Source: an uncultured Eubacteriales bacterium | GTDB taxonomy: Bacteria; Bacillota; Clostridia; Oscillospirales; Acutalibacteraceae | Length of the DNA stretch: 63,124 nt | Direction: 5' to 3' | Assembly: GCA_900315605.1 (NCBI GenBank) | Contig: OMZU01000027.1 | Span: 1 to 63,124, forward strand | Part shown: positions 1-63,124 of the stretch, piece by piece | Layout of the letters: every line of letters begins with the position of its first letter | How positions within the stretch are numbered: the first letter of the stretch is position 1 | Made by a program: the position numbers and the translations under genes | The notes under the pieces: generated by a model | Database searches by the model: none | What the model was told of the DNA's origin: nothing | The model's input: the letters and a program-made list of their open reading frames with translations, nothing else

Positions 1-70
1 CTATCCTCCATGTTGGTAAAGCAAAAAGCATTATACCATAATTATATTTGTTTTTTACACTCAATTTCAA
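1..70 (-). promoter_or_regulatory. Promoter and ribosome binding site of a leftward gene outside the window
   Basis: Read on the minus strand there is a -35 TTGAAA (70-65), an 18-base spacer and a -10 TATAAT (46-41). A second TATAAT lies at 35-30. A GGAGGATAG ribosome binding site reaches the window edge (9-1). The coding region starts just outside, so its product is unknown. Confidence 0.5.
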
Positions 71-190
71 ACTTGTACTTGACATTGGGTACACTCTAGG
101 TCGTGCAGACAGAATTTATCAATGATAAACGTTTGTTCCCGATGATATTTATATTTGATAAATATTTTTTTACCTTAACTAATCGTAGGT

Positions 191-205
191 GCGACCATTG
201 GTCGC
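191..205. repeat. Short palindromic repeat gcgaccattggtcgc, copy 1
   Basis: A 15-base near-perfect palindrome that recurs with the same or nearly the same sequence at 299, 23234, 27521 and 47131. Confidence 0.7.
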
Positions 206-298
206 CTTTGAACTAACTTCCCATTTTATATCAAACTGTTTTTTTAGGAACCATTGTTTACCCACAAGTCATCATATAACATGATCGTTTGGCGCACA

Positions 299-315
299 GG
301 CGACCAATGGTCGCC
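299..315. repeat. Short palindromic repeat, copy 2
   Basis: The sequence ggcgaccaatggtcgcc is a perfect-stem palindrome of the same family as 191-205, with the central bases inverted. Confidence 0.7.
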
Positions 316-391
316 CCTACAAAACGATATATAGAAAACATAATCAAAGAGGTGCTTATAAACATTTCCGAAACGTGATTGTCATATGGAA

Positions 392-552
392 GCATTTTCG
401 GGCAACCGACGTTTGATATAACCACCGACCTTTCTTCTCGGCGTAAAAAACTCGGCGTAAAAAACGTCATTAACAAACGTCGGCATTTTCGGGTCACCGA
501 CGTTTGATACATCACCGACCTTTCTTCTCGGCGTAAAAAACTCGGCGTAAAA
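392..552 (+). repeat. Tandem 91-bp repeat, about 1.8 copies
   Basis: Unit 1 (392-482) and unit 2 (from 483) share gcattttcggg, accgacgtttgata and a doubled ctcggcgtaaaaa block. The repeat ends about 120 bases before the start of the dockerin gene. A hairpin (554-582, arms around taac-gttttgtc) follows. No coding frame was found here, and the function is unknown. Confidence 0.75.
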
Positions 553-673
553 ATAACTGTTTTGTCATTGACAAAACGGTTATTGGTATTGTTTATCGGA
601 GTTTGTGCATTTATAATAAAAATACAAATATTCGGCATTGAAAATATATTTGATTTTGTGAAAGGAGAAACAA

Positions 674-2887
674 ATGAAAAAAATCGTATCAGCAATAATA
701 GCAGCATGTGTGCTCTTGTCTGCTTTTCCGATAACCGCGTTTGCGGCGAACGGTCCCAGTCAGTTTAAGTTTGGAGACTACTACCTCGCTTACATAAGCG
801 TGTATGACGTCGAGACCGATTCCGGCTTTAGGCTTTACGACCCCAACGCCGAGGTTTCTCAGCCTCCCGACGGAATAAGCTACGACCTTGCGACAAACAC
901 AATTACGCTTAACAATTTTAAGAAACCGCTTACCGAAATCTACACCAACATGATGGGCGACGATCTGCGGCTCACGATAAACGGCGAGTGCGAGCTTGGT
1001 CGTATTCTTATTTACGGCGACGGCTACGGCGGAAGCCTTACGATCGACGGCACAGGCACTCTCACCGTGAATGCCGACAAGAAAAACTACAGCGGGATCT
1101 CGCTCCTCGCCGAGACAAGCGATTCCACCCTGACCCTGGGCAAGGACGTTAAGGTGAATATCTACGGCAAGGAAATTGCCGTTATGATCAACGCCACCGC
1201 CTGCGACAGTCTTGACAAAGCGGTTGTTATGAAAAACGGCGATTCTCCCAAGGAATTTATCAAGGAGCGCATTGAGTACGACGAGCCGGAATATATTGAG
1301 ATCCTGCGCATTGAAGAGGGCTGGACAAGGCTTGAGGGCGTCAAGGTGACCCGCGCCTCTGACCCGGACGGCATTTATTGCGTGGAAATCTACGAGGAGG
1401 ACGGCGAGAAGCTTTATTTTGTCAAGAAGTTTGACGGTCTTGAGGGTTATGATGTTCTGACCCAGGACGTCAGCTTCAAGGTCGATCCGATGACCGAGGA
1501 AGAATTTGAAAGCTCGGAATATTCTATAGTTACCGACAACCTGCCGATACAGCTGCTCTACACCAACTATGAATATGAAAAAACTCACCGTGGCTGGGCG
1601 TCAAAGAGGGTTTATAACGCCGAGGATCCCGACGGGATCTACTGCGCAGGCTACGTGTGGTACGGAACCGGCTCAACCGACCGTGACCCCGACGAATACA
1701 TTATTTACCGTCTGATTTGGGACGAGGGTATGGACGGCTATGTCAGAGACGAAAGTCTGGAAACCCTGTACCTTGATGCGGACGAGTTTGCCGCTTCTCC
1801 GTATGAGATCGTTTATGACGAGATCAAAGAACCGCAGTACGTAAAATACTGGTACTACAACGAGCCGGGCGAGGACAATTATGAAGCGTCCGCTCAGGTC
1901 ATGAACTACTCCGAAGACCCCGACGGCATATACGTATTGTCATACACATATACGAGCACACACGGAAACGGGACCGTATCTACCGGATACTACATTGACG
2001 AGCTTTATTACGACGAGGAAAACGACTGCTATTACCGCGACCCCGACGGCGAGTTCGGAACAACAAGCTATGATATAAGCACCGAGGACTTTGAAACCTC
2101 AGGCTTCACCAAGGCATACACCACTACCTACAAGCCTCAGGAGATCCACTATCTGACCGAGGATTACAAGTTTGAGTATTACGCCTACAAGGGTGTACAG
2201 GCTTCAAACATCTACGATCCGGGTGCGGTCTACGTTGCAGAGGCTTACCATTCCGGCGACCCTGACACAACTCCGATCGAGGGCTACTATTTCCTCAGAT
2301 TAGTTTATGACGAGGCAAAGGGTCACTATTATGAGGACGAGGAATGCAGCATGGAAAAGCTTGCTGTTGACGAGCTTGAAGAAAACGGCTTCCGCATTGA
2401 GACCGCGGAGCAGCCGATCGATTTCTATTCCAGCGGTCTTGTTGAAAACTTCTCAATGCCGGTATACACCGACAGCGAGGGCAACCGCTATCTGGTAAGA
2501 GGCAACGAAGTTTATAACTACGGCGATTTCAGCATGATAGATTATTTCGGAAAGGTTATGTATGTTCCGGTTCTTAACACAGAGGTTTCTCTGAGCGACC
2601 TGACCGCGACAAAAATGCACTACGTGACCGACTTCTACAACTTCCACACCAAGGCAGGTGAATTTGCCTATGGTTCCGGCGACCAACCCGGCTACATCTT
2701 GGGCGACGTTGACGGCGACGGAGAAGTTACGATAAACGACGCAACAACTATACAGTATTACCTTGCGGAATTGCTGCAAGCTCCGCTGACAGAAACACAA
2801 AAACTGGCTGCGGATTTCAACAAAAACGGAATCATTGATATCAGCGACGCAACCATGATACAGTATTTACTCGCAGACTTGTTGTAA
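674..2887 (+). CDS. Secreted repeat protein with C-terminal type I dockerin
   Basis: This 737-aa protein begins with a signal peptide (MKKIVSAIIAACVLLSAFP, cleavage near AFAA), after an AAAGGAG ribosome binding site. Residues ~205-600 hold four to five imperfect units of about 90-100 residues. Each carries an aromatic-rich segment and most carry a DPDGIYC-like motif (for example SDPDGIYC, EDPDGIYC, EDPDGIYV). The last ~65 residues form a dockerin. There are two calcium-loop-like segments, GDVDGDGEVTINDAT and ADFNKNGIIDISDAT, each followed by an IQYYLA or IQYLLA helix. Dockerins bind cohesins, so attachment to a cell-surface scaffold is inferred. No catalytic domain was recognised. The repeat function is unknown. 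Confidence 0.85.
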   Translation: MKKIVSAIIAACVLLSAFPITAFAANGPSQFKFGDYYLAYISVYDVETDSGFRLYDPNAEVSQPPDGISYDLATNTITLNNFKKPLTEIYTNMMGDDLRLTINGECELGRILIYGDGYGGSLTIDGTGTLTVNADKKNYSGISLLAETSDSTLTLGKDVKVNIYGKEIAVMINATACDSLDKAVVMKNGDSPKEFIKERIEYDEPEYIEILRIEEGWTRLEGVKVTRASDPDGIYCVEIYEEDGEKLYFVKKFDGLEGYDVLTQDVSFKVDPMTEEEFESSEYSIVTDNLPIQLLYTNYEYEKTHRGWASKRVYNAEDPDGIYCAGYVWYGTGSTDRDPDEYIIYRLIWDEGMDGYVRDESLETLYLDADEFAASPYEIVYDEIKEPQYVKYWYYNEPGEDNYEASAQVMNYSEDPDGIYVLSYTYTSTHGNGTVSTGYYIDELYYDEENDCYYRDPDGEFGTTSYDISTEDFETSGFTKAYTTTYKPQEIHYLTEDYKFEYYAYKGVQASNIYDPGAVYVAEAYHSGDPDTTPIEGYYFLRLVYDEAKGHYYEDEECSMEKLAVDELEENGFRIETAEQPIDFYSSGLVENFSMPVYTDSEGNRYLVRGNEVYNYGDFSMIDYFGKVMYVPVLNTEVSLSDLTATKMHYVTDFYNFHTKAGEFAYGSGDQPGYILGDVDGDGEVTINDATTIQYYLAELLQAPLTETQKLAADFNKNGIIDISDATMIQYLLADLL

Positions 2888-2925
2888 TATACAGGTCATA
2901 TTTGAAATACACCCCAATAAAAAGG

Positions 2926-2962
2926 CTGCTGCAAGTCCAAAAGGTCTTGCAGCAGTCTTTTA
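2926..2962 (+). terminator. Rho-independent terminator of the dockerin gene
   Basis: Stem ctgctgcaag (2928-2937) and cttgcagcag (2947-2956), followed by a T-rich tail. Confidence 0.85.
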
Positions 2963-3125
2963 CTCCGGGCAGATGGCTCGGGTTTGATCCAAACCTCGGT
3001 TGCCCGAAAATGCCTTCATTTATTGATTGCGTTTTTACCTTACGTTGATTCAAAACTGTTGCCCATAAATGCATAATAATAATCTTTAATTTATTATCGT
3101 CGGTCAACTGTCGCGGCTTTCAATT

Positions 3126-3245
3126 AGGGCAATACCGCATAATTCCGGTGCGCGGATTGTGTAGTCAGATTTTTCGTCAGAATGTACAAATAATCAGTGT
3201 GCATACTGACGTATGGATACTGATTTTTGGGCAGTCTGACGGAAT
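3126..3245 (+). repeat. 165-bp palindromic-ended repeat, copy R1 (3' end missing)
   Basis: It starts with agggcaataccgcataattc and runs through the shared core (ttttcgtcaga, aataatcagtgtgcatactg, ggcagtctgacggaat). It then leaves the family consensus, so the right terminal arm is absent. It ends 17 bases before the -35 box of the next gene. Confidence 0.85.
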
Positions 3246-3261
3246 GTTGTCTGTTTTCTTA

Positions 3262-3290
3262 TTGTCTGAGCAGAAATTCTATGATATAAT
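3262..3290 (+). promoter_or_regulatory. Promoter of the tandem-HTH gene
   Basis: TTGTCT (3262-3267), a 17-base spacer and TATAAT (3285-3290). Transcription would start near 3297, which rules out an upstream start codon inside repeat R1. Confidence 0.65.
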
Positions 3291-3318
3291 AAAGGCAAAC
3301 ATGAAAGGCGGCTTTGTC

Positions 3319-5037
3319 ATGAGCTTTTGCGAAAATCTAAACGAATATTTGAATCAGCTTAATTGCAGCGGACGAAGGCTGGCGGAGCTTTCGGGGATCT
3401 CCGAGATCTCGATCAGCCGCTTTCGCCGAGGCGAGCGCGTTCCCGCGCGTGACAGCGACAAGCTCAAGAGCCTTGCGCACGGACTTTGCAAAGCCGCCGA
3501 AGCAGAGGGGATCAAGCTTGACGAAGAGTCGGTTCTGACAAAGCTTGCTTCATCTGCGCCCGAGGCGGATAAGCTGAACTATCCGGCGTTTCTCTCAAAC
3601 CTCAAAGCCGCGCTCTCTGCTCTTGGGATCACCAACAACGAGCTTGCGCGCGAGCTGAACTACGACCCGTCATATATATCCCGGATCCTTTCGGCACAGC
3701 GCAAGCCTGCCGACACAGGCAAATTTGCTTCCTCGGTCGCCGCCTTTATTGCCGAGCGATGCTCCGACTCAGATTCGCTTTCGCTGTTGAACGAGCTGTT
3801 CCCTGCTGATTTCAACTCCGCGTCGGGCAGCGCGCCCTCGGTCTCCGAGATCGTCAGCCGACTTTGTTCAACCGAGATCAAGCCGGAGCCCGAGCCGATA
3901 TTCAGCTTTTTGGAAAAGCTAGACGAATTTGACCTTAACGAATATCTTAAAGCAGTCCGCTTTGAGGTGCCAAACACCTTTGACGCCCCCAAAAATCTTC
4001 CCGAAATCAAGTCTTACTACGGCATTGAGGAAATGAAGCAGGGCGAGTTGGATTTCCTCAGATTAGCAGCAGCCTCCAAGGAAGGCGGCAATGTTTTTCT
4101 CTACACCGATATGCCGATGCACTCAATGGCAGCAGACAATGCGTTCACAAAAAAATGGATGCTCAGCATGGCAGCTATGCTGAAAAACGGACTGAACCTC
4201 CATGTTATACACGACGTGAACCGACCGCCCGAGGAAATGCTGATCGGACTTGAAAGCTATATACCAATGTATATGACCGGGTTGATCACTCCGTATTATC
4301 TAAAAAAGCCGCAGGGAGAGGTCTTTTTGCACCTGCTCAGAGTTGCCGATTCCGCTGCGCTGACAGGAGAGGCGATCTCGGGATATCATTCAACCGGAAG
4401 ATACACGCTGTATCAGTCCGAAAAGGACGTCGGTTTTTACCGCGGTCTGGCAGAGCTTCTGCTCAAAAAAGCCGCGCCGCTCATGAAGATTTATCGCGCC
4501 GACAAACAAAACGAATTTGACAAAGCCGTATCCTCGCTTCTCGGCTCAAGCGATGTAAAACTGATCTTATCCGGACTTCCGCTGTTTACAATAGACAAGG
4601 ATCTGCTTAAAAAAATCCTTATCAAAAACGGGGCCGACAGAGAAGCCGCAGACAAGCTCCTGCTTCGCAGGGAATATGAATTAAATATCGTTGAAAATCT
4701 GCTCAGCCGTCACAGCTTATCGCTTGAGATCCCGATACGCTGCGAAGCAGAGCAGGTCAGCCTGCCGGTTTGCTCGTCGTATTATGACAAAGAGATTTTC
4801 TACACTCCCGAGGAATATCAGGCGCACCTAAGCAGCACGCGTAAATTTGCCGCTGCAAGAGAAAACATGAGCCTTTTTGAGTCCTCGGTCCAGCCCTTTC
4901 AAAACATTCACATCACCGTTTCAAAGGGAAAGGGCGCGATAATCACCAAAGGCAACGCGCCGACCATCAATTTTGTTATCACTCACCCCAGGCTGGTCAG
5001 CGCGATCGAGAGCTTTAAGCCGCCGATCACAGATTAA
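3319..5037 (+). CDS. Tandem helix-turn-helix (XRE-type) regulator with a large unknown C-terminal domain
   Basis: I choose the ATG at 3319 because AAAGGCGG (3304-3311) lies just upstream and the promoter starts RNA near 3297. The longer open frame is repeat R1. The product is 572 aa. Two helix-turn-helix segments are visible. The first is around residues 5-50 (RRLAELSGISEISISRFRRG) and the second around 90-150 (NNELARELNYDPSYISRILS). The rest is a ~350-residue domain that includes HVIHDVNRPPEEMLIGLE and IPMYMTGLITPYYL. I recognise this only as conserved in clostridial HTH proteins of unknown function. The stop is 15 bases from the MATE exporter start, so the two are probably co-transcribed. 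The regulator may control export, but no ligand can be named. Confidence 0.8.
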   Translation: MSFCENLNEYLNQLNCSGRRLAELSGISEISISRFRRGERVPARDSDKLKSLAHGLCKAAEAEGIKLDEESVLTKLASSAPEADKLNYPAFLSNLKAALSALGITNNELARELNYDPSYISRILSAQRKPADTGKFASSVAAFIAERCSDSDSLSLLNELFPADFNSASGSAPSVSEIVSRLCSTEIKPEPEPIFSFLEKLDEFDLNEYLKAVRFEVPNTFDAPKNLPEIKSYYGIEEMKQGELDFLRLAAASKEGGNVFLYTDMPMHSMAADNAFTKKWMLSMAAMLKNGLNLHVIHDVNRPPEEMLIGLESYIPMYMTGLITPYYLKKPQGEVFLHLLRVADSAALTGEAISGYHSTGRYTLYQSEKDVGFYRGLAELLLKKAAPLMKIYRADKQNEFDKAVSSLLGSSDVKLILSGLPLFTIDKDLLKKILIKNGADREAADKLLLRREYELNIVENLLSRHSLSLEIPIRCEAEQVSLPVCSSYYDKEIFYTPEEYQAHLSSTRKFAAARENMSLFESSVQPFQNIHITVSKGKGAIITKGNAPTINFVITHPRLVSAIESFKPPITD

Positions 5038-5052
5038 CAAAGGCAGCACATT

Positions 5053-6429
5053 ATGAACAGTCAAAATATTTTGAGCCGGGCGATCAAGCTTTCGGTACCC
5101 ATCATGATCCAAAACGCAATAACAAACGCAGTCAGTCTTGTTGACCATATAATGGTCGGCAGCCTGGGCACGGAAGCGATGACCGCCGTTTCTATAGTCG
5201 GACAGCTTTTGTTTGTTTTCGCGCTTGCGATTTTCGGAGGCACCTCGGGCTCGGGGATCTACGCCGCCCAGTTCTACGGACAGGGAAACACCGAGGGTGT
5301 TCGCGCGGCAACAAGAATGAAAATTTGGGTCTGCATGTTCTGCACCCTTGCAGGAACCGCGCTTTTGCTTTTTGCAGACAGCTTTTTTATCAATTTGTAT
5401 CTTCACGGTCAAAGCACCGAGATCGACGCTCTGCTCACGCTTGACAAAGCCAAGGAATATCTGCACATCATGCTGCTCGGACTTCCGGCAATGGCGGTCA
5501 CACAGATCTATGCAAGCTCCCTGCGCGAAACCGGCGAGAGCGTAAAGCCTATGGCGGCAGGCATTGTTTCTGTTGCGGCAGACATCATTTTGAACTGGCT
5601 GTTGATTTACGGCAGCCTGGGCTTTCCGAAAATGGGCGTTGCAGGAGCCGCCGTTGCAACGGTGATCGCAAGATATATCGAAGCTGTTGTGCTTGTGGCA
5701 TGGTCGTACCTAAGACGAAAAAACCACCCGTTCATCATCGGCTTGTGGCGCACTTTGCTGATCCCGCGCGAGCTTTGCCGCACGATGCTTGTAAAAACCA
5801 TCCCGATATTCCTCAATGAATTTTTGTGGGCGGCAGGCATAGCCGCGCTCACACAATGCTACTCGATCCGCGGACTTGAGGTGGTTGCCGGCATAAACAT
5901 TTCAAACGCCCTGTGCAACCTGCTCAACGTGGTTTTTGTCGCGCTGGGACACGCAGTCGGAATACTTATCGGACACACCCTGGGCGCAGGAGCCTTTGAA
6001 CGAGCCAAAAAGGAATCCTTTACGCTGACATGGTTCACCGCCGTGATCTGTTTGGGACTGACCGCAATACTCATCATGCTTTCGGGCGTATTTCCAAATG
6101 TTTACGACACCACCGACGAGGTGCGAGATTTGGCGACCGATTTTATAATCGTGACTGCGTTGTTCTTCCCGGTGCAGGGAATTTTGAACACGCTGTATTT
6201 TACGCTGCGCTCCGGCGGAAAAACGCTTGTCACCTTTATCTTTGACAGCGTGTTCTCATGGACGGTCACAATGCCGCTTGCCCTCGCGCTGTGCTTTTTG
6301 ACCGATATGAATATTATCGCCGTTTATGCGATCGTTCAGTCGGCAGACATCATCAAAATAATAATAGGCGCAGTGATGATAAAAAAGGGTATCTGGGTAA
6401 GCAACCTTACCGAAGAATTTACAGCGTGA
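5053..6429 (+). CDS. MATE family efflux transporter
   Basis: A 458-aa polytopic membrane protein with about 12 hydrophobic segments and the typical MATE opening (SVPIMIQNAITNAVSLVDHI, then GTEAMTAVSIVGQ). The second half repeats the pattern, as expected for the two six-helix bundles. Members export drugs, dyes or metabolites by sodium or proton antiport. The substrate cannot be told from sequence. It follows the tandem-HTH gene by 15 bases, so a two-gene regulator-exporter operon is likely. The length is normal for the family. Confidence 0.93.
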   Translation: MNSQNILSRAIKLSVPIMIQNAITNAVSLVDHIMVGSLGTEAMTAVSIVGQLLFVFALAIFGGTSGSGIYAAQFYGQGNTEGVRAATRMKIWVCMFCTLAGTALLLFADSFFINLYLHGQSTEIDALLTLDKAKEYLHIMLLGLPAMAVTQIYASSLRETGESVKPMAAGIVSVAADIILNWLLIYGSLGFPKMGVAGAAVATVIARYIEAVVLVAWSYLRRKNHPFIIGLWRTLLIPRELCRTMLVKTIPIFLNEFLWAAGIAALTQCYSIRGLEVVAGINISNALCNLLNVVFVALGHAVGILIGHTLGAGAFERAKKESFTLTWFTAVICLGLTAILIMLSGVFPNVYDTTDEVRDLATDFIIVTALFFPVQGILNTLYFTLRSGGKTLVTFIFDSVFSWTVTMPLALALCFLTDMNIIAVYAIVQSADIIKIIIGAVMIKKGIWVSNLTEEFTA

Positions 6430-6485
6430 CGCTACACCCGGCAGTGTGACGCTGCACCCGGCTCCGCCTATATTTGCCTTTTCCT

Positions 6486-6512
6486 TAAGGCAACACCGCA
6501 TTACTGATCTGT
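6486..6512. repeat. Single end of the 165-bp repeat family
   Basis: The sequence ttaaggcaacaccgcatta matches the terminal arm of the family, but the core and second arm are missing. Two direct copies of gtgacgct-cacccggc lie just upstream (6427-6463). Confidence 0.5.
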
Positions 6513-6519
6513 GTTAATT

Positions 6520-6798
6520 CTATTTTCCAAACAGATCCGAATGTGAACCTGTTGCAGTTGCAGTCAGAATAAGTATATTTTCCTTTATTTGATAAATAAG
6601 CAGCCAATCCGGCTCTATATGACATTCTCTGAAGTCTTTTAAACTGCCTGTCAGTTGATGGTCATGGTTTTTATCAGGCAATGGTTGTCCATTTGCCAAA
6701 ACGTCAAGCACTGCCGTAAGCTTTGATATATCCTTTCCTCGCTTCCGCATTTGCTTCACGTTACGTTTCATTTCATTGGTAAACTCAATTTGATACAC
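6520..6798 (-). CDS. RelE/YafQ-type toxin of a type II toxin-antitoxin pair
   Basis: A 92-aa protein matching the YafQ/RelE mRNA interferase family. It opens with IEFTNEMKRNVKQMRKRG, has LPDKNHDHQLTGSLKDFREC in the middle, and ends with a DWLLIYQI strand and a TATGSHSDLF tail. In YafQ, ribosome-dependent mRNA cleavage depends on conserved His residues near the middle and C-terminus. Candidate His residues are visible in NHDHQL, ECHIEPDW and GSHSDL. The start lies 3 bases after the antitoxin stop, the usual arrangement for translational coupling. Confidence 0.92.
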   Translation of the reverse strand: MYQIEFTNEMKRNVKQMRKRGKDISKLTAVLDVLANGQPLPDKNHDHQLTGSLKDFRECHIEPDWLLIYQIKENILILTATATGSHSDLFGK

Positions 6799-6801
6799 AA
6801 A

Positions 6802-7062
6802 TCATTCCTCCAACATAGCTTTTACCGCTTCCTCAGCCGAGTTGTAGGGACCATGTAGGTTCACCCGGTTGCGGGTGTCGTAAACAGCCTGACGAAAGCT
6901 TTCCGGCAGGGAATGGCGCACCTCAAACGGCAATCCGTTATTTTCAACAGCGACTGTCAAAAAAATCCTGACGGCAGTTGAAGTATCTAAGCCCAGACTT
7001 GAAAAAAGCGTATCTGCCTGTGCTTTAAGCTCATCGTTTACTCTAACCTGTATATTAGCCAT
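6802..7062 (-). CDS. DinJ/RelB-type antitoxin
   Basis: An 86-aa protein that starts at MANIQVRVNDELKAQAD. The start is set by a GGAGGAAT ribosome binding site a few bases upstream. A longer frame upstream lacks such a site. The N-terminus is a ribbon-helix-helix DNA-binding fold (VRVNDELKAQADTLFSSLGL, then DTSTAVRIFLTVAV). The C-terminal half should wrap the toxin. The pair is likely self-repressed at the promoter upstream (7094-7122). The neighbours are AT-rich and look accessory. Confidence 0.92.
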   Translation of the reverse strand: MANIQVRVNDELKAQADTLFSSLGLDTSTAVRIFLTVAVENNGLPFEVRHSLPESFRQAVYDTRNRVNLHGPYNSAEEAVKAMLEE

Positions 7063-7093
7063 AGTGATTCCTCCGTAATAGTATTTCAATAAT

Positions 7094-7122
7094 ATTTTAT
7101 TACTCTATTAATGATTTGTCAA
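7094..7122 (-). promoter_or_regulatory. Promoter of the toxin-antitoxin operon
   Basis: On the minus strand, TTGACA (7122-7117), a 17-base spacer and TAAAAT (7099-7094). A loose inverted repeat (AATAG to CTATT) surrounds the -10 region and could be the autoregulatory operator. Confidence 0.65.
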
Positions 7123-7197
7123 TACAAATTTCCATTTTTATGATTAAATCAATACCACACATCTAAACCGAGCGGTATTGTTTTATTTAAATAACAC

Positions 7198-7226
7198 TTG
7201 ACAAAAGTTTTTATGTGATATATTAT
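7198..7226 (+). promoter_or_regulatory. Promoter of the frameshifted secreted gene
   Basis: TTGACA (7198-7203), a 17-base spacer and TATTAT (7221-7226), about 60 bases before the ATG. Confidence 0.65.
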
Positions 7227-7286
7227 CATTGCAACATGTTGTTAAATACTATTACAAAAAAATATTTACAATGAGGGTTAATCCCT

Positions 7287-7793
7287 ATGAAAAAAATTGT
7301 AGCTATTCTTCTATCTATTTCATTAATTCTGAATATTTCGGTCACTTGTATGGCTATGGAAGAAAAGAATTATAGTCCAAATATATCATCTGAGACTTAC
7401 GAAATTGAATTATCTCTTAATGACTTAGAAAAAGGAATAGATGTGTATGCTATACAAAATGCAGATGGATGTATAGAAATTGTTAAATCAAACGAAACAC
7501 AAGTCAATAATAGAAGTGCTTCAACCGTTGCAACTTTTCATGTAGGTTTAACAAGAGTACAAACAAATAAAGGAATACTGACTTGGAATGCAGTAATGCC
7601 ACAATTAAAAAAGTCACTGGTACAATTTATTGTAAATCAACAAGTGGTTTATTCCCAACAACATACTGTTCAACATCCATTATATGTCCATACCTTGACG
7701 GAACAGAAGGACGCGCAAGCGGAGGAACATCGTCATTTTACATACCATCACCAATTTCATCCATTAGAGTTGGATATTCAAACGTATATTTAA
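7287..7793 (+). pseudogene. Small secreted protein gene, frameshifted
   Basis: A signal peptide (MKKIVAILLSISLILNISVT, cleavage near CMAME) is followed by ~85 residues of plausible secreted protein up to about TWNAV (near 7595). After that the original frame turns into His/Gln-rich nonsense. The frame one base back continues a better protein: CSNATIKKVTGTIYCKSTSG, then CPYLDGTEGRASGG and ISSIRVGYSNVYL. This fits a one-base deletion around 7570-7600. Repeat R2 starts at 7792, so the 3' end may also have been cut off. The family is not recognised. A sequencing error is an alternative to true decay. Confidence 0.6.
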
Positions 7794-7956
7794 GGCAATA
7801 CCACATAATTCAGGTGTGCGGATTGCGCAGTCAGATTTTTCGTCAGAGTGGACAAATAATCAGTGTGCATACTGTCGTATGGATACTGATTTTTGGGCAG
7901 TCTGACGGAATAATATGCAAGCAAGGCGTGCGCCGCGAATTGTGCGGTGTTGCCTT
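7792..7956 (+). repeat. 165-bp palindromic-ended repeat, copy R2 (complete)
   Basis: A full copy from aaggcaataccacataattc to aattgtgcggtgttgcctt. The ends form inverted arms (aaggcaataccaca against tgcggtgttgcctt). No open frame with a plausible start or protein is present. Confidence 0.9.
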
Positions 7957-8027
7957 AAAATCCATAACAAATTTAATATATTTTGGAAGTGGAAGTTCGG
8001 TTGTAAACAAATAATAAAAGGTGCAAA

Positions 8028-8789
8028 ATGCTTAACAGAATTGATTTTTCCGAAAGAAAGTCTCAGATATGGGATAATACTCAAATTTTAGATTTAACAG
8101 AACTAAACCCTGATAACCTTGAATACATTATCACGCCAGACGAATCGGTTTTCGTTCGTGACGAAAAAAAGAATTATTCGCCGGATTTCAATGAAGTTTT
8201 TCAGGTAGTAGATAAATCTTTATATCTAAAGCTTTTGATATCTAATATGTATTATTTTTACAAATGCTTTGGAATAATGCTGACTTCTCATATGATTTGT
8301 AACGCTTTAAATGTAAATGTACATATGTTGAACAAAATATGTATGCTTTTTAAAAGCGTTATTCTTGACGAAAGCTATCCGATTACTATGCAGGACAAAA
8401 CAGTTAAGAAAATTCAGTCTCTTCAGATAACAGGATTATCAAAAGAAGGTATTCTGTTGGCCGAAAAGCTTACGAAAAACGATTGCTTAAGAAAACTGTA
8501 CAGTGGAAACATCAGTAATGATTTTAAAGAAACAGCTTGCTTTCGATACGTTCCCGATGACAAATCGGTTAATGACAAAGCTTGGCAGACTTTTGTCGAT
8601 AATATAATGTCAGACAGTTATTTGAAAGTCTGCGGAACACTCAATGTATCCGTTATGTCAATCGACGAACTGAATCATTCCGGATTGTGCAAAGCTTTAT
8701 TCGGAAAAACTCAGGAGCTTTATCTGTTAAACTACGATTTGGAATTTAACGGAGCTTCATATTTTGTAAAGTATCTTCATTGGTTATAA
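8028..8789 (+). CDS. Hypothetical protein, AT-rich orphan
   Basis: A 253-aa protein of no family I recognise, preceded by an AAAGGTG ribosome binding site. It has no signal peptide and no clear membrane helix. It is rich in Leu, Ile, Asn, Lys and Asp. The middle (SLYLKLLISNMYYFYKCFGI) looks like buried helix. The gene is more AT-rich than the metabolic genes around it and sits beside a toxin-antitoxin pair, a broken gene and repeat R2, which suggests acquired accessory DNA. It could be a remnant or a defence-related orphan, but nothing in the sequence shows this. Confidence 0.6.
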   Translation: MLNRIDFSERKSQIWDNTQILDLTELNPDNLEYIITPDESVFVRDEKKNYSPDFNEVFQVVDKSLYLKLLISNMYYFYKCFGIMLTSHMICNALNVNVHMLNKICMLFKSVILDESYPITMQDKTVKKIQSLQITGLSKEGILLAEKLTKNDCLRKLYSGNISNDFKETACFRYVPDDKSVNDKAWQTFVDNIMSDSYLKVCGTLNVSVMSIDELNHSGLCKALFGKTQELYLLNYDLEFNGASYFVKYLHWL

Positions 8790-8800
8790 TTATTACAAAA

Positions 8801-8840
8801 AAATCGTGCGGTTGGGTTTATCGCCCTAACCGCACGATTT
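8801..8840. terminator. Bidirectional terminator between the orphan gene and pheT
   Basis: Stem aaatcgtgcggtt (8801-8813) and aaccgcacgattt (8828-8840), with an added ggg/ccc inner stem and A/T runs on both sides. It can stop the orphan gene on plus and pheT on minus. Confidence 0.88.
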
Positions 8841-8858
8841 ATTATTTATTTTTTTTGA

Positions 8859-11225
8859 TTATCTCAGCTTAACTCCGATTTCTCCGAGGTTTTCAACGAC
8901 CTTGTCCATGATCTCCTGAACCTCGTTTGAGGAAAGCGTTCTTTCGTTTGAGGAGAACTCAAAGCGTACGGTCACGCTGTGGATCGTGTCGGTGTCGTAG
9001 GTGTCCACGATTTTGGTGTTTTTGAGGATCTCTTTGCCCTCGTTCTTCCAGCACTCGGAAAGCTTGCTGAACAACATTCCTGCCGGGAGCTCAAGGCTGA
9101 GATCGTAGTCGATCGGCGGGAACTTTGACGGCTCGTCATAAAGGATCGAAGCGTTCTTGACCGCGCCGAAGGCGTTCATATCAAGCTCTGCAAAAACAAT
9201 ATTCGCCTTTTTGTCGATATTTTTGCCGACAACCGGGTGAACGATTCCGATTTTTCCGATCTCAACTCCGTCAAGCATGATCTTGTTGAGGTTTACCGGG
9301 TGCTCATAGCTGTGCTCAGGCTGAGCCTCCTCAAAGGTCAAAGCCTTGTGCTTGAGGTCGTCGGCAATAACCGCGAGCATATCTCTGAGTGAAAGATAGA
9401 GCTCCTTTATATCTCTTTGCTTGCTGAAAAGCGTTACGGCAAGAAGCTTCTTTTCAACGCAAAGATCGTTCTCGTCCATGCCCGTGACCGCTCTGCCGAT
9501 TTCAAAGATGCCGAACTCCGGAGCGTAGCCGATATTGGTCTTGACCTGGCAAAGCTGGGTCGGGATCAGCGATTTGCGGATCGTCTCGATATTCGGGTTT
9601 GTTGCGTTGGCAAGCTTGATATTCGGCTCGACCGGGATGCCCAAAGCCTTTTGCTCGTCGTTGTACGCCCAAACGTAGGAATGAAGCTCGTGAAGATCAT
9701 ATCTCTTTACGAGGATATCCTTGATTTTTTCCTCGTCGCTCTTGACCTCGTCCATTCTTACAGGATAAAGCGGCGAGCGCGTTGTGTGGATCTCAAAATT
9801 ATCGTAGCCGTAGATTCGGGTGATCTCCTCGATGATATCAGCCTTCATGGTCACGTCCTTTGTGGCTCTCCACGACGGAACCGTAACGTCAAAGGTATCT
9901 CCGCTCAGGCTTGCCTTAAAGCCCAGGCTTTCAAGGGTTTTGAGTATAGTATCGTTGCCGATCTCGATTCCGGTATATTTGTCAACAAACGCCTTGTCAA
10001 AGGTCAGCTCAACGGTATCGTAGCGGAAGGCGTACTCGTCGGTGAGCGAGGAAACGACCTTAACTCCGCCGTCGTATTTTTCGAGCAGATTCATAAAGCG
10101 CGCAATAGCCGGAACTGTCATTTCGGGGTCAAGGCTCTTTTCGTAGCGCATTGAAGCGTCGGTGCGGTGAGCCAGACGAACGGTCGATTTGCGGATAGAA
10201 GCCGCGTCAAAGGTCGCCGATTCAAGGGTGAGCGTTGTGGTATCGTCCACGATCTCGCTGTCGAGGCCGCCCATTATTCCTGCGATCGCGACCGGAGTAT
10301 CGTCGTTGCAGATCATGAGGGTATTTTCGTCAATATTTCTTTCAACGCCGTCAAGGGTTTGGAAAACAAACGGTTGGTCAAAACGCTTTATGCGGATTTT
10401 GCCCACCTTGCGCGAATCAAAGGCGTGCATAGGCTGACCCATTTCGAGCATAAGATAGTTTGTGAGGTCGGCGAGGAAGTTGATCCCCCTCATTCCGCAG
10501 TAGAAAAGGCGGATCCTCATGTTGACCGGGCTGACGGTGCGTGTTATATTTTCAACCTGCAAGCAGCTGTATCGCTGGCAAAGCGGATCTTCGATCTTCA
10601 TATCGAGCTGAGGCAGCTCCTTGTATTGCTCCAAATCAACGACCTCAAGCGGCTTGAGCGGTCTGCCCGAAAGTGCGGCAAACTCGCGCGCGATACCGTA
10701 GTGACCCCAAAGGTCGGGGCGGTTTGTAAGGGACTTGTTGTCAACCTCAAACACGATATCCTCGATCTCATAAACATCCTTGATGTCGGTTCCGTTTGCA
10801 ACGTCCTCGGTAATGTTCATAATACCCGAATGGTCGTCGCTGATGCCGATTTCCGACTCGCTGCAGCACATTCCAAAGGAATCAACTCCGGCAAGCGGAC
10901 GCGGAGCTATGGTGATATCGCCGATTTTTGCGCCGACCTTGGCAAAGGCGGTTTTCATGCCGACCTCAACGTTTGGCGCACCGCAGACAACCTGAGTAAG
11001 CTCAGGCTCGCCGGCGTCAACCTTTAGGATATGGAGCTTTTTGGAATCCGGGTGATTTTCTACCGATTTTATCTCGGCAACAACGATCCCGCTGATGTCC
11101 GAGCCCTTGTGAAAAATATCGTTTTCAACCTCTGCTGTTGAAAGTGAAAACTGCTGAATAAGCTTGATTTTGTCAAGTCCGCTGAGGTCTACAAAGTCCT
11201 CGATCCAATTCATTGATAAAAACAT
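8859..11225 (-). CDS. pheT: Phenylalanine--tRNA ligase beta subunit
   Basis: A 788-aa protein of normal length for the bacterial beta subunit, which with PheS forms the (alpha-beta)2 enzyme charging tRNA-Phe. The order seen is as follows: an N-terminal part with SMNWIEDFVDL, a tRNA-binding OB domain (residues ~40-150, HPDSKKLHILKVDAG), a B3/B4 region (~200-370), a B5 region (~400-480, KADIIEEITRIYGYDN), a catalytic-like core, and a C-terminal anticodon-binding FDX-ACB domain (~695-788, FPPIDYDLSLELP). It follows pheS after 15 bases and has a GGAGGGTC ribosome binding site. It is controlled by the shared T-box leader. Confidence 0.98.
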   Translation of the reverse strand: MFLSMNWIEDFVDLSGLDKIKLIQQFSLSTAEVENDIFHKGSDISGIVVAEIKSVENHPDSKKLHILKVDAGEPELTQVVCGAPNVEVGMKTAFAKVGAKIGDITIAPRPLAGVDSFGMCCSESEIGISDDHSGIMNITEDVANGTDIKDVYEIEDIVFEVDNKSLTNRPDLWGHYGIAREFAALSGRPLKPLEVVDLEQYKELPQLDMKIEDPLCQRYSCLQVENITRTVSPVNMRIRLFYCGMRGINFLADLTNYLMLEMGQPMHAFDSRKVGKIRIKRFDQPFVFQTLDGVERNIDENTLMICNDDTPVAIAGIMGGLDSEIVDDTTTLTLESATFDAASIRKSTVRLAHRTDASMRYEKSLDPEMTVPAIARFMNLLEKYDGGVKVVSSLTDEYAFRYDTVELTFDKAFVDKYTGIEIGNDTILKTLESLGFKASLSGDTFDVTVPSWRATKDVTMKADIIEEITRIYGYDNFEIHTTRSPLYPVRMDEVKSDEEKIKDILVKRYDLHELHSYVWAYNDEQKALGIPVEPNIKLANATNPNIETIRKSLIPTQLCQVKTNIGYAPEFGIFEIGRAVTGMDENDLCVEKKLLAVTLFSKQRDIKELYLSLRDMLAVIADDLKHKALTFEEAQPEHSYEHPVNLNKIMLDGVEIGKIGIVHPVVGKNIDKKANIVFAELDMNAFGAVKNASILYDEPSKFPPIDYDLSLELPAGMLFSKLSECWKNEGKEILKNTKIVDTYDTDTIHSVTVRFEFSSNERTLSSNEVQEIMDKVVENLGEIGVKLR

Positions 11226-11240
11226 TTCGTGACCCTCCTT

Positions 11241-12296
11241 TTAGCAATTGTCATCCGTAAACTGCGCCAAAGCCTTGAGGCTTCCGCTGTTAAGATCGCG
11301 GATATCCTTGATCTTGTACTTCATCATCGCAAGACGTGTGAGTCCGAGACCAAAAGCAAAGCCGGTGTATTTGTCGGGGTCGATCCCGCCCTCGCGCAGA
11401 ACGTTCGGATGGATCATACCGCAGGGGCAAAGCTCAAGCCAGCCGCTGTGCTTGCAGGAGGCGCAGCCCTCGCCGCCGCAGATAAGGCAGCTTATATCAA
11501 GCTCAAAGCCCGGTTCTACGAACGGGAAAAAGCCGGGGCGCAGCCTAACCTTAACGTCTCTTTGGAACACCTCGGAAAGCATGGTTTTCATAAAGAAAAT
11601 CAGGTTTGAAATAGAAATGTCCTTGTCAACCATCATGCCCTCCATCTGGAAGAAGGTGTTTTCGTGGCTGGCGTCGGTTGCTTCGTTTCTAAAGCAGCGA
11701 CCCGGGAAAATCGCCTTTATCGGCACGCCGTTTTCAATCAGGTTTTTGCCGTATTTTTTAAGAATTGCGTTTTGAGCCGCCGAGGTCTGAGACTTTAGAA
11801 GCTGGCCGTTTTCAAGATAATAGGTGTCCTGCATATCTCTTGCCGGGTGATGCTTTGGGATGTTTACCGATTCAAAGCACTCGTAGTCTGTAACCACCTC
11901 GGGATAGTCCTCAACGGTAAAGCCCATTGAGCGGAAAATCGACTCGCACTGACGCTGAACCAGCGTGATCGGGTGATAGGAGCCGCGCGAAAGGTCAACC
12001 GGAGTTGTAACGTCAAATTTTGGCATTGAGGCGATCTCGCTCTCGATCTCCTTTTCCTTCAGCTCTGTGATTTTTGCGTCGATCATCTCGGCAGCACTCG
12101 CCTTGAGCTTGTTCACCTCTGCGCCAAAGGTCTTGCGCTCCTCGTTAGAAAGCTCCTTCATGCCCTTGAGCAAAGAAGTGATGCTTCCCTTTTTGCCGAG
12201 ATAGGCAACCCTGATTTTGTCAAGGTCAACAAGGTCGGCTGCCTGTTCAAGCTTTTGTTTGATTTCTTCTTTAAAAAGATCGATTCTGTTATCCAT
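11241..12296 (-). CDS. pheS: Phenylalanine--tRNA ligase alpha subunit
   Basis: A 351-aa class II aminoacyl-tRNA synthetase subunit. The first ~85 residues form the coiled-coil tRNA-binding arm. The catalytic core shows motif 2-like residues (PGRCFRNEATDASHENTFFQ) and HPARDMQDTYYL. Motif 3 is near the end (GFAFGLGLTRLAMMKYKI). It activates phenylalanine with ATP in the cytoplasm. The gene lies ~230 bases downstream of a T-box terminator. A 49-bp minimal repeat (R5) sits in that gap. The ribosome binding site is GGAGG. Confidence 0.98.
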   Translation of the reverse strand: MDNRIDLFKEEIKQKLEQAADLVDLDKIRVAYLGKKGSITSLLKGMKELSNEERKTFGAEVNKLKASAAEMIDAKITELKEKEIESEIASMPKFDVTTPVDLSRGSYHPITLVQRQCESIFRSMGFTVEDYPEVVTDYECFESVNIPKHHPARDMQDTYYLENGQLLKSQTSAAQNAILKKYGKNLIENGVPIKAIFPGRCFRNEATDASHENTFFQMEGMMVDKDISISNLIFFMKTMLSEVFQRDVKVRLRPGFFPFVEPGFELDISCLICGGEGCASCKHSGWLELCPCGMIHPNVLREGGIDPDKYTGFAFGLGLTRLAMMKYKIKDIRDLNSGSLKALAQFTDDNC

Positions 12297-12397
12297 AAAA
12301 ACCTCCTATGTGTGTGCCGGTGGGCACTTTTTCCGCCTTTTTATAAAATGATTTTTTGGTAAAGGTTCATCAACGGCGGGTCAAAAGTCAATGATAT

Positions 12398-12446
12398 AAA
12401 GCAACACCTCGCAATCCGCACACCGTGAATTATGCGGTATTGCTTT
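12398..12446. repeat. Minimal 49-bp copy (R5) of the 165-bp repeat family
   Basis: The sequence runs from aaagcaacacctcgcaatccgca to tgcggtattgcttt. Only the terminal arms remain and the whole core is missing. It lies between the T-box terminator and pheS, so it is carried on the pheST mRNA as a hairpin. Confidence 0.75.
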
Positions 12447-12526
12447 AGCAAACGCCATTTTAGATTTCCATCGGGCATCCGCCGAAATCTCTAAGCCGCA
12501 CTATCTTCACGACCGAAATCGTCAAT

Positions 12527-12800
12527 CAAAAAGCCCCTGCGCAAAATAACTGCGCAGGGACGAAAATTCCGCGGTACCACCCTGATTTTTGCCCAAAGGG
12601 GCAAACACTCTCTGCCGTAACGGAGCAACCGTCGAAGCCTAATGATCCTCTTGCACAAAAAACGTTCAGCCTCGCCGCTCGTGAGCGAACTTCACCAAAA
12701 TCCTCCGAAACTCGCTTTCAGCCGCGGCGAATCTCTCTGGGTCGGAAAACAAAGGCTACTCTCTCAGTCATAGCGTTTTGATATATTCTTTACTTCATAT
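12527..12800 (-). promoter_or_regulatory. T-box leader controlling pheST
   Basis: Read on minus, the canonical T-box sequence AGGGTGGTACCGCGG is at 12583-12569. An AGAGAGTA stem-I start lies near 12760. The Rho-independent terminator (12560-12527) is ccctgcgcag, a short loop, then gcgcaggggc and a T run. Uncharged tRNA-Phe should pair through its anticodon with the specifier codon and through its 3' end with the T-box. This favours the antiterminator and turns on pheST. A TTC at 12689-12687 (after GAAG) is my candidate phenylalanine specifier. Confidence 0.93.
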
Positions 12801-12806
12801 TTAATA

Positions 12807-12835
12807 ATGATATCACCTTTCGCAGGGAATTTCAA
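12807..12835 (-). promoter_or_regulatory. Promoter of the pheST T-box transcript
   Basis: On minus, TTGAAA (12835-12830), a 17-base spacer and TATCAT (12812-12807). RNA would start near 12800, just before T-box stem I. Confidence 0.75.
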
Positions 12836-12959
12836 TAGTTTTTATGCGGTTTGGCGTAAAAAAACCTTATTTTTGTTGACTGTCACAGATAAAATCCTGC
12901 AAAAAACTTGAATTTTGCATTGTTTTATATTATAATAGGTTCAAAGGTGGTGTTTCCGT

Positions 12960-13205
12960 ATGTTGGACAAAACTATGATTTTCTCACTCGGAGAAGAAAA
13001 GGACGATCAGATCAAAACAGGTTTGACAATTGTTTACGACGCGTTGAGGCAAAAGGGCTACAACCCGATAAACCAGATCGTGGGATATATTCTCAGCGAA
13101 GATCCCACATATATCACGACCTATAACAACGCGCGAAATATAATCAGCAAAATTGACCGTGACGACCTGCTGGAAGCACTGGTTAAATCTTATCTTAACG
13201 TATAA
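12960..13205 (+). CDS. ireB: IreB family regulatory phosphoprotein
   Basis: An 81-aa protein of the UPF0297/IreB family, recognisable from DALRQKGYNPINQIVGYILS, then EDPTYITTYNNARN and LLEALVKSYL. In Enterococcus faecalis IreB is phosphorylated on threonine by the PASTA kinase IreK and tunes cephalosporin resistance. Possible phosphothreonines lie near the N-terminus. The ribosome binding site is AAAGGTGG. In many Firmicutes it precedes ruvX and a DUF1292 gene. Here the next gene is a different small protein, so that usual cluster is broken. Confidence 0.93.
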   Translation: MLDKTMIFSLGEEKDDQIKTGLTIVYDALRQKGYNPINQIVGYILSEDPTYITTYNNARNIISKIDRDDLLEALVKSYLNV

Positions 13206-13216
13206 TTACAGAAAGG

Positions 13217-13531
13217 ATGATGCTTGTGGCAGAAACCAAAAAGCAGGATCAGGAGTTTTTTTCCTACAAGGGCAAGCCTCTTGTGCGCTGCGGCAATGAA
13301 ATATATTACGGAAGCATGGAAGATCCATATGTGATCCGTTTGGAAATCAAGACTACGACCGAAAAGGACGGAGTTGAATTTGCCGACAAGGTGGCGGTCC
13401 AGCTTATGGCTACCGACCCGTACCTTTCGCCGAGGAGACAGCTTGTAAAGTCCTGCGAGAAGAACGGTCTTTATGTAGCGATGGACATTGCCGACATCTG
13501 GCTTGAACGCGCACTCAACAAAAAAGTATGA
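13217..13531 (+). CDS. Small conserved protein of unknown function
   Basis: A 104-aa soluble protein, 11 bases after ireB and probably co-transcribed. Visible features are an N-terminal beta-rich part (FFSYKGKPLVRCGNEIYYG) and EDPYVIRLEIKTT. LMATDPYLSPRRQLVKSC and ADIWLERAL follow. I do not know a named family. Start choice is uncertain. ATG at 13217 overlaps the AGAAAGGA ribosome binding site, ATG at 13220 is very close to it, and GTG at 13226 has the best spacing, giving a product starting at the V of VAETKK. Confidence 0.75.
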   Translation: MMLVAETKKQDQEFFSYKGKPLVRCGNEIYYGSMEDPYVIRLEIKTTTEKDGVEFADKVAVQLMATDPYLSPRRQLVKSCEKNGLYVAMDIADIWLERALNKKV

Positions 13532-13535
13532 TTCA

Positions 13536-13571
13536 AAAAGAGATTTGCTTCACGGCAAGTCTCTTTTTTCA
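13536..13571 (+). terminator. Terminator of the ireB operon
   Basis: Stem agagatttgc (13539-13548) and gcaagtctct (13555-13564), then a run of Ts. Confidence 0.85.
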
Positions 13572-13713
13572 TTAATCAGGGAATTTCCTGACCACGCTGT
13601 TGTATGCGGTTGTTGTTCTCTGAGCGATTTTGATACTCCCTCCTGACTTTTGCTTTGAATATGAATTTTGGCGACAATCGGAACATATAATTTTTGACGC
13701 ACTTTTTATCGGC

Positions 13714-13878
13714 AAGAAAAAATGCGTGACCCAAATGAGCCACGCAGAAAAACACAGCTCATTTGTCGCCAAACAAAACTTTTCATTACAACTCATTGCA
13801 TATGAAAATTGAGCCTGTATTTTTACCCTAGTAAAAATATAAGCAACGAGTTGTAGAAATTTTAAGTTTTGTTTGGCA
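13714..13878 (-). ncRNA. Structured RNA candidate A (paralogue of 49608-49816)
   Basis: About 165 nt, read on minus. A 14-bp perfect closing stem (gccaaacaaaactt 13768-13781 with its complement 13864-13877) encloses a second stem (tacaactc...gagttgta) and an apical hairpin (tatttttac/gtaaaaata). The 3' side has a GGCGACAA segment, then a terminator (stem tgcgtg 13723-13728 and cacgca 13741-13746, U run). CAAAUGAGC (13765-13757) pairs perfectly with GCUCAUUUG in the terminator loop (13740-13732). That pairing could act as antiterminator or pseudoknot. The family is not recognised. A 6S RNA or a cis regulator are possibilities. No gene with a good start codon follows it. Confidence 0.7.
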
Positions 13879-13883
13879 TTTTA

Positions 13884-13912
13884 ATAATATCACAATTGAC
13901 TTCTGATTTCAA
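13884..13912 (-). promoter_or_regulatory. Promoter of structured RNA A
   Basis: On minus, TTGAAA (13912-13907), a 17-base spacer and TATTAT (13889-13884). The start falls a few bases before the closing stem, exactly as in copy B. Confidence 0.7.
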
Positions 13913-14011
13913 TACTTTCTTGAATTTATGTACGATTTTAAAACACATAATATTGCTGACACTCTCTTATCTTATTTATATTGTTAAGCAAAAACAGTAT
14001 TGAGCGCAAGC

Positions 14012-14064
14012 ATAAAAAATCACGCGAGAAATTTTTGCGTCAATACGCAAAATATTCTCGCGTG
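14012..14064 (-). terminator. Terminator of pncB, displaced by repeat R3
   Basis: Arms cacgcgagaa-tttttgcgt (14021-14040) and tacgcaaaa-attctcgcgtg (14044-14064) form a long hairpin. On minus it is followed by attttttatgc. Repeat R3 lies between pncB and this terminator. Confidence 0.7.
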
Positions 14065-14070
14065 TTATTC

Positions 14071-14234
14071 AGGCAATACCGCATAATTCTGATGCGCGGA
14101 TTGCGTAGTCAGATTTTTCGTCAGAATGTACAAATAATCAGTGTGCATACTGACGTATGGATACTAATTTTTGGGCAGTCTGACGGAATAATATGCAAGC
14201 AAGGCGTGCGCCATGAATTGTGCGGTGTTGCCTT
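14071..14234 (+). repeat. 165-bp palindromic-ended repeat, copy R3 (complete)
   Basis: From aggcaataccgcataattc to gaattgtgcggtgttgcctt. It is nearly identical to R2 through the core. It lies in the 3' region of pncB, 21 bases after the stop. Confidence 0.9.
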
Positions 14235-14255
14235 CATTCTCTGCCTTTTGGTTTA

Positions 14256-15698
14256 TTAAACTCCGTAAACGCTGAGCAAAATATTTTTGATCTCGTAGAG
14301 CTTCTTTGACAGGTCAACGTAATAGGTGTGCGGATTCTCGAATCTCTTTACCTCGTCCCAGAGCAGGTCGAGCTGAGCGGCGCAGTAGCCGGCGATTTCT
14401 TTGATAGAGGGCGATTCATACACACATTCGCCGCCCTTGAAAACAGGAACCAAAAGCTCCTTGGCGGTAAAATCGGTCAGGGTCTTGGTTTTCCAGGTCG
14501 CCATCGGGTCGAATATCGTTCTGGGCTTTTTGTCGTCAACGACTTCGTCATACACGCAAAGCTCGTCGGCGATCGCCTTTCCGCTCTCGTTGTCATAGTA
14601 GCGATAGAGCTTTTTGAAATGAGGATTGGTGATTTTTGCGGTGTTTTCGCTAACCTTGATCTTCGGCACGATCTCGCCGCCCTCGTCCTCAACGGCAACC
14701 AGCTTGTAGACTCCGCCGAACACCGGCGAACTGGACGAGGTGATCAGTCGCTCGCCCACGCCAAAGGTATCAACCTGCGCGCCCTGCATCATCAAATCGC
14801 GGATAAGGTATTCGTCAAGTGAGTTGGAGGCTGTGATGGTGCAATCGGTCAAGCCGGCTTCGTCGAGCATTTTTCGCGCCTTTTTGGACAGATAAGAGAT
14901 ATCGCCCGAATCAAGACGAATGGCGCATTTTGTCTTGCCCTGCGGCAAAAGCACCTCTTTGAAAACCTTTATTGCGTTTGGCACGCCGCTTTTGAGCGTA
15001 TTGTAGGTATCGACAAGCAGGGTCGGGTTGTCGGGATAAAGCTCGCAGTAGGTTTTAAATGCGTCGTACTCGCTGTCGAACATCTGGATCCAGGAATGAG
15101 CCATTGTTCCGCCTGCCGGAACTCCGTAGAGCTCGTCGGTCAGGGTGCAGGCTGTTCCTGCGCAGCCGCCGATATATGCAGCGCGCGCGCCGTCAACCGC
15201 TCCGCTGGCTCCCTGGGCGCGGCGTGAGCCGAATTCGAGCACTGCCCTGCCCTGAGCCGCTCTTACGATCCTATTTGCCTTGGTTGCGATCAGCGTCTGG
15301 TGATTGACAGTGAGCAGCACAAAGGTCTCTATCATCTGAGCTTCGATCGCCGGAGCCCGGACTGTCATAACCGGCTCGTTCGGGAACACCGGCGTGCCCT
15401 CGGGAACGGCGTAGATGTCGCCGTGAAATTTAAAATTGCTCAGATATTCCAAAAACTGCTCGTCAAAGATCCCCTTTGTGCGCAGGTAGCTGATGTCGTC
15501 ATCGCTGAAATGCAGGTTTTTGATGTAGCTTATCACCTGCTCAAGTCCGGCGGCAATGGCAAAGCCGCCGTTGTCGGGAACCTTGCGAAAAAACACGTCA
15601 AAATATACATTGCGCTTGTAAAAGCCGTTTTTAAAATATCCGTTTGACATTGTAAATTCATAAAAATCGCAAAGCATAGAAAGATTTTTCTCGTTCAT
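14256..15698 (-). CDS. pncB: Nicotinate phosphoribosyltransferase
   Basis: A 480-aa enzyme that converts nicotinate, PRPP and ATP to nicotinate mononucleotide, the entry step of NAD salvage. The N-terminus (LSMLCDFYEFTMSNGYFKNG) is typical of the long clostridial/Gram-positive form. EFGSRRAQGASGAVDGARAA and the PRPP-site region RLDSGDISYLSKKARKMLDE are visible, as is VGERLITSSSSPVFGGVYKL. The ribosome binding site is GGAGGC. It stands alone. The de novo gene nadA is at 49921, so the cell seems able to use both NAD routes, though nadB and nadC are not in the window. Confidence 0.97.
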   Translation of the reverse strand: MNEKNLSMLCDFYEFTMSNGYFKNGFYKRNVYFDVFFRKVPDNGGFAIAAGLEQVISYIKNLHFSDDDISYLRTKGIFDEQFLEYLSNFKFHGDIYAVPEGTPVFPNEPVMTVRAPAIEAQMIETFVLLTVNHQTLIATKANRIVRAAQGRAVLEFGSRRAQGASGAVDGARAAYIGGCAGTACTLTDELYGVPAGGTMAHSWIQMFDSEYDAFKTYCELYPDNPTLLVDTYNTLKSGVPNAIKVFKEVLLPQGKTKCAIRLDSGDISYLSKKARKMLDEAGLTDCTITASNSLDEYLIRDLMMQGAQVDTFGVGERLITSSSSPVFGGVYKLVAVEDEGGEIVPKIKVSENTAKITNPHFKKLYRYYDNESGKAIADELCVYDEVVDDKKPRTIFDPMATWKTKTLTDFTAKELLVPVFKGGECVYESPSIKEIAGYCAAQLDLLWDEVKRFENPHTYYVDLSKKLYEIKNILLSVYGV

Positions 15699-15747
15699 TT
15701 TGCGCCTCCAAAATCACATTCAGTTATAGAAATAGTAATAGTAATAC

Positions 15748-15878
15748 AGGCAACACCGCACAATTCATGCTGCACGCCTTGCTTGCATATTATTCCGTCA
15801 GACTGCCCAAAAATCAGTATCCATACGTCAGTATGCACACTGATTATTTGTACATTCTGACGAAAAATCTTATTGCCT
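15748..15878 (-). repeat. 165-bp repeat, copy R4 (internal deletion)
   Basis: Inverted relative to R2 and R3. Both outer ends are kept, but about 34 bases (the gactacgcaatccgcg-side arm) are missing near its 5' end, at 15871. It is directly joined to a hairpin repeat of family 2. Confidence 0.85.
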
Positions 15879-15930
15879 ACAGTCGGGAACAAAGGCGTTT
15901 TTATAATTAATTCTTTCTGCCCGACCGAAA
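15878..15930 (+). repeat. Family-2 hairpin repeat, copy 1
   Basis: The pattern tacagtcgggaacaaa, ~25 variable bases, then tgcccgaccgaaa. The cgggaa- and cccga-type ends pair. Eight more copies are listed below. Confidence 0.7.
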
Positions 15931-15981
15931 CTCCACACTCCACATTAAAAAGGCTTTCGCCTTGAATCGTGCAGTGTTTCT

Positions 15982-16482
15982 TTAAAAGCTGCCGGTCAGT
16001 GCCGCACCCCATTCGGCGGCAAGTCTGTCCATTGAATAAGCTGCGTTTGCCGGGCTGGTCGAGGGCAGCTTTTGCGCCCTTATTCCGGTTTTGGGATAAA
16101 TATATTTTTCGTAGAGCCTAAAAGAAGCCGCTCCGTTGCAGAAGATCCTCTCTACACGGCTGTTGCTGAGGATAACGCTCAGGTCGTTTGCAACAACGTC
16201 CTTTATCGAGCTGTCCGACGAGCCTGTTATGGTGCAGCTTTGTATCGTATCCCACAGCGCGAGCCTGTGGCTGAGGATAAGGCGTGACTTTTCCTCGATC
16301 GTGCAGGGCGTTTCTTCTCCGAAAATCAGGGCAAGCAAACGCCAAAAACGGTTTTGAGGGTGGCCGTAGAAGAACATTGCCTCTCTTGACTTGACCGACG
16401 GAAAGCTGCCCAAAATCAGCGTTTCCGAGTTTTGGTCAAAAAGCGGCGGGATCGGGTGCTCGATTCTTTGCGGCTCGGTCAT
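15982..16482 (-). CDS. DNA-deoxyinosine glycosylase (uracil-DNA glycosylase superfamily)
   Basis: A 166-aa protein of the family-6 (hypoxanthine-DNA glycosylase) branch. LILGSFPSVKSREAMFFYGH then PQNRFWRLL form the active-site region, and LPSTSPANA is the second conserved loop. It removes deaminated adenine (hypoxanthine) from DNA and starts base excision repair. The length is normal. The start overlaps the last 4 bases of the DUF5662 gene, so the pair is translated together. Confidence 0.9.
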   Translation of the reverse strand: MTEPQRIEHPIPPLFDQNSETLILGSFPSVKSREAMFFYGHPQNRFWRLLALIFGEETPCTIEEKSRLILSHRLALWDTIQSCTITGSSDSSIKDVVANDLSVILSNSRVERIFCNGAASFRLYEKYIYPKTGIRAQKLPSTSPANAAYSMDRLAAEWGAALTGSF

Positions 16483-17003
16483 TTTTTCAGCCCCCTGATG
16501 TATTCAAAGGTCTTTTCTTCGCCCTCGTCGCGCAGCATAACAAGCAGCTTTTCGAGCAACGCCTCGGTGTTTGGGTGCATACGGCTCTTGCCGCGGATCC
16601 TCAGAAAATAGTTAAAGGGATGCTCGTTGGTATAATTCTCTCCGTTGTAGATCTTGCTTGCCGCAACACGGTCGCAAAACATTTCGATCACATATTTTAC
16701 GGGCATCTCAACATTTTCGATCCGTTTGGTTTTGGGATTATAGTCGTTCCAATATTCATAGTGGTGACGGTTTCTGCCCTTGTGATGCAGCCAAGCGCGC
16801 GAGTAGCCGTATAGCTCGCGCTCCTTTTCGTTTGGGCTTCTGTCGCCCTGAAAAAACCGCGCTCCGGGTATGAACTCCGTGGGCGAATACTTTGACAGGT
16901 CGTGCCTGAGCCCCTGCATCAAGATCCCGGCGCGGGCGCAATTTGCGATCACCTTGTGGCGGTGGTTTGTTATCATTAAAAAGTGTTTGATTGGATGTGC
17001 CAT
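16479..17003 (-). CDS. DUF5662 family protein
   Basis: A 174-aa soluble protein. The first half has MAHPIKHFLMITNHRHKVI and LRHDLSKYSPTEFIPGARFF. The middle has LHHKGRNRHHYEYW, and CDRVAASKIYNGENYTNEH follows. The many His and Asp residues suggest a metal-binding hydrolase-like fold, but the function is unknown. The family is common in Clostridia and phages. The ribosome binding site is GGGGGT. It overlaps the DNA glycosylase gene by 4 bases. Confidence 0.85.
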   Translation of the reverse strand: MAHPIKHFLMITNHRHKVIANCARAGILMQGLRHDLSKYSPTEFIPGARFFQGDRSPNEKERELYGYSRAWLHHKGRNRHHYEYWNDYNPKTKRIENVEMPVKYVIEMFCDRVAASKIYNGENYTNEHPFNYFLRIRGKSRMHPNTEALLEKLLVMLRDEGEEKTFEYIRGLKK

Positions 17004-17101
17004 TTGATACCCCCTATATATATTAGCATACTATAAGGTTTTTTTAAATAGCTTTTACACAATTTTGACATTATTTTGCAACAAAAACAGCTATCTTTCT
17101 C

Positions 17102-17130
17102 TTGTTTTTGTCCGAAGTTTATGTTATACT
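17102..17130 (+). promoter_or_regulatory. Promoter of the L,D-transpeptidase gene
   Basis: TTGTTT (17102-17107), a 17-base spacer and TATACT (17125-17130). Confidence 0.6.
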
Positions 17131-17171
17131 AATAAAAGATTAAAATTTTGTAACTTTTACGAGGATTGTAT

Positions 17172-18395
17172 ATGAAAAAACTGAACAGCTTCAAATTGTT
17201 TCTGCTGCTCTCTCTTTGCCTGATAGTTTCAACGCTGATATCAGGGGCGTTTGTCAGGGGCGAGTCCAAGCCAAAAGCAACGGATACCTTTGCAGATATC
17301 GCTCCGACTGCCACCTCGCCGGAGGACAAGCTCAAAAATATTACCCCGACGGTCGTTTCTTCCGAAAAGCCGATCGCGCTTGAAAAGGGCGGAGTGACGT
17401 TGATCTCACTTTCCGAGGACGAGCTTTCAAAGCTCAAGAGCTTTAAGAGCGGCGACGAAAGCATTGCCACAGTTGACGACGGCGGCAGGATCGACGCGCT
17501 GAAATCGGGCAGCACGGTCATCACCGCAGAGCTTGGCGACAAAACCATTGAATATCCCGTGAATATCTCGGAGCCTGAGAAAAAGGACGAAGAGCCGGAT
17601 ATCCATACAACGGCGATCACGGCAAACGCCGACAAGGTTGAGTATAACACATACGAGAATTATTATCAAAATCTTTATGAGATCAAGGTCAACCGTCAGG
17701 AGAATTGCGTGACTGTGTACACCTATGACGACGACGGAGAATATACGATCCCGGTCAGAGCGATGGTATGCTCCTGCGGAATTGACAACGGCACGATCAC
17801 CGGCGACTTTGACATGTATTTCAAAAACGAATGGCACGCGCTGTTCAACGATGTTTACGGTCATTATGTCAGCGGGATTTCGGGAGACTTTCTGTTCCAC
17901 AGCGTTCCGTTTTATTCCTCCGAGCCCGATCAGCTTGAGGTCGAGGAGTTCAACAAGCTGGGCACAGCGGCTTCAATGGGCTGTGTAAGGCTTGCGATCG
18001 CCGACACAAAATGGATATATGAAAACTGCCCCGTTGGAACTGCGATCTCGATTTTTGACGACGACGAGCCGGGTCCCCTCGGCAAGCCGGATACGATCAA
18101 AATTGCAGACGAGGACAACGGCTGGGATCCGACCGACGACGACGAGGATAATCCCTATAACGACAAGCACCCGGTCATTTCGGGCGCAAAGGACGTTACG
18201 GTCAGCAAAGACAGCATTTTTTCACCAATGAACGGAGTGACCGCGGTCGATACCTGCGGAAGCGACATCACCGACAAGATCGAATATACCGGCAGGGTGC
18301 TTACCGAACGCAAGGGCGAATACAGGCTCACCTATAATGTCACCGACGCACTCAACAGAACAGACACAGTAAATATCACAGTCACAGTTGAATAA
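17172..18395 (+). CDS. Secreted L,D-transpeptidase (YkuD) with Ig-like domains
   Basis: A 407-aa exported protein. I start at ATG 17172 (GAGG ribosome binding site 7 bases upstream). A TTG two codons earlier is less likely. An N-terminal signal or anchor segment (FKLFLLLSLCLIVSTLISGA) is followed by a BIG2-like domain (residues ~65-130, GDESIATVDDGGRIDALKSG). Next comes the YkuD catalytic domain (~165-300). It carries the histidine in FLFHSVPFYS and the catalytic cysteine in AASMGCVRLAIAD. These enzymes make 3-3 peptidoglycan crosslinks or attach proteins. The C-terminal ~80 residues form an Ig-like HYR/DUF5011-type domain (VTAVDTCGSDITDKIEYTG). Confidence 0.92.
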   Translation: MKKLNSFKLFLLLSLCLIVSTLISGAFVRGESKPKATDTFADIAPTATSPEDKLKNITPTVVSSEKPIALEKGGVTLISLSEDELSKLKSFKSGDESIATVDDGGRIDALKSGSTVITAELGDKTIEYPVNISEPEKKDEEPDIHTTAITANADKVEYNTYENYYQNLYEIKVNRQENCVTVYTYDDDGEYTIPVRAMVCSCGIDNGTITGDFDMYFKNEWHALFNDVYGHYVSGISGDFLFHSVPFYSSEPDQLEVEEFNKLGTAASMGCVRLAIADTKWIYENCPVGTAISIFDDDEPGPLGKPDTIKIADEDNGWDPTDDDEDNPYNDKHPVISGAKDVTVSKDSIFSPMNGVTAVDTCGSDITDKIEYTGRVLTERKGEYRLTYNVTDALNRTDTVNITVTVE

Positions 18396-18453
18396 TATCC
18401 GCACCCGTGTAACGGAAATCGTTAATGCAGAGTTGATCTATACCTAAACGTAA

Positions 18454-18491
18454 GCCGCCAAGTGGGATAATCTCCTGCTTGGCGGCGTTTG
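18454..18491 (+). terminator. Terminator of the L,D-transpeptidase gene
   Basis: Stem gccgccaag (18454-18462) and cttggcggc (18478-18486), then gtttgtttt. Confidence 0.75.
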
Positions 18492-18492
18492 T

Positions 18493-18880
18493 TTTACTAA
18501 AGTAGACCATCATGTACGAATCAAACGGCGGCTTGCTATCGTCAAAAGCTTTATAGCCGCAGAAGTATTGGAGATACGGATTCTCCTGAATCTGAAGCGA
18601 AATCTCCGCGTCGGAGAAAACATACTCAGCCTGAATGACTCTTACGTTGAGACCGAGGCGCAGTGACTTTGCGACATTTTAAGAAAAACTTTGCGTATTT
18701 CTTCTCGATTTCGAGCCACGAAATCATCTGCACACGCTTTACCAAGCGGTTACTGTTTTTCAGATTCATACCAACCAGCTGTCCGAAATCTTCCAAACTA
18801 ATCTGTCCATTATCGATTTTAGACATATCGCTCATCTCCAAATGAAAGCTTTTGAAGCTTTTTAACCGTTTCTCTTGCAT
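18493..18880 (-). pseudogene. N-terminal remnant of an IS5-type transposase (DUF772)
   Basis: On minus, one frame reads GQISLEDFGQLVGMNLKNSN and then ISWLEIEKKYAKFF. After a frameshift near 18675 another frame reads NVAKSLRLGLNVRVIQAEYV, SLQIQENPYLQYFCGYKAF and PPFDSYMMVYFSK. This is the normal start of transposases with the DUF772 N-terminal domain. Homology stops near 18493, so the catalytic part is gone. It marks an old insertion at the border of an AT-rich accessory stretch. Confidence 0.85.
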
Positions 18881-19017
18881 CTATTATATCGCATTTTGAC
18901 TGAATTTGCACTGTTTATCGGAGATTTGGGATTGTTCAGTAGAGATTAACTATATCTATAGACTAGAGGACACATCTATATTGCTTCTGACCGCGTGTCG
19001 AATACCAGCATTATTTT

Positions 19018-20010
19018 TTATACTATTTCTTTACTATATCGCAACTCTATTTGTTTAATAATATAATCCACCCCATTATTAAGGATTTTTAACGCTATTC
19101 CTGATACCAGTATGCAAGAACAAATAATAGCTATATTCAAGCCTATAATCGGAGTTATACCCATCAATGTTAAGGGACCTAAAATATAAACTTGATGGAC
19201 TAGATATATGTGATAAGAATACTTGTCTGAAAAATGTAATAGTTTGTTTGCTTTTATATTCTGGAATAACTTATATAACACAAGAAACAATGCTATCCCT
19301 AATACCCCATGCGCGTATTTAACAAACAAATCAATAAATAAATTACCCTTGATTCCCTTGATATAACAAAAGTAAATCCTAAGAGTATTCATCAATACCG
19401 CCGCTATACAAAATACAACAGTCGGTTTAAGCAGTGACTTCGTTTTTTGAAAAACACCTGCCAGAAAGATTCCGACAACAAAACAGTTTATATTATTCGC
19501 ACTCATTGCGTATCCATTAAAGGTAAATCCCGCAAACTGTAATAATATAAAAACAAAAATTGTACAAACAACCGCTTTTGCGGATGATTTTTCAATTAAT
19601 TCTTTCTTAATCAACAGCAAAAGAGGCAACAACAAATAACAAATCAGAATCTTTTGTACAAACCATAAATGCTCAATCCCGGGTAATCTTTCAACACAGA
19701 GTAAAGCAAGAGCAAGCTTACCCCATGAAAAAGCCGCCGGAACAAACAGCTTATGAATAATTGCAATTATTGTAACAAAAATCCAATATGGAACAAGTAG
19801 TTTTTTAAAGGCTTTTACATAAAACTTAACAGGCTTTTCTATACTTTTTCCGCCATATAGAAACCCGCTTATCACAAAGAAAATCTGCACGCCGACATTA
19901 AACCACCAAGCCAATTCAATTTCTAAGTATTGCATAAAATGGCATGTGATAATCATCAGCATTGAAATAAACCTTATAGCGCTGATCGCATAGTCATGTC
20001 TGTCTGTCAA
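19018..20010 (-). CDS. Membrane acyltransferase family 3 protein
   Basis: A 330-aa polytopic protein of the OafA/YrhL-type acyltransferase-3 family. It starts with RHDYAISAIRFISMLMIITC and then HFMQYLEIELAWWFNVGVQI and FFVISGFLYG. The early His and Arg are the family's usual catalytic-region residues. About ten hydrophobic segments follow. Members O-acetylate or otherwise acylate surface polysaccharides. It is AT-rich compared with its neighbours and next to a transposase remnant, which suggests horizontal gain. It stands alone, with no polysaccharide cluster around. Confidence 0.9.
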   Translation of the reverse strand: MTDRHDYAISAIRFISMLMIITCHFMQYLEIELAWWFNVGVQIFFVISGFLYGGKSIEKPVKFYVKAFKKLLVPYWIFVTIIAIIHKLFVPAAFSWGKLALALLCVERLPGIEHLWFVQKILICYLLLPLLLLIKKELIEKSSAKAVVCTIFVFILLQFAGFTFNGYAMSANNINCFVVGIFLAGVFQKTKSLLKPTVVFCIAAVLMNTLRIYFCYIKGIKGNLFIDLFVKYAHGVLGIALFLVLYKLFQNIKANKLLHFSDKYSYHIYLVHQVYILGPLTLMGITPIIGLNIAIICSCILVSGIALKILNNGVDYIIKQIELRYSKEIV

Positions 20011-20141
20011 GCATTGTCTCCTCCTGCCTTATAATTGTCAATATATATTTATTTAATTTTATCATTTTTTTACGTGAGGTGCAATAACAAATATATTACA
20101 ATCTTTTAATAACAATCTACATAATTTATCGCTTTAAAGTG

Positions 20142-20170
20142 TTGATTTTAAAGATTGTCTATGCTATACT
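20142..20170 (+). promoter_or_regulatory. Promoter of a very short transcription unit
   Basis: TTGATT (20142-20147), a 17-base spacer and TATACT (20165-20170). A terminator lies only ~150 bases downstream. Confidence 0.6.
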
Positions 20171-20192
20171 AATCTTGTTTCGTGGCAACAAA

Positions 20193-20321
20193 ATGGCAAC
20201 AGAATTTTTGATAGCCTGTATTCTACTTACAATACAAATAATAGAAATACTCCGTGCTAAAATCCTTAAACAAATACTGTTAAGATTATTTTGCAGGGAG
20301 CGAATAATAGTAAAAAGCTAA
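20193..20321 (+). CDS. Possible small hydrophobic protein, or a small RNA
   Basis: A 42-codon frame starting MATEFLIACILLTIQIIEIL and ending in a basic tail (LLRLFCRERIIVKS). One transmembrane helix plus a charged tail resembles type I toxins or small membrane regulators, but the family is not recognised. No good ribosome binding site is seen. The unit has its own promoter and terminator, so a ~175-nt RNA is likely even if the protein is not made. Confidence 0.35.
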   Translation: MATEFLIACILLTIQIIEILRAKILKQILLRLFCRERIIVKS

Positions 20322-20355
20322 GCGAGGTTTCCTTGAGCGGAAGCCTCGCTTTTTA
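20321..20355. terminator. Bidirectional terminator
   Basis: Stem agcgaggtttcc (20321-20332) and ggaagcctcgct (20339-20350) with a T run on plus and A/T-rich flank on minus. It ends the short unit on plus and the TetR gene on minus. Confidence 0.85.
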
Positions 20356-20375
20356 TGCTGGTTTTGCGGCGCATA

Positions 20376-20954
20376 TTATTTTTTACGGTTTTGCATGAAT
20401 TTTACCATATTGTCATCCAAAGCCGATATCGTTTTAACAATAAATTCCTTTGGCTCGGCGTAATCGCTCAATACCCATTTTGCGATCAGCGCAAGGCAAC
20501 CATTGGAGTGGAAAAGGATCACCTGCTCTGCCGTAGGGTCGTCGGTATCAATGCCAAAACGCTCTCTCCAGATTTGACTGTTAAGCTTTTTTACCAGCTC
20601 AAGCAGCTTTCTGTAGATCAAGCCGGTGTTGTGAGGGCTGAAAATCATCTTAAAAATCTTTGGATTTTCCTCAATATATCCGAAGATTTCCGGGTAAAAC
20701 GCAAACGGAGGCTTCTCGCCGTATTCGACTATCAGCCGTTCAAGCCCGTTTAGGATCCCCTGCTCAAGCTGCTCGTAAACATCATAAATATCCCTGAAGT
20801 GCTTATAAAAGGTCACGCGGTGAATGTCGATCTTGTCGGACAGCTCCTGAACTGTAATGTTTTTCAAGCTCTTTTCAGCCAACAATTCAGCAAGTCCCTC
20901 ATAGATCGCATTTCTTGTTTTCAGTGTACGGCGGTCAATTTTCTTTTCCGGCAT
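20376..20954 (-). CDS. TetR/AcrR family transcriptional regulator
   Basis: A 192-aa protein. The start at MPEKKIDRR is set by GAGGGAG 8 bases upstream. The N-terminal helix-turn-helix is clear: TRNAIYEGLAELLAEKSLKN, ITVQELSDKIDIHRVTFYKH. The C-terminal ligand domain resembles that of TetR_C_7 (DhaS-type) members (NPKIFKMIFSPHNTG). TetR proteins repress a neighbouring target and release it on ligand binding. The divergent region to the right has three gctaca motifs but only an 11-codon frame, so the former target may be gone. Confidence 0.92.
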   Translation of the reverse strand: MPEKKIDRRTLKTRNAIYEGLAELLAEKSLKNITVQELSDKIDIHRVTFYKHFRDIYDVYEQLEQGILNGLERLIVEYGEKPPFAFYPEIFGYIEENPKIFKMIFSPHNTGLIYRKLLELVKKLNSQIWRERFGIDTDDPTAEQVILFHSNGCLALIAKWVLSDYAEPKEFIVKTISALDDNMVKFMQNRKK

Positions 20955-21247
20955 CACTATCACTCCCTCAACTGTATTATATCACATAAAATTTTAATAC
21001 GCTACAATTTTTAAAAATTTATATAGTTAAGCTACATTTGCCGCCAAAGTGTTGATTAGGCTACAGATATGAAAATATTGAATATTGTTTTTTCTTCGTT
21101 TTTATGTTACTATTTATATCAAGAAAGGACAGCGCAATGCTCTCCGATCTGACTGATTTAGTTTCCTTTTAATTTTCCTATAATATATAAACGACTGCCG
21201 GGTTTTTCTCTCCCGGCAGTCGCTTTTTACTTTAAATCACCTTATGC
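20955..21247. promoter_or_regulatory. Divergent control region with three gctaca motifs and an 11-codon mini-frame
   Basis: Three gctaca motifs (near 21000, 21032 and 21058) lie in AT-rich DNA and could bind the TetR protein. A strong AAGAAAGGA ribosome binding site (21121-21129) precedes ATG 21137 of a frame that stops after MLSDLTDLVSF (21137-21172). A terminator follows at once. It looks like a leader peptide or the stub of a lost TetR-controlled gene. Confidence 0.4.
21192..21228. terminator. Bidirectional terminator
   Basis: Stem cgactgccggg (21192-21202) and cccggcagtcg (21212-21222) with a T run. It serves the mini-frame on plus and the GH31 gene on minus. Confidence 0.85.
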
Positions 21248-23149
21248 TTATAAAAATTCAATTTCTTCTGTATTCAAAAGACTTGTTCTCATTGCCGGCT
21301 TGCAAACAGGGATTTGCTTGCCCTCCTTTACAAAGAGCGAGACCTCGTTGAGCGCGACGGGAACATAGTGAACGCCTTTGTCAAGCTTTTCGCTTCTGAC
21401 TTTTTCTCCGCTAAGCGCGTAAAAGGTCATTGGCTCAGGCAGATATACATATCTTCCGCCGACGTTTTGCTCATAAACAGGGGCGATCATCGCCTCGTCG
21501 CCGAGCATGAGCTGGGTCTCGCACTCGCGCGCTATGGGGTCGGTTGGATAGTCAAAGGACAGCGGACGGAAAATCATGTCGTTTTCCTCGCTTGCCTTTC
21601 TGAAAAGGCTGTAAAGATAGGGGATCAGGCGGTAGCGCACCTGCACAATGTCCCTGAAATCGTCGGTATTGTCAAAGCTGTAGCATTCCTGCGGACGGGT
21701 GCCGAGCGCGGAATGGTTGCGCATAAGCGGAGTGAAAACGCCCAGAGCAAGAAAGCGGAGCACCAAGTCGGCGGTCGCGTTTGCGTTGAAGCCGCCCAAA
21801 TCTGCGCCGCAGTACAAAAAGCCGCACATGTTCGCCGAGGGCAACATTTTGAGGCAAAGCAGAATGTGCGACCACCAGGAATGATTGTCGCCGAACCAGA
21901 TCCCGCTGGTGCGGTGCGCTCCTATGTATGAGGCGCGCGAGAACATCAAAATCTTTTCCTTGCCGAATTCGCGCTCAAAAAACTCTCCGGCTGCCTTTGT
22001 CATGCTTGCGCCGTAAATATTGTGTACCCTGTCGTGGCAGACGGGCTTGCCGTCGATCAGGTGATAGATGCTTGAATAGTCGTCGGGGTTGTTTGAGATT
22101 CCGGCAAAGGTGTCCTTTAGATTAAAAAACTGTCCCAAATCAAGGTTTTTGCCCTTTAGGGAGCTTGCCTTGTCGAGCGCAGCCTCAAGCCCCCTTGAGG
22201 AATAGAATATCGCCGGCTCGTTCATGTCGTTCCAAAAGCCGTCGATACCCATATCGGTGAGCACACGGTATTTTGAGCCGAACCAATCTCTGACCTCGCC
22301 TCTGAGAAAATCGGGAAAGCCCACAAGTCCCGGCCAAACGCCGCCCTCAAAGTCACTTCCGTCGGCAGTTTTGCAGAAATAGCCCTTTTCCCTGCCCTCG
22401 TCATAGACCTCGTAGCCGTCCTCTTTTTTTACTCCGGCGTCGATTATGGGGATAAGGTGGATGCCTTGGGCGCGCTTTTCGGCAACATAATCCGCAAAAT
22501 CGGGGAATTTGTTTTTATCGACGGTAAAATCCTTGTAGCTCTCCATATAGTCGATATCGAGGTATACGCAGTCGAGGGGAATCTGCGCGTTGTTGTAGCC
22601 CTCGATCACGCCGTCAACCGCACGCGCGTCGGGGTAGCTCCAGCGGCTTTGCTGGTAGCCGAACGCCCAAAACGGCGGAATGTAGCTTTGACCGATAGCC
22701 GCGCGAAATTCCTTTACCACGCTCAGCGGAGTATCGCCGTAGATAAGATAGATGTCAAAATCCTCGCCGTCAACGGTGACAGAGCAGGTGTCCGCGCTCG
22801 TGTAGCCGATATCCCAGCGGATCTTCGCAGGAAAGTCAATGAAGATCCCCAGGCTTTCGTTGCCGGAGATGATTATAAAATTATGCGCAGCATAGAACGA
22901 GGACTTGGTTTCGGTGTGAAACGGGTCGTCGCTGCAAAAGCTCTCGTAAACCCAGCCGCGCTTGTTGATACCGCGCGGAGCCTCGCCCAAGCCGTAGACT
23001 ATGGCGTTTTTGCCCAGACTTTGGGCAAAGCGGAACTTGCCGCCGTCAAAGCGGCTGACAAGAGGAAACCTGCCGATATCCTCGCTTTGAAATTCTTTTA
23101 TCACCGCACCGGTTTCGACAGGGCTTCCGCTGGTGTATTTTTTTATCAT
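21248..23149 (-). CDS. Glycoside hydrolase family 31 alpha-glucosidase
   Basis: A 633-aa intracellular enzyme (no signal peptide). The GH31 barrel shows the substrate-binding stretch PLDCVYLDIDYMESYKDFTV. The nucleophile aspartate is in DGFWNDMNEPAIF and the acid/base aspartate is in GIWFGDNHSWWSH. An N-terminal galactose-mutarotase-like beta domain and a C-terminal beta domain flank it. It should release glucose from the non-reducing ends of malto- or isomalto-oligosaccharides. The window also encodes a GH13 glucosidase (58275) and starch-binding-like modules (33968), pointing to alpha-glucan use. The ribosome binding site is GGGAGTGG. Confidence 0.95.
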   Translation of the reverse strand: MIKKYTSGSPVETGAVIKEFQSEDIGRFPLVSRFDGGKFRFAQSLGKNAIVYGLGEAPRGINKRGWVYESFCSDDPFHTETKSSFYAAHNFIIISGNESLGIFIDFPAKIRWDIGYTSADTCSVTVDGEDFDIYLIYGDTPLSVVKEFRAAIGQSYIPPFWAFGYQQSRWSYPDARAVDGVIEGYNNAQIPLDCVYLDIDYMESYKDFTVDKNKFPDFADYVAEKRAQGIHLIPIIDAGVKKEDGYEVYDEGREKGYFCKTADGSDFEGGVWPGLVGFPDFLRGEVRDWFGSKYRVLTDMGIDGFWNDMNEPAIFYSSRGLEAALDKASSLKGKNLDLGQFFNLKDTFAGISNNPDDYSSIYHLIDGKPVCHDRVHNIYGASMTKAAGEFFEREFGKEKILMFSRASYIGAHRTSGIWFGDNHSWWSHILLCLKMLPSANMCGFLYCGADLGGFNANATADLVLRFLALGVFTPLMRNHSALGTRPQECYSFDNTDDFRDIVQVRYRLIPYLYSLFRKASEENDMIFRPLSFDYPTDPIARECETQLMLGDEAMIAPVYEQNVGGRYVYLPEPMTFYALSGEKVRSEKLDKGVHYVPVALNEVSLFVKEGKQIPVCKPAMRTSLLNTEEIEFL

Positions 23150-23233
23150 AAAACCACTCCCTTTATGAATTGTTTATCTATAATTTGTTAAATGTAATTG
23201 TATATTGCTTCCGCTTTATTATATGTTGCAAGG

Positions 23234-23252
23234 GGGCGACCATTGGTCGCCC
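23234..23252. repeat. Short palindromic repeat, copy 3
   Basis: The sequence gggcgaccattggtcgccc, in the leader of the GH31 gene. Confidence 0.75.
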
Positions 23253-23365
23253 ATACGGTTACTGCTTTTAATAATTGTTTCATTTTGATTTCAGAATCAG
23301 ATTCACATTTTATCTATATTATAGAATACTGACAAATTTTTTTCAACAGATTCTCCCCAAAAAAC

Positions 23366-23400
23366 ACAAAAAAGCAGCCGCGGATATTTCCGCGACTGCC
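23366..23400 (-). terminator. Terminator of the secreted FnIII-like protein gene
   Basis: Stem gcagccgcgga (23374-23384) and tccgcgactgc (23389-23399), with a run of Ts on the minus strand. Confidence 0.8.
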
Positions 23401-23436
23401 GGATGGATTTATGGATATTTTGGGAGCGTATAATAG

Positions 23437-24372
23437 TTATTTAGCATGTGTGTAGTCTTTAAGAGCTACTGAATATCTCATGTAAATGCTTTCGCCTGCA
23501 TAACCAGTCACAAATGTCTGACATGTAACTTTATATGTATGTCCGGGTTCAAGATTTCTCACTGTGCATGTTTTTTCACTTGAATTATAAGCAAAACCAA
23601 AACACTGTTTGTTAGTTTTTTTATCTGTAAATGTTAGCCTATAACCTTGAATTGGGTGTGCAAGAGATTTATAGTCTGGATAATAAGATGAATAATTAGA
23701 CATAACTGCGTTGTCTTTAATGGTTATTTTAGCTTTTGAATCGGAAAGCTTTTTATAAGAATAACCACTTGCCTTTGACATACATGGGATATGTCTTGAA
23801 AGATATATCGACTTGGAATCAAATGCGCCGGGAGCTAAATCATATAAACTGGTGGATGGACCTCCAACACCTGCGGCATTAATTGCCATAAGTGAAATAT
23901 CATACACAGCACAATCGAAATTAGATTTAATTAGGAAAGGCAGACCGGTTAGTTTGCAAGAATAATCATCTTCAATCACAGTTCTTTTTATAGAATAACC
24001 ATCACGATAGTATCTTGTCTCACCAGTAACGCTATTAAAATCATCTACATTTAAAAGATAGTCTTTGAATGTAAACGACTCTTTATCTGCTTCCGGTTTC
24101 CATATTACTCTAATCCTATACCATTGAGCATTATTAACTCTATTCCATTTCAAGGTAATATCAGAGCATCTGCTACTAATATCAGGATCTACCATGAAAT
24201 CCAAATCCTCATTATATCTTCTTTGCGTCGCATTCTCAACTTTAAAATAAACACGATCTGGTACTGCGTTTGTCGCCGCACTTACGCTTGTTGACATACC
24301 TACTGCCATTGAGGCTAACATTGTGAGTGCTAATGCAGCTGAAACAATTCTTTTAAAAATAGATTTTTTCAT
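23437..24372 (-). CDS. Secreted protein with fibronectin-III-like domains
   Basis: A 311-aa protein with a clear signal peptide (IVSAALALTMLASMAVGM, cleavage near SAAT). The mature part has two regions that look like fibronectin-III sandwiches: SDITLKWNRVNNAQWYRIRV near residue 70 and YRLTFTDKKTNKQCFGFAYN with LEPGHTYKVTC near 250. No catalytic motif is seen. Its base composition is AT-richer than its neighbours. It may be a surface-binding protein like the larger FnIII protein at 29778. Function is unknown. Confidence 0.75.
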   Translation of the reverse strand: MKKSIFKRIVSAALALTMLASMAVGMSTSVSAATNAVPDRVYFKVENATQRRYNEDLDFMVDPDISSRCSDITLKWNRVNNAQWYRIRVIWKPEADKESFTFKDYLLNVDDFNSVTGETRYYRDGYSIKRTVIEDDYSCKLTGLPFLIKSNFDCAVYDISLMAINAAGVGGPSTSLYDLAPGAFDSKSIYLSRHIPCMSKASGYSYKKLSDSKAKITIKDNAVMSNYSSYYPDYKSLAHPIQGYRLTFTDKKTNKQCFGFAYNSSEKTCTVRNLEPGHTYKVTCQTFVTGYAGESIYMRYSVALKDYTHAK

Positions 24373-24847
24373 TTTTGATTTACTCCTTTTTTAATTACTT
24401 TTTTAAATGATTTAAAAGATTTGGGTAGGGATTTCGCCTGATATTTTTCGTCTTTTTTATCACGTCCTTTTTTGTTGAAAATTTGCGGTAATAAGACGAT
24501 TTACTGTTTATACAAAAGCGTTTTATAATAAATCATCTGTATACCGCCTAACGTCTTTTTGCTAAAATAATTATAACAAATATTAATCTGTATGTCAATA
24601 TTTCCCTATTTTATTTAGAGTTTTCAGCCGTTTAATCAAAAAAAAAAAAAAACGATTATGAATTTTATTGAATATGACAGATTTTGACATTAAAACCATG
24701 CGCTTGCATTTACCACATTAGTACATCATCACTTTATCGCAATATTTTATCAAATTTAATTTCCTTTATCAAATTGAATATAATACAACCGGAAACAGAG
24801 GCAAAAGATAAAGAAAAAGGATTTACCCATCGAGTTTTTATTTTAGG
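24373..24847. other. AT-rich gene-free stretch
   Basis: No frame, repeat of the described families or hairpin terminator stands out. A run of 15 As lies at 24638-24652. It is probably spacer between the divergent starts at 24372 and 24942. Confidence 0.5.
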
Positions 24848-24876
24848 TTGAATTTATTCATTTAATATGATAAAAT
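24848..24876 (+). promoter_or_regulatory. Promoter of asnB
   Basis: TTGAAT (24848-24853), a 17-base spacer and TAAAAT (24871-24876). Confidence 0.6.
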
Positions 24877-24941
24877 ATAATAGTATAAATATATTCAAAG
24901 AATATATTTACATAATTCCAAATGCAAAGGAGTTGTTTGAT

Positions 24942-27491
24942 ATGTGCGGAATATGCGGCTTTACGGGTCAGGTCACCGACCGCGACAGCGTTATAAAATC
25001 TATGACTGAGGTGATCACCCACAGAGGACCGGACTCCGACGGATTTTTTACGGACGAGCATATTGCGATGGGCTTTCGCAGGCTCTCTATTATCGACCTG
25101 AGTCAGGGACATCAGCCGATCTATAACGAGGACAAGACACTTGTGCTCACTTTTAACGGCGAGATATATAACTACAAGGCTCTGAGACGCGAGCTTGTTT
25201 CAAAGGGTCACAGCTTTCGCACCGACTCCGACAGCGAGGTGCTGGTTCACGGCTTTGAGGAATGGCAGGAGGACTTGCTGCCAAGGCTGAGGGGCATGTT
25301 CGGCTTTGCGATCTACAACACCGTTGACAACTCGATTTTTATCGCGCGCGATTTCTTTGGCATCAAGCCCATGCACTATTGTCAGATAGGCGAGGATTTT
25401 GTTTATGCAAGCGAGATCAAGAGCATTTTGGAGCACCCGAATTTTGTAAAGAGATTCAACAGAAAGGCTTTGGACACCTATCTTTCGTTCCAGTACGCCG
25501 TTCCGCCCGAAACGTTTTTTGAGGGCGTATACTGCCTTATGCCGGGTCATTACCTTTGGTACAAGGACGGCGAGGTTGAAACCACTCGTTACTGGGAAGC
25601 CCGGTTCAATCCCGACGAGGATCTCAGCGAGGAAGAAGCCGTTGACAGGATAGAAAAGGTGTTTGAAAACTCGGTCAACGCCCACAAGATCGCCGACGTT
25701 GAGGTTGGCTGCTTCCTTTCGAGCGGCGTTGATTCAAGCTATGTTTCAACCTATTTTGCCGACCAAAAGACCTTTACCGTTGGCTTTGACTTCGGCGAAA
25801 AATACAACGAGATAAGTTGGGCAAAGGGGCTCAGCGAGAAGATCGGCGTCGAACATCACACCCACCTGATTTCGAGCGAGGAATTTTGGGACGCCGTTCC
25901 CACGGTCCAGTACCATATGGATCAGCCGCTTGCCGACCCGTCGTGCATCGCGCTTTACTTTGTTTCGCGGCTTGCGAGCCACTTTGTAAAGGTCGTGCTT
26001 TCGGGCGAGGGCGCGGACGAGCTGTTCGGCGGCTACACCTGCTACAACGACCCCAGAGTTTTTAAGATGTATCAAAAAATCGTGCCGCACTTTTTGAGAA
26101 AGGCGATCCGCGCGATTTGCCGCAAGCTGCCCGACATCAAGGGCAGGGATTACCTTATCCGTGCCTGCGATCCGCTGGAGCAAAGGTACATCGGCAACGC
26201 CTTTATGTATGATTACAACGACAAAAAGGCTATGCTCAAGGATCCCTCGATCGCAACTCCGCCGCAGGACTACACCAGAAAATATTACTACCGCTGCCGC
26301 AAATACGACGACGTTACCAAGATGCAGTATCTTGACATCAACATGTGGATGGTGGGCGACATTCTGCTGAAGGCAGACCGAATGAGCATGGCAAACTCGC
26401 TGGAGCTCAGAGTGCCCTTCCTTGACAAAGAGGTGTTCAAGGTCGCGTCCACCCTGCCGACGCGCCTTCGCTGCAACAAGCACAACACCAAGTACGCAAT
26501 GCGCAAGGCAGCCGTGCGCCATATGCCCGAGGAAACCGCCGAAAAAGAAAAGCTCGGTTTTCCGGTGCCCACAAGGGTTTGGCTGCGCGACGAAAAGTAT
26601 TATAATATAGTAAAGAAAAAATTCACCGGCAAGACCGCCGAAAAGTTCTTTAACACCGAGCCGCTTGTTGCATGGCTCGACGAGCATTTTACCGGCAAGG
26701 AGGACAACAGCCGCAAAATCTGGACGGTTTATGTTTTCTTGGTTTGGTATGATATATATTTTGACGAGACGAGCAAAAAGGTCGAAAAGCCGATCAACCA
26801 CCTTGACGAGCTAAAGGCTGTTGCCGAGGCAAGGCGCGAAAAGCAGATAAACGCCCCCGGCGAGGTCATTATGGCTGCCGCCGAAGCGATCGACAAGGAG
26901 TACGACGCGCCCGACTTTGGAGTTGACAAATCGGGCTCCCTGCCTGAAAAGTCCGAAAACGAGGCAGCAAACGAGGCTGAGCCTGAAAATCCGGTTGCGA
27001 AAGAGGAAACACAGGACGAAGCTGTTCCGGCAGAAGCTGCCCTGAAAGAAAGTATTCAGGAAAAAGCTCCTCAGGAAGAAGTCGCTCCCACAGAAGCTGC
27101 CCTGAAAGAAAGCGTTCGGGAAAAAGCTCCTCAGGCGGAAAACACTCAGGCGGAAAACGCTGTTGAGGAAAACGCTCGGGAAGAAGCTGTTCAAAAAGAA
27201 GCCGCAGCCGACGACGGAAGCGAACCGGCGATAGTTGAAAGCGAGGACGAGTCAGAGCAGCCGCACGAGACTAAGCCCGAGGAATATGTAAACATTTCAA
27301 ACCCCGAGGACAAAGAAATATACGACGCTCCCAAAAAGCCGAGAACTCCTCAGGAGCAGATGCAGATGACGCTTGAGGGGATCGAAAAACGCTCAAAATA
27401 TCTTGACGAGCCAAACGTTATTTCGGACGACGCGGTTGACAGCATTGTGAGCTCGCTCCACCTTTTTGACGACGATGACGATATAGATTAA
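24942..27491 (+). CDS. asnB: Glutamine-hydrolysing asparagine synthase with a long disordered C-terminal tail
   Basis: The start at 24942 (AAAGGAG upstream) puts Cys2 at the N-terminus (MCGICGFTG), the glutaminase nucleophile. The class II glutaminase fills ~2-200, including NGEIYNYKALRREL. The synthetase domain follows with the ATP P-loop CFLSSGVDSS (SSG where SGG is usual), GADELFGGY and LKADRMSMANSLELRVPFLD. It makes asparagine from aspartate, ATP and glutamine. Usual length is ~600-620 aa, but this one is 849. After residue ~610 there is a ~240-residue acidic, Ala/Glu/Pro-rich tail with a near-duplicated unit (AALKESIQEKAPQ and AALKESVREKAPQ) and a last predicted helical part. The tail's role is unknown. 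Confidence 0.95.
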   Translation: MCGICGFTGQVTDRDSVIKSMTEVITHRGPDSDGFFTDEHIAMGFRRLSIIDLSQGHQPIYNEDKTLVLTFNGEIYNYKALRRELVSKGHSFRTDSDSEVLVHGFEEWQEDLLPRLRGMFGFAIYNTVDNSIFIARDFFGIKPMHYCQIGEDFVYASEIKSILEHPNFVKRFNRKALDTYLSFQYAVPPETFFEGVYCLMPGHYLWYKDGEVETTRYWEARFNPDEDLSEEEAVDRIEKVFENSVNAHKIADVEVGCFLSSGVDSSYVSTYFADQKTFTVGFDFGEKYNEISWAKGLSEKIGVEHHTHLISSEEFWDAVPTVQYHMDQPLADPSCIALYFVSRLASHFVKVVLSGEGADELFGGYTCYNDPRVFKMYQKIVPHFLRKAIRAICRKLPDIKGRDYLIRACDPLEQRYIGNAFMYDYNDKKAMLKDPSIATPPQDYTRKYYYRCRKYDDVTKMQYLDINMWMVGDILLKADRMSMANSLELRVPFLDKEVFKVASTLPTRLRCNKHNTKYAMRKAAVRHMPEETAEKEKLGFPVPTRVWLRDEKYYNIVKKKFTGKTAEKFFNTEPLVAWLDEHFTGKEDNSRKIWTVYVFLVWYDIYFDETSKKVEKPINHLDELKAVAEARREKQINAPGEVIMAAAEAIDKEYDAPDFGVDKSGSLPEKSENEAANEAEPENPVAKEETQDEAVPAEAALKESIQEKAPQEEVAPTEAALKESVREKAPQAENTQAENAVEENAREEAVQKEAAADDGSEPAIVESEDESEQPHETKPEEYVNISNPEDKEIYDAPKKPRTPQEQMQMTLEGIEKRSKYLDEPNVISDDAVDSIVSSLHLFDDDDDID

Positions 27492-27520
27492 GGTCAAAAA
27501 TTTTTATATGATTTTTTCAA

Positions 27521-27539
27521 GGGCGACCATTGGTCGCCC
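27521..27539. repeat. Short palindromic repeat, copy 4
   Basis: The sequence gggcgaccattggtcgccc, 30 bases after asnB. It could also act as the mRNA 3' hairpin. Confidence 0.75.
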
Positions 27540-27578
27540 TTACAACACACGACGGAAAATAATTGCAAAAAAATACAA

Positions 27579-27632
27579 ATACAGTCGGGAACAAACACTT
27601 ATAATAGATAAAACCTATCTTCCCGACCAAAA
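27579..27632 (+). repeat. Family-2 hairpin repeat, copy 2
   Basis: Begins acagtcgggaacaaacac and ends cttcccgaccaaaa. It is followed by an attattcactattcatcattcatt simple repeat just before the NUDIX gene's ribosome binding site. Confidence 0.75.
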
Positions 27633-27693
27633 TTACTCATTATTCACTATTCATCATTCATTATTCATTTTTTCTTTCTCCCGGAGGACTGTT

Positions 27694-28239
27694 ATGAAGC
27701 TTGAAGAAAAAACCTTATCCACCGCTGAGGTTTTTGACGGAAGGATACTGCATATCACGCTGGACGAGGTTGAGCTGCCCGACGGCAGCCGCTCAAAGCG
27801 CGAGGTCGTCAATCACCCCGGAGGAGTTGCCGTTGCCGCGCTTGACGACGAAAACAATCTTTTGTTCGTGCGGCAGTTCAGATATCCCTACAAGGAGGTC
27901 GTGCTTGAGCTTCCGGCAGGCAAGCTCGAAAAGGGCATGACGCCGCTTGAAAACGGCAAGCGTGAGCTTATGGAGGAGACCGGAGCAACAGGATATTCGT
28001 ATATCTCGCTGGGTCAGCTTTATCCCTCGCCCGGCTACACAAACGAGATCATTCACCTTTACGCTTGCAGGATCTCCGGGATCGGCAACAGCAAGCCGGA
28101 CGACGGCGAGTTTTTGAACGTTGAAAGAATCCCGCTTGAAAAAGCACTTGAGCTGGTGCTGAACAATCAGCTTCCCGACGCAAAGTCGCAGGTTGCCGTG
28201 CTCAAAACCGCCGCGCTTCTAAAAAGCGGCAAAATCTGA
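27694..28239 (+). CDS. NUDIX hydrolase, ADP-ribose pyrophosphatase type
   Basis: A 181-aa protein. The ATG at 27694 follows a CCGGAGG ribosome binding site. The open frame upstream is repeat DNA. It resembles ADP-ribose pyrophosphatases (NudF/YqkG type): FDGRILHITLDEVELPDGS, then VRQFRYPYKEVVLELPAGK. The NUDIX box reads GKLEKGMTPLENGK followed by RELMEETGA. The first box glutamate (normally GE) is Met here, while the metal-binding REL-EE part is intact. The expected reaction is ADP-ribose to AMP and ribose-5-phosphate. ribF follows after 10 bases, so they are co-transcribed. Confidence 0.92.
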   Translation: MKLEEKTLSTAEVFDGRILHITLDEVELPDGSRSKREVVNHPGGVAVAALDDENNLLFVRQFRYPYKEVVLELPAGKLEKGMTPLENGKRELMEETGATGYSYISLGQLYPSPGYTNEIIHLYACRISGIGNSKPDDGEFLNVERIPLEKALELVLNNQLPDAKSQVAVLKTAALLKSGKI

Positions 28240-28249
28240 GGTTGGTTAT

Positions 28250-29182
28250 ATGCAAAGCTTTTATGATTTGATACCCGAAAAAGCCGACACCGCTGTTGCG
28301 CTGGGGTATTTTGACGGACTGCACATCGGACACCGTAACGTTATTCTTGCAGCAGCGCACGAAAAGCAAAACGGGCTTGTGCCTGTTTGCTTTACCTTTA
28401 TACAAAGCCCAAAAAGCGTTATCAGCGGAAACCGCGTAGGCGAGATCATGTCAAAAGCCGACAAGCTCAGGATACTTTCGGAGCTTGGGATCGAGCATAC
28501 ATATCAGATTGATTTCAAAAAAATCATGGGCATGAGCGCAAGCGATTTTGTTCACGAGCTTTTGATCGGAAAGCTGCGCGCAAAAAAGCTTTTTTGCGGC
28601 TTTAACTACCGCTTTGGCAAGAACGCCGGAGGCGACGCGGATTATCTTGTGGAGCTTTGTGAAAAAAACAATATAGGGCTGACAGTCGTGCCGCCCGAAA
28701 CCAAGGACGGAAAGGTTGTTTCCTCAACCCTTATCCGCGGTCTGATCGCCGGAGGCAAGGTTGAAAAGGCAAACAAGCTGCTCCGCTCGCGCTTTGGCTT
28801 TTGCGCGGAAGTTGAGCACGGAAGAAAGCTTGGCAGAGAGCTGGGAACTCCGACGATAAACCAGCAGCTTGACAACAACTTGGTAACTCCCAGATTCGGA
28901 GTATATGTTTCGGAGGTCACGACAGAAAACGGAGAAAAATACTGCGGTGTTACAAATATCGGCATCAAGCCCACCGTGGGAGGTGCTCCGCCGCTGTGCG
29001 AAACCTGGATGCCCGAATATCACGGAAAAGAGCTCTACGGTCAGCAAGCCGACGTTAGGCTGCTCAAATTCCTGCGCACAGAGCAAAGGTTCGACAGCCT
29101 TAAAGAGCTAAAGCATATGATCGTTCAAAACGGAAAAGAAGCTCTTGAATATTACGAAAGCAGCAAAGCTGACGACTTATAA
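28250..29182 (+). CDS. ribF: Bifunctional riboflavin kinase / FAD synthetase
   Basis: A 310-aa enzyme that turns riboflavin into FMN and then FAD. The N-terminal nucleotidyltransferase domain (~15-160) has ALGYFDGLHIGHRNVI and FCGFNYRFGKNAGGD. The ATP-handling ISSTxIR-like motif is VVSSTLIRGLI. The flavokinase domain (~185-305) has GRELGTPTINQQ (usually GTPTaN) and TNIGIKPTVGG. Length is normal. It lies directly behind the NUDIX gene. A short repeat-rich 3' region follows. Confidence 0.97.
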   Translation: MQSFYDLIPEKADTAVALGYFDGLHIGHRNVILAAAHEKQNGLVPVCFTFIQSPKSVISGNRVGEIMSKADKLRILSELGIEHTYQIDFKKIMGMSASDFVHELLIGKLRAKKLFCGFNYRFGKNAGGDADYLVELCEKNNIGLTVVPPETKDGKVVSSTLIRGLIAGGKVEKANKLLRSRFGFCAEVEHGRKLGRELGTPTINQQLDNNLVTPRFGVYVSEVTTENGEKYCGVTNIGIKPTVGGAPPLCETWMPEYHGKELYGQQADVRLLKFLRTEQRFDSLKELKHMIVQNGKEALEYYESSKADDL

Positions 29183-29283
29183 TAACATTCAGTATTGTAT
29201 TAAGGGCACCTCTAAAAAGCCATTGTACCGAGGTCGCACACACGGGTGCGACCCTACGGTTGTTAAAAAAACTATAGCAATAC

Positions 29284-29337
29284 TGATACAGCCGGGAACG
29301 AACGCATTTTTATATAAATTCTGTGCCAGACCGAAAC
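29284..29337 (+). repeat. Family-2 hairpin repeat, copy 3 (diverged)
   Basis: Begins tgatacagccgggaacgaacg and ends gccagaccgaaactcc. A degraded palindrome (gtcgcacacacgggtgcgac) and a gggcacctctaaaaa motif lie just upstream (29201-29245). Confidence 0.6.
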
Positions 29338-29367
29338 TCCACACTCCAAACTTCAAACTTCAAACTG

Positions 29368-29406
29368 AAAAAGCACTGTTGTTTCTGAAACGGCAGTGCT
29401 TTTTTC
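29368..29406 (+). terminator. Terminator of the NUDIX-ribF operon
   Basis: Stem aagcactg (29371-29378) and cagtgctt (29394-29401), extended by further pairs, then a T run. Confidence 0.75.
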
Positions 29407-29560
29407 ACAGCCTTCTTTGACAGTAATGCTGTGTCGTTCGTTGTTAATATCAACAAAAAGCTGCTCCTTTATGCAATAAAATACTATGCCGCAATATTTG
29501 CTGTTTTTGTTGAAAAAAGCCCTTTAATCATAGTATAATATTATTGAATTTTATGTTGTA

Positions 29561-29612
29561 ATACTATTCTCTGATAAAACAGATGTTAAAGGATTTTATC
29601 AGAGAATAGTAT
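29561..29612. repeat. Perfect 19-bp inverted repeat
   Basis: Arms at 29561-29579 and 29594-29612 (atactattctctgataaaa and its complement) with a 14-base loop. It is adjacent to a decayed copy of the 165-bp repeat. It could be a mobile-element end or a regulator site. No T run follows, so it is not a normal terminator. Confidence 0.7.
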
Positions 29613-29617
29613 GAAAT

Positions 29618-29700
29618 AAGGCAATGCCGCATAATACGATTGTGCGGATCCTTTGATCGGATTTTTTGTATAACTGTCCAAAAATGACGGCGCGGTTTGC
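29618..29700 (+). repeat. 165-bp repeat, decayed copy R7
   Basis: The left arm aaggcaatgccgcataatac and tgtgcggat match the family. The remainder is only loosely similar (gatcggattttttgtataactgtcc). Confidence 0.5.
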
Positions 29701-29777
29701 GCAACAGGATGAACCGGCGTTTCCTTATGACAACCAAAAGCACAGCAATACTATTTGCAAAAAACGGAGGGAGTTAA

Positions 29778-32700
29778 ATGAAGAAAAAATTTATTTCGGT
29801 TCTGCTGGCTCTGATGACAGCATCGGGAGCTGCGGTCATTCCCGCGGCAGCAGCCGAAACCGAAGCAGTGGGAGCTGCGGCTGACAGCGAAGCAGTTGCA
29901 GCAGAAATCGAAGATGAGGCAGTATCGGCTGCTTCGGCAAGCACGGTCAAGCTCAGCGGAACAGCAAGCTTCAACTTTTACGCTCAGGACTATTCGGTAC
30001 GGAGCAAGGTGATGAATTCTTTTCTGACCGAGAAAAGCGACGGCACGCTTGAAAGAGTGGAGTATTGCCCAGACGACAACAAGCTGATTTATGAGGTTTA
30101 TTCCGCCGACGGCAAAACCAAGAAAAAATCCGGCAGCATCAGCGTTGAGCTTCCGCTTTTCGGCGGATTTTTCAGCGGCAGCGATTACAATTATGTTGTA
30201 TTCGGCAAGGAAAACCCTGATCACGATAACAACGTTGAGATTATGAGAGTCGTAAAATACTCCAAGGACTGGAAAAGACAGTCCTCAGTCTCGGTCAAAG
30301 GCGCGAACACAGACACCCCGTTTCAGTCGGGTTCGCTGAGAATGACTGAGAAAAACGGCAAGCTCTACATTCACACCTGCCACAAAATGTATAACGGACA
30401 CCAGGCAAACATGAGCTATGTCATCACCGAAAGCGACATGAAGATCGCAGAATGTAATTATAATGTTTTGTGGTTTGAGAAGGGTTATGTAAGCCATTCA
30501 TTTAACCAGTTCATCCAAAACGACGGCACTTATCTTTACCGTGTTGACCACGGCGACGCTTATCCAAGAGCGATCGCCCTTACCAAGGCAAGCCTTGCCG
30601 GATACATTACTGCCGTTGACACCTGCGAGCCGGTAAGCCTTGCAAACACAGGCGATACAGGTTATAACTACACCGGAGTTTCGGTGGGCGGCTTTGAGCT
30701 TTCGTCCGACAAGTGCATTATCGCCTTTAACGGAGTTGATTTTACAAAGGCTAACGCCGATCCAAACGGCAAGAGAAACATTTATCTTTCGATCACAGGC
30801 AAGGACTTGGCTTCTTCAAAGAACGTTAAGCTTACAAACTACGGAAGCACAAGTAACATAAACGTAAGCACTCCGCAGCTTGTTAAGATAAACAACAGCC
30901 GCTTTTTGGTAATGTGGGAAGAAACCGACACAAGCAAGATGACGATGATCACCAAGCTTGCTTCGGTCAGTGCGGACGGAGTCGTTGATTCTCAGGGCAT
31001 AGTTTCAACAAATTACATGCTCTCCGACTGTCAGCCCATACTGTGCAAGGACGGTGCGGTAAGATGGTACGCAAGCGATGCGGACGCTGCCACGCTATAC
31101 ACAGTCAATCCGTCGGCAATTTCGCAGGCTGCAAGCAGCACAGCTTCGTCTTTGAACAAGGATATCTCGGTCACTTTGGCAATCGGCGACACCTATGAAG
31201 TGCCCAAGTCTGTTGTTTCAAGATCAGGCTGGAAATCCAAGGGGGGCAGCCCAAGCTTCTTTAACTGCGTTGATTCAAATTATGTTGTTACAGCCAAAGA
31301 ATGCTGCACGGGAACGTTGAAGTTTGAGATGAATTACGGCGGACTTATCACCTATAAATTCACGATCGTCGAGTCTCTTCCCAAGCCCGGCGCACCGACC
31401 CTGACCCTTACAAATCAGACTAACGGACTTAAGGCTTCATGGAACAGCGTAAGCAACGCAAAGAGCTACACGGTTTACTATCGTCTTACAATGGGCGGCG
31501 AATGGTCAACTGTATCGACGAGCTCCACAAGCACCTTGCTCAAAAACATAGAGCCCGGTATGCCCTATATCGTCCAGGTTCAGTCGATCGGAGAAAACAA
31601 CGTAAAGGGCGATTACTCGACAACAAAAACTATTACCTATATTCCGCAGGTTACGCCTTCGATCACACTCAAAAACACCTCAAACGGGATCCGCGTTGAC
31701 TGGCAGACAATCAGCGGCGCAGAAAAATTCACTGTTTATCACAAGCTGACCCCGGCTTCCGCGTGGACGTCGGTAAAAACCAGCAGCAACTTTTACACGC
31801 TCACCGACGTTACCCCCGGATCAAACTACAGCGTAAAGGTTCAGCCTATCTACAACGGCTCAAAGGGTCTTGCCTCGGCGGTTTATTCGCTGACCTATGT
31901 TCCTCAGGTCAAGCCTGATTTGACCCTTGCCAACATAACAAACGGAATACGCGCAGACTGGAACAAAATCGACGGCGCAACAAAGTATATCTTGTCCTAC
32001 AAAAAGTCAAGCGATTCCGCATGGAGCAACAGGGAAGCTATCAATAACTTCTACACGATCACCGAGATCACACCGGGAGAGCAGTACACCATAAAAGTAA
32101 GACCTGTTTTCGGAAGCTCAAACGGCGTGTACTCAATAGCATACAATAAGGTTTATGTTCCTCAGGTCAAAACTACCGTTACACTTTCAAACAAGTCAAA
32201 CGGTATCCGTGCAGACTGGACGGCTGTTTCGGGAGCAACAAAGTATGTTGTATCCTACAAAAAGGCAAGCGATTCCGCATGGACAAGCAAAGAGACAACT
32301 AACATCTATTATATGACTACGGGACTTGCGGCAGGAACAAGCTACAGCTTCCGCGTGCAGCCTGTTTTCGGCTCTTCAAATGGCGTAAATTCCGCAGAAG
32401 TAAAGCTGACCTATATTCCTCAGGTCAAGCCTGTTGTCACACTTTCAAACAAGTCAAACGGTATCCGCGCCGAGTGGGAAGAGGTTGCCGGAGCCACAAA
32501 GTATATTGTTTACTACAAGCAGAGCGACGCTTCTGCATGGAGCTCAACAGAAACAAAAAATCTGTATTATCCGCTTATCACAAACATCGAGATCGGAAAA
32601 AGCTACAGCTTCCAGGTCAAGCCTGTTTTCGGCACGGTAAACGGACTGTATTCAACAGTTGCCAAGCTGACCTACATTCCGCAGGTCAAGCCCACAGTGA

Positions 32701-33197
32701 CCCTCAGCAACAAATCTAACGGCATACGCGCGGAATGGGGCGCAGTGACAGGCGCAACAAAGTATATCGTTTATTACAAGCAGACCGGCGAAACGACCTG
32801 GTCGTCAAAGGAAACATCAAATCTTTATTTCGCGCTCACCGGCATCAAGGCAGGAACAAACTACAGCATCCAGCTCCAGCCTGTTTTCGGCACACTAAAG
32901 GGTGCGTATTCAACAGTCAAAACTCTCACCTATGTTCCGCAGATCAAGCCGACCGTGACCCTTGCCAACAAGACAAACGGCATTAGGATCTCGTGGAACG
33001 CGATCTCCGGAGCGACCAAGTACAGAGTCTTTTATAAAAAGACAGGCGACTCGTCATGGACGTCGGTTCAAACCTCAAACTGCTACTACACTTATTTGAA
33101 CGCAGTAAAGGGAACAAACTACAGCTTCCAGGTTCAGCCGATATTTGACAGCACCAACGGACTGTACTCGACTGTTTCGACAATCACATACAAATAA
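29778..33197 (+). CDS. Large secreted protein with seven fibronectin-III repeats
   Basis: A 1139-aa exported protein (signal MKKKFISVLLALMTASGAAV, cleavage near PAAAA; ribosome binding site GGAGGG). After an acidic, Ala-rich linker, residues ~55-450 form an unrecognised beta-rich domain, possibly propeller-like (repeated FGKENPDHDNNVEIM and VMWEETDTSKMT segments). A short Ig-like stretch (IGDTYEVPKSVVSRSGWKSK) follows. From residue 534 to the end there are seven units of ~87 residues, most with TLSNKSNGIRAEW-like and YSFQVQPVFG-like motifs. There is no catalytic motif, sortase signal or dockerin. The repeats are highly alike in DNA too. An adhesive or substrate-binding role is inferred. Confidence 0.85.
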   Translation: MKKKFISVLLALMTASGAAVIPAAAAETEAVGAAADSEAVAAEIEDEAVSAASASTVKLSGTASFNFYAQDYSVRSKVMNSFLTEKSDGTLERVEYCPDDNKLIYEVYSADGKTKKKSGSISVELPLFGGFFSGSDYNYVVFGKENPDHDNNVEIMRVVKYSKDWKRQSSVSVKGANTDTPFQSGSLRMTEKNGKLYIHTCHKMYNGHQANMSYVITESDMKIAECNYNVLWFEKGYVSHSFNQFIQNDGTYLYRVDHGDAYPRAIALTKASLAGYITAVDTCEPVSLANTGDTGYNYTGVSVGGFELSSDKCIIAFNGVDFTKANADPNGKRNIYLSITGKDLASSKNVKLTNYGSTSNINVSTPQLVKINNSRFLVMWEETDTSKMTMITKLASVSADGVVDSQGIVSTNYMLSDCQPILCKDGAVRWYASDADAATLYTVNPSAISQAASSTASSLNKDISVTLAIGDTYEVPKSVVSRSGWKSKGGSPSFFNCVDSNYVVTAKECCTGTLKFEMNYGGLITYKFTIVESLPKPGAPTLTLTNQTNGLKASWNSVSNAKSYTVYYRLTMGGEWSTVSTSSTSTLLKNIEPGMPYIVQVQSIGENNVKGDYSTTKTITYIPQVTPSITLKNTSNGIRVDWQTISGAEKFTVYHKLTPASAWTSVKTSSNFYTLTDVTPGSNYSVKVQPIYNGSKGLASAVYSLTYVPQVKPDLTLANITNGIRADWNKIDGATKYILSYKKSSDSAWSNREAINNFYTITEITPGEQYTIKVRPVFGSSNGVYSIAYNKVYVPQVKTTVTLSNKSNGIRADWTAVSGATKYVVSYKKASDSAWTSKETTNIYYMTTGLAAGTSYSFRVQPVFGSSNGVNSAEVKLTYIPQVKPVVTLSNKSNGIRAEWEEVAGATKYIVYYKQSDASAWSSTETKNLYYPLITNIEIGKSYSFQVKPVFGTVNGLYSTVAKLTYIPQVKPTVTLSNKSNGIRAEWGAVTGATKYIVYYKQTGETTWSSKETSNLYFALTGIKAGTNYSIQLQPVFGTLKGAYSTVKTLTYVPQIKPTVTLANKTNGIRISWNAISGATKYRVFYKKTGDSSWTSVQTSNCYYTYLNAVKGTNYSFQVQPIFDSTNGLYSTVSTITYK

Positions 33198-33250
33198 TTC
33201 TGTTCCGAAAGGGACAAAGGGACTGTCGCACATAGTCCCTAAAAGATAAA

Positions 33251-33291
33251 GGACCGGGCAGCCCGAAAAGGGTCGCCCGGTCATTGCTTTT
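33251..33291 (+). terminator. Terminator of the FnIII repeat protein gene
   Basis: Stem gaccgggc (33252-33259) and gcccggtc (33275-33282), then attgctttt. Confidence 0.7.
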
Positions 33292-33577
33292 AATGCCGTT
33301 TTGTATTTGTTCGTGTTGTTCTGTTTCAAGATACGGAGCCGTTTTTTGTTGACGGCATAAGACAAAATCCCCTTTTTTGTTTACTCCATGCGCAGTTGTG
33401 TTGACAACTGTTTTCCACAAATGTATAATAAGCAGAATAATTTGTCAAGTGTTATGCATGATATCCAAACGGACAGCATGAGAAAGGTTCTTTCATAAGA
33501 ACAAGACACAGACAAGGATGTTTGCAAATGATGTTGCTGTAAAAGCTTGGGTGACGGTTTTTCCGCACTATGCTTTT

Positions 33578-33616
33578 AAGGCAACGCCGCATGATTCGGA
33601 TGTGCGGCGTTGCCTT
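33578..33616. repeat. Minimal 39-bp copy (R6) of the 165-bp repeat, terminator-like
   Basis: Arms aaggcaacgccgca (33578-33591) and tgcggcgttgcctt (33603-33616) pair perfectly around an 11-base loop. A T run (aatttttt) follows, so it can act as a Rho-independent terminator. Only the arms of the 165-bp element are left. Confidence 0.75.
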
Positions 33617-33851
33617 AATTTTTTAGCGCGGCAAGGAAAAACAGGCGAAGATCGCCGCCGGCGATTTTGAGCAATATATCATAATCTGAGCATAAAAAAG
33701 CATGTGTCGGCAAAAAGCACATCCAACCGTCGATTATCACAATCTGATTTGTAAATTTTAATACAGTATGACAAAGCGTTCGTTATTTTATACAATTTTA
33801 CATAGTAGTTTTAGTACACAATAACTGAATTGTAGATTCTTTTTTTACCCC

Positions 33852-33880
33852 TTGATTTTTGTTTTAACGTATGGTAACAT
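33852..33880 (+). promoter_or_regulatory. Promoter of the CBM21-like protein gene
   Basis: TTGATT (33852-33857), a 17-base spacer and TAACAT (33875-33880). The stretch 33620-33850 before it has no supportable gene. A short frame near 33640-33690 (KEKQAKIAAGDFEQYI) may be a decayed gene end. Confidence 0.55.
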
Positions 33881-33967
33881 ATAGTTGTCGCTGAGAGAAA
33901 ACAGCAAATAAATACAAAGCTTAAAGCGAAATAAAAACAAAATAAAAATTTATGAGGGGAAATCAAC

Positions 33968-34711
33968 ATGACAAAGACTTCTAAGAGATCAAGACTCACA
34001 GCAATCGTACTCACACTCGCTATGACACTCGGAATCTTCGGCACAATGGGCGTTGCAAGCGCAAGCGCGGCTACCGACAAGATCAGCCTCTATTCATCAG
34101 GCGCAACATTCCAGAAGTACGGTCGCACATCATACGAGATCTTCATCAAAACAAGAGGAAACGTTTCAAGCCAGAACGTTTATGTTCACTACAACTACCT
34201 TGACGGCGAAAACTGGAAGGACGCAAAGGCAACCTATGTTACAAAGCTCGACGACGGCTCAAACATCTGGAAGGCCACCCTCGGCAGCTACAACCTTCAG
34301 TACGCTCTCAAGCTCGTTGCAAACGGCAAGGAAACATGGGATAACAACAACGGCAAAAACTACACAGCAGACGATATAATCGGTTCAGCAGCTCCCGTAG
34401 CTTCAGAAAGACTTGGCTATCAGTATGACAAGTACCAGATCAACGCAGTTCTCCAGAACTACACATATAACAAGACCGTATTCGTAAGATACACAACAGA
34501 CGGCTGGAAAACAAGCAATGATCAGCCTCTCACATACAGCAAGACAAACGCAAACGGCACAGAGACATGGACAACAAAGCTTAACCTTTCAAGCTCTGCT
34601 ACTTCAAGCAATAACTTCCAGTACGCTATCTGCTACCGCATCAGCGGCACAGAGTTCTGGGCTAACAACTTCGGCGCAAACTACGACAGCACATACCGCA
34701 TCTATCACTAA
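33968..34711 (+). CDS. Secreted protein with two CBM21-like starch-binding modules
   Basis: A 247-aa protein with a signal peptide (AIVLTLAMTLGIFGTMGVAS, cleavage near ASAAT) and a GAGGGG ribosome binding site. Two ~95-residue modules follow. The first has NVYVHYNYLDGENWKDA and ALKLVANGKETWDNNNGKNY. The second has VFVRYTTDGWKTSNDQPL and FQYAICYRISGTEFWANNFG. The pattern VxVRY-x-DGW and WDNNNGxNY is typical of CBM21 and the related CBM53. No catalytic domain or dockerin is present. It probably binds alpha-glucan outside the cell, perhaps as part of a starch-handling system with the glucosidases here. Codon use is strongly biased to a few codons, which suggests high expression. Confidence 0.85.
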   Translation: MTKTSKRSRLTAIVLTLAMTLGIFGTMGVASASAATDKISLYSSGATFQKYGRTSYEIFIKTRGNVSSQNVYVHYNYLDGENWKDAKATYVTKLDDGSNIWKATLGSYNLQYALKLVANGKETWDNNNGKNYTADDIIGSAAPVASERLGYQYDKYQINAVLQNYTYNKTVFVRYTTDGWKTSNDQPLTYSKTNANGTETWTTKLNLSSSATSSNNFQYAICYRISGTEFWANNFGANYDSTYRIYH

Positions 34712-34761
34712 TCACTACTAAAGATCACATACATCACCTCACTTAAATTTCTTTTTCAAGC

Positions 34762-34793
34762 CAGACAGGGTATTGTTCCCCTGTCTGTTTTGA
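34762..34793 (+). terminator. Terminator of the CBM21-like protein gene
   Basis: Stem cagacaggg (34762-34770) and ccctgtctg (34778-34786), then a T-rich tail. Confidence 0.85.
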
Positions 34794-34817
34794 TTTGCGC
34801 TAAAAACAAACGTTTAT

Positions 34818-34846
34818 TTGCAAGCCGCGCCGATTTGTGGTATACT
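34818..34846 (+). promoter_or_regulatory. Promoter of murT-gatD
   Basis: TTGCAA (34818-34823), a 17-base spacer and TATACT (34841-34846). Confidence 0.65.
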
Positions 34847-34875
34847 AGTTATATATCCCGCAAGGAGGATTTGGT

Positions 34876-36207
34876 ATGAAGGTTATTTTCACAATAATAG
34901 TATGCAAGCTTCTCAGGCTTTTTGGCAAGTTGGTCGGCAAGGGCAGCAGTCTGCCGGGACAGCTCGCGCTGAAAATCTGCCCCGATATTCTCAGCCGGAT
35001 CGAGCTGCCCGAATATATTATCGCCGTTACAGGCAGCAACGGAAAAACCTCAACGGTCGAGATGATCGCGCATATCCTGACCCAGAACGGAAAATCCGTT
35101 TCGTGGAACCGCGAGGGCTCAAATCAGATCGAGGGCGTGACCACTCTGGTGCTGTCAAGCTGCACCTTAGGCAAAAAGGTAAAGAGCGATATTCTTTTGA
35201 TCGAAAGCGACGAACGCTTTGCGCGCTACACCTTTAAATACATCAAGCCCACTCACTACGTCATCACCAACCTCTACCGTGACCAGCTCACCCGAAACGG
35301 TCATCCGGAATGGGTTTTCGACGCGCTAAAGGACAGCATTTATCCCGAAACTCAGCTTATTTTGAACGCAGACGATCCGCTCGTTTCGCTTTTCGGCTGG
35401 GGAAAGGAGAACGTGGTTTGGTTCGGCGCAGACAAGCTTTCGACCGACACCGAGACCCTTGAAAGCGTTTACAACGACGGAGCCTACTGCCCTCACTGCA
35501 AGAGCCGCATGACCTACTCAACGCACCATTACAACCACATCGGGCATTATTCCTGCCCGTCCTGCGGCTATCACCGCCACGACACGCAGTACACCGTGAC
35601 CGCAGTTGACCTTGACAACGGTATCGCAGAGCTTGACGGAAAGTACCGGATCTCGCTCGCGCTGAAATCGCTTTACAATATTTATAATATCCTCGCGGCA
35701 TACACCGTTGCCTCGATCGTGGGGATCGACGGACAAAAAATAGCCGCCGACATGAGCGACTATGTTATGAAAAACGGCAGAGTAATCACCTTTGAGCTTG
35801 GAAAAAGAAAGGGAACTCTGCTCACCTCAAAGCACGAAAACAGCATTTCCTACGACCAGTCACTGCGCGTGGCGACTCAGTGCAAGGAAGGCTGCGACGT
35901 TATGATTATTGTTGACGCGGTCAGCCGAAAATATTTTACAAGCGACGTTTCGTGGCTTTGGGATATTGATTTTGAAATGCTCAAAAGCGAAAACATACAC
36001 GAGATCATTCTTTCGGGAACCTACTGCAACGACCTTGCGGTGCGCTTTGGCTACACCGACATTCCGGCTGAAAAAGTCAAGATCATCGGCGATATCGGCG
36101 AGGCAGCGGATCATCTTGACAGCGACAGAAGCGAGTATATTTACGTTATCACCTGCTTCTCGGACAAGCAAAAGATTTTGGCAAGAGTTAAGGTTAATGG
36201 TGAATGA
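34876..36207 (+). CDS. murT: MurT-type Mur ligase, lipid II isoglutaminyl synthase subunit
   Basis: A 443-aa Mur-ligase-family protein with the C-terminal DUF1727 domain. The ATP P-loop is VTGSNGKTST (residues 51-60). Asp/Glu residues for metal binding lie in LLIESDERFARYTF. A four-cysteine zinc ribbon (Cys205, Cys208, Cys227, Cys230) is inserted in the middle domain, as in known MurT. With GatD it amidates the D-glutamate of the lipid II stem peptide, using ammonia from glutamine. The ribosome binding site is AAGGAGG. gatD starts one base after its stop. Its partner here lacks the glutaminase residues, so the ammonia source is in question. Confidence 0.93.
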   Translation: MKVIFTIIVCKLLRLFGKLVGKGSSLPGQLALKICPDILSRIELPEYIIAVTGSNGKTSTVEMIAHILTQNGKSVSWNREGSNQIEGVTTLVLSSCTLGKKVKSDILLIESDERFARYTFKYIKPTHYVITNLYRDQLTRNGHPEWVFDALKDSIYPETQLILNADDPLVSLFGWGKENVVWFGADKLSTDTETLESVYNDGAYCPHCKSRMTYSTHHYNHIGHYSCPSCGYHRHDTQYTVTAVDLDNGIAELDGKYRISLALKSLYNIYNILAAYTVASIVGIDGQKIAADMSDYVMKNGRVITFELGKRKGTLLTSKHENSISYDQSLRVATQCKEGCDVMIIVDAVSRKYFTSDVSWLWDIDFEMLKSENIHEIILSGTYCNDLAVRFGYTDIPAEKVKIIGDIGEAADHLDSDRSEYIYVITCFSDKQKILARVKVNGE

Positions 36208-36208
36208 T

Positions 36209-36925
36209 ATGAAAATTTTGCATCTTTATTATGATATAATGAACCTCTACGGCGAATACGCCAACGTCAGCGCGATGCACCGCATACTCGCAAACAGCGG
36301 GATCGAATGCACGGTTGACAGGCTGACCATAGGCGATAGTGCCGTGCTTTCGGAATATGATTTTATTTATATCGGTTCGGGAACCGAGAGAAACCAAAAG
36401 GTCGTGCTCGACGATTTTATGAGCTACCGCGCACAGCTAAGGGAATATGTGAGCAGCGGAAAAGCCGCGCTCCTGACCGGAAATTCCTTTGAAATGCTCG
36501 GCGCGACTATTGAGGACGCCAAGGGCAACCGCTTTGAGGGGCTGAGGCTGTTTGACTTCAAGACCAAGGAGCAAAGCAAGACCAGAAACACCGCCGACGC
36601 GATTTTTGAAGCTGATTTTCTGAGCCGTCCGCTGGTTGGATTCATCAACAAATGCAGCGAGACCGAGGGCGTCAAGGCTCCGCTTTTCACGGTGAAAATG
36701 GGGCTGGGCAACAAGGACGGCGACCAAGCTGAGGGAGTGAGAAAGGAAAACCTCTTCGGCACTCATCTGACCGGACCGGTGCTGATAAAAAATCCGTATT
36801 TTCTTGAATACCTCGCCGGCATAGTCGCAGGCGGAACAAAGCTTTCGACCGACCACCTTGAATACGAAAGAAAAGGCTATGAGATCACATTGACTGAGCT
36901 TTCAAAGCTAATTGGGCACCTCTAA
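36209..36925 (+). CDS. gatD: GatD-like class I glutamine amidotransferase, catalytic residues lost
   Basis: I start at ATG 36209 (MKILHLYYDIMNLYGEYANV), one base after murT, with GGTGA just upstream. ATG 36197 is an alternative. The product is 238 aa, normal for GatD. The fold markers are present: YDFIYIGSGTERNQ near 50, GNRFEGLRLFDF near 107-117, and FGTHLTGPVLIKNP near 183-195. Where Staphylococcus aureus GatD has the catalytic Cys94 (CGGYQ), this protein has Thr90 (TGNSFE). The catalytic His in YLHGP is Thr188 (HLTGP). By comparison with the known enzyme it should not hydrolyse glutamine. It may be a structural partner of MurT. Confidence 0.88.
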   Translation: MKILHLYYDIMNLYGEYANVSAMHRILANSGIECTVDRLTIGDSAVLSEYDFIYIGSGTERNQKVVLDDFMSYRAQLREYVSSGKAALLTGNSFEMLGATIEDAKGNRFEGLRLFDFKTKEQSKTRNTADAIFEADFLSRPLVGFINKCSETEGVKAPLFTVKMGLGNKDGDQAEGVRKENLFGTHLTGPVLIKNPYFLEYLAGIVAGGTKLSTDHLEYERKGYEITLTELSKLIGHL

Positions 36926-37030
36926 AAATTCATAGCTGCCCATAGTCACAAATCTTTCACAGCATATTTCTGCCAAAACTCCTCGTTATACGTCAGTATG
37001 ACATCGTCGTTTAAAGCGGATTAACGCTAT
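36912..37030. other. Intergenic stretch after gatD with a gggcacctctaaaaa motif
   Basis: The motif gggcacctctaaaaa (36914-36928) overlaps the end of gatD and is repeated at 29201, next to other repeats. No frame is supported. It may be an end of another small repeat. Confidence 0.35.
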
Positions 37031-37037
37031 ATAACTC

Positions 37038-37081
37038 AAAACACCCTATTGGCTTCAACCAAAGCCGATAGGGTGTTTTTG
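37038..37081 (+). terminator. Terminator of murT-gatD
   Basis: Stem aacaccctat...ggctt (37039-37055) and aagcc...atagggtgtt (37062-37077), then a T run. Confidence 0.85.
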
Positions 37082-37229
37082 TCAGCAAACTGTTTTTTAC
37101 ACATTATTGTTCATTGTTTTCAAATTGACAAATCTTTATCTTTATATTATACTTGAATTATTGCAAAAATCAGATTTTTATCAATTTATTTTCAGCAACG
37201 TTTTTTGCACTATCTGCAACAGGTGAAGT

Positions 37230-38117
37230 ATGACAAAGTGCCGCTTTTGGGAAGACCGCTATCTTCCGATTGAATATAGTATTGAAAATATCCGCAACGA
37301 GGACGGGTATTTTTCTTTGTGCCTGCTGAAAAAAGGCACGGCTGTGTTAGAGATCGACGGCGAACGCTGTTATGTATCTGCCCCGGCACTCCTTTGTTTG
37401 AAGCCTGATCTAAACGCTGTTATTCTAAAATCAAATAACCTTCAAATCAAATCTATATTTTTCGCGCCTGAATTTATCAACCGCAATCTTTCGGTGGAGC
37501 GGATAACCGCAGATGATTACGACGTAACTTGCAAGCTGTTTGATTTTCCGAATTTTGATCTGTTTTACAAGACTGATGATTTGTATAACTGCATTATACC
37601 TTTTGAAGCCACGGAATTAAGCAGGGTGGAATTTCTTTTTGACAGTATTATTGAACAGCTCAGCGTTCAGCCGGACAACATGTGGTCTTGTCGCGCGAGA
37701 ATGGCTATTATCCGCATATTTGATTGTGCCGCAAAGCTGTTTGAAGGAACCTTTGGCGTGAATCAGGAAAGCGACACGCTGGTGGATTGTATCCTGACCT
37801 TTATAGAATTCAACATAGAAAAGCAGTTCACAATAGAATGGCTCAGCCGTCAATACTCCACCAACCGCACAACTCTGATGTCAGAATTCAAACGCGTCAC
37901 CGGAAAGACTATCAACGAATTTGTCTTAGACAAGCGAATTGATTTGAGCAAACAAATTTTGGCGTTCACCAATATATCCATTGAAGAGCTTTCGGAAAAA
38001 TGCGGCTTTTCGTCGCAGTCCTACTTTACAAGAGCCTTTAAGAAAAAATCAGGCTTGTCACCCTTGCAGTTCAGAAAAAAAGCTGTTGAAAACAGGATAA
38101 AGGAGTTTCAAACATAA
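37230..38117 (+). CDS. AraC family transcriptional regulator
   Basis: A 295-aa protein with an N-terminal cupin-like ligand domain (SLCLLKKGTAVLEIDGERCY). The C-terminal double helix-turn-helix occupies residues ~195-285: FTIEWLSRQYSTNRTTLMSE, then ISIEELSEKCGFSSQSYFTR and AFKKKSGLSPLQFRKK. It probably senses a sugar or other small molecule and activates a nearby operon, but no target lies beside it. The next genes are aromatic biosynthesis on the other strand. The ribosome binding site is AGGTGA. Confidence 0.92.
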   Translation: MTKCRFWEDRYLPIEYSIENIRNEDGYFSLCLLKKGTAVLEIDGERCYVSAPALLCLKPDLNAVILKSNNLQIKSIFFAPEFINRNLSVERITADDYDVTCKLFDFPNFDLFYKTDDLYNCIIPFEATELSRVEFLFDSIIEQLSVQPDNMWSCRARMAIIRIFDCAAKLFEGTFGVNQESDTLVDCILTFIEFNIEKQFTIEWLSRQYSTNRTTLMSEFKRVTGKTINEFVLDKRIDLSKQILAFTNISIEELSEKCGFSSQSYFTRAFKKKSGLSPLQFRKKAVENRIKEFQT

Positions 38118-38120
38118 TAT

Positions 38121-38168
38121 AAAAACCGCTTTGTTTTTGTCATCATAACAAAACAAAGCGGTTTTTTT
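38121..38168. terminator. Bidirectional terminator between the AraC gene and pheA
   Basis: Stem aaaaccgctttgttttgt-type arms (38121-38140 and 38147-38165), flanked by A and T runs. It serves both converging genes. Confidence 0.88.
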
Positions 38169-38176
38169 ATAAAAGC

Positions 38177-39313
38177 TTATTGTGTATCTGTCTCAAAATA
38201 GTTGCCCAAAAAGCTGAATTCGGGCATTTCCTCGCTCAGTCGGCTGAGGAGGTCTACCACGCTTGCGCTGTGGACGTTGCCTGAAAAATCGAGGTAGAAA
38301 AGATAGTCAAATTCTCTGCCGGCTCTTGGGCGCGATTCGATTTTTGTCAGGTTCAGCCCCAAGGAGCTGAATCGTGCAAGAAGATTGTAGAGCGAGCCGG
38401 TAACGTGCGGAAGCGAGAAGCAAAGGCTGATCTTGTTGGCGTTTTCCGAGATGCAAAGGGTCTTGGATATCACAATAAACCGCGTTGTATTGCCGTTTTC
38501 GTCCTGGATATTTTCTTCAAACAGCTTTAAGCCATAGGCTTTTGCCGCTGATTTTGAACATATCGCCGCAACGTTCAGACGCTTTTCGTGCGCCACGTCG
38601 CGCGCCGCGACCGCTGTGTTTTCGCACGGAACGCTCTTGTAGCCGCGCGAGGTTATATACTCCGCGCACTGAGCCAGAGCCTGTGGGTGAGACCACACGA
38701 TCTCTATGTCGCTGAGCTCGGATTGTCTGAGCCCGGCAAGGCAGTGGTTGATCTCCATGTCGAGCGCACCGACAATAAAAAACCTGTGCTCCAAAATCAG
38801 ATCGTAAACCGCAGAAACCGAACCTGCGGTCGAGTTTTCAACAGGCAAAACTCCGTAGTCGGCTTCGCCGCTTTCGACCGCTGCAAAAACCTCGGCAAAG
38901 GTCTTGCGGCAACCAAGCTCGCCGGTCGGGAAAAGCAGGCTTGCCGCTTCAAAGCTGTTCGCGCCCTCTATTCCCTGGTATGCTACCCTCGCGCCGTCGG
39001 CTTCGATTCCGGGACGGGCGTTGGCGATCAGCCCTCTGAGTTCCTCTCCGCCGCCCACGATATTGTATTGCAGGGTGCGCGAAAGCTCCATCAGATTTGT
39101 GTACATCAGCCGAGCATACGCGCCGTATTCGCCGCCCTTTTTTTCAACCTCGTCAAGGATCTCGTCCTCGCGCTGTTGGTTAAGGATCGGGATATCGTTC
39201 GCCTTTTTGTAACGCCCCACCTCTTTGGCGCAGTCCATGCGCGCCTTGAACAGTTCCAAAAGCTGACTGTCAATTTTATCAATATCCTTGCGGATCTCAC
39301 TCAAATCTCTCAT
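38177..39313 (-). CDS. pheA: Bifunctional chorismate mutase / prephenate dehydratase
   Basis: A 378-aa P-protein for phenylalanine synthesis. The AroQ-type chorismate mutase is at ~1-85 (LSEIRKDIDKIDSQLLELFK, then ARMDCAKEVGRYK). The prephenate dehydratase covers ~105-285, with VLPVENSTAGSVSAVYDLI and the active-site TRFIVI. The ACT domain for phenylalanine feedback covers ~290-375 (ITRIxSRP-like LTKIESRPRAGREFDYLFYL). It is the last gene of the aromatic operon, 7 bases after aroC. Feedback inhibition by phenylalanine is expected from the ACT motif. Confidence 0.97.
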   Translation of the reverse strand: MRDLSEIRKDIDKIDSQLLELFKARMDCAKEVGRYKKANDIPILNQQREDEILDEVEKKGGEYGAYARLMYTNLMELSRTLQYNIVGGGEELRGLIANARPGIEADGARVAYQGIEGANSFEAASLLFPTGELGCRKTFAEVFAAVESGEADYGVLPVENSTAGSVSAVYDLILEHRFFIVGALDMEINHCLAGLRQSELSDIEIVWSHPQALAQCAEYITSRGYKSVPCENTAVAARDVAHEKRLNVAAICSKSAAKAYGLKLFEENIQDENGNTTRFIVISKTLCISENANKISLCFSLPHVTGSLYNLLARFSSLGLNLTKIESRPRAGREFDYLFYLDFSGNVHSASVVDLLSRLSEEMPEFSFLGNYFETDTQ

Positions 39314-39320
39314 TTTTGCC

Positions 39321-40391
39321 TCATATCAAATTTATCAGTGCGATCGCCGTCACAGCCTCGATCACCGGAACGGCTCGCGGTACGATGCAGGGGTCGTGTC
39401 TGCCCCTGATTTCAAGCTCGGTGTTTTCTCCGGTTTCAAGGTTTACGGTCCTCTGCTTTTGCGCGATCGACGGAGTGGGCTTTATTGCCGCCGTAAAAAT
39501 CACCGGCATTCCGTTTGTTATGCCGCCCAAAATCCCGCCGCAGTTGTTTGTTTCGGTAACGACCCTGCCGTCCATATACACAAAGGGGTCGTTTGACTGT
39601 GAACCGCGCATTTTTGCAAGCTCAAAGCCCTTGCCGAACTCGATGCCCTTGACCGCCGGAACGCCGAAAACCGCCTTGGCGATCACTCCCTCAACGCCGT
39701 CGAACATCGGCTCGCCAATGCCCGGTGTGAGACCGGTCACGGCACATTCGATCGTGCCGCCTATGCTGTCAAGGGATTTTCTCGCGCTTTCGACCTCGGC
39801 GCGCATTGCCTCTTCCCTGTCCTCGTCGATCAGTGCAAATGATGAGGAATCAAGCCTGCCGATCAGCTCGTCGGAAATTTTCGTCGGGTCAAATGCCTTG
39901 TCGTTCACGCCGCCTATGCTTTTGATGTGGGCGGCGATTTTGATCCCGCGCTTTTCAAGAAGCTGGCGGCAGATCGACCCGGCAAAAACCAGCGGAGCAG
40001 TGATCCTGCCCGAAAAATGACCGCCGCCGCGAATGTCGTTTGCGCCGCCGTATTTTATGAACGCGGTGTAGTCGCTGTGGCCGGGTCGCGGACATTCAAG
40101 CAGGTTGGAATAATCTCCGCTTTTGGTGTTGGTGTTTCTGATCACCGCGCAGAGCGGCGCGCCTGTGAGGGTGCTGCCGAGCATTCCCGAAAGCACCTCG
40201 GGCAGATCGCTTTCCTTTCGCGGAGTGGCGGTTTTGTCTCTGCCGGGCGCACGACGTTTCATTTGTGCAAGAACGCCGTCCATGTCGATTTCCGCGCCTG
40301 CCGAAAGCCCGTCAATCACCACGCCTATGCCGTTTCCGTGGCTCTCGCCGAAAACTGAGATTTTGATTTTTTCACCGTAGGTTGAGGACAT
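39321..40391 (-). CDS. aroC: Chorismate synthase
   Basis: A 356-aa flavin-dependent enzyme that removes phosphate from EPSP to give chorismate. Signature regions are SVFGESHGNGIGVVIDGLSA, then RRAPGRDKTATPRKESDLPE, RGGGHFSGRITAPLVFAGSI and GRHDPCIVPRAVPVIEA. Family motifs and length are normal. It lies between aroA (13 bases upstream) and pheA in the operon. It needs reduced FMN, which ribF at 28250 can supply. Confidence 0.98.
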   Translation of the reverse strand: MSSTYGEKIKISVFGESHGNGIGVVIDGLSAGAEIDMDGVLAQMKRRAPGRDKTATPRKESDLPEVLSGMLGSTLTGAPLCAVIRNTNTKSGDYSNLLECPRPGHSDYTAFIKYGGANDIRGGGHFSGRITAPLVFAGSICRQLLEKRGIKIAAHIKSIGGVNDKAFDPTKISDELIGRLDSSSFALIDEDREEAMRAEVESARKSLDSIGGTIECAVTGLTPGIGEPMFDGVEGVIAKAVFGVPAVKGIEFGKGFELAKMRGSQSNDPFVYMDGRVVTETNNCGGILGGITNGMPVIFTAAIKPTPSIAQKQRTVNLETGENTELEIRGRHDPCIVPRAVPVIEAVTAIALINLI

Positions 40392-40404
40392 TTTTTACCC
40401 TCCG

Positions 40405-41670
40405 TTAATCAATAAGCTCGGCGTGACCGCCAAAGCTGTTGTATACCTCAAAAAAGTTCGGGAAGCTCTTGTTTACGCTCAGCGCGTCGGAGCAGATGAT
40501 CTCTCCGTCCGCACCCGAGGCGCAAGCCGCTGCCGCCATAACGATCCTGTGATCGTTGCAGCCGTCAACGCTGCCGCCGCTGAGCCTTCCCACGCCTGTG
40601 ATCTCAAGTCCGTCGGCGAGCTCTCTGACTTTTCCGCCGAGCGCGTTTATCATATCTGCGGTCGAAGAAAGCCTGTCGCTTTCCTTGAGCCTGAGCCGCG
40701 CGGCGTTGATTATTCTGGTTGTTCCCTCGGCAAAGCACGCGCAAACGGCAAGAGCCGGAACAAGGTCGGGGATCTGCGAAGCGTCAAGTATGAGCGCACT
40801 CATCTCGCCCTTTTCCACAGTGACTCTGTTTTCGCTCTGCTCCACCCTTGCGCCGAAGCGTCTCAGGATCTTTGCGATCTCTCTGTCGCCCTGCGCAGAG
40901 CTTTTGCTGACGTTTTTCACCGTTACGCTGCCGCCGATCGCCGCGCTGACCATAAAGAACGCAGCCTGCGACCAGTCGCCGTCGGTTGTATAATCGGTCG
41001 GAACATAGATCTGACCTCCGCTTATATGCCAGCCGTCGTCCGTTGCTTCAACGCTCACGCCGAATTTTGACATAGTGCGGAGCGTCATTTCGATATATCC
41101 CACGCTTTCGGGCGGAGATGTCAGAACGATATCGCTGTCGCCCTCAAGGAGCGGAAGCGCGAACAAAAGCCCGGTGATGAACTGCGAGCTGATATTGCCC
41201 GGAAGCTCAAATCTGCCGCTTTTGAGCTGACCGCTGACAGACAGCGGAAGCCTGCCGCCGGTATGACATTCAACTCCGTTTTGGGGCAGGATATCGGCAT
41301 AGATCCCAACAGGACGTGAAACCAGGCTGCCGTGCCCCTCAAAGCTTGCCGAAACTCCGCCTGCCGCCGCCACAGGTACAAAAAACCTGAGCGTGCTGCC
41401 GCTTTCGCCGCAGTCGAGCACAGCGGTTTTGTTCTTAAAAACCTCTGTTCCGTCAACCGTGAGGATGTCGTTTTCCAGTTCGATTTTTGCGCCCAACGCT
41501 CTTGCGCAGTCAATAGTCGCATTTATGTCGTTTGAAAGGGCGACCGGGCTGATTTTGCAGATGCCGCCCGAAAGCATTGCGCAGATCACAGCGCGGTGAA
41601 CGTCGCTTTTTGAGGGAGGAACGCTCACCTCTCCGTGCGGCGCGAACGGTTTGTAAATTACATTTTTCAT
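40405..41670 (-). CDS. aroA: 3-phosphoshikimate 1-carboxyvinyltransferase (EPSP synthase)
   Basis: A 421-aa enzyme joining shikimate-3-phosphate and PEP. Visible are the PEP/S3P region VPPSKSDVHRAVICAMLSGG, the phosphate loop DCGESGSTLRFFVPV (GESGST where GNSGTT is common), and the catalytic RLRLKESDRLSSTADMINAL. The sixfold repeated inside-out barrel length is normal. SDVHRA and GESGST place it with the class II-like Gram-positive branch rather than the E. coli type. That is an inference from motifs alone. Confidence 0.97.
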   Translation of the reverse strand: MKNVIYKPFAPHGEVSVPPSKSDVHRAVICAMLSGGICKISPVALSNDINATIDCARALGAKIELENDILTVDGTEVFKNKTAVLDCGESGSTLRFFVPVAAAGGVSASFEGHGSLVSRPVGIYADILPQNGVECHTGGRLPLSVSGQLKSGRFELPGNISSQFITGLLFALPLLEGDSDIVLTSPPESVGYIEMTLRTMSKFGVSVEATDDGWHISGGQIYVPTDYTTDGDWSQAAFFMVSAAIGGSVTVKNVSKSSAQGDREIAKILRRFGARVEQSENRVTVEKGEMSALILDASQIPDLVPALAVCACFAEGTTRIINAARLRLKESDRLSSTADMINALGGKVRELADGLEITGVGRLSGGSVDGCNDHRIVMAAAACASGADGEIICSDALSVNKSFPNFFEVYNSFGGHAELID

Positions 41671-41674
41671 ATCG

Positions 41675-42724
41675 TTATACCGTTATAAATTCTTCGAGCC
41701 TGTCAAGCCCGACCTTTTTTGTAAAGCTTTCTCCTATTTTTGTCAGAAGCACGAGGTTGATCTCGCCTCCGGCTGTTTTTTTGTCCGACCTTGCCGAATC
41801 CGCGATCTCGGCAAAGCTCAGGCTTTCCGTTGTGGGCAGTCCGTATTTTTCGCAAAGCGCGGCGATCCTGTCCGCCGTTCCCGGCTCGGTGCAGCCCTGC
41901 TTTTCGCCTGCCTTTGCTATCATCACCATTCCGACCGCGACCGCCATTCCGTGGGTTATCCCCGAAAAGCCGTGCAGCTTTTCGATCGAATGACCGAGAG
42001 TGTGACCAAAGTTGAGCAGCATCCTCTCGCCTGCCTCGCGTTCGTCGCGGCTTACAACATCGCGCTTGATCGAAACGCAGGTTTCGATGACGTCCTCGAT
42101 CCTATTGAGCGCGTTTTCGGCTTCAAGGCTCTCAAAAAACGCGCTGTCCTTTATGCAGCCGTATTTGATGACCTCGCCCATTCCGTCGCGGATAAATTCG
42201 TCCGGAAGCGTTGCAAGCGCGTCGGGATCGATCAAAACCGCGATCGGCTGATGAAACGCTCCCACAAGGTTTTTTCCGGCAGGAAGGTCAACTCCCGTCT
42301 TGCCGCCCACCGAGGAATCAACCTGCGCCAAAAGCGAGGTGGGGACCTGGATGAAATCTATCCCTCTGAGATAGGTCGCCGCTGCAAAGCCTGCCATGTC
42401 TCCGCAAACTCCGCCGCCCAGCGCAACGATGATATCCTTGCGGGTCATGCCGAAATTGGCAAGATCGGTGTAGATTTTTGAGATCGTATCAAGCGTTTTT
42501 GAGCTTTCGCCTGCCTTGAAAATATGTGAAAACACCTCAAAGCCGCTGTTCCTCAGGGATTTTTCAACTCTTTCAAGATACAGGGGAGCAACGTTCGTGT
42601 CGGAGATCACCGTTACCTTTTTTGCGGAGGAAAGGCGTTTTGCGGTTTCTCCTACGCTGTTGAGCACGCCCTTTTCTATAAAAATATCGTACGGCTTGCC
42701 GGTTGAAACATGAACAATTCTCAT
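41675..42724 (-). CDS. aroB: 3-dehydroquinate synthase
   Basis: A 349-aa enzyme that cyclises DAHP to 3-dehydroquinate with NAD and a metal ion. NAD and metal motifs are VALGGGVCGDMAGFAAATYL, then PTSLLAQVDSSVGGKTGVDL and the metal histidines in LNFGHTLGHSIEKL and GITHGMAVAVGM. I choose ATG 42724 (MRIVHVSTGKPY), with GGGAG upstream. A GTG at 42736 overlaps the tyrA stop by 4 bases and lies on the ribosome binding site. Confidence 0.97.
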   Translation of the reverse strand: MRIVHVSTGKPYDIFIEKGVLNSVGETAKRLSSAKKVTVISDTNVAPLYLERVEKSLRNSGFEVFSHIFKAGESSKTLDTISKIYTDLANFGMTRKDIIVALGGGVCGDMAGFAAATYLRGIDFIQVPTSLLAQVDSSVGGKTGVDLPAGKNLVGAFHQPIAVLIDPDALATLPDEFIRDGMGEVIKYGCIKDSAFFESLEAENALNRIEDVIETCVSIKRDVVSRDEREAGERMLLNFGHTLGHSIEKLHGFSGITHGMAVAVGMVMIAKAGEKQGCTEPGTADRIAALCEKYGLPTTESLSFAEIADSARSDKKTAGGEINLVLLTKIGESFTKKVGLDRLEEFITV

Positions 42725-42732
42725 TAAATCAA

Positions 42733-43563
42733 TCACTCTCCCAAATCCTGCTTTACCCTGTGACCGCGTTCCAAAAGCTCCGAGAGCTCTTGGCTGTCGT
42801 TGCTTTTTATTGCGTTTGAAATCGCCGTGATGTTTTCGATCAGGATATCAAGCTCCTTGATAAGCGGCTCGCGGTTTTCGATAAACAGCTCGCTCCAAAG
42901 CTTTGAGTTTATGTTCGCAACCCGCGAAACGTCGCGGTAGCTTCCTGCCGAAAATCCCTTGTGGTTGGGGCAGGAAGGGCTGAGCACATAGGCGCACGCC
43001 AAAACGTGAGGAACCTGAGAGGTAAAGGCGATCATTCTGTCGTGCTCCTCGGGGGTTGCGACCTTGATCGTGCCAAAGCCGATCTGTCTTGCAAAGCTCG
43101 CCAAAAAGTCAACCTTCTCCATCACCGCGCCGCAGGGCGTTATAATAAAGCTCGCGCCCATATAGAGGTCGGCGTCGCTGACGTCAAAGCCGTTTTTCTC
43201 CTTGCCTGCCATTGGGTGGCTGCCGATAAAGGTGAAGCCAAACCTTTTTGCAAGCTCGGTCATCTGGGGACAGATCGCGCTTTTTATTCCCGAAGCGTCG
43301 GTGACGATCGTACTCTTTCCGATGTATTCGCCGTTTTTTTCAATAAACTCCACACACGCGCCCGGATACATGCAAAGGATCACCAAATCCGCCTTTTGCA
43401 TGTCCTCGACCGTGCCGATTACGTCTATCGCACCGGCTTCAAGAGCCTTTTGCGCAACGGACTGAGTTCTGTTGATACCGATAACGGTATGCCTTGTATG
43501 TTTTTTTATAGCCTTGCAATAGCTTCCGCCGATGATTCCAAGACCTACAACTGCAATGATCAT
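42733..43563 (-). CDS. tyrA: Prephenate dehydrogenase
   Basis: A 276-aa NAD(P)-dependent enzyme for tyrosine synthesis. The Rossmann motif is VVGLGIIGGSYCKAIKKHTR. The catalytic histidine region is FIGSHPMAGKEKNGFDVSD. ITPCGAVMEKVDF and TSQVPHVLACAYVLS follow. No ACT domain is present, unlike many Firmicute TyrA, so tyrosine control, if any, must work differently. It is preceded by a small membrane protein gene and followed closely by aroB. Confidence 0.96.
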   Translation of the reverse strand: MIIAVVGLGIIGGSYCKAIKKHTRHTVIGINRTQSVAQKALEAGAIDVIGTVEDMQKADLVILCMYPGACVEFIEKNGEYIGKSTIVTDASGIKSAICPQMTELAKRFGFTFIGSHPMAGKEKNGFDVSDADLYMGASFIITPCGAVMEKVDFLASFARQIGFGTIKVATPEEHDRMIAFTSQVPHVLACAYVLSPSCPNHKGFSAGSYRDVSRVANINSKLWSELFIENREPLIKELDILIENITAISNAIKSNDSQELSELLERGHRVKQDLGE

Positions 43564-43580
43564 ATTCTTTCTCCGTTAAA

Positions 43581-43781
43581 CTATTTAAAAAGTCCTCCGT
43601 CTCCGTCGTAATACTCTTTGTCGGAAATGTCCTTTTTATCTTCCAAATTATATTTGCTGTTTTCAAAAAGACCCTTTCCTGTTCGATAGTTCAAATTTGA
43701 ATTGCGAACAAAAGCAACGCCAAGCAAAAGAATAACAACAGCAAGGGCAATAAATATAATGATCGTAAAAAATGTATCCAT
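43581..43781 (-). CDS. Small single-pass membrane protein inside the aromatic operon
   Basis: A 66-aa protein with one N-terminal transmembrane helix (FFTIIIFIALAVVILLLGVA) and a polar, charged tail ending EYYDGDGGLFK. It is preceded by AAGGAGA and lies between aroF (22 bases upstream) and tyrA (17 bases downstream), so it is co-transcribed with them. I do not recognise the family. Its place in a biosynthetic operon is unusual. Confidence 0.75.
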   Translation of the reverse strand: MDTFFTIIIFIALAVVILLLGVAFVRNSNLNYRTGKGLFENSKYNLEDKKDISDKEYYDGDGGLFK

Positions 43782-43803
43782 AACAATTCTCCTTAAAGAA
43801 GAT

Positions 43804-44808
43804 TTACAACGCCGCTTTTAGCGCGAACACCTTTTTTGCCACCTTGTCAAACTGCTCCGGGGTCAGCGACTGTGCGCCGTCCGAGAGCGCGTGTGGCGGA
43901 TCGTTGTGAACCTCGATTATCAGTCCGTCTGCGCCTGCGGCAACCGCCGCCATAGCCAGCGGTTCGACAAGCCAGGACTTGCCCGAGGCGTGGCTGGGAT
44001 CTACGATGACCGGAAGATGCGAGAGCTTTTTGACGATCGGGATAGCCGAAACGTCGAGCGTGTTTCTGGTAAAGCTTTCATAGGTGCGGATGCCGCGCTC
44101 GCAGAGCATTACCTTGTCGTTGCCGCCTGCCATAATATATTCCGCGCTCATAAGCCATTCTTCGATCGTTGCCGAAAGACCGCGCTTGAGCAAGATCGGC
44201 TTGTTGGTCTTGCCAAGCTCCTTGAGTAGCTCAAAGTTCTGCATATTCCTTGCGCCGACCTGGATTATATCAACGTTTTCAAACATATCTATATGAGAGG
44301 TTCGCATGATCTCGGTGACTATTGGAAGCCCGGTTTCTTTTCTTGCGATCTTGAGCAGGTCAAGCCCCTCCGCCTTCAAGCCCTGAAAGGCATAGGGCGA
44401 GGTGCGCGGCTTGAACGCGCCGCCCCTGAGCAGGGTGGCTCCCGAAGCCTTGATATCCTTTGCGATACCTACGATCTGCTCCTCGCTTTCGACCGAGCAG
44501 GGACCTGCCATGATGTGCAGGCTTCCGTCGCCGATCGAAACAGTGTCGCTGATCTTTATAACCGTGTTGTCGGGGTGAAACTTTCTGTTCGCCTTTTTGT
44601 ACGGCTCCTGAACGCGCTTTACGCTCTCGACGATATCCTGCGCGTCGATATATTCAATATCAACTGCGGTGGTGTCGCCGATGAGTCCGAGCACGGTGGA
44701 CTGAACGCCGTCCCATTTGTTGACCCTGACATTATAATCGCTTTTGAGCTTTTCGGTAAAATTGCGAAGCTGTTCCTCGGTTGCGGTCGGTTTTAATACA
44801 ATGATCAT
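43804..44808 (-). CDS. aroF: 3-deoxy-7-phosphoheptulonate (DAHP) synthase
   Basis: A 334-aa enzyme, first step of the shikimate pathway (PEP plus erythrose-4-phosphate). It is the type I-beta form with an N-terminal ferredoxin-like regulatory domain (~1-70). The barrel shows IMAGPCSVESEEQIVGIAKD, then LRGGAFKPRTSPYAFQGL, QVGARNMQNFELLKELGK, and VIVDPSHASGKSWLVEPLA. The N-terminal domain in Thermotoga binds tyrosine for feedback control. It is the first gene of the second aromatic transcription unit and has an AGGAGAAGAG ribosome binding site. Confidence 0.97.
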   Translation of the reverse strand: MIIVLKPTATEEQLRNFTEKLKSDYNVRVNKWDGVQSTVLGLIGDTTAVDIEYIDAQDIVESVKRVQEPYKKANRKFHPDNTVIKISDTVSIGDGSLHIMAGPCSVESEEQIVGIAKDIKASGATLLRGGAFKPRTSPYAFQGLKAEGLDLLKIARKETGLPIVTEIMRTSHIDMFENVDIIQVGARNMQNFELLKELGKTNKPILLKRGLSATIEEWLMSAEYIMAGGNDKVMLCERGIRTYESFTRNTLDVSAIPIVKKLSHLPVIVDPSHASGKSWLVEPLAMAAVAAGADGLIIEVHNDPPHALSDGAQSLTPEQFDKVAKKVFALKAAL

Positions 44809-44840
44809 TTTGCTTACCTCTCTTCTCCTAAAAGTATTTA

Positions 44841-44868
44841 GAATATTTTACCACTTTAAAGCACCAAA
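44841..44868 (-). promoter_or_regulatory. Possible promoter of the aroF operon
   Basis: On minus, TTGGTG, a 16-base spacer and TATTCT just upstream of the aroF ribosome binding site. The -35 box is weak. No T-box or other riboswitch was seen between aroK and aroF. Confidence 0.4.
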
Positions 44869-45012
44869 AACAATGCAGATTCTTGTCTTGTTTAGCCCGA
44901 TTTATTGTCAACTGTTGCGAAATATTCACTTTAGTGAAGGCAATTCTGTCGTTCACCTATAAATCATCAAACATAAACGTTTGGTTGCAGCTGTAAAAAA
45001 TTATAGCAATAC

Positions 45013-45070
45013 TGATACAGTCGGGAACAAACGGATTTTCTTGTTCAATTTTTTATCCCCGACCGAAATT
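45013..45070 (+). repeat. Family-2 hairpin repeat, copy 4
   Basis: From tgatacagtcgggaacaaacg to tccccgaccgaaatt. An attgtccattttcaattttcc simple repeat follows up to the end of aroK. Confidence 0.75.
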
Positions 45071-45102
45071 TTCCATTGTCCATTTTCAATTTTCCATTAA
45101 AA

Positions 45103-45606
45103 TCAAAGCTTCATGGCTTCCATGACTGCGATCGTGGTTTTCATCGGGGTCGATTGTCCCGACACGACTACGTCCGCCGCCGCCATATAGCGCGGATATC
45201 GCTTCATAAACAGCTCCTCCATTGCCCTGTCCTTGTCCTCTCTTTGCAAAAGCGGACGGGTTTTGTCGTTGCGCAGGCGATATTTGATCGTGTTCAGCGG
45301 AACATCCAGCAGCACGATTTTGTCCTTCCCCTTGAACGCGCTAACGTTTCTGTCAAAGGTCAGCGCGCCGCCGCCCGAGGCGATTATAAGATTCTTTTTG
45401 TCCGAAAGCTCAACGCACGCCTCGTGCTCAAGCTCCCTGAAGCCGTCCTCACCCTGCTTTTCAAAGATCTCTTTAACGCTCATTCCGGCTTTTTCTTCAA
45501 TATACCTGTCCATATCCAGGAATTTTCTGCCGATTTTTCTGGCAAGATTCCTGCCCACGGTTGACTTTCCGCAGCCCATAAAGCCGCAAAGCACCACATT
45601 GTTCAT
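45103..45606 (-). CDS. aroK: Shikimate kinase
   Basis: A 167-aa kinase making shikimate-3-phosphate. The P-loop is GFMGCGKSTVGRNLARKIGR. The shikimate-binding DMDRYIEEKAGMSVKEIFEK and GGGAL regions and the RNDKTRPLL lid are present. Length is normal. It follows aroE after 44 bases. That gap holds two direct copies of gaaaacaggggtataggt, each able to supply a weak ribosome binding site. Confidence 0.97.
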   Translation of the reverse strand: MNNVVLCGFMGCGKSTVGRNLARKIGRKFLDMDRYIEEKAGMSVKEIFEKQGEDGFRELEHEACVELSDKKNLIIASGGGALTFDRNVSAFKGKDKIVLLDVPLNTIKYRLRNDKTRPLLQREDKDRAMEELFMKRYPRYMAAADVVVSGQSTPMKTTIAVMEAMKL

Positions 45607-45608
45607 AA

Positions 45609-45645
45609 CCTATACCCCTGTTTTCACCTATACCCCTGTTTTCGC
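45609..45645 (-). repeat. Two direct 18-bp repeats between aroE and aroK
   Basis: On minus, gaaaacaggggtataggt occurs twice in a row. The second copy ends just before the aroK ATG. A similar caggggGTATGG sequence precedes aroE. Confidence 0.8.
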
Positions 45646-45650
45646 AAAAG

Positions 45651-46499
45651 CTATCTGCGCAGCAGCTCTTCGGCGCAGTCCGCGCAAAGCCTTGCGATAT
45701 CCTCTTTGTCATAGCGCGAGCCGTCCCATTTTTCGTGCGCGACCACAGCCTGCCAGACAAGCATCGACATTCCGCCCTCTGCCGCCGCTCCGTTTGAGCG
45801 CGCCTTTTGGACGAGCACGGTGTCGAGCGGATTATAGATCGCGTCGTAAACCGCCGCACACTCGACGATCACCGAATCGCTCACAGGCTGTTCGTCACTG
45901 TGCGGAAACATGCCCACGGGCGTGGCGTTGATAAGCAAATCGATTTTTCCGCTCAAATCGTCGGCAAGCACGTATGAAGCCTGAGCTCCGGCTACCTTTT
46001 CCATGATTTCGTTGCAGAGCGTTTCGGCTTTGTCAACGCTTTTTTCCCTTACGGCAAAGCACAGCGGCTTGTCTCTCAGCGCGATCTCATACGCCATTGT
46101 CCTTGCCACGCCGCCGCAGCCCAGAATCACGATCCTGCCGCCGATCTCGATTTTTGCCGCCTCCAGAGCCTTTAAAAAGCCGTCGGGGTCGGTCGTATAT
46201 CCCCTTGAAACGCCGCCGTAGTTGTGAACTGTGTTGACGCTGCCGTACATCTCAGCCTTGGCGTCCAGCCCGTCGAGCAGCGGGATTATCCTCTGCTTGT
46301 AGGGAATCGTGATATTGTAGCCGTCAAGCTGCCTGAGAGTTGCGGCGTATTCCGATTCAAAAGCCTGCGGAGCGATATCAAGAGCAGTGTATTCTGCGTC
46401 GATCCCCGAAAGTGCGAACAAACGCTTGTGAATAAACGGAGACATTGTGTGACCTATCGGATGACCGATCACGGCATATTTTTTTGTTTTCAAAGCCAT
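45651..46499 (-). CDS. aroE: Shikimate dehydrogenase
   Basis: A 282-aa NADP enzyme reducing 3-dehydroshikimate. The N-terminus has YAVIGHPIGHTMSPFIHKRL, with the substrate serine region. The catalytic lysine is in NITIPYKQ (usually NVTxPHK). The Rossmann motif is VILGCGGVARTMAYEIAL. GQ-containing C-terminal motif is replaced by LVWQAVVAHEKW, a common variant. It is the first gene of the aroE-aroK unit. Confidence 0.96.
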   Translation of the reverse strand: MALKTKKYAVIGHPIGHTMSPFIHKRLFALSGIDAEYTALDIAPQAFESEYAATLRQLDGYNITIPYKQRIIPLLDGLDAKAEMYGSVNTVHNYGGVSRGYTTDPDGFLKALEAAKIEIGGRIVILGCGGVARTMAYEIALRDKPLCFAVREKSVDKAETLCNEIMEKVAGAQASYVLADDLSGKIDLLINATPVGMFPHSDEQPVSDSVIVECAAVYDAIYNPLDTVLVQKARSNGAAAEGGMSMLVWQAVVAHEKWDGSRYDKEDIARLCADCAEELLRR

Positions 46500-46566
46500 A
46501 CCCCCTGTTTTTTATCGCCCAAAGCCTCAAAATTTAAAATATTTTTAAAAATTTTTAAAATACGTA

Positions 46567-46595
46567 TTGACAAAGAAGCAAATAACCAATAATAT
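46567..46595 (+). promoter_or_regulatory. Promoter of acpP
   Basis: TTGACA (46567-46572), a 17-base spacer and TAATAT (46590-46595). Confidence 0.75.
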
Positions 46596-46647
46596 TATCT
46601 AGGAGACAATTTCATTTGAAACCATTGTAGCATAAAACATGTGCTTT

Positions 46648-46664
46648 TGTCTATAATTTAGACA
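46648..46664. promoter_or_regulatory. Palindrome in the acpP leader, possible operator
   Basis: TGTCTA-taatt-TAGACA is a perfect 6+6 palindrome between promoter and start. It does not match the FapR or FabT consensus I know. A lipid-responsive or other regulator could bind it. Confidence 0.4.
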
Positions 46665-46691
46665 CAAATCAATTTGTAGGAGGAAATTATA

Positions 46692-46919
46692 ATGGTATTG
46701 GAAAAAGTTAAGGCTATTCTTGCCGAGCAGTTTGACGTTGAAGAGGATAAGATCACTGCTGACACAGACCTTCAGGAGGATCTCGGCGCAGATTCACTTG
46801 ACGTTGTTGATCTTCTTATGTCAATCGAGGACGAGTTTGAGGTTGAGGTTCCCGACGAGGAAATCGAAAACATCAAAACAGTCGGCGCGCTTGTTTCATA
46901 TATCGAGGCAAATTCCTAA
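46692..46919 (+). CDS. acpP: Acyl carrier protein
   Basis: A 75-aa acidic four-helix protein that carries growing fatty acyl chains. The 4'-phosphopantetheine attachment site is Ser35 in LGADSLDVVDLLMSIEDEF. The ribosome binding site is GTAGGAGG. It stands alone, not in a fab cluster, and has its own promoter, palindrome and terminator. Length and composition are standard. Confidence 0.97.
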   Translation: MVLEKVKAILAEQFDVEEDKITADTDLQEDLGADSLDVVDLLMSIEDEFEVEVPDEEIENIKTVGALVSYIEANS

Positions 46920-46935
46920 TTCACTCAAAATCAAA

Positions 46936-46979
46936 AGACTGACTCATGGCTCTGAGGAGTTGTGAGCAGTCTTTTTTTC
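46936..46979 (+). terminator. Terminator of acpP
   Basis: Stem gactgactca (46937-46946) and tgag-cagtc (46963-46971), then seven Ts. Confidence 0.8.
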
Positions 46980-47046
46980 AATGGACAATTGTTACAATGG
47001 ACAATTGTTTCAATGGACAATTGACAATGGACAATTGACAATTTTG
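46979..47046 (+). repeat. Simple tandem repeat of aatggacaattg
   Basis: About five units of aatggacaattg with small changes between 46979 and 47046. The same motif, often reversed (ttgtccattgtcaattg), flanks family-2 hairpins at 45070, 47400 and 52165. Confidence 0.8.
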
Positions 47047-47095
47047 GTCGAGGAGAAACATTTTATTTATAAAATACGTTTGTTCCCGACTGTAT
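47043..47095 (-). repeat. Family-2 hairpin repeat, copy 5
   Basis: Inverted: ttttggtcgagg at the left and cgtttgttcccgactgta at the right. Confidence 0.75.
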
Positions 47096-47130
47096 TAATA
47101 TTGCCATAGTTTTCTAAAACAGATGTAGGG

Positions 47131-47145
47131 GCGATCATTGGTCGC
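47131..47145. repeat. Short palindromic repeat, copy 5 (one mismatch)
   Basis: The sequence gcgatcattggtcgc. Related hairpins (gggcgcacacatgggtgcgccc and cgcacatgggcgcg) lie at 47284-47305 and 47439-47452 in the same 720-base gene-free stretch. Confidence 0.6.
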
Positions 47146-47349
47146 CTGTGCGCTAAACGTATATGTTTGATTATTGTTTATAGGTGAACAACGGTTTCTG
47201 AAAAAATAATCATAAACAAAAAGATAGCTCGCCGCATACTATTTATCAACATATTGTAGACCTATTTAACGATGTGCTGTTCCGAGGGCGCACACATGGG
47301 TGCGCCCCTACAGTCCTAAAGGAAAAATATTGCTAAACAAATATAAATA

Positions 47350-47401
47350 CAACCGGGAATAAACTTATTTTTTAAATAGATTCTATCTTCACGACCAAAA
47401 T
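47350..47401 (+). repeat. Family-2 hairpin repeat, copy 6
   Basis: From caaccgggaataaactt to cttcacgaccaaaa, followed by ttgtccattgtcaattgtcc. Confidence 0.65.
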
Positions 47402-47601
47402 TGTCCATTGTCAATTGTCCATTGTCAATTAAATTCCCGCACATGGGCGCGACACTACGGTATGTTGATAAGGTGTGGCTGAATTCAAAATAATTCACGC
47501 TTGAAAATCTTGCAAAACTCTGTTATAATAAAACTAAGCAGTGATTGCTGACAGAAAAACGGCTAAAAATAGTTTTATTTTTGGGAGTTTTATAAAAATC
47601 A

Positions 47602-47630
47602 TAGACACGGAATATATTTTATGTTATAAT
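47602..47630 (+). promoter_or_regulatory. Promoter of trpB2
   Basis: TAGACA (47602-47607), a 17-base spacer and TATAAT (47625-47630). Confidence 0.65.
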
Positions 47631-47700
47631 TCGCAACGGTTTAAAACGCTAAAGCAAGCGCGGCTAAACCGCGCAATAAAATAAACGGAGGTAAATCAAA

Positions 47701-49077
47701 GTGGACGAAAAAAAAATCCCTTACAAAATCTATCTTGATGAAAGTGAGATCCCGTCAAAGTGGTACAACGTTCGCGCGGATATGAAAAACAAGCCCGCGC
47801 CGCTGCTTAATCCCGGAACTCTCAAGCCAATGACTGCCGAAGAACTCGCGCCGGTATTCTGCGAAGAGCTGGTTGCTCAGGAGCTTAACGATACCGACCC
47901 GTACATCGACATTCCGGAGGAGATTCAGAATTTCTATAAAATGTACCGTCCTTCTCCGCTTATCAGGGCTTATTTTCTTGAAAAGGCACTTGATACTCCG
48001 GCAAAGATCTATTACAAATTTGAAGGCAACAACACCAGCGGAAGCCACAAGCTCAATAGTGCGATCGCTCAGGCATATTACGCCAAAAAGCAGGGGCTCA
48101 AGGGCGTTACCACCGAGACCGGCGCAGGTCAGTGGGGCACCGCTCTCTCTATGGCTTGCTCCTACTTCGGACTGGACTGCAAGGTATATATGGTAAAGGT
48201 TTCTTATGAGCAGAAGCCGTTCAGACGCGAGGTTATGCGCACCTATGGCGCAAGCGTAACTCCCTCGCCCTCGACCACAACAAATATAGGCAAGAAGATC
48301 CTTGCCGCGCACCCGGGCACAACAGGCAGTCTTGGCTGCGCGATATCAGAGGCAGTTGAGGTTGCGACCACGACCGAGGGCTATCGCTATGTTTTGGGCA
48401 GCGTGCTCAATCAGGTGCTCCTGCACCAGAGCGTTATCGGTCTTGAAGCAAAGGCAGCTATGGACAAATACGGCGTAAAGCCCGACATCATCATCGGCTG
48501 CGCAGGCGGCGGCTCAAACCTGGGCGGACTTATTGCTCCGTTTATGGGCGAAAAGCTCAGAGGCGAGGCTGACTACCGCATTATCGCAGTTGAGCCTGCA
48601 AGCTGTCCGAGCTTTACCCGCGGAAAATTCGCCTATGACTTCTGCGACACCGGAATGGTTTGTCCGCTCGCAAAGATGTACACCCTTGGAAGCGGCTTTA
48701 TTCCGTCAGCAAACCACGCAGGCGGTCTGCGCTACCACGGCATGAGCTCAACGCTTTCTCAGCTTTATCACGACGGACTTATGGAAGCTACCTCGGTTGA
48801 GCAGACCTCGGTATTTGAGGCAGCAGAGAAGTTTGCAAGAGTTGAGGGAATTCTCCCGGCTCCCGAATCCAGCCACGCTATCCGCGTTGCAATTGACGAA
48901 GCCCTCAAGTGCAAGGAAACCGGCGAGGAAAAAACCATCCTCTTTGGTCTCACCGGCACAGGCTACTTTGATATGGTTGCTTATGAGAAGTACAACGACG
49001 GCGTGATGACCGACTATATCCCGACCGACGCAGACCTTGAAAAAGGCTTTGCAGGTCTCCCGAAAATCGACCTTTAA
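47701..49077 (+). CDS. trpB2: TrpB2-type tryptophan synthase beta chain
   Basis: A 458-aa PLP enzyme of the TrpB2 branch (longer than TrpB1, with an N-terminal extension that includes KWYNVRADM). PLP-binding lysine is in NNTSGSHKLNSAIAQ. The catalytic glutamate is in TTETGAGQWGTALSMACS. The glycine loop is IIGCAGGGSNLGGLIAPF. The start is GTG 47701 after CGGAGG. It condenses indole with serine (or O-phosphoserine in some archaeal relatives). No trpA or other trp gene is near, so it probably salvages indole. A family-typical TrpA contact is not expected in this branch. Confidence 0.95.
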   Translation: MDEKKIPYKIYLDESEIPSKWYNVRADMKNKPAPLLNPGTLKPMTAEELAPVFCEELVAQELNDTDPYIDIPEEIQNFYKMYRPSPLIRAYFLEKALDTPAKIYYKFEGNNTSGSHKLNSAIAQAYYAKKQGLKGVTTETGAGQWGTALSMACSYFGLDCKVYMVKVSYEQKPFRREVMRTYGASVTPSPSTTTNIGKKILAAHPGTTGSLGCAISEAVEVATTTEGYRYVLGSVLNQVLLHQSVIGLEAKAAMDKYGVKPDIIIGCAGGGSNLGGLIAPFMGEKLRGEADYRIIAVEPASCPSFTRGKFAYDFCDTGMVCPLAKMYTLGSGFIPSANHAGGLRYHGMSSTLSQLYHDGLMEATSVEQTSVFEAAEKFARVEGILPAPESSHAIRVAIDEALKCKETGEEKTILFGLTGTGYFDMVAYEKYNDGVMTDYIPTDADLEKGFAGLPKIDL

Positions 49078-49095
49078 AATAAAAATATAGAATTT

Positions 49096-49130
49096 AAGCG
49101 GCACCGCTCAATCGAGGGGTGCCGCTTGTT
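49096..49130. terminator. Hairpin terminator between trpB2 and the DUF1273-like gene
   Basis: Stem aagcggcacc (49096-49105) and ggtgccgctt (49118-49127). The minus-strand flank (aaattctatatttt) is T-rich. The plus tail is weak. Confidence 0.65.
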
Positions 49131-49590
49131 ATACATTAAAATCTGAAAGATTGATGACTGTTCTTCCCTTTTTCTTTGCTTTTTGCGTAAAGTCGAACGC
49201 TCCGCCGGTTATATGCGAAACATAGCAGATCACGTATTGAGAGTTTTTTATAAGCCAGTCGTTTCTCCAAGAAATGCAAAATTTTTTGGGAACGCTTTCT
49301 ATTCCGTCGGGAAAAACATAGTGTTGCCAGTCGGCTTCGGGCTGCTTTTCGGAGCCTTTTTTCGGCAGATAAGCAAGAACGACGGCGTAGCTTATTTCAG
49401 GATGATCGGCAGAGATCTCTCTCAGCGCGGAAAAAACAAGCGAATCAAAGCGGCCGTTATTGCCGACGTAAAAATTTTTTACGCCGTGCTTCTCTATTAG
49501 TTCCCCGATAGCCTTGATTAGCTCAGGCTTAATTGTATCGGGCGCGTCTCTGTGCCCGAAAAAGCAGCAGGTTTTTTCGATCGAATCCAT
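49129..49590 (-). CDS. DUF1273/SLOG-like protein
   Basis: A 153-aa soluble protein. The start at 49590 follows GGAGAAAG. The longer frame upstream is the RNA B terminator. It resembles the DUF1273/YpsA branch of the SLOG nucleotide-binding superfamily: KTCCFFGHRDAPDTIKPELI, YVGNNGRFDSLVFSALREIS, and late YVICYVSHITGGAFDFTQKA. Members may bind nucleotide ligands, but function is unknown. It lies only ~20 bases downstream of the structured RNA B terminator, so the RNA may be its regulatory leader. Confidence 0.8.
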   Translation of the reverse strand: MDSIEKTCCFFGHRDAPDTIKPELIKAIGELIEKHGVKNFYVGNNGRFDSLVFSALREISADHPEISYAVVLAYLPKKGSEKQPEADWQHYVFPDGIESVPKKFCISWRNDWLIKNSQYVICYVSHITGGAFDFTQKAKKKGRTVINLSDFNV

Positions 49591-49607
49591 ACTTTCTCCA
49601 AATACAA

Positions 49608-49816
49608 AAATAAAAATGGCGCACAACCAAAGCCGTGCGCCCAAAAACACCTGCTCTGATTGTCGCCAAACAATTAAAAGCTTATTCCGACAGCATAAAT
49701 ACTAATCAGGGATAGCAATTTAGAGCATAGTGTTTTTATCAATTTGATAAAAACACTATCCCCAAGAAACCAGCATTTATGCTTTTTAAAAAATATTTAG
49801 CTTTTAATTGTTGGCA
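49608..49816 (-). ncRNA. Structured RNA candidate B, possibly the leader of the DUF1273-like gene
   Basis: About 208 nt, read on minus. A closing stem of ~17 bp pairs 49665-49682 (gccaaacaattaaaagct) with 49799-49815. Inside are a second stem (gcataaat with atttatgc) and a 14-bp apical hairpin (49727-49740 with 49746-49759). GGGAUAG and CUAUCCC offer an alternative pairing. On the 3' side, GGCGACAA is followed by a terminator (stem 49618-49624 with 49635-49641, U run). ACAAUCAGAGC (49663-49653) can pair over 11 bases with the terminator loop (49633-49623). This matches copy A with different bases. Confidence 0.7.
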
Positions 49817-49821
49817 CTTTT

Positions 49822-49850
49822 ATGATATCACAAATCAATTATAAATTCAA
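49822..49850 (-). promoter_or_regulatory. Promoter of structured RNA B
   Basis: On minus, TTGAAT (49850-49845), a 17-base spacer and TATCAT (49827-49822), with the same ttgtgatat spacer end as copy A. Confidence 0.7.
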
Positions 49851-49860
49851 TAATAATTAT

Positions 49861-49904
49861 AAATAAAAGCCCGGTCGTCGGTGAAATGAACCTAACAACC
49901 GGGC
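49861..49904 (-). terminator. Terminator of nadA
   Basis: Stem gcccggt (49869-49875) and accgggc (49898-49904), with a T-rich run on minus. Confidence 0.7.
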
Positions 49905-49920
49905 AAATGGTATTCAATTA

Positions 49921-50877
49921 TTAAAGCATACCGAAGGATTTGTACATTTTGGTAATCAAAGAGGAAACCTTTTCGGCTGTTGCGGAATCCACCTTGACCT
50001 GCAATCTTGCGTCCTCGGAGGTGTTGCTGAAATCGCAGGCGTCGAGAACCTTGTCAAGTCTCATTACGTTGAAAACATTACATGAAATGTATGAGCTGAG
50101 ATGAACAAAGGTTTTCTCCGGGAACTCCTTGCACATGCGCAGATAGAAGTTCTTTTCTACGCCGAGGATAAAGGTCTGATTTGATGAGGTGCTGATGATC
50201 TCTCTCATTTTTCCTGTGCCTATGGCGTAATCAGCCTTTGCGGTGATCGCCTCGCAGCATTCGGGATGAACCATAACAATGCTGTCGGGATACTGCTCCT
50301 TGAGCTCCTTCAGGTCGTTTACCGACGCGCTGTTGTAAACATTACAGGTGGGCTGCTTGGGATAAACGATAACCTCTTTGTTCACCTTGCGCATTGCTTC
50401 CTGGGTGCAGTTGTACTCGCCGACATAAAGCACGCGGTCGCCCTCTACGCTGTTGATGACCTCCGGAACGTCTCCCGGAAAAGCAAGATAGTCGCCGATG
50501 AGCTTGAGGTTAAGAGGTGATGTGCCGTAGATTACCAGCGGAAGCTCAGGGTACTGATCTCTCCACTGCTTTACAGGCTCAAACTGGATCATGTTGTCCA
50601 TTGCAACCGGGCATGTTGAACCTCTGCCGGGTACAAAAACATTTTTGTCAGGCAGATAGGCAGCCGTAAGCTCCGCAAAAAATGTGGGAGCCAAAACAAG
50701 AATGTTCTTCTCTTTGCAGCCCTTTACAACGCTGGAAAAAAAGTCGCGGCTGTCTCCGAGAGTATCGGCAACCTCATGCGTCTCGGCAGGCGCATAGTGG
50801 TGAGCGATGATACAAATGTCGTTTTCCTTTTTTAATTCCTTGATTCTCTGAATTTGTTGGTTCATTTTTGATACCAT
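49921..50877 (-). CDS. nadA: Quinolinate synthase
   Basis: A 318-aa [4Fe-4S] enzyme that joins iminoaspartate and dihydroxyacetone phosphate. Conserved parts are CIIAHHYAPAETHEVADTLG and DSRDFFS, then FFAELTAAYLPD and MVHPECCEAI. Cysteines in GRGSTCPVAMDN, KQPTCNVYN and SSYISCNVFN fit the three cluster ligands. It is a diverged copy (VLAPTFFAE where FCGVxFMAE is common). nadB and nadC are not adjacent. The start is uncertain. MVSKMNQQ at 50877 has no clear ribosome binding site, and MNQQ at 50865 is possible. Confidence 0.93.
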   Translation of the reverse strand: MVSKMNQQIQRIKELKKENDICIIAHHYAPAETHEVADTLGDSRDFFSSVVKGCKEKNILVLAPTFFAELTAAYLPDKNVFVPGRGSTCPVAMDNMIQFEPVKQWRDQYPELPLVIYGTSPLNLKLIGDYLAFPGDVPEVINSVEGDRVLYVGEYNCTQEAMRKVNKEVIVYPKQPTCNVYNSASVNDLKELKEQYPDSIVMVHPECCEAITAKADYAIGTGKMREIISTSSNQTFILGVEKNFYLRMCKEFPEKTFVHLSSYISCNVFNVMRLDKVLDACDFSNTSEDARLQVKVDSATAEKVSSLITKMYKSFGML

Positions 50878-51021
50878 ACAGTATTTTTAATATGAATAAT
50901 ACTGCACTTTTTCCTTTCTGAATTGCTTGATATATTTGTGTATTTTGCCATGAGCTGATAATATCATGCAGTTTATTATATCAAGGCATGTATTATAAGT
51001 CAATATTTTGCATAATATTCC

Positions 51022-51066
51022 AAAAAAATACAGCGTTTCCACCCATAGACAGGAGGAAACGCTGTT
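51022..51066 (-). terminator. Terminator of metA
   Basis: Stem acagcgtttcc (51030-51040) and ggaaacgctgt (51054-51064), with seven Ts on minus. Confidence 0.85.
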
Positions 51067-51091
51067 AAAATTTATATCAATTGCCGTTAAT

Positions 51092-52036
51092 TTATTTTCC
51101 CTGTTTTGCGAACGGCTTGTTTTTGATCTCCTTCAAATCATACGGCGTAGCCTGATACACAAAGTAGTTCAGCCAGTTTGTGTAGAGCAGGGTCGCGTTG
51201 CTTCGCCAAACCAGTCTGGGAGTTCTGGTCGGGTCGCCGTTCGGAAAATAGTTGTGCGGCACACGAGGATTTATCCCGCGGCTTTGGTCGCGGAAAAATT
51301 CCTTTGCCAAGGTGTCGCGGTCGTATTCGGCGTGACCTGTCACAAAAAACTGTCTGCCGCTTTTGTTGCACACAATGCTCACGCCTGCGCGCTCGGAGAT
51401 CGCGAGGAGCTCAAGCTTTTTGCAGGAGCGGATGTCATCCTCGTCAACGCCGGTGTAGCGCGAATGAGGAATGGAAAACTCGTCGTCAAAGCCCCTCATC
51501 AGCGGATGGCGAGGATCAAGCACGGTGTGGCGGTAAATTCCGCTGAGCTTTTCGGGAAGCAGCTTTTTTTGTATTCCATAGTGATAATAAAGCCCTGCCT
51601 GCGCGCCCCAGCAGATGTGAAAGGTTGAAAAAACATTGCGCTTTGACCATTCCATGATCTCGCAGAGCTCTTCCCAGTAGTCAACCTCTTCAAAATCGAG
51701 CTGCTCAACCGGTGCGCCGGTGATTATCATTCCGTCAAACGACTCGTCCTTGACCTCGTCAAAGGTCTTGTAGAAGGTCGTCAGGTGATGATAAGAGGTA
51801 GTTTTTGAGATGTGAGTAGCCATCTGCAAAAGCTCAATGTCCACCTGCAAAGGGCTGTTGCCGAGAAGTCTCAGTAACTGGGTTTCGGTCTCGATTTTTG
51901 TGGGCATAAGATTAAGAATAAGTATTTTCAGCGGACGGATGTCCTGCCTGATCGCCACGTCGTCCGGCATGACGAAGATGTTTTCCCCTTCCAAAATCTT
52001 TATCGCCGGTAAATTGCTTTGAACCTTAATCGGCAT
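51092..52036 (-). CDS. metA: Homoserine O-acyltransferase, MetA family
   Basis: A 314-aa enzyme starting [20 protein letters not shown] after AGAGGTGAAAGAG. It activates homoserine for methionine synthesis. The catalytic cysteine is in [18 protein letters not shown]. The catalytic His and Glu are in [18 protein letters not shown]. Family members use acetyl-CoA or succinyl-CoA. Published work shows one residue near the active site decides this, and in Firmicutes acetyl-CoA is common, but I did not settle it here. No SAM riboswitch was seen upstream. Confidence 0.95.
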
Positions 52037-52110
52037 CTCTTTCACCTCTCTTATAATATTAATGCTAGGTGTAACCCTATGTAATAATTAAAAATTAAAT
52101 CAATATTTAT

Positions 52111-52164
52111 ACAGTCGGGAACAAACGCATTTTATATGAAAAACGCTTCTTCCCGACCGAAATT
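52111..52164 (+). repeat. Family-2 hairpin repeat, copy 7
   Basis: From acagtcgggaacaaacgc to cttcttcccgaccgaaatt, followed by ttgtccattgtcaattgtcc up to the proS stop. Confidence 0.8.
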
Positions 52165-52190
52165 GTCCATTGTCAATTGTCCATTTTCAA

Positions 52191-53630
52191 TTAATATTGC
52201 TTGCCCCAGTAAACCATGTGCTTTGCAGGCTTTCCGCAGCAAACGCAGGTGTCGGCAAGGTGCTCCTCCTCAAATGGGATACATCTGCTCTTTACGCCGC
52301 CGGTAACATCCTTGAGCTTGTCCTCGCACTCGCTGTCGCCGCACCACATAGCCTTGATAAAGCCGGGGTGATTCTTGGCGATATCAATAAACTCGTCGTA
52401 GCTTGTGGCAACAAAGGTCTTTTCCTGAGTGTTTTTCAGCGCGCGGTCGTACATATCGTTGTGGATGGTGTCGAGCAGCTTTTCAACAAACTCAGCCAGC
52501 TCGGAGAGCGGCACAAACGCCTTTTCTCTGGTGTCGCGTCTTACAACAACGCACTGGTTCTTTTCGATGTCCTTGGGGCCGATCTCAACTCTTACGGGAA
52601 CGCCCTTCATCTCGTATTCGGCAAATTTCCAGCCGGGCTGCTTGTCGCTGTCGTCAAGCTTTACCCTGAACTTTGCGGCAAGCTCGGCTTTGAGCTCGTT
52701 GGCTTTGTCGAGAACGCCCTCCTTGTGCTGGGCGACCGGAATAATAACGACCTGGATAGGAGCGATCCTGGGCGGCAGAACAAGTCCGTCGTCGTCGCTG
52801 TGAACCATGATGAGCGCGCCAATCATTCGGGTGGAAACGCCCCACGAGGTCTGGTGCGGAAAATGAAGCTTGTTGTCCTTGCCGGTGTAGGTGATGCCAA
52901 AGCTCTTTGCAAAGCCGTCGCCGAAATAGTGAGAGGTTCCGCCCTGGAGAGCAACGCCGTTGTGCATCATAGGCTCGATAGTATAGGTAGCTTCTGCGCC
53001 GGCGAATTTTTCTTTTTCGGTTTTTTGACCTATAACTGCCGGGATCGCAAGGGTCTCGCGGTAAAAATCATTGTAAACGTGGAGCATACGCAGGGTCTCC
53101 TCCTGAGCCTCCTCGGGAGTTTCGTGCATTGTATGACCCTCCTGCCACAAAAATTCCGAGGTGCGCAGGAACGGACGGGTGGTTTTTTCCCATCTTACAA
53201 CGCTGCACCACTGGTTGTAGAGCTTTGGAAGGTCGCGGTAGGTGTTGATGACCTTTTTGTAGTGCTCGCAGAAAAGCGTCTCGGAGGTTGGGCGCACAGC
53301 CAAACGCTCGTTGAGCTTTTCCTGACCGCCGATAGTTACCCATGCACATTCGGGAGCAAAGCCCTCAACGTGATCCTTCTCCTTTTGGAGCAGGCTTTCG
53401 GGGATAAACATCGGCATATAAACGTTCTCGTGACCGGTCTCCTTAAAGCGGCGGTCAAGGTCAGCCTGGATATTTTCCCAAATCGCGTAGCCGTAGGGAC
53501 GGATCACCATGCAGCCCTTTACGCCGGAATAATCAACCAGCTCTGCCTTTTTTACGATGTCGGTATACCATTTTGCAAAATCCTCGTCGCGGCTTGTGAT
53601 AGCCTCGACCATTTTTTTATTGTCAGCCAT
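52191..53630 (-). CDS. proS: Proline--tRNA ligase (archaeal/eukaryote-like type)
   Basis: A 479-aa class II synthetase without the bacterial editing insertion. Motif 1 and 2 regions are [20 protein letters not shown], then [16 protein letters not shown] and [20 protein letters not shown]. Motif 3 lies at [20 protein letters not shown]. The anticodon domain follows. The C-terminal zinc domain has Cys residues in [12 protein letters not shown] and [20 protein letters not shown], ending in Tyr as typical of this type. No T-box was found upstream. The ribosome binding site is GGAGG. Confidence 0.97.
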
Positions 53631-53787
53631 AAAAATCTCCTCCGTAACGGAAATATTATCGTAATATTTCTATTATACTACATATAAAAAATTTTTCAAG
53701 TTTTTGTGATATTTTCTCCAAAAATCATCGTTTTTCATCGTTTTCAAAATATAAAACCTCACCGTTTCCCTTGATTGTCGATAAAGC

Positions 53788-53816
53788 TTGACAAAAGCCG
53801 CAAAATTAAGTATATT
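53788..53816 (+). promoter_or_regulatory. Promoter of the first CPBP protease gene
   Basis: TTGACA (53788-53793), a 17-base spacer and TATATT (53811-53816). Confidence 0.75.
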
Positions 53817-53859
53817 TATAACTACAGATGTTCCCAAATATGATACAAAGGAGAAGAAT

Positions 53860-54876
53860 ATGGAAAACAAACAAATCAGAAAGATCTCCAACACAAGCTC
53901 GATCATGCTTTTGATTTTTGCAGGCTTGATATTTATTTTTACCTTAGCTTTGTCTTTATACGGCTTTATCGCAGGGCCAAGAGCGATATCAAGAAACTCA
54001 GACGTTTTTATTCTGATATCCTTTGTTTATCAGTTTGTTTTTGCAGGCTCGGTTTCGATGCTGGTGTTCTATCTTATCCGCCGGCGCAGCACCGGGCTTA
54101 GCTTGGGGCAATTGTTTTGCAAGCCTAAGATGTCGGCAGGCTGGGTAATAAAATGGATAATAATAGGTATCAGCATGACCTATCTTGCAAATTACGCCAA
54201 CCTGTTATTTGAGTTTTTGCTCAATAAAGTAACCGGGATCGAGCTGCCCGAAGTTGAATTGAATTTCGGCAGCGACAGTCCGCTGGGCATGTTCACAACG
54301 GTGCTTGCGGTATCGATCCTCGCGCCTGTTTTTGAGGAGCTGATGTTCAGGGGCACGGTTTTGAGAAACAACGAGGTGCTGGGTCAAAAGTTCGCAATAT
54401 TCACCTCGGCGTTGTTCTTTGGAATGTACCACATGAACCACAGGCAGATCTTCTATGCCTTTGTTCTGGGCTTGTTTGCCGGCTTTTTGTTCGTCAAAAC
54501 GCGCTCGATCTTCCCGTCGATTATAATGCATTTTGTTTTGAACTCGATTTCCACAGCAGGAATGTTGATTTCAAGCAATTTGGATATTGCTCCGGAAAAG
54601 CTTCTCGAAACCCTGAAAAGCAACCCGGCTGCGGTGGCGGCAATAACCTTTTTGGGGTTGATGATAATGTGCATACTTATCTCGGGCATCGTGCTTATCA
54701 TCGCCGAATTTGCCAGAAGAAGCAGCCGCGAAAAGCTCAGGCTCAGAAAGGGCATATTCAACATATCGACCGGCAAAAAAGCCTTGGTATACTTTACCGC
54801 ACCGGCAACGATCGTGCTGCTTTTGTATCTGATTTTTATGACGGCAATGAGCACTTTGTCTTACAGCGCGATGTGA
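53860..54876 (+). CDS. CPBP family intramembrane metalloprotease
   Basis: A 338-aa membrane protein. The ATG at 53860 follows AAAGGAGA. It has about eight hydrophobic segments. The glutamic-type CPBP motifs are present: PVFEELMFRGTVLRNNE (EExxxR), then FFGMYHMNHRQIFYAF (FxxxH) and IMHFVLNSIS. Members cleave prenylated or other membrane proteins, or give bacteriocin self-immunity. No bacteriocin gene is seen nearby. A second, related member is at 57164. Confidence 0.92.
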   Translation: MENKQIRKISNTSSIMLLIFAGLIFIFTLALSLYGFIAGPRAISRNSDVFILISFVYQFVFAGSVSMLVFYLIRRRSTGLSLGQLFCKPKMSAGWVIKWIIIGISMTYLANYANLLFEFLLNKVTGIELPEVELNFGSDSPLGMFTTVLAVSILAPVFEELMFRGTVLRNNEVLGQKFAIFTSALFFGMYHMNHRQIFYAFVLGLFAGFLFVKTRSIFPSIIMHFVLNSISTAGMLISSNLDIAPEKLLETLKSNPAAVAAITFLGLMIMCILISGIVLIIAEFARRSSREKLRLRKGIFNISTGKKALVYFTAPATIVLLLYLIFMTAMSTLSYSAM

Positions 54877-54910
54877 TAAGTTTTAGTGTGGAGTTTGGAG
54901 TGTGGAGTTT

Positions 54911-54967
54911 GGAATTTCGGTCGTGAAGATAGGTTTTGTTTGGAGGAAAAGTCTGTTCCCGACTGTA
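54911..54967 (-). repeat. Family-2 hairpin repeat, copy 8
   Basis: Inverted: ggaatttcggtcgtgaag at the left and ctgttcccgactgta at the right. A gtgtggagtttgga duplication precedes it. Confidence 0.7.
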
Positions 54968-55044
54968 TTAATAATGCTATTGTTTTCTTGAACAACTGTA
55001 GGGCGACCCTACAATCCAAAAAAATTATGCAAAAAAATATAAAT

Positions 55045-55100
55045 ACAATCGGGAACAAACGTATTTTTTAAACAGATTCTTTCTTCCCGACCGAAATTAT
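55045..55100 (+). repeat. Family-2 hairpin repeat, copy 9
   Basis: From acaatcgggaacaaacgt to cttcttcccgaccgaaatt, followed by attcattattctttattctt. Copies 8 and 9 face each other 80 bases apart. Confidence 0.8.
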
Positions 55101-55133
55101 TCATTATTCTTTATTCTTTATTCGTTATTCACT

Positions 55134-55184
55134 AAAAATCTTCCCCCGGTTTTGCACACTGCGCAATTACCGGGGGATTTTTAT
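55134..55184. terminator. Bidirectional terminator of the phosphate transporter gene
   Basis: Stem tcccccggt (55142-55150) and accggggga (55169-55177), with A run on the left and T run on the right. Confidence 0.85.
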
Positions 55185-55204
55185 TATTTTATCTGAGTTT
55201 AGTA

Positions 55205-56887
55205 TTAGGTCGTCGCGGTATTGAGGATCGGACCCAGCTTGTTTCTCGGGATCGAGAACGCAACATTGTTTGCGTGGTCGCCGACTCTTTCGAGGATCGT
55301 GAGCATATCAAGGAAGATCGTTCCTTTTTCCGCAGAGCATATGCCGCTGTTCATTCTTCCGATATGGTTGAATTTATAAATCTTTACATAGCTGTCGAGC
55401 GAGCTTTCGGTCTCGATCACTCTCTTGGCAACGTCGAAATCAAGCGTCTGAGCGTTGAAAAGCGAGAGGCCGTCCTCGATCAGCATTGATACGAGGTTGT
55501 CAAGGTGATGAAGCTCATTGTTGGCTTCCTCAGAGAAGTGGATCTTTCCGTCGATCATTTCCTTGGCGTGCTCGGTAATGTTTTCGGCATGGTCGCCTAT
55601 GCGTTCAATATCCTGGATCGCCGAATACATTACGCCCATTGTTTTTCGGTCGCTGTCCACAATGTCAAGACCGTTGATTTTGACGATATAGCTTGTGATC
55701 TCGTGGGTGAGATAGTCGATCACCTTTTCGTTTTTCTGCACCTTTTCGATCAAATGAGCGTCTTGGTCAAAGAAAGCCTGGATCGCATAGTGATAGTTCT
55801 TTCTGGCAAGCTCGCCCAGTCGTTTACACTCGTTTTCAACCTGCAAAACAGCCATAGGCGGTGTTTTGAGAATACGGTTGTCCAGGTAAACGGTCTCCAT
55901 TTTTTCCTTATCGTCGTCAACATCGGGCAGGATCAGCTTGGTCAGCTTGATGATAAGTCCCGAAAGCGGCAGGAAAACAATGGTTCTCGCAACGTTAAAG
56001 GCAATGTGGACCGCAGAGATCTGGGCTGCGGTTTTGCCTGCGAGGAAGGGGATCGATTCTACGATCTTTACGACCGAGAACGGCGTAAAGTCAAGTGCCA
56101 TGACCACGCCCGAAAACAGCAGCGCGGCAAACAGGCTGGTCAAAAAGTTTGACAGCGCGACCTGCTTTGACTCGCGGTTTGCACCTGCGGCAGAGAGAAA
56201 TACAGGCATACACGCGCCGACGTTCATACCAAAGATAACGTAAACGCAGTCGGACAGGCTGACAACTCCGCTCATGCCCAACGCCATAAGGATGCCGACC
56301 GAGGCGGAGGAGCTTTGCATGATTCCGGTGAAGATCATACCCACCAAAAGACCGAGCAGCGGATTTGACAAAGCCGAAACCGTGTTGATGAAAACCTGGG
56401 AATCCTTGAGAAAATCAAAGTTTTCGCTCATGATATCCATACCCATGAACAGGATACCAAAGCCGGCGGCGATTTGACCGTAATAGCGGTAGTTGTTCTT
56501 TTTGGCAAAGGTGATGACCACCGCGCCCACAAAGGTAAATATCGGAACAAATGCCTTGATATCAATAGACAACAACAACGAGGTTGCGGTCGTACCGATT
56601 TTGGAACCGAACAAAATACCTATACTTTGATAAATGTCCATCAGTCCGGCGTTTACAAAGCCGACAACCATTGCGTCGGTCGCCGAGGAGCTTTGAATAA
56701 CGGCGGTTACAAGCAAGCCTACCATCATGGCGATGAACTTGTTGCTGGTGATTTTTTGGAGCATGACCCTGAGCTTGCTACCTGCGGCGAGCTCCAAGCC
56801 CTCGCCCATGTATTTCATACCAATCAGGAAAAGACCAAGTCCGCCCAACGCCATTATGACGTTTAGAATAATCTCGTATGTATCCAT
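55205..56887 (-). CDS. Na/Pi cotransporter family protein with PhoU-like domain
   Basis: A 560-aa inner-membrane protein. The two inverted NaPi repeats carry the signatures VTAVIQSSSATDAMVVGFVN and FTGIMQSSSASVGILMALGM. About eight hydrophobic segments lie in residues 1-320. Residues ~340-550 form a cytoplasmic PhoU-like helical domain (MYSAIQDIERIGDHAENITE and LTILERVGDHANNVAF). It is expected to import phosphate with sodium, with PhoU-like control. It is a single-gene unit. Confidence 0.95.
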   Translation of the reverse strand: MDTYEIILNVIMALGGLGLFLIGMKYMGEGLELAAGSKLRVMLQKITSNKFIAMMVGLLVTAVIQSSSATDAMVVGFVNAGLMDIYQSIGILFGSKIGTTATSLLLSIDIKAFVPIFTFVGAVVITFAKKNNYRYYGQIAAGFGILFMGMDIMSENFDFLKDSQVFINTVSALSNPLLGLLVGMIFTGIMQSSSASVGILMALGMSGVVSLSDCVYVIFGMNVGACMPVFLSAAGANRESKQVALSNFLTSLFAALLFSGVVMALDFTPFSVVKIVESIPFLAGKTAAQISAVHIAFNVARTIVFLPLSGLIIKLTKLILPDVDDDKEKMETVYLDNRILKTPPMAVLQVENECKRLGELARKNYHYAIQAFFDQDAHLIEKVQKNEKVIDYLTHEITSYIVKINGLDIVDSDRKTMGVMYSAIQDIERIGDHAENITEHAKEMIDGKIHFSEEANNELHHLDNLVSMLIEDGLSLFNAQTLDFDVAKRVIETESSLDSYVKIYKFNHIGRMNSGICSAEKGTIFLDMLTILERVGDHANNVAFSIPRNKLGPILNTATT

Positions 56888-57104
56888 ACTTTATCTACCA
56901 TCCTGTTTTTTATAGGTGTAATTGATAAAATACACCAAAGTAATTATACCACATACTTAATGATTTTTCCATACCTAAAAGATTTTTTTACGGTGGTGTT
57001 TTTTAGCCATGCACAAAGCAGAGCAAAACAAGCTTTTGACTATAAGCCAATGGAATTTTGCTCAAAGCGTTATTTCGGCAACGCTTTAGAGATATAACAT
57101 CACC

Positions 57105-57149
57105 AAAAACACACAAAGACAGCCCCACATAATCAAGCGATGTGGGGCT
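57105..57149 (-). terminator. Terminator of the GH13-CPBP operon
   Basis: Stem agccccacat (57121-57130) and atgtggggct (57140-57149), with T-rich DNA after it on minus. Confidence 0.7.
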
Positions 57150-57163
57150 GCCGTTATAAGCTG

Positions 57164-58270
57164 CTAAAATACAAAGGTCAGCAAAAGCATAGCCAAAAAT
57201 GCAATTATAGTAAGCGGAGCCGAAAAGAATACCAGGGTCTTTTTCCATGCGCCATAGGGAAATTCACCCTTGCTGAACCCAAGGCTCTTTTTCTTTTTTA
57301 CTATATAAGGATCTGTTTGATCCTGCCGTTGAATATGGTCGTCATTATCGACATAGTTCGCACAAGCGGACGAGGGTGTCCTTCGCCACTTTTTAACGAT
57401 TTGTACTATAAGCATGATGGGACCGGCAATAAGCAGAAAAGCTAAAGTCAGAAATGTCAAAGCCAGTAAAACCGAGAAAACAGGCTGCTTGTGGAACATT
57501 GCCTTTATCATAAATTCTTTGTCGCTTGCCGAGAGTATGGAGCCGATATGAGCATGTGAAAAATCCCTTAAAAAACTAATAAAATTGTTTAAGAAATGAA
57601 TAAACATAGTCGAAGCTATTGAGCCGGTTTTCGTAAAGATCAGGCAAAGCAGAACTCCTATCATTGAAGCACTGAAAACCTGCCCGGTATTAATGTGCCA
57701 CAATCCAAAAGCTGCTCCGCTGACAACGGCAGCAAACAATTGACCCATCGGTTCGTTATTCCTGTAAATCGTTGCTCTGAACAAAAGCTCCTCAAAAAAC
57801 GGCGCGAACAGCACGAGAGGAACGGCATAAATGATCCAAGCTATCACTTCGTTGTTTTGGGAAAACAATGCTTCGTCCATCGAGCCGGACGATCCACCAA
57901 CACTAAAAAAGCTTGACATTATCATTCCGAAAAGCTGAGAGGACCCGATGCCGATCACTGCCCATTTCAGAACCCAGCCCTTCGATCTTTGTGATTTGCC
58001 GAAGGCGTCGCGCAGCCTTAGTCCGTTTTGGCGGTTGAGACACTTGTAATACAGCAGGAGCAAAAGCGGTATCGTAACCAAATAAACCATTATATATCTT
58101 AGTGAGTATACAAACAGTGCGTTCTGCCATATTGAACCGTAGCCACCTGCTTTGAACATATATTTTAATAAGAATTGACCCGGGAGCACAACAGCAAAAA
58201 ATATGACCAAAAGCAGTGAACCGCTGTTCGAGATTCTTCTGATTTGCTTGTTAATTGCCTTTTTGTCCAT
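57164..58270 (-). CDS. Second CPBP family intramembrane metalloprotease
   Basis: A 368-aa membrane protein related to the one at 53860. Both start with a KQIRxIS motif. ATG 58270 lies 5 bases after the GH13 stop (58275), so translation is coupled and AGAAG inside the GH13 end may serve as ribosome binding site. Motifs are PFFEELLFRATIYRNNEPMG and FGLWHINTGQVFSASM, then FIHFLNNFIS. A polar loop (~315-345) sits before the last helix. Substrate unknown. Confidence 0.9.
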   Translation of the reverse strand: MDKKAINKQIRRISNSGSLLLVIFFAVVLPGQFLLKYMFKAGGYGSIWQNALFVYSLRYIMVYLVTIPLLLLLYYKCLNRQNGLRLRDAFGKSQRSKGWVLKWAVIGIGSSQLFGMIMSSFFSVGGSSGSMDEALFSQNNEVIAWIIYAVPLVLFAPFFEELLFRATIYRNNEPMGQLFAAVVSGAAFGLWHINTGQVFSASMIGVLLCLIFTKTGSIASTMFIHFLNNFISFLRDFSHAHIGSILSASDKEFMIKAMFHKQPVFSVLLALTFLTLAFLLIAGPIMLIVQIVKKWRRTPSSACANYVDNDDHIQRQDQTDPYIVKKKKSLGFSKGEFPYGAWKKTLVFFSAPLTIIAFLAMLLLTFVF

Positions 58271-58274
58271 TTTT

Positions 58275-59807
58275 TCAACTTCTTTCAATCATCAAAAAGC
58301 TTTGGGGTTCAAGAAGCACTTTTCCGCACGAAATCCCTCCGCCGCCGAGAGAATATATTATTTTTCCGTCAAAAGCCGCGTCAAGCTCTGCTTTTTCTGC
58401 AAGAGGGTTAAAATACATGGCAAGCCTTCCGCGCTTGTAGTAAAACGGGAGCTTTCCTTCCTCATATACAAATTCAAGCTCGCCGTTGCCTTGGAGGTCG
58501 GCGTATTCGTGCCTGAGCGCGATAAGCTCGGTAACGACCCTGTAGATGCTGTCGGGATCGTCGCGCTGATTTTCAACAGTCGGTGCGTCCGGGCTTTTAT
58601 CAACCGGAAGGTAAGGCTCGTCGCTTGTTGAGAATCCCAAATTTTTGCCGCTGCTCCACTGCATAGGCGTGCGCGAGCCTGTTCGGGAGAAGCCGCCCTC
58701 CTTGCTTACAAGATCGTCCTGGTAGCGCATACCCAGCTCGTCGCCGTAATAGAGGAAAGGAACGCCGGGCATTGTAAAGATGAACGCGTTGACAAGCTTT
58801 ATCGCCTGTTTGTCAAGATATGCGGTAACTCTCGGCATATCGTGGTTGTTGGTCATAAAGCTGATGTAGCCGTTTTCCTTGGTTTTTTCATAATTGGGCA
58901 GGTATTCGTCCGCAAACGCCTTTAGATTTCCGCGGCCGTTTGGATTAAACACCGCCTCGTCGCCCCACATGCCGTAGCGGAACAAGCGGCTGTAGCCGTT
59001 GCCGTAGTGGTCAAGATAAAAATCCATGTGGAAGCCGGCGTTATTGATCGCGCGCTCGGGATGACACCACTCTGCGACCATTGCAGCCTCGGGATACTCG
59101 GAATCGAGCATTTCTCTTATGCCTCGCCAGATCTTGGCTGTGGCGATTTTTTCGTCGTCGTTTTTAACAAGCGAATCAGCCATATCGACTCTGAAGCCGT
59201 CCGCGCCCTTGTCAAGCCAAAAACGCATAATATCCTTTATCGCCTCTGCGGTTTTCAGGCAATCCGGGTGATCTGGCGGAAGCTGCCAATCGGGATGAGT
59301 GATGTTATAAAAGCCATAGTTGAGCGCGGGCTGAGAGCTGAAATAATTTACGAGATAGTTGCCGTTTCTTTCGCAAATACCGCACATCATGCGATACTGC
59401 GGAGGAGCGTCCCAAACCGTTTTTGTGAAAATATAGCGGTTTGAAAGCTCGCTTTGAGCGGCTTTTTTTGCTTCCAAAAACCAAGGGTGAGTGTCCGAGG
59501 TGTGTCCCGGAACAAGGTCGAGCAGGATTTTCAGTCCCATTTCGTGAGCTGCTTTAAACAGCCTTTCCAGATCCTCGTTTGTTCCGTAGCGCGGAGCAAC
59601 CTTTTTGTAGTCGCGAACGTCGTAGCCTGCGTCCATAAACGGTGAATCATAGACCGGGTTGAGCCAAATTGCATTACAGCCCAGACCTTTGACATAATCA
59701 AGCTTTTGAATTATTCCGTTGATGTCTCCAATTCCGTCTCCGTTGCTGTCATAAAAGCTTTGGGGATATATTTCATAGAAAACAGCGTTTTTTAACCAAC
59801 CGGGCAT
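58275..59807 (-). CDS. Glycoside hydrolase family 13 alpha-glucosidase
   Basis: A 510-aa cytoplasmic enzyme of the oligo-1,6-glucosidase/alpha-glucosidase group. It opens WLKNAVFYEIYPQSFYDSNG. The nucleophile Asp is in ADGFRVDMADSLV. The acid/base Glu is in AAMVAEWCHPERA. The third Asp is in SFMTNNHDMPRVTAY. The QWSSGKNLGFS segment and a C-terminal beta domain follow. It should split short alpha-glucosides taken into the cell. Ending 5 bases from a membrane protease gene is unusual. Confidence 0.95.
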   Translation of the reverse strand: MPGWLKNAVFYEIYPQSFYDSNGDGIGDINGIIQKLDYVKGLGCNAIWLNPVYDSPFMDAGYDVRDYKKVAPRYGTNEDLERLFKAAHEMGLKILLDLVPGHTSDTHPWFLEAKKAAQSELSNRYIFTKTVWDAPPQYRMMCGICERNGNYLVNYFSSQPALNYGFYNITHPDWQLPPDHPDCLKTAEAIKDIMRFWLDKGADGFRVDMADSLVKNDDEKIATAKIWRGIREMLDSEYPEAAMVAEWCHPERAINNAGFHMDFYLDHYGNGYSRLFRYGMWGDEAVFNPNGRGNLKAFADEYLPNYEKTKENGYISFMTNNHDMPRVTAYLDKQAIKLVNAFIFTMPGVPFLYYGDELGMRYQDDLVSKEGGFSRTGSRTPMQWSSGKNLGFSTSDEPYLPVDKSPDAPTVENQRDDPDSIYRVVTELIALRHEYADLQGNGELEFVYEEGKLPFYYKRGRLAMYFNPLAEKAELDAAFDGKIIYSLGGGGISCGKVLLEPQSFLMIERS

Positions 59808-59994
59808 AAAACCAACCTTTCATAGTTTTGATAGAGTGATTTGCAACAATCTGCACAAATTCATAATACCATTTTTGGCTTGATTTGGCAATAAGATTTG
59901 AAGTATTTGGAATAATTTTTTCCGGTAAAAATCAGTTGCGCGATTCGGTTTTTTATCATATGATGATAGTGTATTATGTCGGGGAGGGCTGAGC

Positions 59995-60546
59995 ATGACG
60001 GTCAATAAGCTTGCGGAAAACAGGGTACTGATAATTTTGGGCGGAGAAGAAATGAAAAGCTACAAGCTTGAATTTGAGAAGCTGAGCTTTGAAAATTCTC
60101 ATTCAAGAAGGGTGATGCTGCGCCTGATCCAGGTTGCCTGCCGAAAATCCGGGATCGCAACAGTGGGAAAAAGCGTGAGTGTTGAAGCGTTGATGCTCAG
60201 CGAGGGCTGCTATTTATTGATGACTGTTGAGCACAAAACAAAAAGCTACAGGCTGAAAAAAAGCAGCGGTATCTGCTGCAAATTTGAGAACACGGCTTCT
60301 TTGATGAACGCCGCCGAAGCTCTGTATAGGGAGGGCTTTTGCTGCACAAAGAACTCACTTTATGAAGCAAGTGGCGAGTACTACATTATTTTTGATTATC
60401 CGGCGCTTCCCCTTGCGATAAACCGAATTATAAGCGAGTATTCGTCGGTAAAACGAAATTCGGTTTATATTTCAAGAATAAAAGAAAGCTGCAAGCTTGT
60501 TTGCGCCAACAGCGCGATACAGCAGATCGGTGTGCATTTGGTTTAG
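59995..60546 (+). CDS. MecA-like ClpC adaptor protein
   Basis: A 183-aa protein with the MecA layout. The N-terminal target-binding part has TVNKLAENRVLIILGGEEMK. The C-terminal ClpC-binding part has TASLMNAAEALYREGF, then SLYEASGEYYIIFDYPALPL, INRIISEYSS and a final ISRIKESCKLVCANSAIQQI. In Bacillus MecA delivers ComK and other proteins to ClpC-ClpP. The linker is short and the acidic middle is reduced, so it is a diverged member. The ribosome binding site is GGGGAGGG. Confidence 0.8.
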   Translation: MTVNKLAENRVLIILGGEEMKSYKLEFEKLSFENSHSRRVMLRLIQVACRKSGIATVGKSVSVEALMLSEGCYLLMTVEHKTKSYRLKKSSGICCKFENTASLMNAAEALYREGFCCTKNSLYEASGEYYIIFDYPALPLAINRIISEYSSVKRNSVYISRIKESCKLVCANSAIQQIGVHLV

Positions 60547-60605
60547 AAAACTATTAGCAATTCGCGGCGCACGCCTTACTTCAATTTATTTTTGCGATCT
60601 GATGC

Positions 60606-60648
60606 CAAAAAAATAATCCCTCCCGACTTTTGGGAGGGATCGTTTTTA
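60606..60648. terminator. Bidirectional terminator
   Basis: Stem atccctccc (60616-60624) and gggagggat (60632-60640), with T runs on both sides. Confidence 0.88.
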
Positions 60649-60650
60649 GA

Positions 60651-63020
60651 TCAATCGTTGATCAAAACCTGATCGCCGATCGGATATGTATAGTCAAAGC
60701 AAGACAGATAGAATTGTACTTCGGTTGCGTCGTCGACAGTCACTTCTTCGTCTGCGTCAACATCCGAAACATACATTCCTACATTATCCAAGGTCTTTAT
60801 TCCGGCAAGATGATACTGGATCGCGGTAACATCCCTTATATCGGCAACGCCGTCTCCGTTGGCGTCGCCCATTACATAAAACGGCACAGCTCCCGCTGCA
60901 AATTCATCGTCGGGGTATTCTCCTCTCAAACCGGGGTTTTCTGAGCTTTGAGCAACTTTAGGGATCACCTTTAATTTTGTATCGGTATAATTACTTCCGT
61001 TAAAGGTAATTGTCGCGGTGCAGGTGCGGATCCCTGTTTCGGTGGCGGTCGGTTCCTTTGTGACCTTTGTGGTCACTTTCGCGTTTTTGACCTGAGTATT
61101 ATCGCAATCGGCGCAGATAAAGGTTGCCGTTGCCGAGGAATAACCGTTCCATGTCCATGTAGGTTCCCCATAGCTGTGTACAGCCGGGATAGTTTTTTCT
61201 ATTGTGTCTGTATAAGTTATACCCTTGAAGGTAACTGTTGCCGTACAGGTTCTGATTCCCGTTTCGGAGCAGGTCGGTGCTTTTGTCACTTTCGTTTTTA
61301 CCGTTGCCTTTTTAACCTGAGTATCGTCGCTCTCGGCGCATGTAAAGGATGCTGTTGCCGCAGAATATCCGCTCCAAGTCCAGGTCGGCTTGCCATAGCT
61401 GTGTCCTGTTGCCGGTACTGTTTTTTCTTTTGTATCGGTGTATGTTTTTCCGGCTAAGGTCACTTTCACGGTACAGGTGCGGATTCCCGTCTCGGTACAA
61501 GTCGGCTCCTTGGTAATCTTTGTGGTTACGGTAGCATTCTTGATCTGGGTATCACCGCACTCGGAACAGGTAAAATTAGCAGTTGCCGCGGAATATCCGT
61601 CCCAAGTCCATACCGGCTCATCGTAGCTGTGTTTTGCAGGAACTGTCTTTTCCTTTGTATCGGTATAGGTGTTTCCGTTGAAGGTCACTGTAGCAGTGCA
61701 GGTTCGGATCCCTGTTTCGGTGCAGGTGGGTGCTTTTGTGATTTTTGTGGTTACGGTCGCATTTTCAACCTGAGTATCGTCGCAGTCGGTACAGGTAAAA
61801 GTAGCAGTTGCTGCGGAATATCCGTCCCAAGTCCATACCGGCTCACCGTAGCTGTGTTCTCCCTCATGAATCGCGACAAATTCAAAACCTTTTTCATTGG
61901 CATATCGTTGAGCCTCACTGTTTTTATACCCGAATATAACAAATCCGTCAACTTTTTTTAAATAGCATTCATCATATCTATAGGGATTTTCGTCATCGTC
62001 ATCAACAAAGAGTATTGGGAACGGATTATTTTCATAATAGCCAAACGCTTGTTCCCCAATACGTACTACACTCGAAGGAATAGTTACAGATTTAAGAGCC
62101 GGGCATTTATAGAACGCGTGCCTTCCGATAAAAGCCACGTTGTCGGGAATGGTTATTTCTCTCAAAGCACTACACTCCCGAAATGTCTCTAGTTCGATTG
62201 ATGTAACATTTCTGGAAAGTTTAATTTCTTCCAGTTTATCACACGAATGAAAGGCACTATCGCCAATGGAAACTACACTGTCAGGGATGGTTATATGAGT
62301 TAGTTTATCCATACCATAAAATGCACTTCTCCCGATTTCCGTTACAGTATCGGGAATAGTTGTGGATGCGAAACCGCAAACCAACTTGTTATTCTCTGTT
62401 TCGATTATTGCATTACAATTGTTACGGCTGTCATATACCGGATTTGCACTGTCAACCGCAATGGAATCCAACCCGGAGCATCCCACAAAAGGATTATAAC
62501 CTAAATCCGTATCTATAAATGTTACACTTGCAGGTATCCAAAGCTCAGTTAGCTTACTACAACCAGCAAATGCTGACATGCCAATGCTTTGCAATGAGCT
62601 TGATAGAATTATTTCCGGCAGACTACAACAGTTACCAAAAGCACGTTCACCAATATCGGTAACACTGTCAGCCATAGTTACACTCTTAAGAGCATAACGA
62701 GGCTCATAGGATTGAAAGGCATGATTCCCGATATTAGTAACTCCATCTTCTATAATGACACTTTTCAAACCTGTATTAGAAAACCACGGTGAACCCTCGA
62801 AACTATAATCTGCCATTCTGCCTTCACCGCTGATTGTGAGCACTCCGTTTTCATCAATTGTCCATGTGCAGTCGCCCGTTGTACCGCTTGTTGCTCCCAC
62901 CTCTTTGTCAGCCGTTTCCGCAGCATATGACGAAACGTGAAAAGCAGGAACCGAGGTCAAAAGCAACGCGCTCAAAAGTACTGCCGTAAGCTTTCTTAAT
63001 GCTTTTTTGGTTTTTTTCAT
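60651..63020 (-). CDS. Secreted leucine-rich-repeat protein with Cys repeats and dockerin-like end
   Basis: A 789-aa exported protein (signal LTAVLLSALLLTSVPAFHVS; GGAGG ribosome binding site). Residues ~70-370 are BspA-type LRR_5 repeats (IxIPDSVVSIGDSAFHSCDK). From ~387 to ~690 there are four ~76-residue units, each HSYGEPVWTWDGYSAATATF, then C-x-x-C/S and CTETGIRTCTATVTFNG. The CxxC pair is degraded to CAESD in unit 3. The last ~80 residues look like a dockerin (MGDANGDGVADIRDVTAIQY and VDADEEVTVDDATEVQFYLS). A surface or cohesin-bound adhesin is likely. No enzyme motif is present. Confidence 0.88.
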   Translation of the reverse strand: MKKTKKALRKLTAVLLSALLLTSVPAFHVSSYAAETADKEVGATSGTTGDCTWTIDENGVLTISGEGRMADYSFEGSPWFSNTGLKSVIIEDGVTNIGNHAFQSYEPRYALKSVTMADSVTDIGERAFGNCCSLPEIILSSSLQSIGMSAFAGCSKLTELWIPASVTFIDTDLGYNPFVGCSGLDSIAVDSANPVYDSRNNCNAIIETENNKLVCGFASTTIPDTVTEIGRSAFYGMDKLTHITIPDSVVSIGDSAFHSCDKLEEIKLSRNVTSIELETFRECSALREITIPDNVAFIGRHAFYKCPALKSVTIPSSVVRIGEQAFGYYENNPFPILFVDDDDENPYRYDECYLKKVDGFVIFGYKNSEAQRYANEKGFEFVAIHEGEHSYGEPVWTWDGYSAATATFTCTDCDDTQVENATVTTKITKAPTCTETGIRTCTATVTFNGNTYTDTKEKTVPAKHSYDEPVWTWDGYSAATANFTCSECGDTQIKNATVTTKITKEPTCTETGIRTCTVKVTLAGKTYTDTKEKTVPATGHSYGKPTWTWSGYSAATASFTCAESDDTQVKKATVKTKVTKAPTCSETGIRTCTATVTFKGITYTDTIEKTIPAVHSYGEPTWTWNGYSSATATFICADCDNTQVKNAKVTTKVTKEPTATETGIRTCTATITFNGSNYTDTKLKVIPKVAQSSENPGLRGEYPDDEFAAGAVPFYVMGDANGDGVADIRDVTAIQYHLAGIKTLDNVGMYVSDVDADEEVTVDDATEVQFYLSCFDYTYPIGDQVLIND

Positions 63021-63124
63021 TGTGATTACCTCCTATCTCAAAAAATGAAATTTGTCAATAGTTTCTCCCAAAATTAACAGAGAAAAATATTTTAACACAG
63101 ATGAACGCAATCAAAAGTTTTGCG

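Follow-up and report, generated by a model that had tools for sequence, protein, structure and literature searches.

Riboswitches for c-di-GMP (GEMM) occur in many copies per genome and in tandem arrangements, with surface-protein targets in Clostridia. T-box leaders are likewise present in many copies per genome, and 6S RNA (RF00013) is a free-standing, rod-shaped RNA closed by a single long stem. The RNAs described here, two of which lie in a 63,124-nt contig of an uncultured Eubacteriales bacterium (OMZU01000027.1; this whole stretch is hereafter the window), recall each of these in part: they share many copies, tandems and surface-protein targets with the c-di-GMP riboswitches, whose fold differs from theirs; they would share with T-box leaders a choice between terminator and antiterminator made by a leader RNA; and they are rod-like with a long closing stem, as 6S RNA is, but lack its large two-sided central bubble, occur in several to many copies per genome, and often end in a terminator directly upstream of a gene. 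They also resemble the transcriptional strand-exchange riboswitches (yxjA purine, ZTP/pfl and fluoride), which are reported to switch in a similar manner (PMC9756952, PMC10085676, PMC11077080). The common ground is a leader RNA with a pre-gene terminator, putatively mutually exclusive helices and a pseudoknot-like pairing of the tail; by contrast, our RNAs build the start of the transcript into the rod, and their apparent targets are mostly secreted proteins and not one pathway.

The sequence-only reading of the window had recognised no named class in either copy, and comparison with Rfam 15 bore this out: at the gathering threshold, no family covered the window copies, and no hit overlapped the RNA in 20 further loci, GEMM and 6S models included. 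The sole window hit of the T-box model (RF00230) is a separate element (12553-12780, minus strand, 118.5 bits) before a phenylalanyl-tRNA synthetase alpha-like gene (named by eye). With the threshold relaxed to E up to 10, scores stayed far under gathering, no 6S hit appeared, and the L20_leader and DUF3800-I alignments followed mainly the terminator; the best weak score on copy B, that of the L20 leader (RF00558; 21.7 bits vs. a gathering score of 58.7), came from an alignment spanning mainly its A/U stretch and terminator. We found no such RNA among open-licence papers, nor in the relevant passages of PMC8632094 and PMC2864571, a search that does not establish absence from print. The mechanism appears to be that of a leader attenuator, and the family, fold and regulon appear new.

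Two paralogous structured RNAs with a shared layout had been proposed for the window, and both are present on the minus strand, with homology limits at 13878-13717 (copy A) and 49816-49612 (copy B; Table 1). Each is preceded by the expected TTGAA(A/T)-17-TAT(T/C)AT, ending 5 nt before TGCCAA; these first bases open a stem that is closed by TTTGGC. Both copies have the closing stems and a terminator as well as GGCGACAA, GAGC and GTGTTTTT, and in both the terminator loop is complementary to the tail, over 9 bp in A and, counting wobbles, 11 pairs in B. Further predictions, that the kept pairing reflects covariation and that the two copies belong to a real RNA family, also held: the pairing persists above chance in a third copy (C) and in relatives elsewhere, and a covariance-model search found further homologues that conserve it. 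That reading had overlooked copy C and the genes downstream, as well as a second partner that the tail has within the rod.

Table 1. Copies A and B in the window: transcripts, parts, promoter-like sites and the gene behind copy B.
Feature	Position	Strand	Details
Copy A promoter-like site	13884..13912	-	-35 TTGAAA (13912-13907), 17-nt spacer, -10 TATTAT (13889-13884)
Copy A RNA	13717..13878	-	162 nt; 138.8 bits with the covariance model (A in seed)
A: P1 5' strand GCCAAACAAAACTT	13864..13877	-	Family P1: 97.3% of cells paired, 112 distinct copies
A: P4 5' strand	13831..13840	-	Partner is the A-rich core strand
A: core strand AAAAATACAGGCTCA	13810..13824	-	P4 3' strand and bulge GCTCA; alternative tail partner by covariation
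A: P1 3' strand	13768..13781	-	Ends TTTGGC
A: tail GACAAATGAGCTGTGTTTTT	13748..13767	-	Predicted partners: core GCTCA for TGAGC, or the terminator loop for CAAATGAGC
A: terminator, loop GCTCATTTG and T-tract	13717..13746	-	Family terminator stem: 98.3% of cells paired
Copy B promoter-like site	49822..49850	-	TTGAAT (49850-49845)-17-TATCAT (49827-49822)
Copy B RNA	49612..49816	-	205 nt; covariance model matches 49614-49802 with 57.3 bits; B outside seed
B: core strand AAAAACACTATGCTCT	49722..49737	-	Read in sequence
B: tail GACAATCAGAGCAGGTGTTTTTGG	49641..49664	-	Read in sequence; also read as GACAATCAGAGCAGGTGTTTTT
B: terminator GGGCGCAC/GTGCGCC	49612..49642	-	Loop complementary to tail; T-tract
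Gene behind B, 153 aa	49129..49590	-	Start codon 22 nt past the RNA's last base

The window genome holds three full copies, two in the window and copy C on contig C70 (genome G000), the latter found by scanning the genome for the 11-mer TTTGGCGACAA; a fourth place scored only 29 bits. A gapped pattern matched 13 places in 8 of 300 genomes of the same family, the window genome included, and the reversed pattern none. With a covariance model seeded on nine copies (A and C among them, B not), matches were found in 75 of 100 genomes of the genus (E up to 1e-3, a count to which antisense echoes of the rod may contribute), in 79 of the 245 genomes sampled from the order (49 of the 127 genera sampled; E 1e-5), and in 61 of the 245 sampled from the class (41 of the 158 genera sampled; E 1e-6). 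The last figure is about a quarter of the sampled class genomes, and no Rfam family covers the RNA. In the phylum sample of 249 genomes, the model matched only the window's own genome, which all four samples contain, and this single match serves as a control for the specificity of the model. One genome (G396) held at least 14 places with E below 1e-12. Antisense echoes of the rod, at 20-37 bits, were excluded. A stricter pattern found 101 stretches in named contigs, and 78 of the 80 compared also matched the covariance model (the exceptions being L091 and L128, the latter labelled Chitinophagaceae). The carriers are mostly rumen or gut assemblies named Ruminococcus, Clostridia, Oscillospiraceae or Monoglobus, with Lachnoclostridium sp. 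MSJ-17 (locus L095, by its name a cultured strain) and Ruminococcaceae bacterium P7 among those with strain names; judged by contig names, the class that carries the RNA is Clostridia. The two window RNAs are members of a large family in gut bacteria, whose copies look like leader RNAs of a switch.

Rare family-like stretches also occur in three viral-labelled contigs (L228 2113-2235, the phage record MT835845.1; L229; L230), perhaps carried there by prophages or perhaps because the contigs are bacterial and wrongly labelled. We rejected a mobile element: one copy compared with plasmids gave no match, its single match lay in an unannotated fecal phage record, and four patterns run over viral contigs found 0, 0, 1 and 1 contigs.

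The typical layout is a rod, then the tail (CAAUCGGAGC followed by UAUGUGUUUUU), then an intrinsic terminator, often a few nucleotides before the ribosome-binding site of the next gene. In an alignment of 112 distinct copies, each of the 44 pairs in the model had changed on both sides, and the modelled helices had 95.6% of cells paired (vs. 73.3% when shuffled and 38.8-45.0% when slid), values from an alignment that was fitted to the P1-P4 and terminator helices and favours them. These helices make up the modelled pairs; AAAAAUACAGGCUCU (the 3' side of P4 and its bulge) and the tail were not partnered in the model. A hexamer with 5 or 6 letters of TATAAT lies 5 nt before the first base in 131 of 164 distinct copies, compared with at most 18 at any other offset from 0 to 20; when a -35 box 17 nt upstream is added, 9 of 12 letters are matched in 94 of 164 at offset 5 and in at most 8 elsewhere, and with offsets of 4-6 and spacings of 16-18, 8 of 12 letters are matched in 142 of 164, vs. 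18 when the reverse complement is scanned. Within tandem arrays, most units carry their own promoter-like site (L053, L055, L064, L099, L140), and the first unit of L109 has a poor promoter score. The promoter, start, termination and read-through are predictions from sequence.

In 154 of 158 rods, the first internal loop is predicted to span 6 nt or more, and the loop beside P1 carries AATA on its 5' side in 85 of 158 and on its 3' side in 17 of 158. In the tail, the letters CAA are near-invariant (C in 112/112, A in 112/113, A in 106/112), and the antiterminator would pair them in only 74/111, 93/112 and 56/110 copies; the tail CAA and the internal-loop AATA are candidates for ligand or tertiary contacts.

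We assessed the partners of the tail by computing duplex energies between segments of one and the same copy and setting them against the energies obtained once partners had been permuted among copies, a test that depends little on the alignment and whose statistics keep the relatedness among copies, which the controls share. The tail paired better with its own core strand than with the cores of other copies (-14.96 vs. -13.5, z = -8.3; 104 of 113 copies), and its segment ACAA..GAGC paired better with its own terminator (-9.68 vs. -7.64 kcal/mol, z = -10.0, a value reached by none of 5000 permutations; 102 of 113 copies). Within the first partnership, the 3' strand of P4 covaried with the tail after GAGC (z = -6.35) and the bulge with GAGC (z = -6.57; both 102 of 113 copies); in the same first set, P4 itself gave z = -14.1 and tail with terminator z = -10.05, and the controls gave z = -0.3 (P4 5' strand with tail) and z = 0.1 (core with terminator). 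The order and class searches supplied a second set of 45 copies, 3 of them also in the first, and the 38 unshared copies used gave z = -7.5 for core with tail, z = -6.3 for the P4 3' strand with the tail after GAGC, z = -2.8 for bulge with GAGC and z = -6.5 for ACAA..GAGC with the terminator (-11.46 vs. -9.60); of the controls here, P4 5' strand with tail gave z = 0.8, and core with terminator, at z = -2.4, was not null. The tail after GAGC and the terminator showed no clear covariation in either set (z = +1.2 and -1.65).

Compensatory examples of core with tail include ACUCC/GGAGU (L212), GCUUC/GAAGC (L227) and ACUC/GAGU (L211), and column counts for GCUCU:GGAGC reached 96.6% vs. 95.3% shuffled (0 of 500 shuffles as high). 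For the antiterminator, column counts were modest (79.1% of cells paired vs. 77.4% shuffled), with 18 cells changed on both sides vs. 7.2 when shuffled; the UUCG loop could conserve part of this pairing for the stability of the terminator. Judged by covariation, then, the tail has two overlapping partners. One is a core strand of the rod (e.g. AAAAAUACAUGCUCU), which otherwise forms the 3' side of the P4 hairpin together with its bulge; the other is the terminator loop plus the uppermost part of the 3' arm. A triple helix of the U-tract of the tail with P4 was considered and set aside, since tail and core, of mixed sequence, vary as Watson-Crick partners, which favours a duplex.

Average predicted energies were -8.7 kcal/mol for P4, -15.3 for tail with core, -14.95 for the antiterminator and -13.7 for the terminator. 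The tail:core helix beat P4 in 145 of 147 copies and the terminator beat the antiterminator in 47 of 147; tail:core with terminator (the presumed off state) was lower than P4 with antiterminator in 129 of 147, by a mean of 5.4 kcal/mol (sd 5.1; 147 of 158 copies, before any pseudoknot cost). Such a balance is what a poised switch would need, and is not proof of one.

An attenuator of riboswitch type is our best reading of these features, and we consider it probable that the RNA acts in cis, as a leader choosing between the stop and the continuation of transcription into the next gene. An intrinsic terminator is readily read, its stem having 98.3% of cells paired in the 112 distinct copies, and a rival antiterminator is indicated by the covariation of tail and terminator in both sets (z = -10.0 and -6.5); their overlap and geometry suggest that the two are mutually exclusive. 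We propose that the tail would invade the rod, with GCUCU as a toehold, and displace P4, leaving the terminator free to form and the gene off; were P4 to stay closed, the tail would make the antiterminator and the gene would be on. The balance may be set by a small molecule or a protein binding the rod, the bulge and the near-invariant CAA. In this model, the tail:core helix would be a pseudoknot across P1 with a linker of ~6 nt, which would require the rod to bend at an internal loop, and the first internal loop could be the necessary hinge. Beyond this, we tentatively suggest, at somewhat less than even confidence, that these RNAs are orphan riboswitches, possibly sensing a global second messenger, and that they set which proteins a large part of the gut and rumen Clostridia secrete or display on their surface, by a three-way strand exchange in which the tail either invades its own aptamer or opens its own terminator. 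With two rival helices that both covary, the model lends itself to precise testing by mutation.

The surroundings of the copies bear on whether the RNA acts on its neighbour. With open reading frames called by our own script (not annotation), 128 of 164 distinct copies were followed by a frame on the same strand, 16 by another copy of the RNA on the same strand, 10 by a frame on the opposite strand and 10 by nothing, so the downstream neighbour was same-strand in 144 of the 154 copies having one; upstream neighbours were same-strand in 113, opposite in 46 and absent in 5. Of the 128 same-strand genes, 77 begin within 40 nt of the RNA, 41 lie 41-200 nt away and 10 lie farther than 200 nt. A start within 40 nt of the terminator leaves too little room for a further promoter, and these 77 copies therefore favour a cis switch; counting against a leader are the 10 of 154 copies with an opposite-strand gene next and the 51 of 128 same-strand genes more than 40 nt away. 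Copy B has a same-strand gene with no room for a promoter and copy A does not. The neighbours of copy A are pncB upstream on the same strand and two convergent genes (IreB and one more) behind, which places it among the 10 with an opposite-strand neighbour; lacking a close same-strand gene downstream, it would be a relic or a free small RNA.

Signal-peptide-like starts, called with our own simple heuristic and counted by copy, were present in 81 of 128 (63%) same-strand downstream proteins compared with 119 of 622 (19%) other nearby frames; by distinct protein, the first set gave 59 of 87. A Pfam comparison covered 81 of these 87 proteins, and the first 25 of the 47 families include LRR_5 (23), dockerin (11), CHAP (6), Big_2 (5), HTH_3 (4) and sigma-70 region 2 (2). 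From sequence, the regulon would consist mainly of secreted and surface proteins, and the RNA would then mark a shared control, seemingly not studied before, of the BspA-repeat, dockerin and CHAP proteins of gut bacteria. The 153-aa protein behind copy B is weakly YpsA/SLOG-like, matching Pfam YpsA with an E of 0.0089 and 16.5 bits, below the curated cut-off of 27.7, and has no NCBIfam match; if the proposed mechanism holds, copy B would control this YpsA-like gene. At two other loci (L058, L059), copies precede a frame starting MICCGFGHRN, which resembles the CCFFGHRD start of the protein behind B, and this gene type may thus be a recurrent target.

The sequence-only reading had left open a switch or a trans-acting RNA, and the context supports the former over the latter. 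That the terminated ~165-nt RNAs are trans-acting small RNAs with incidental neighbours would fit the promoter-like site and terminator that most units have of their own, and the lack of a close same-strand gene behind copy A; we nevertheless regard this as unlikely, given that the same-strand bias is greater downstream (144/154) than upstream (113/159), that 77 genes start within 40 nt, and that the tail favours its own core even inside one locus (in 16 loci with at least two copies, -15.0 on average with its own core vs. -13.2 with that of the neighbour). Less readily dismissed, though still rather improbable in our judgement, is the reading in which the attenuator responds to a protein that binds RNA, or to the polymerase itself, as in put-like or antiterminator-protein systems, and not to a small molecule. 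The letters of P1, the start at P1 and the distance to the promoter are conserved, perhaps beyond what pairing needs, and the downstream Pfam families have no common metabolic pathway, which speaks for such a system; the two-state tail, however, is equally expected of a ligand-gated expression platform.

The covariation of tail and terminator would also arise if the loop complementarity were a static pseudoknot that stabilises the 3' end and switches nothing. We think this improbable: the 9-bp loop helix of copy A would need to be crossed by ~3 nt, elsewhere the helix would run into the 3' arm of the terminator, and the same tail has a second covarying partner; we prefer to see an antiterminator in this pairing, and not a fixed contact of the loop. 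Least probable by far is ribosome-mediated attenuation, with GGAGCUAUG in the tail as the ribosome-binding site and start codon of a leader peptide. GGAG is present in 113 of 158 tails and ATG in 90 of 158, but neither is kept where the pairing is (ATGAGC in A, AGAGC in B, GAAGC in L227), and the spacing between the two is too short for initiation. Loss of GGAG in A, B and others with the pairing kept also led us to reject a CsrA-type GGA site or a Shine-Dalgarno sequence in the tail.

Genes of NAD synthesis lie just upstream of both window copies (pncB, 14256-15698, and nadA, 49921-50877, both minus strand), and the gene in front of copy C encodes an antiporter-like membrane protein (named by eye). 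We did not adopt an NAD-related switch, as pncB and nadA lie upstream of A and B and the downstream genes elsewhere are unrelated; the position of the window copies behind such genes is probably a coincidence. The gene pncB (nicotinate phosphoribosyltransferase) is itself flanked by a 128-nt inverted repeat (14111-14238 and 15743-15870) that is 96% complementary. Just past the 3' end of copy A, on the opposite strand, positions 13667-13681 (plus) match the family tail consensus exactly over 15 nt (TTTGGCGACAATCGG), with a local alignment score of 33, barely higher than the best (32) of ~200 random windows; this is perhaps the remnant of an inverted copy. Elsewhere, a skipping-rope RNA (RF02924, 51.1 bits; L018 634-729, minus strand) lies ~600 nt from a copy of the family.
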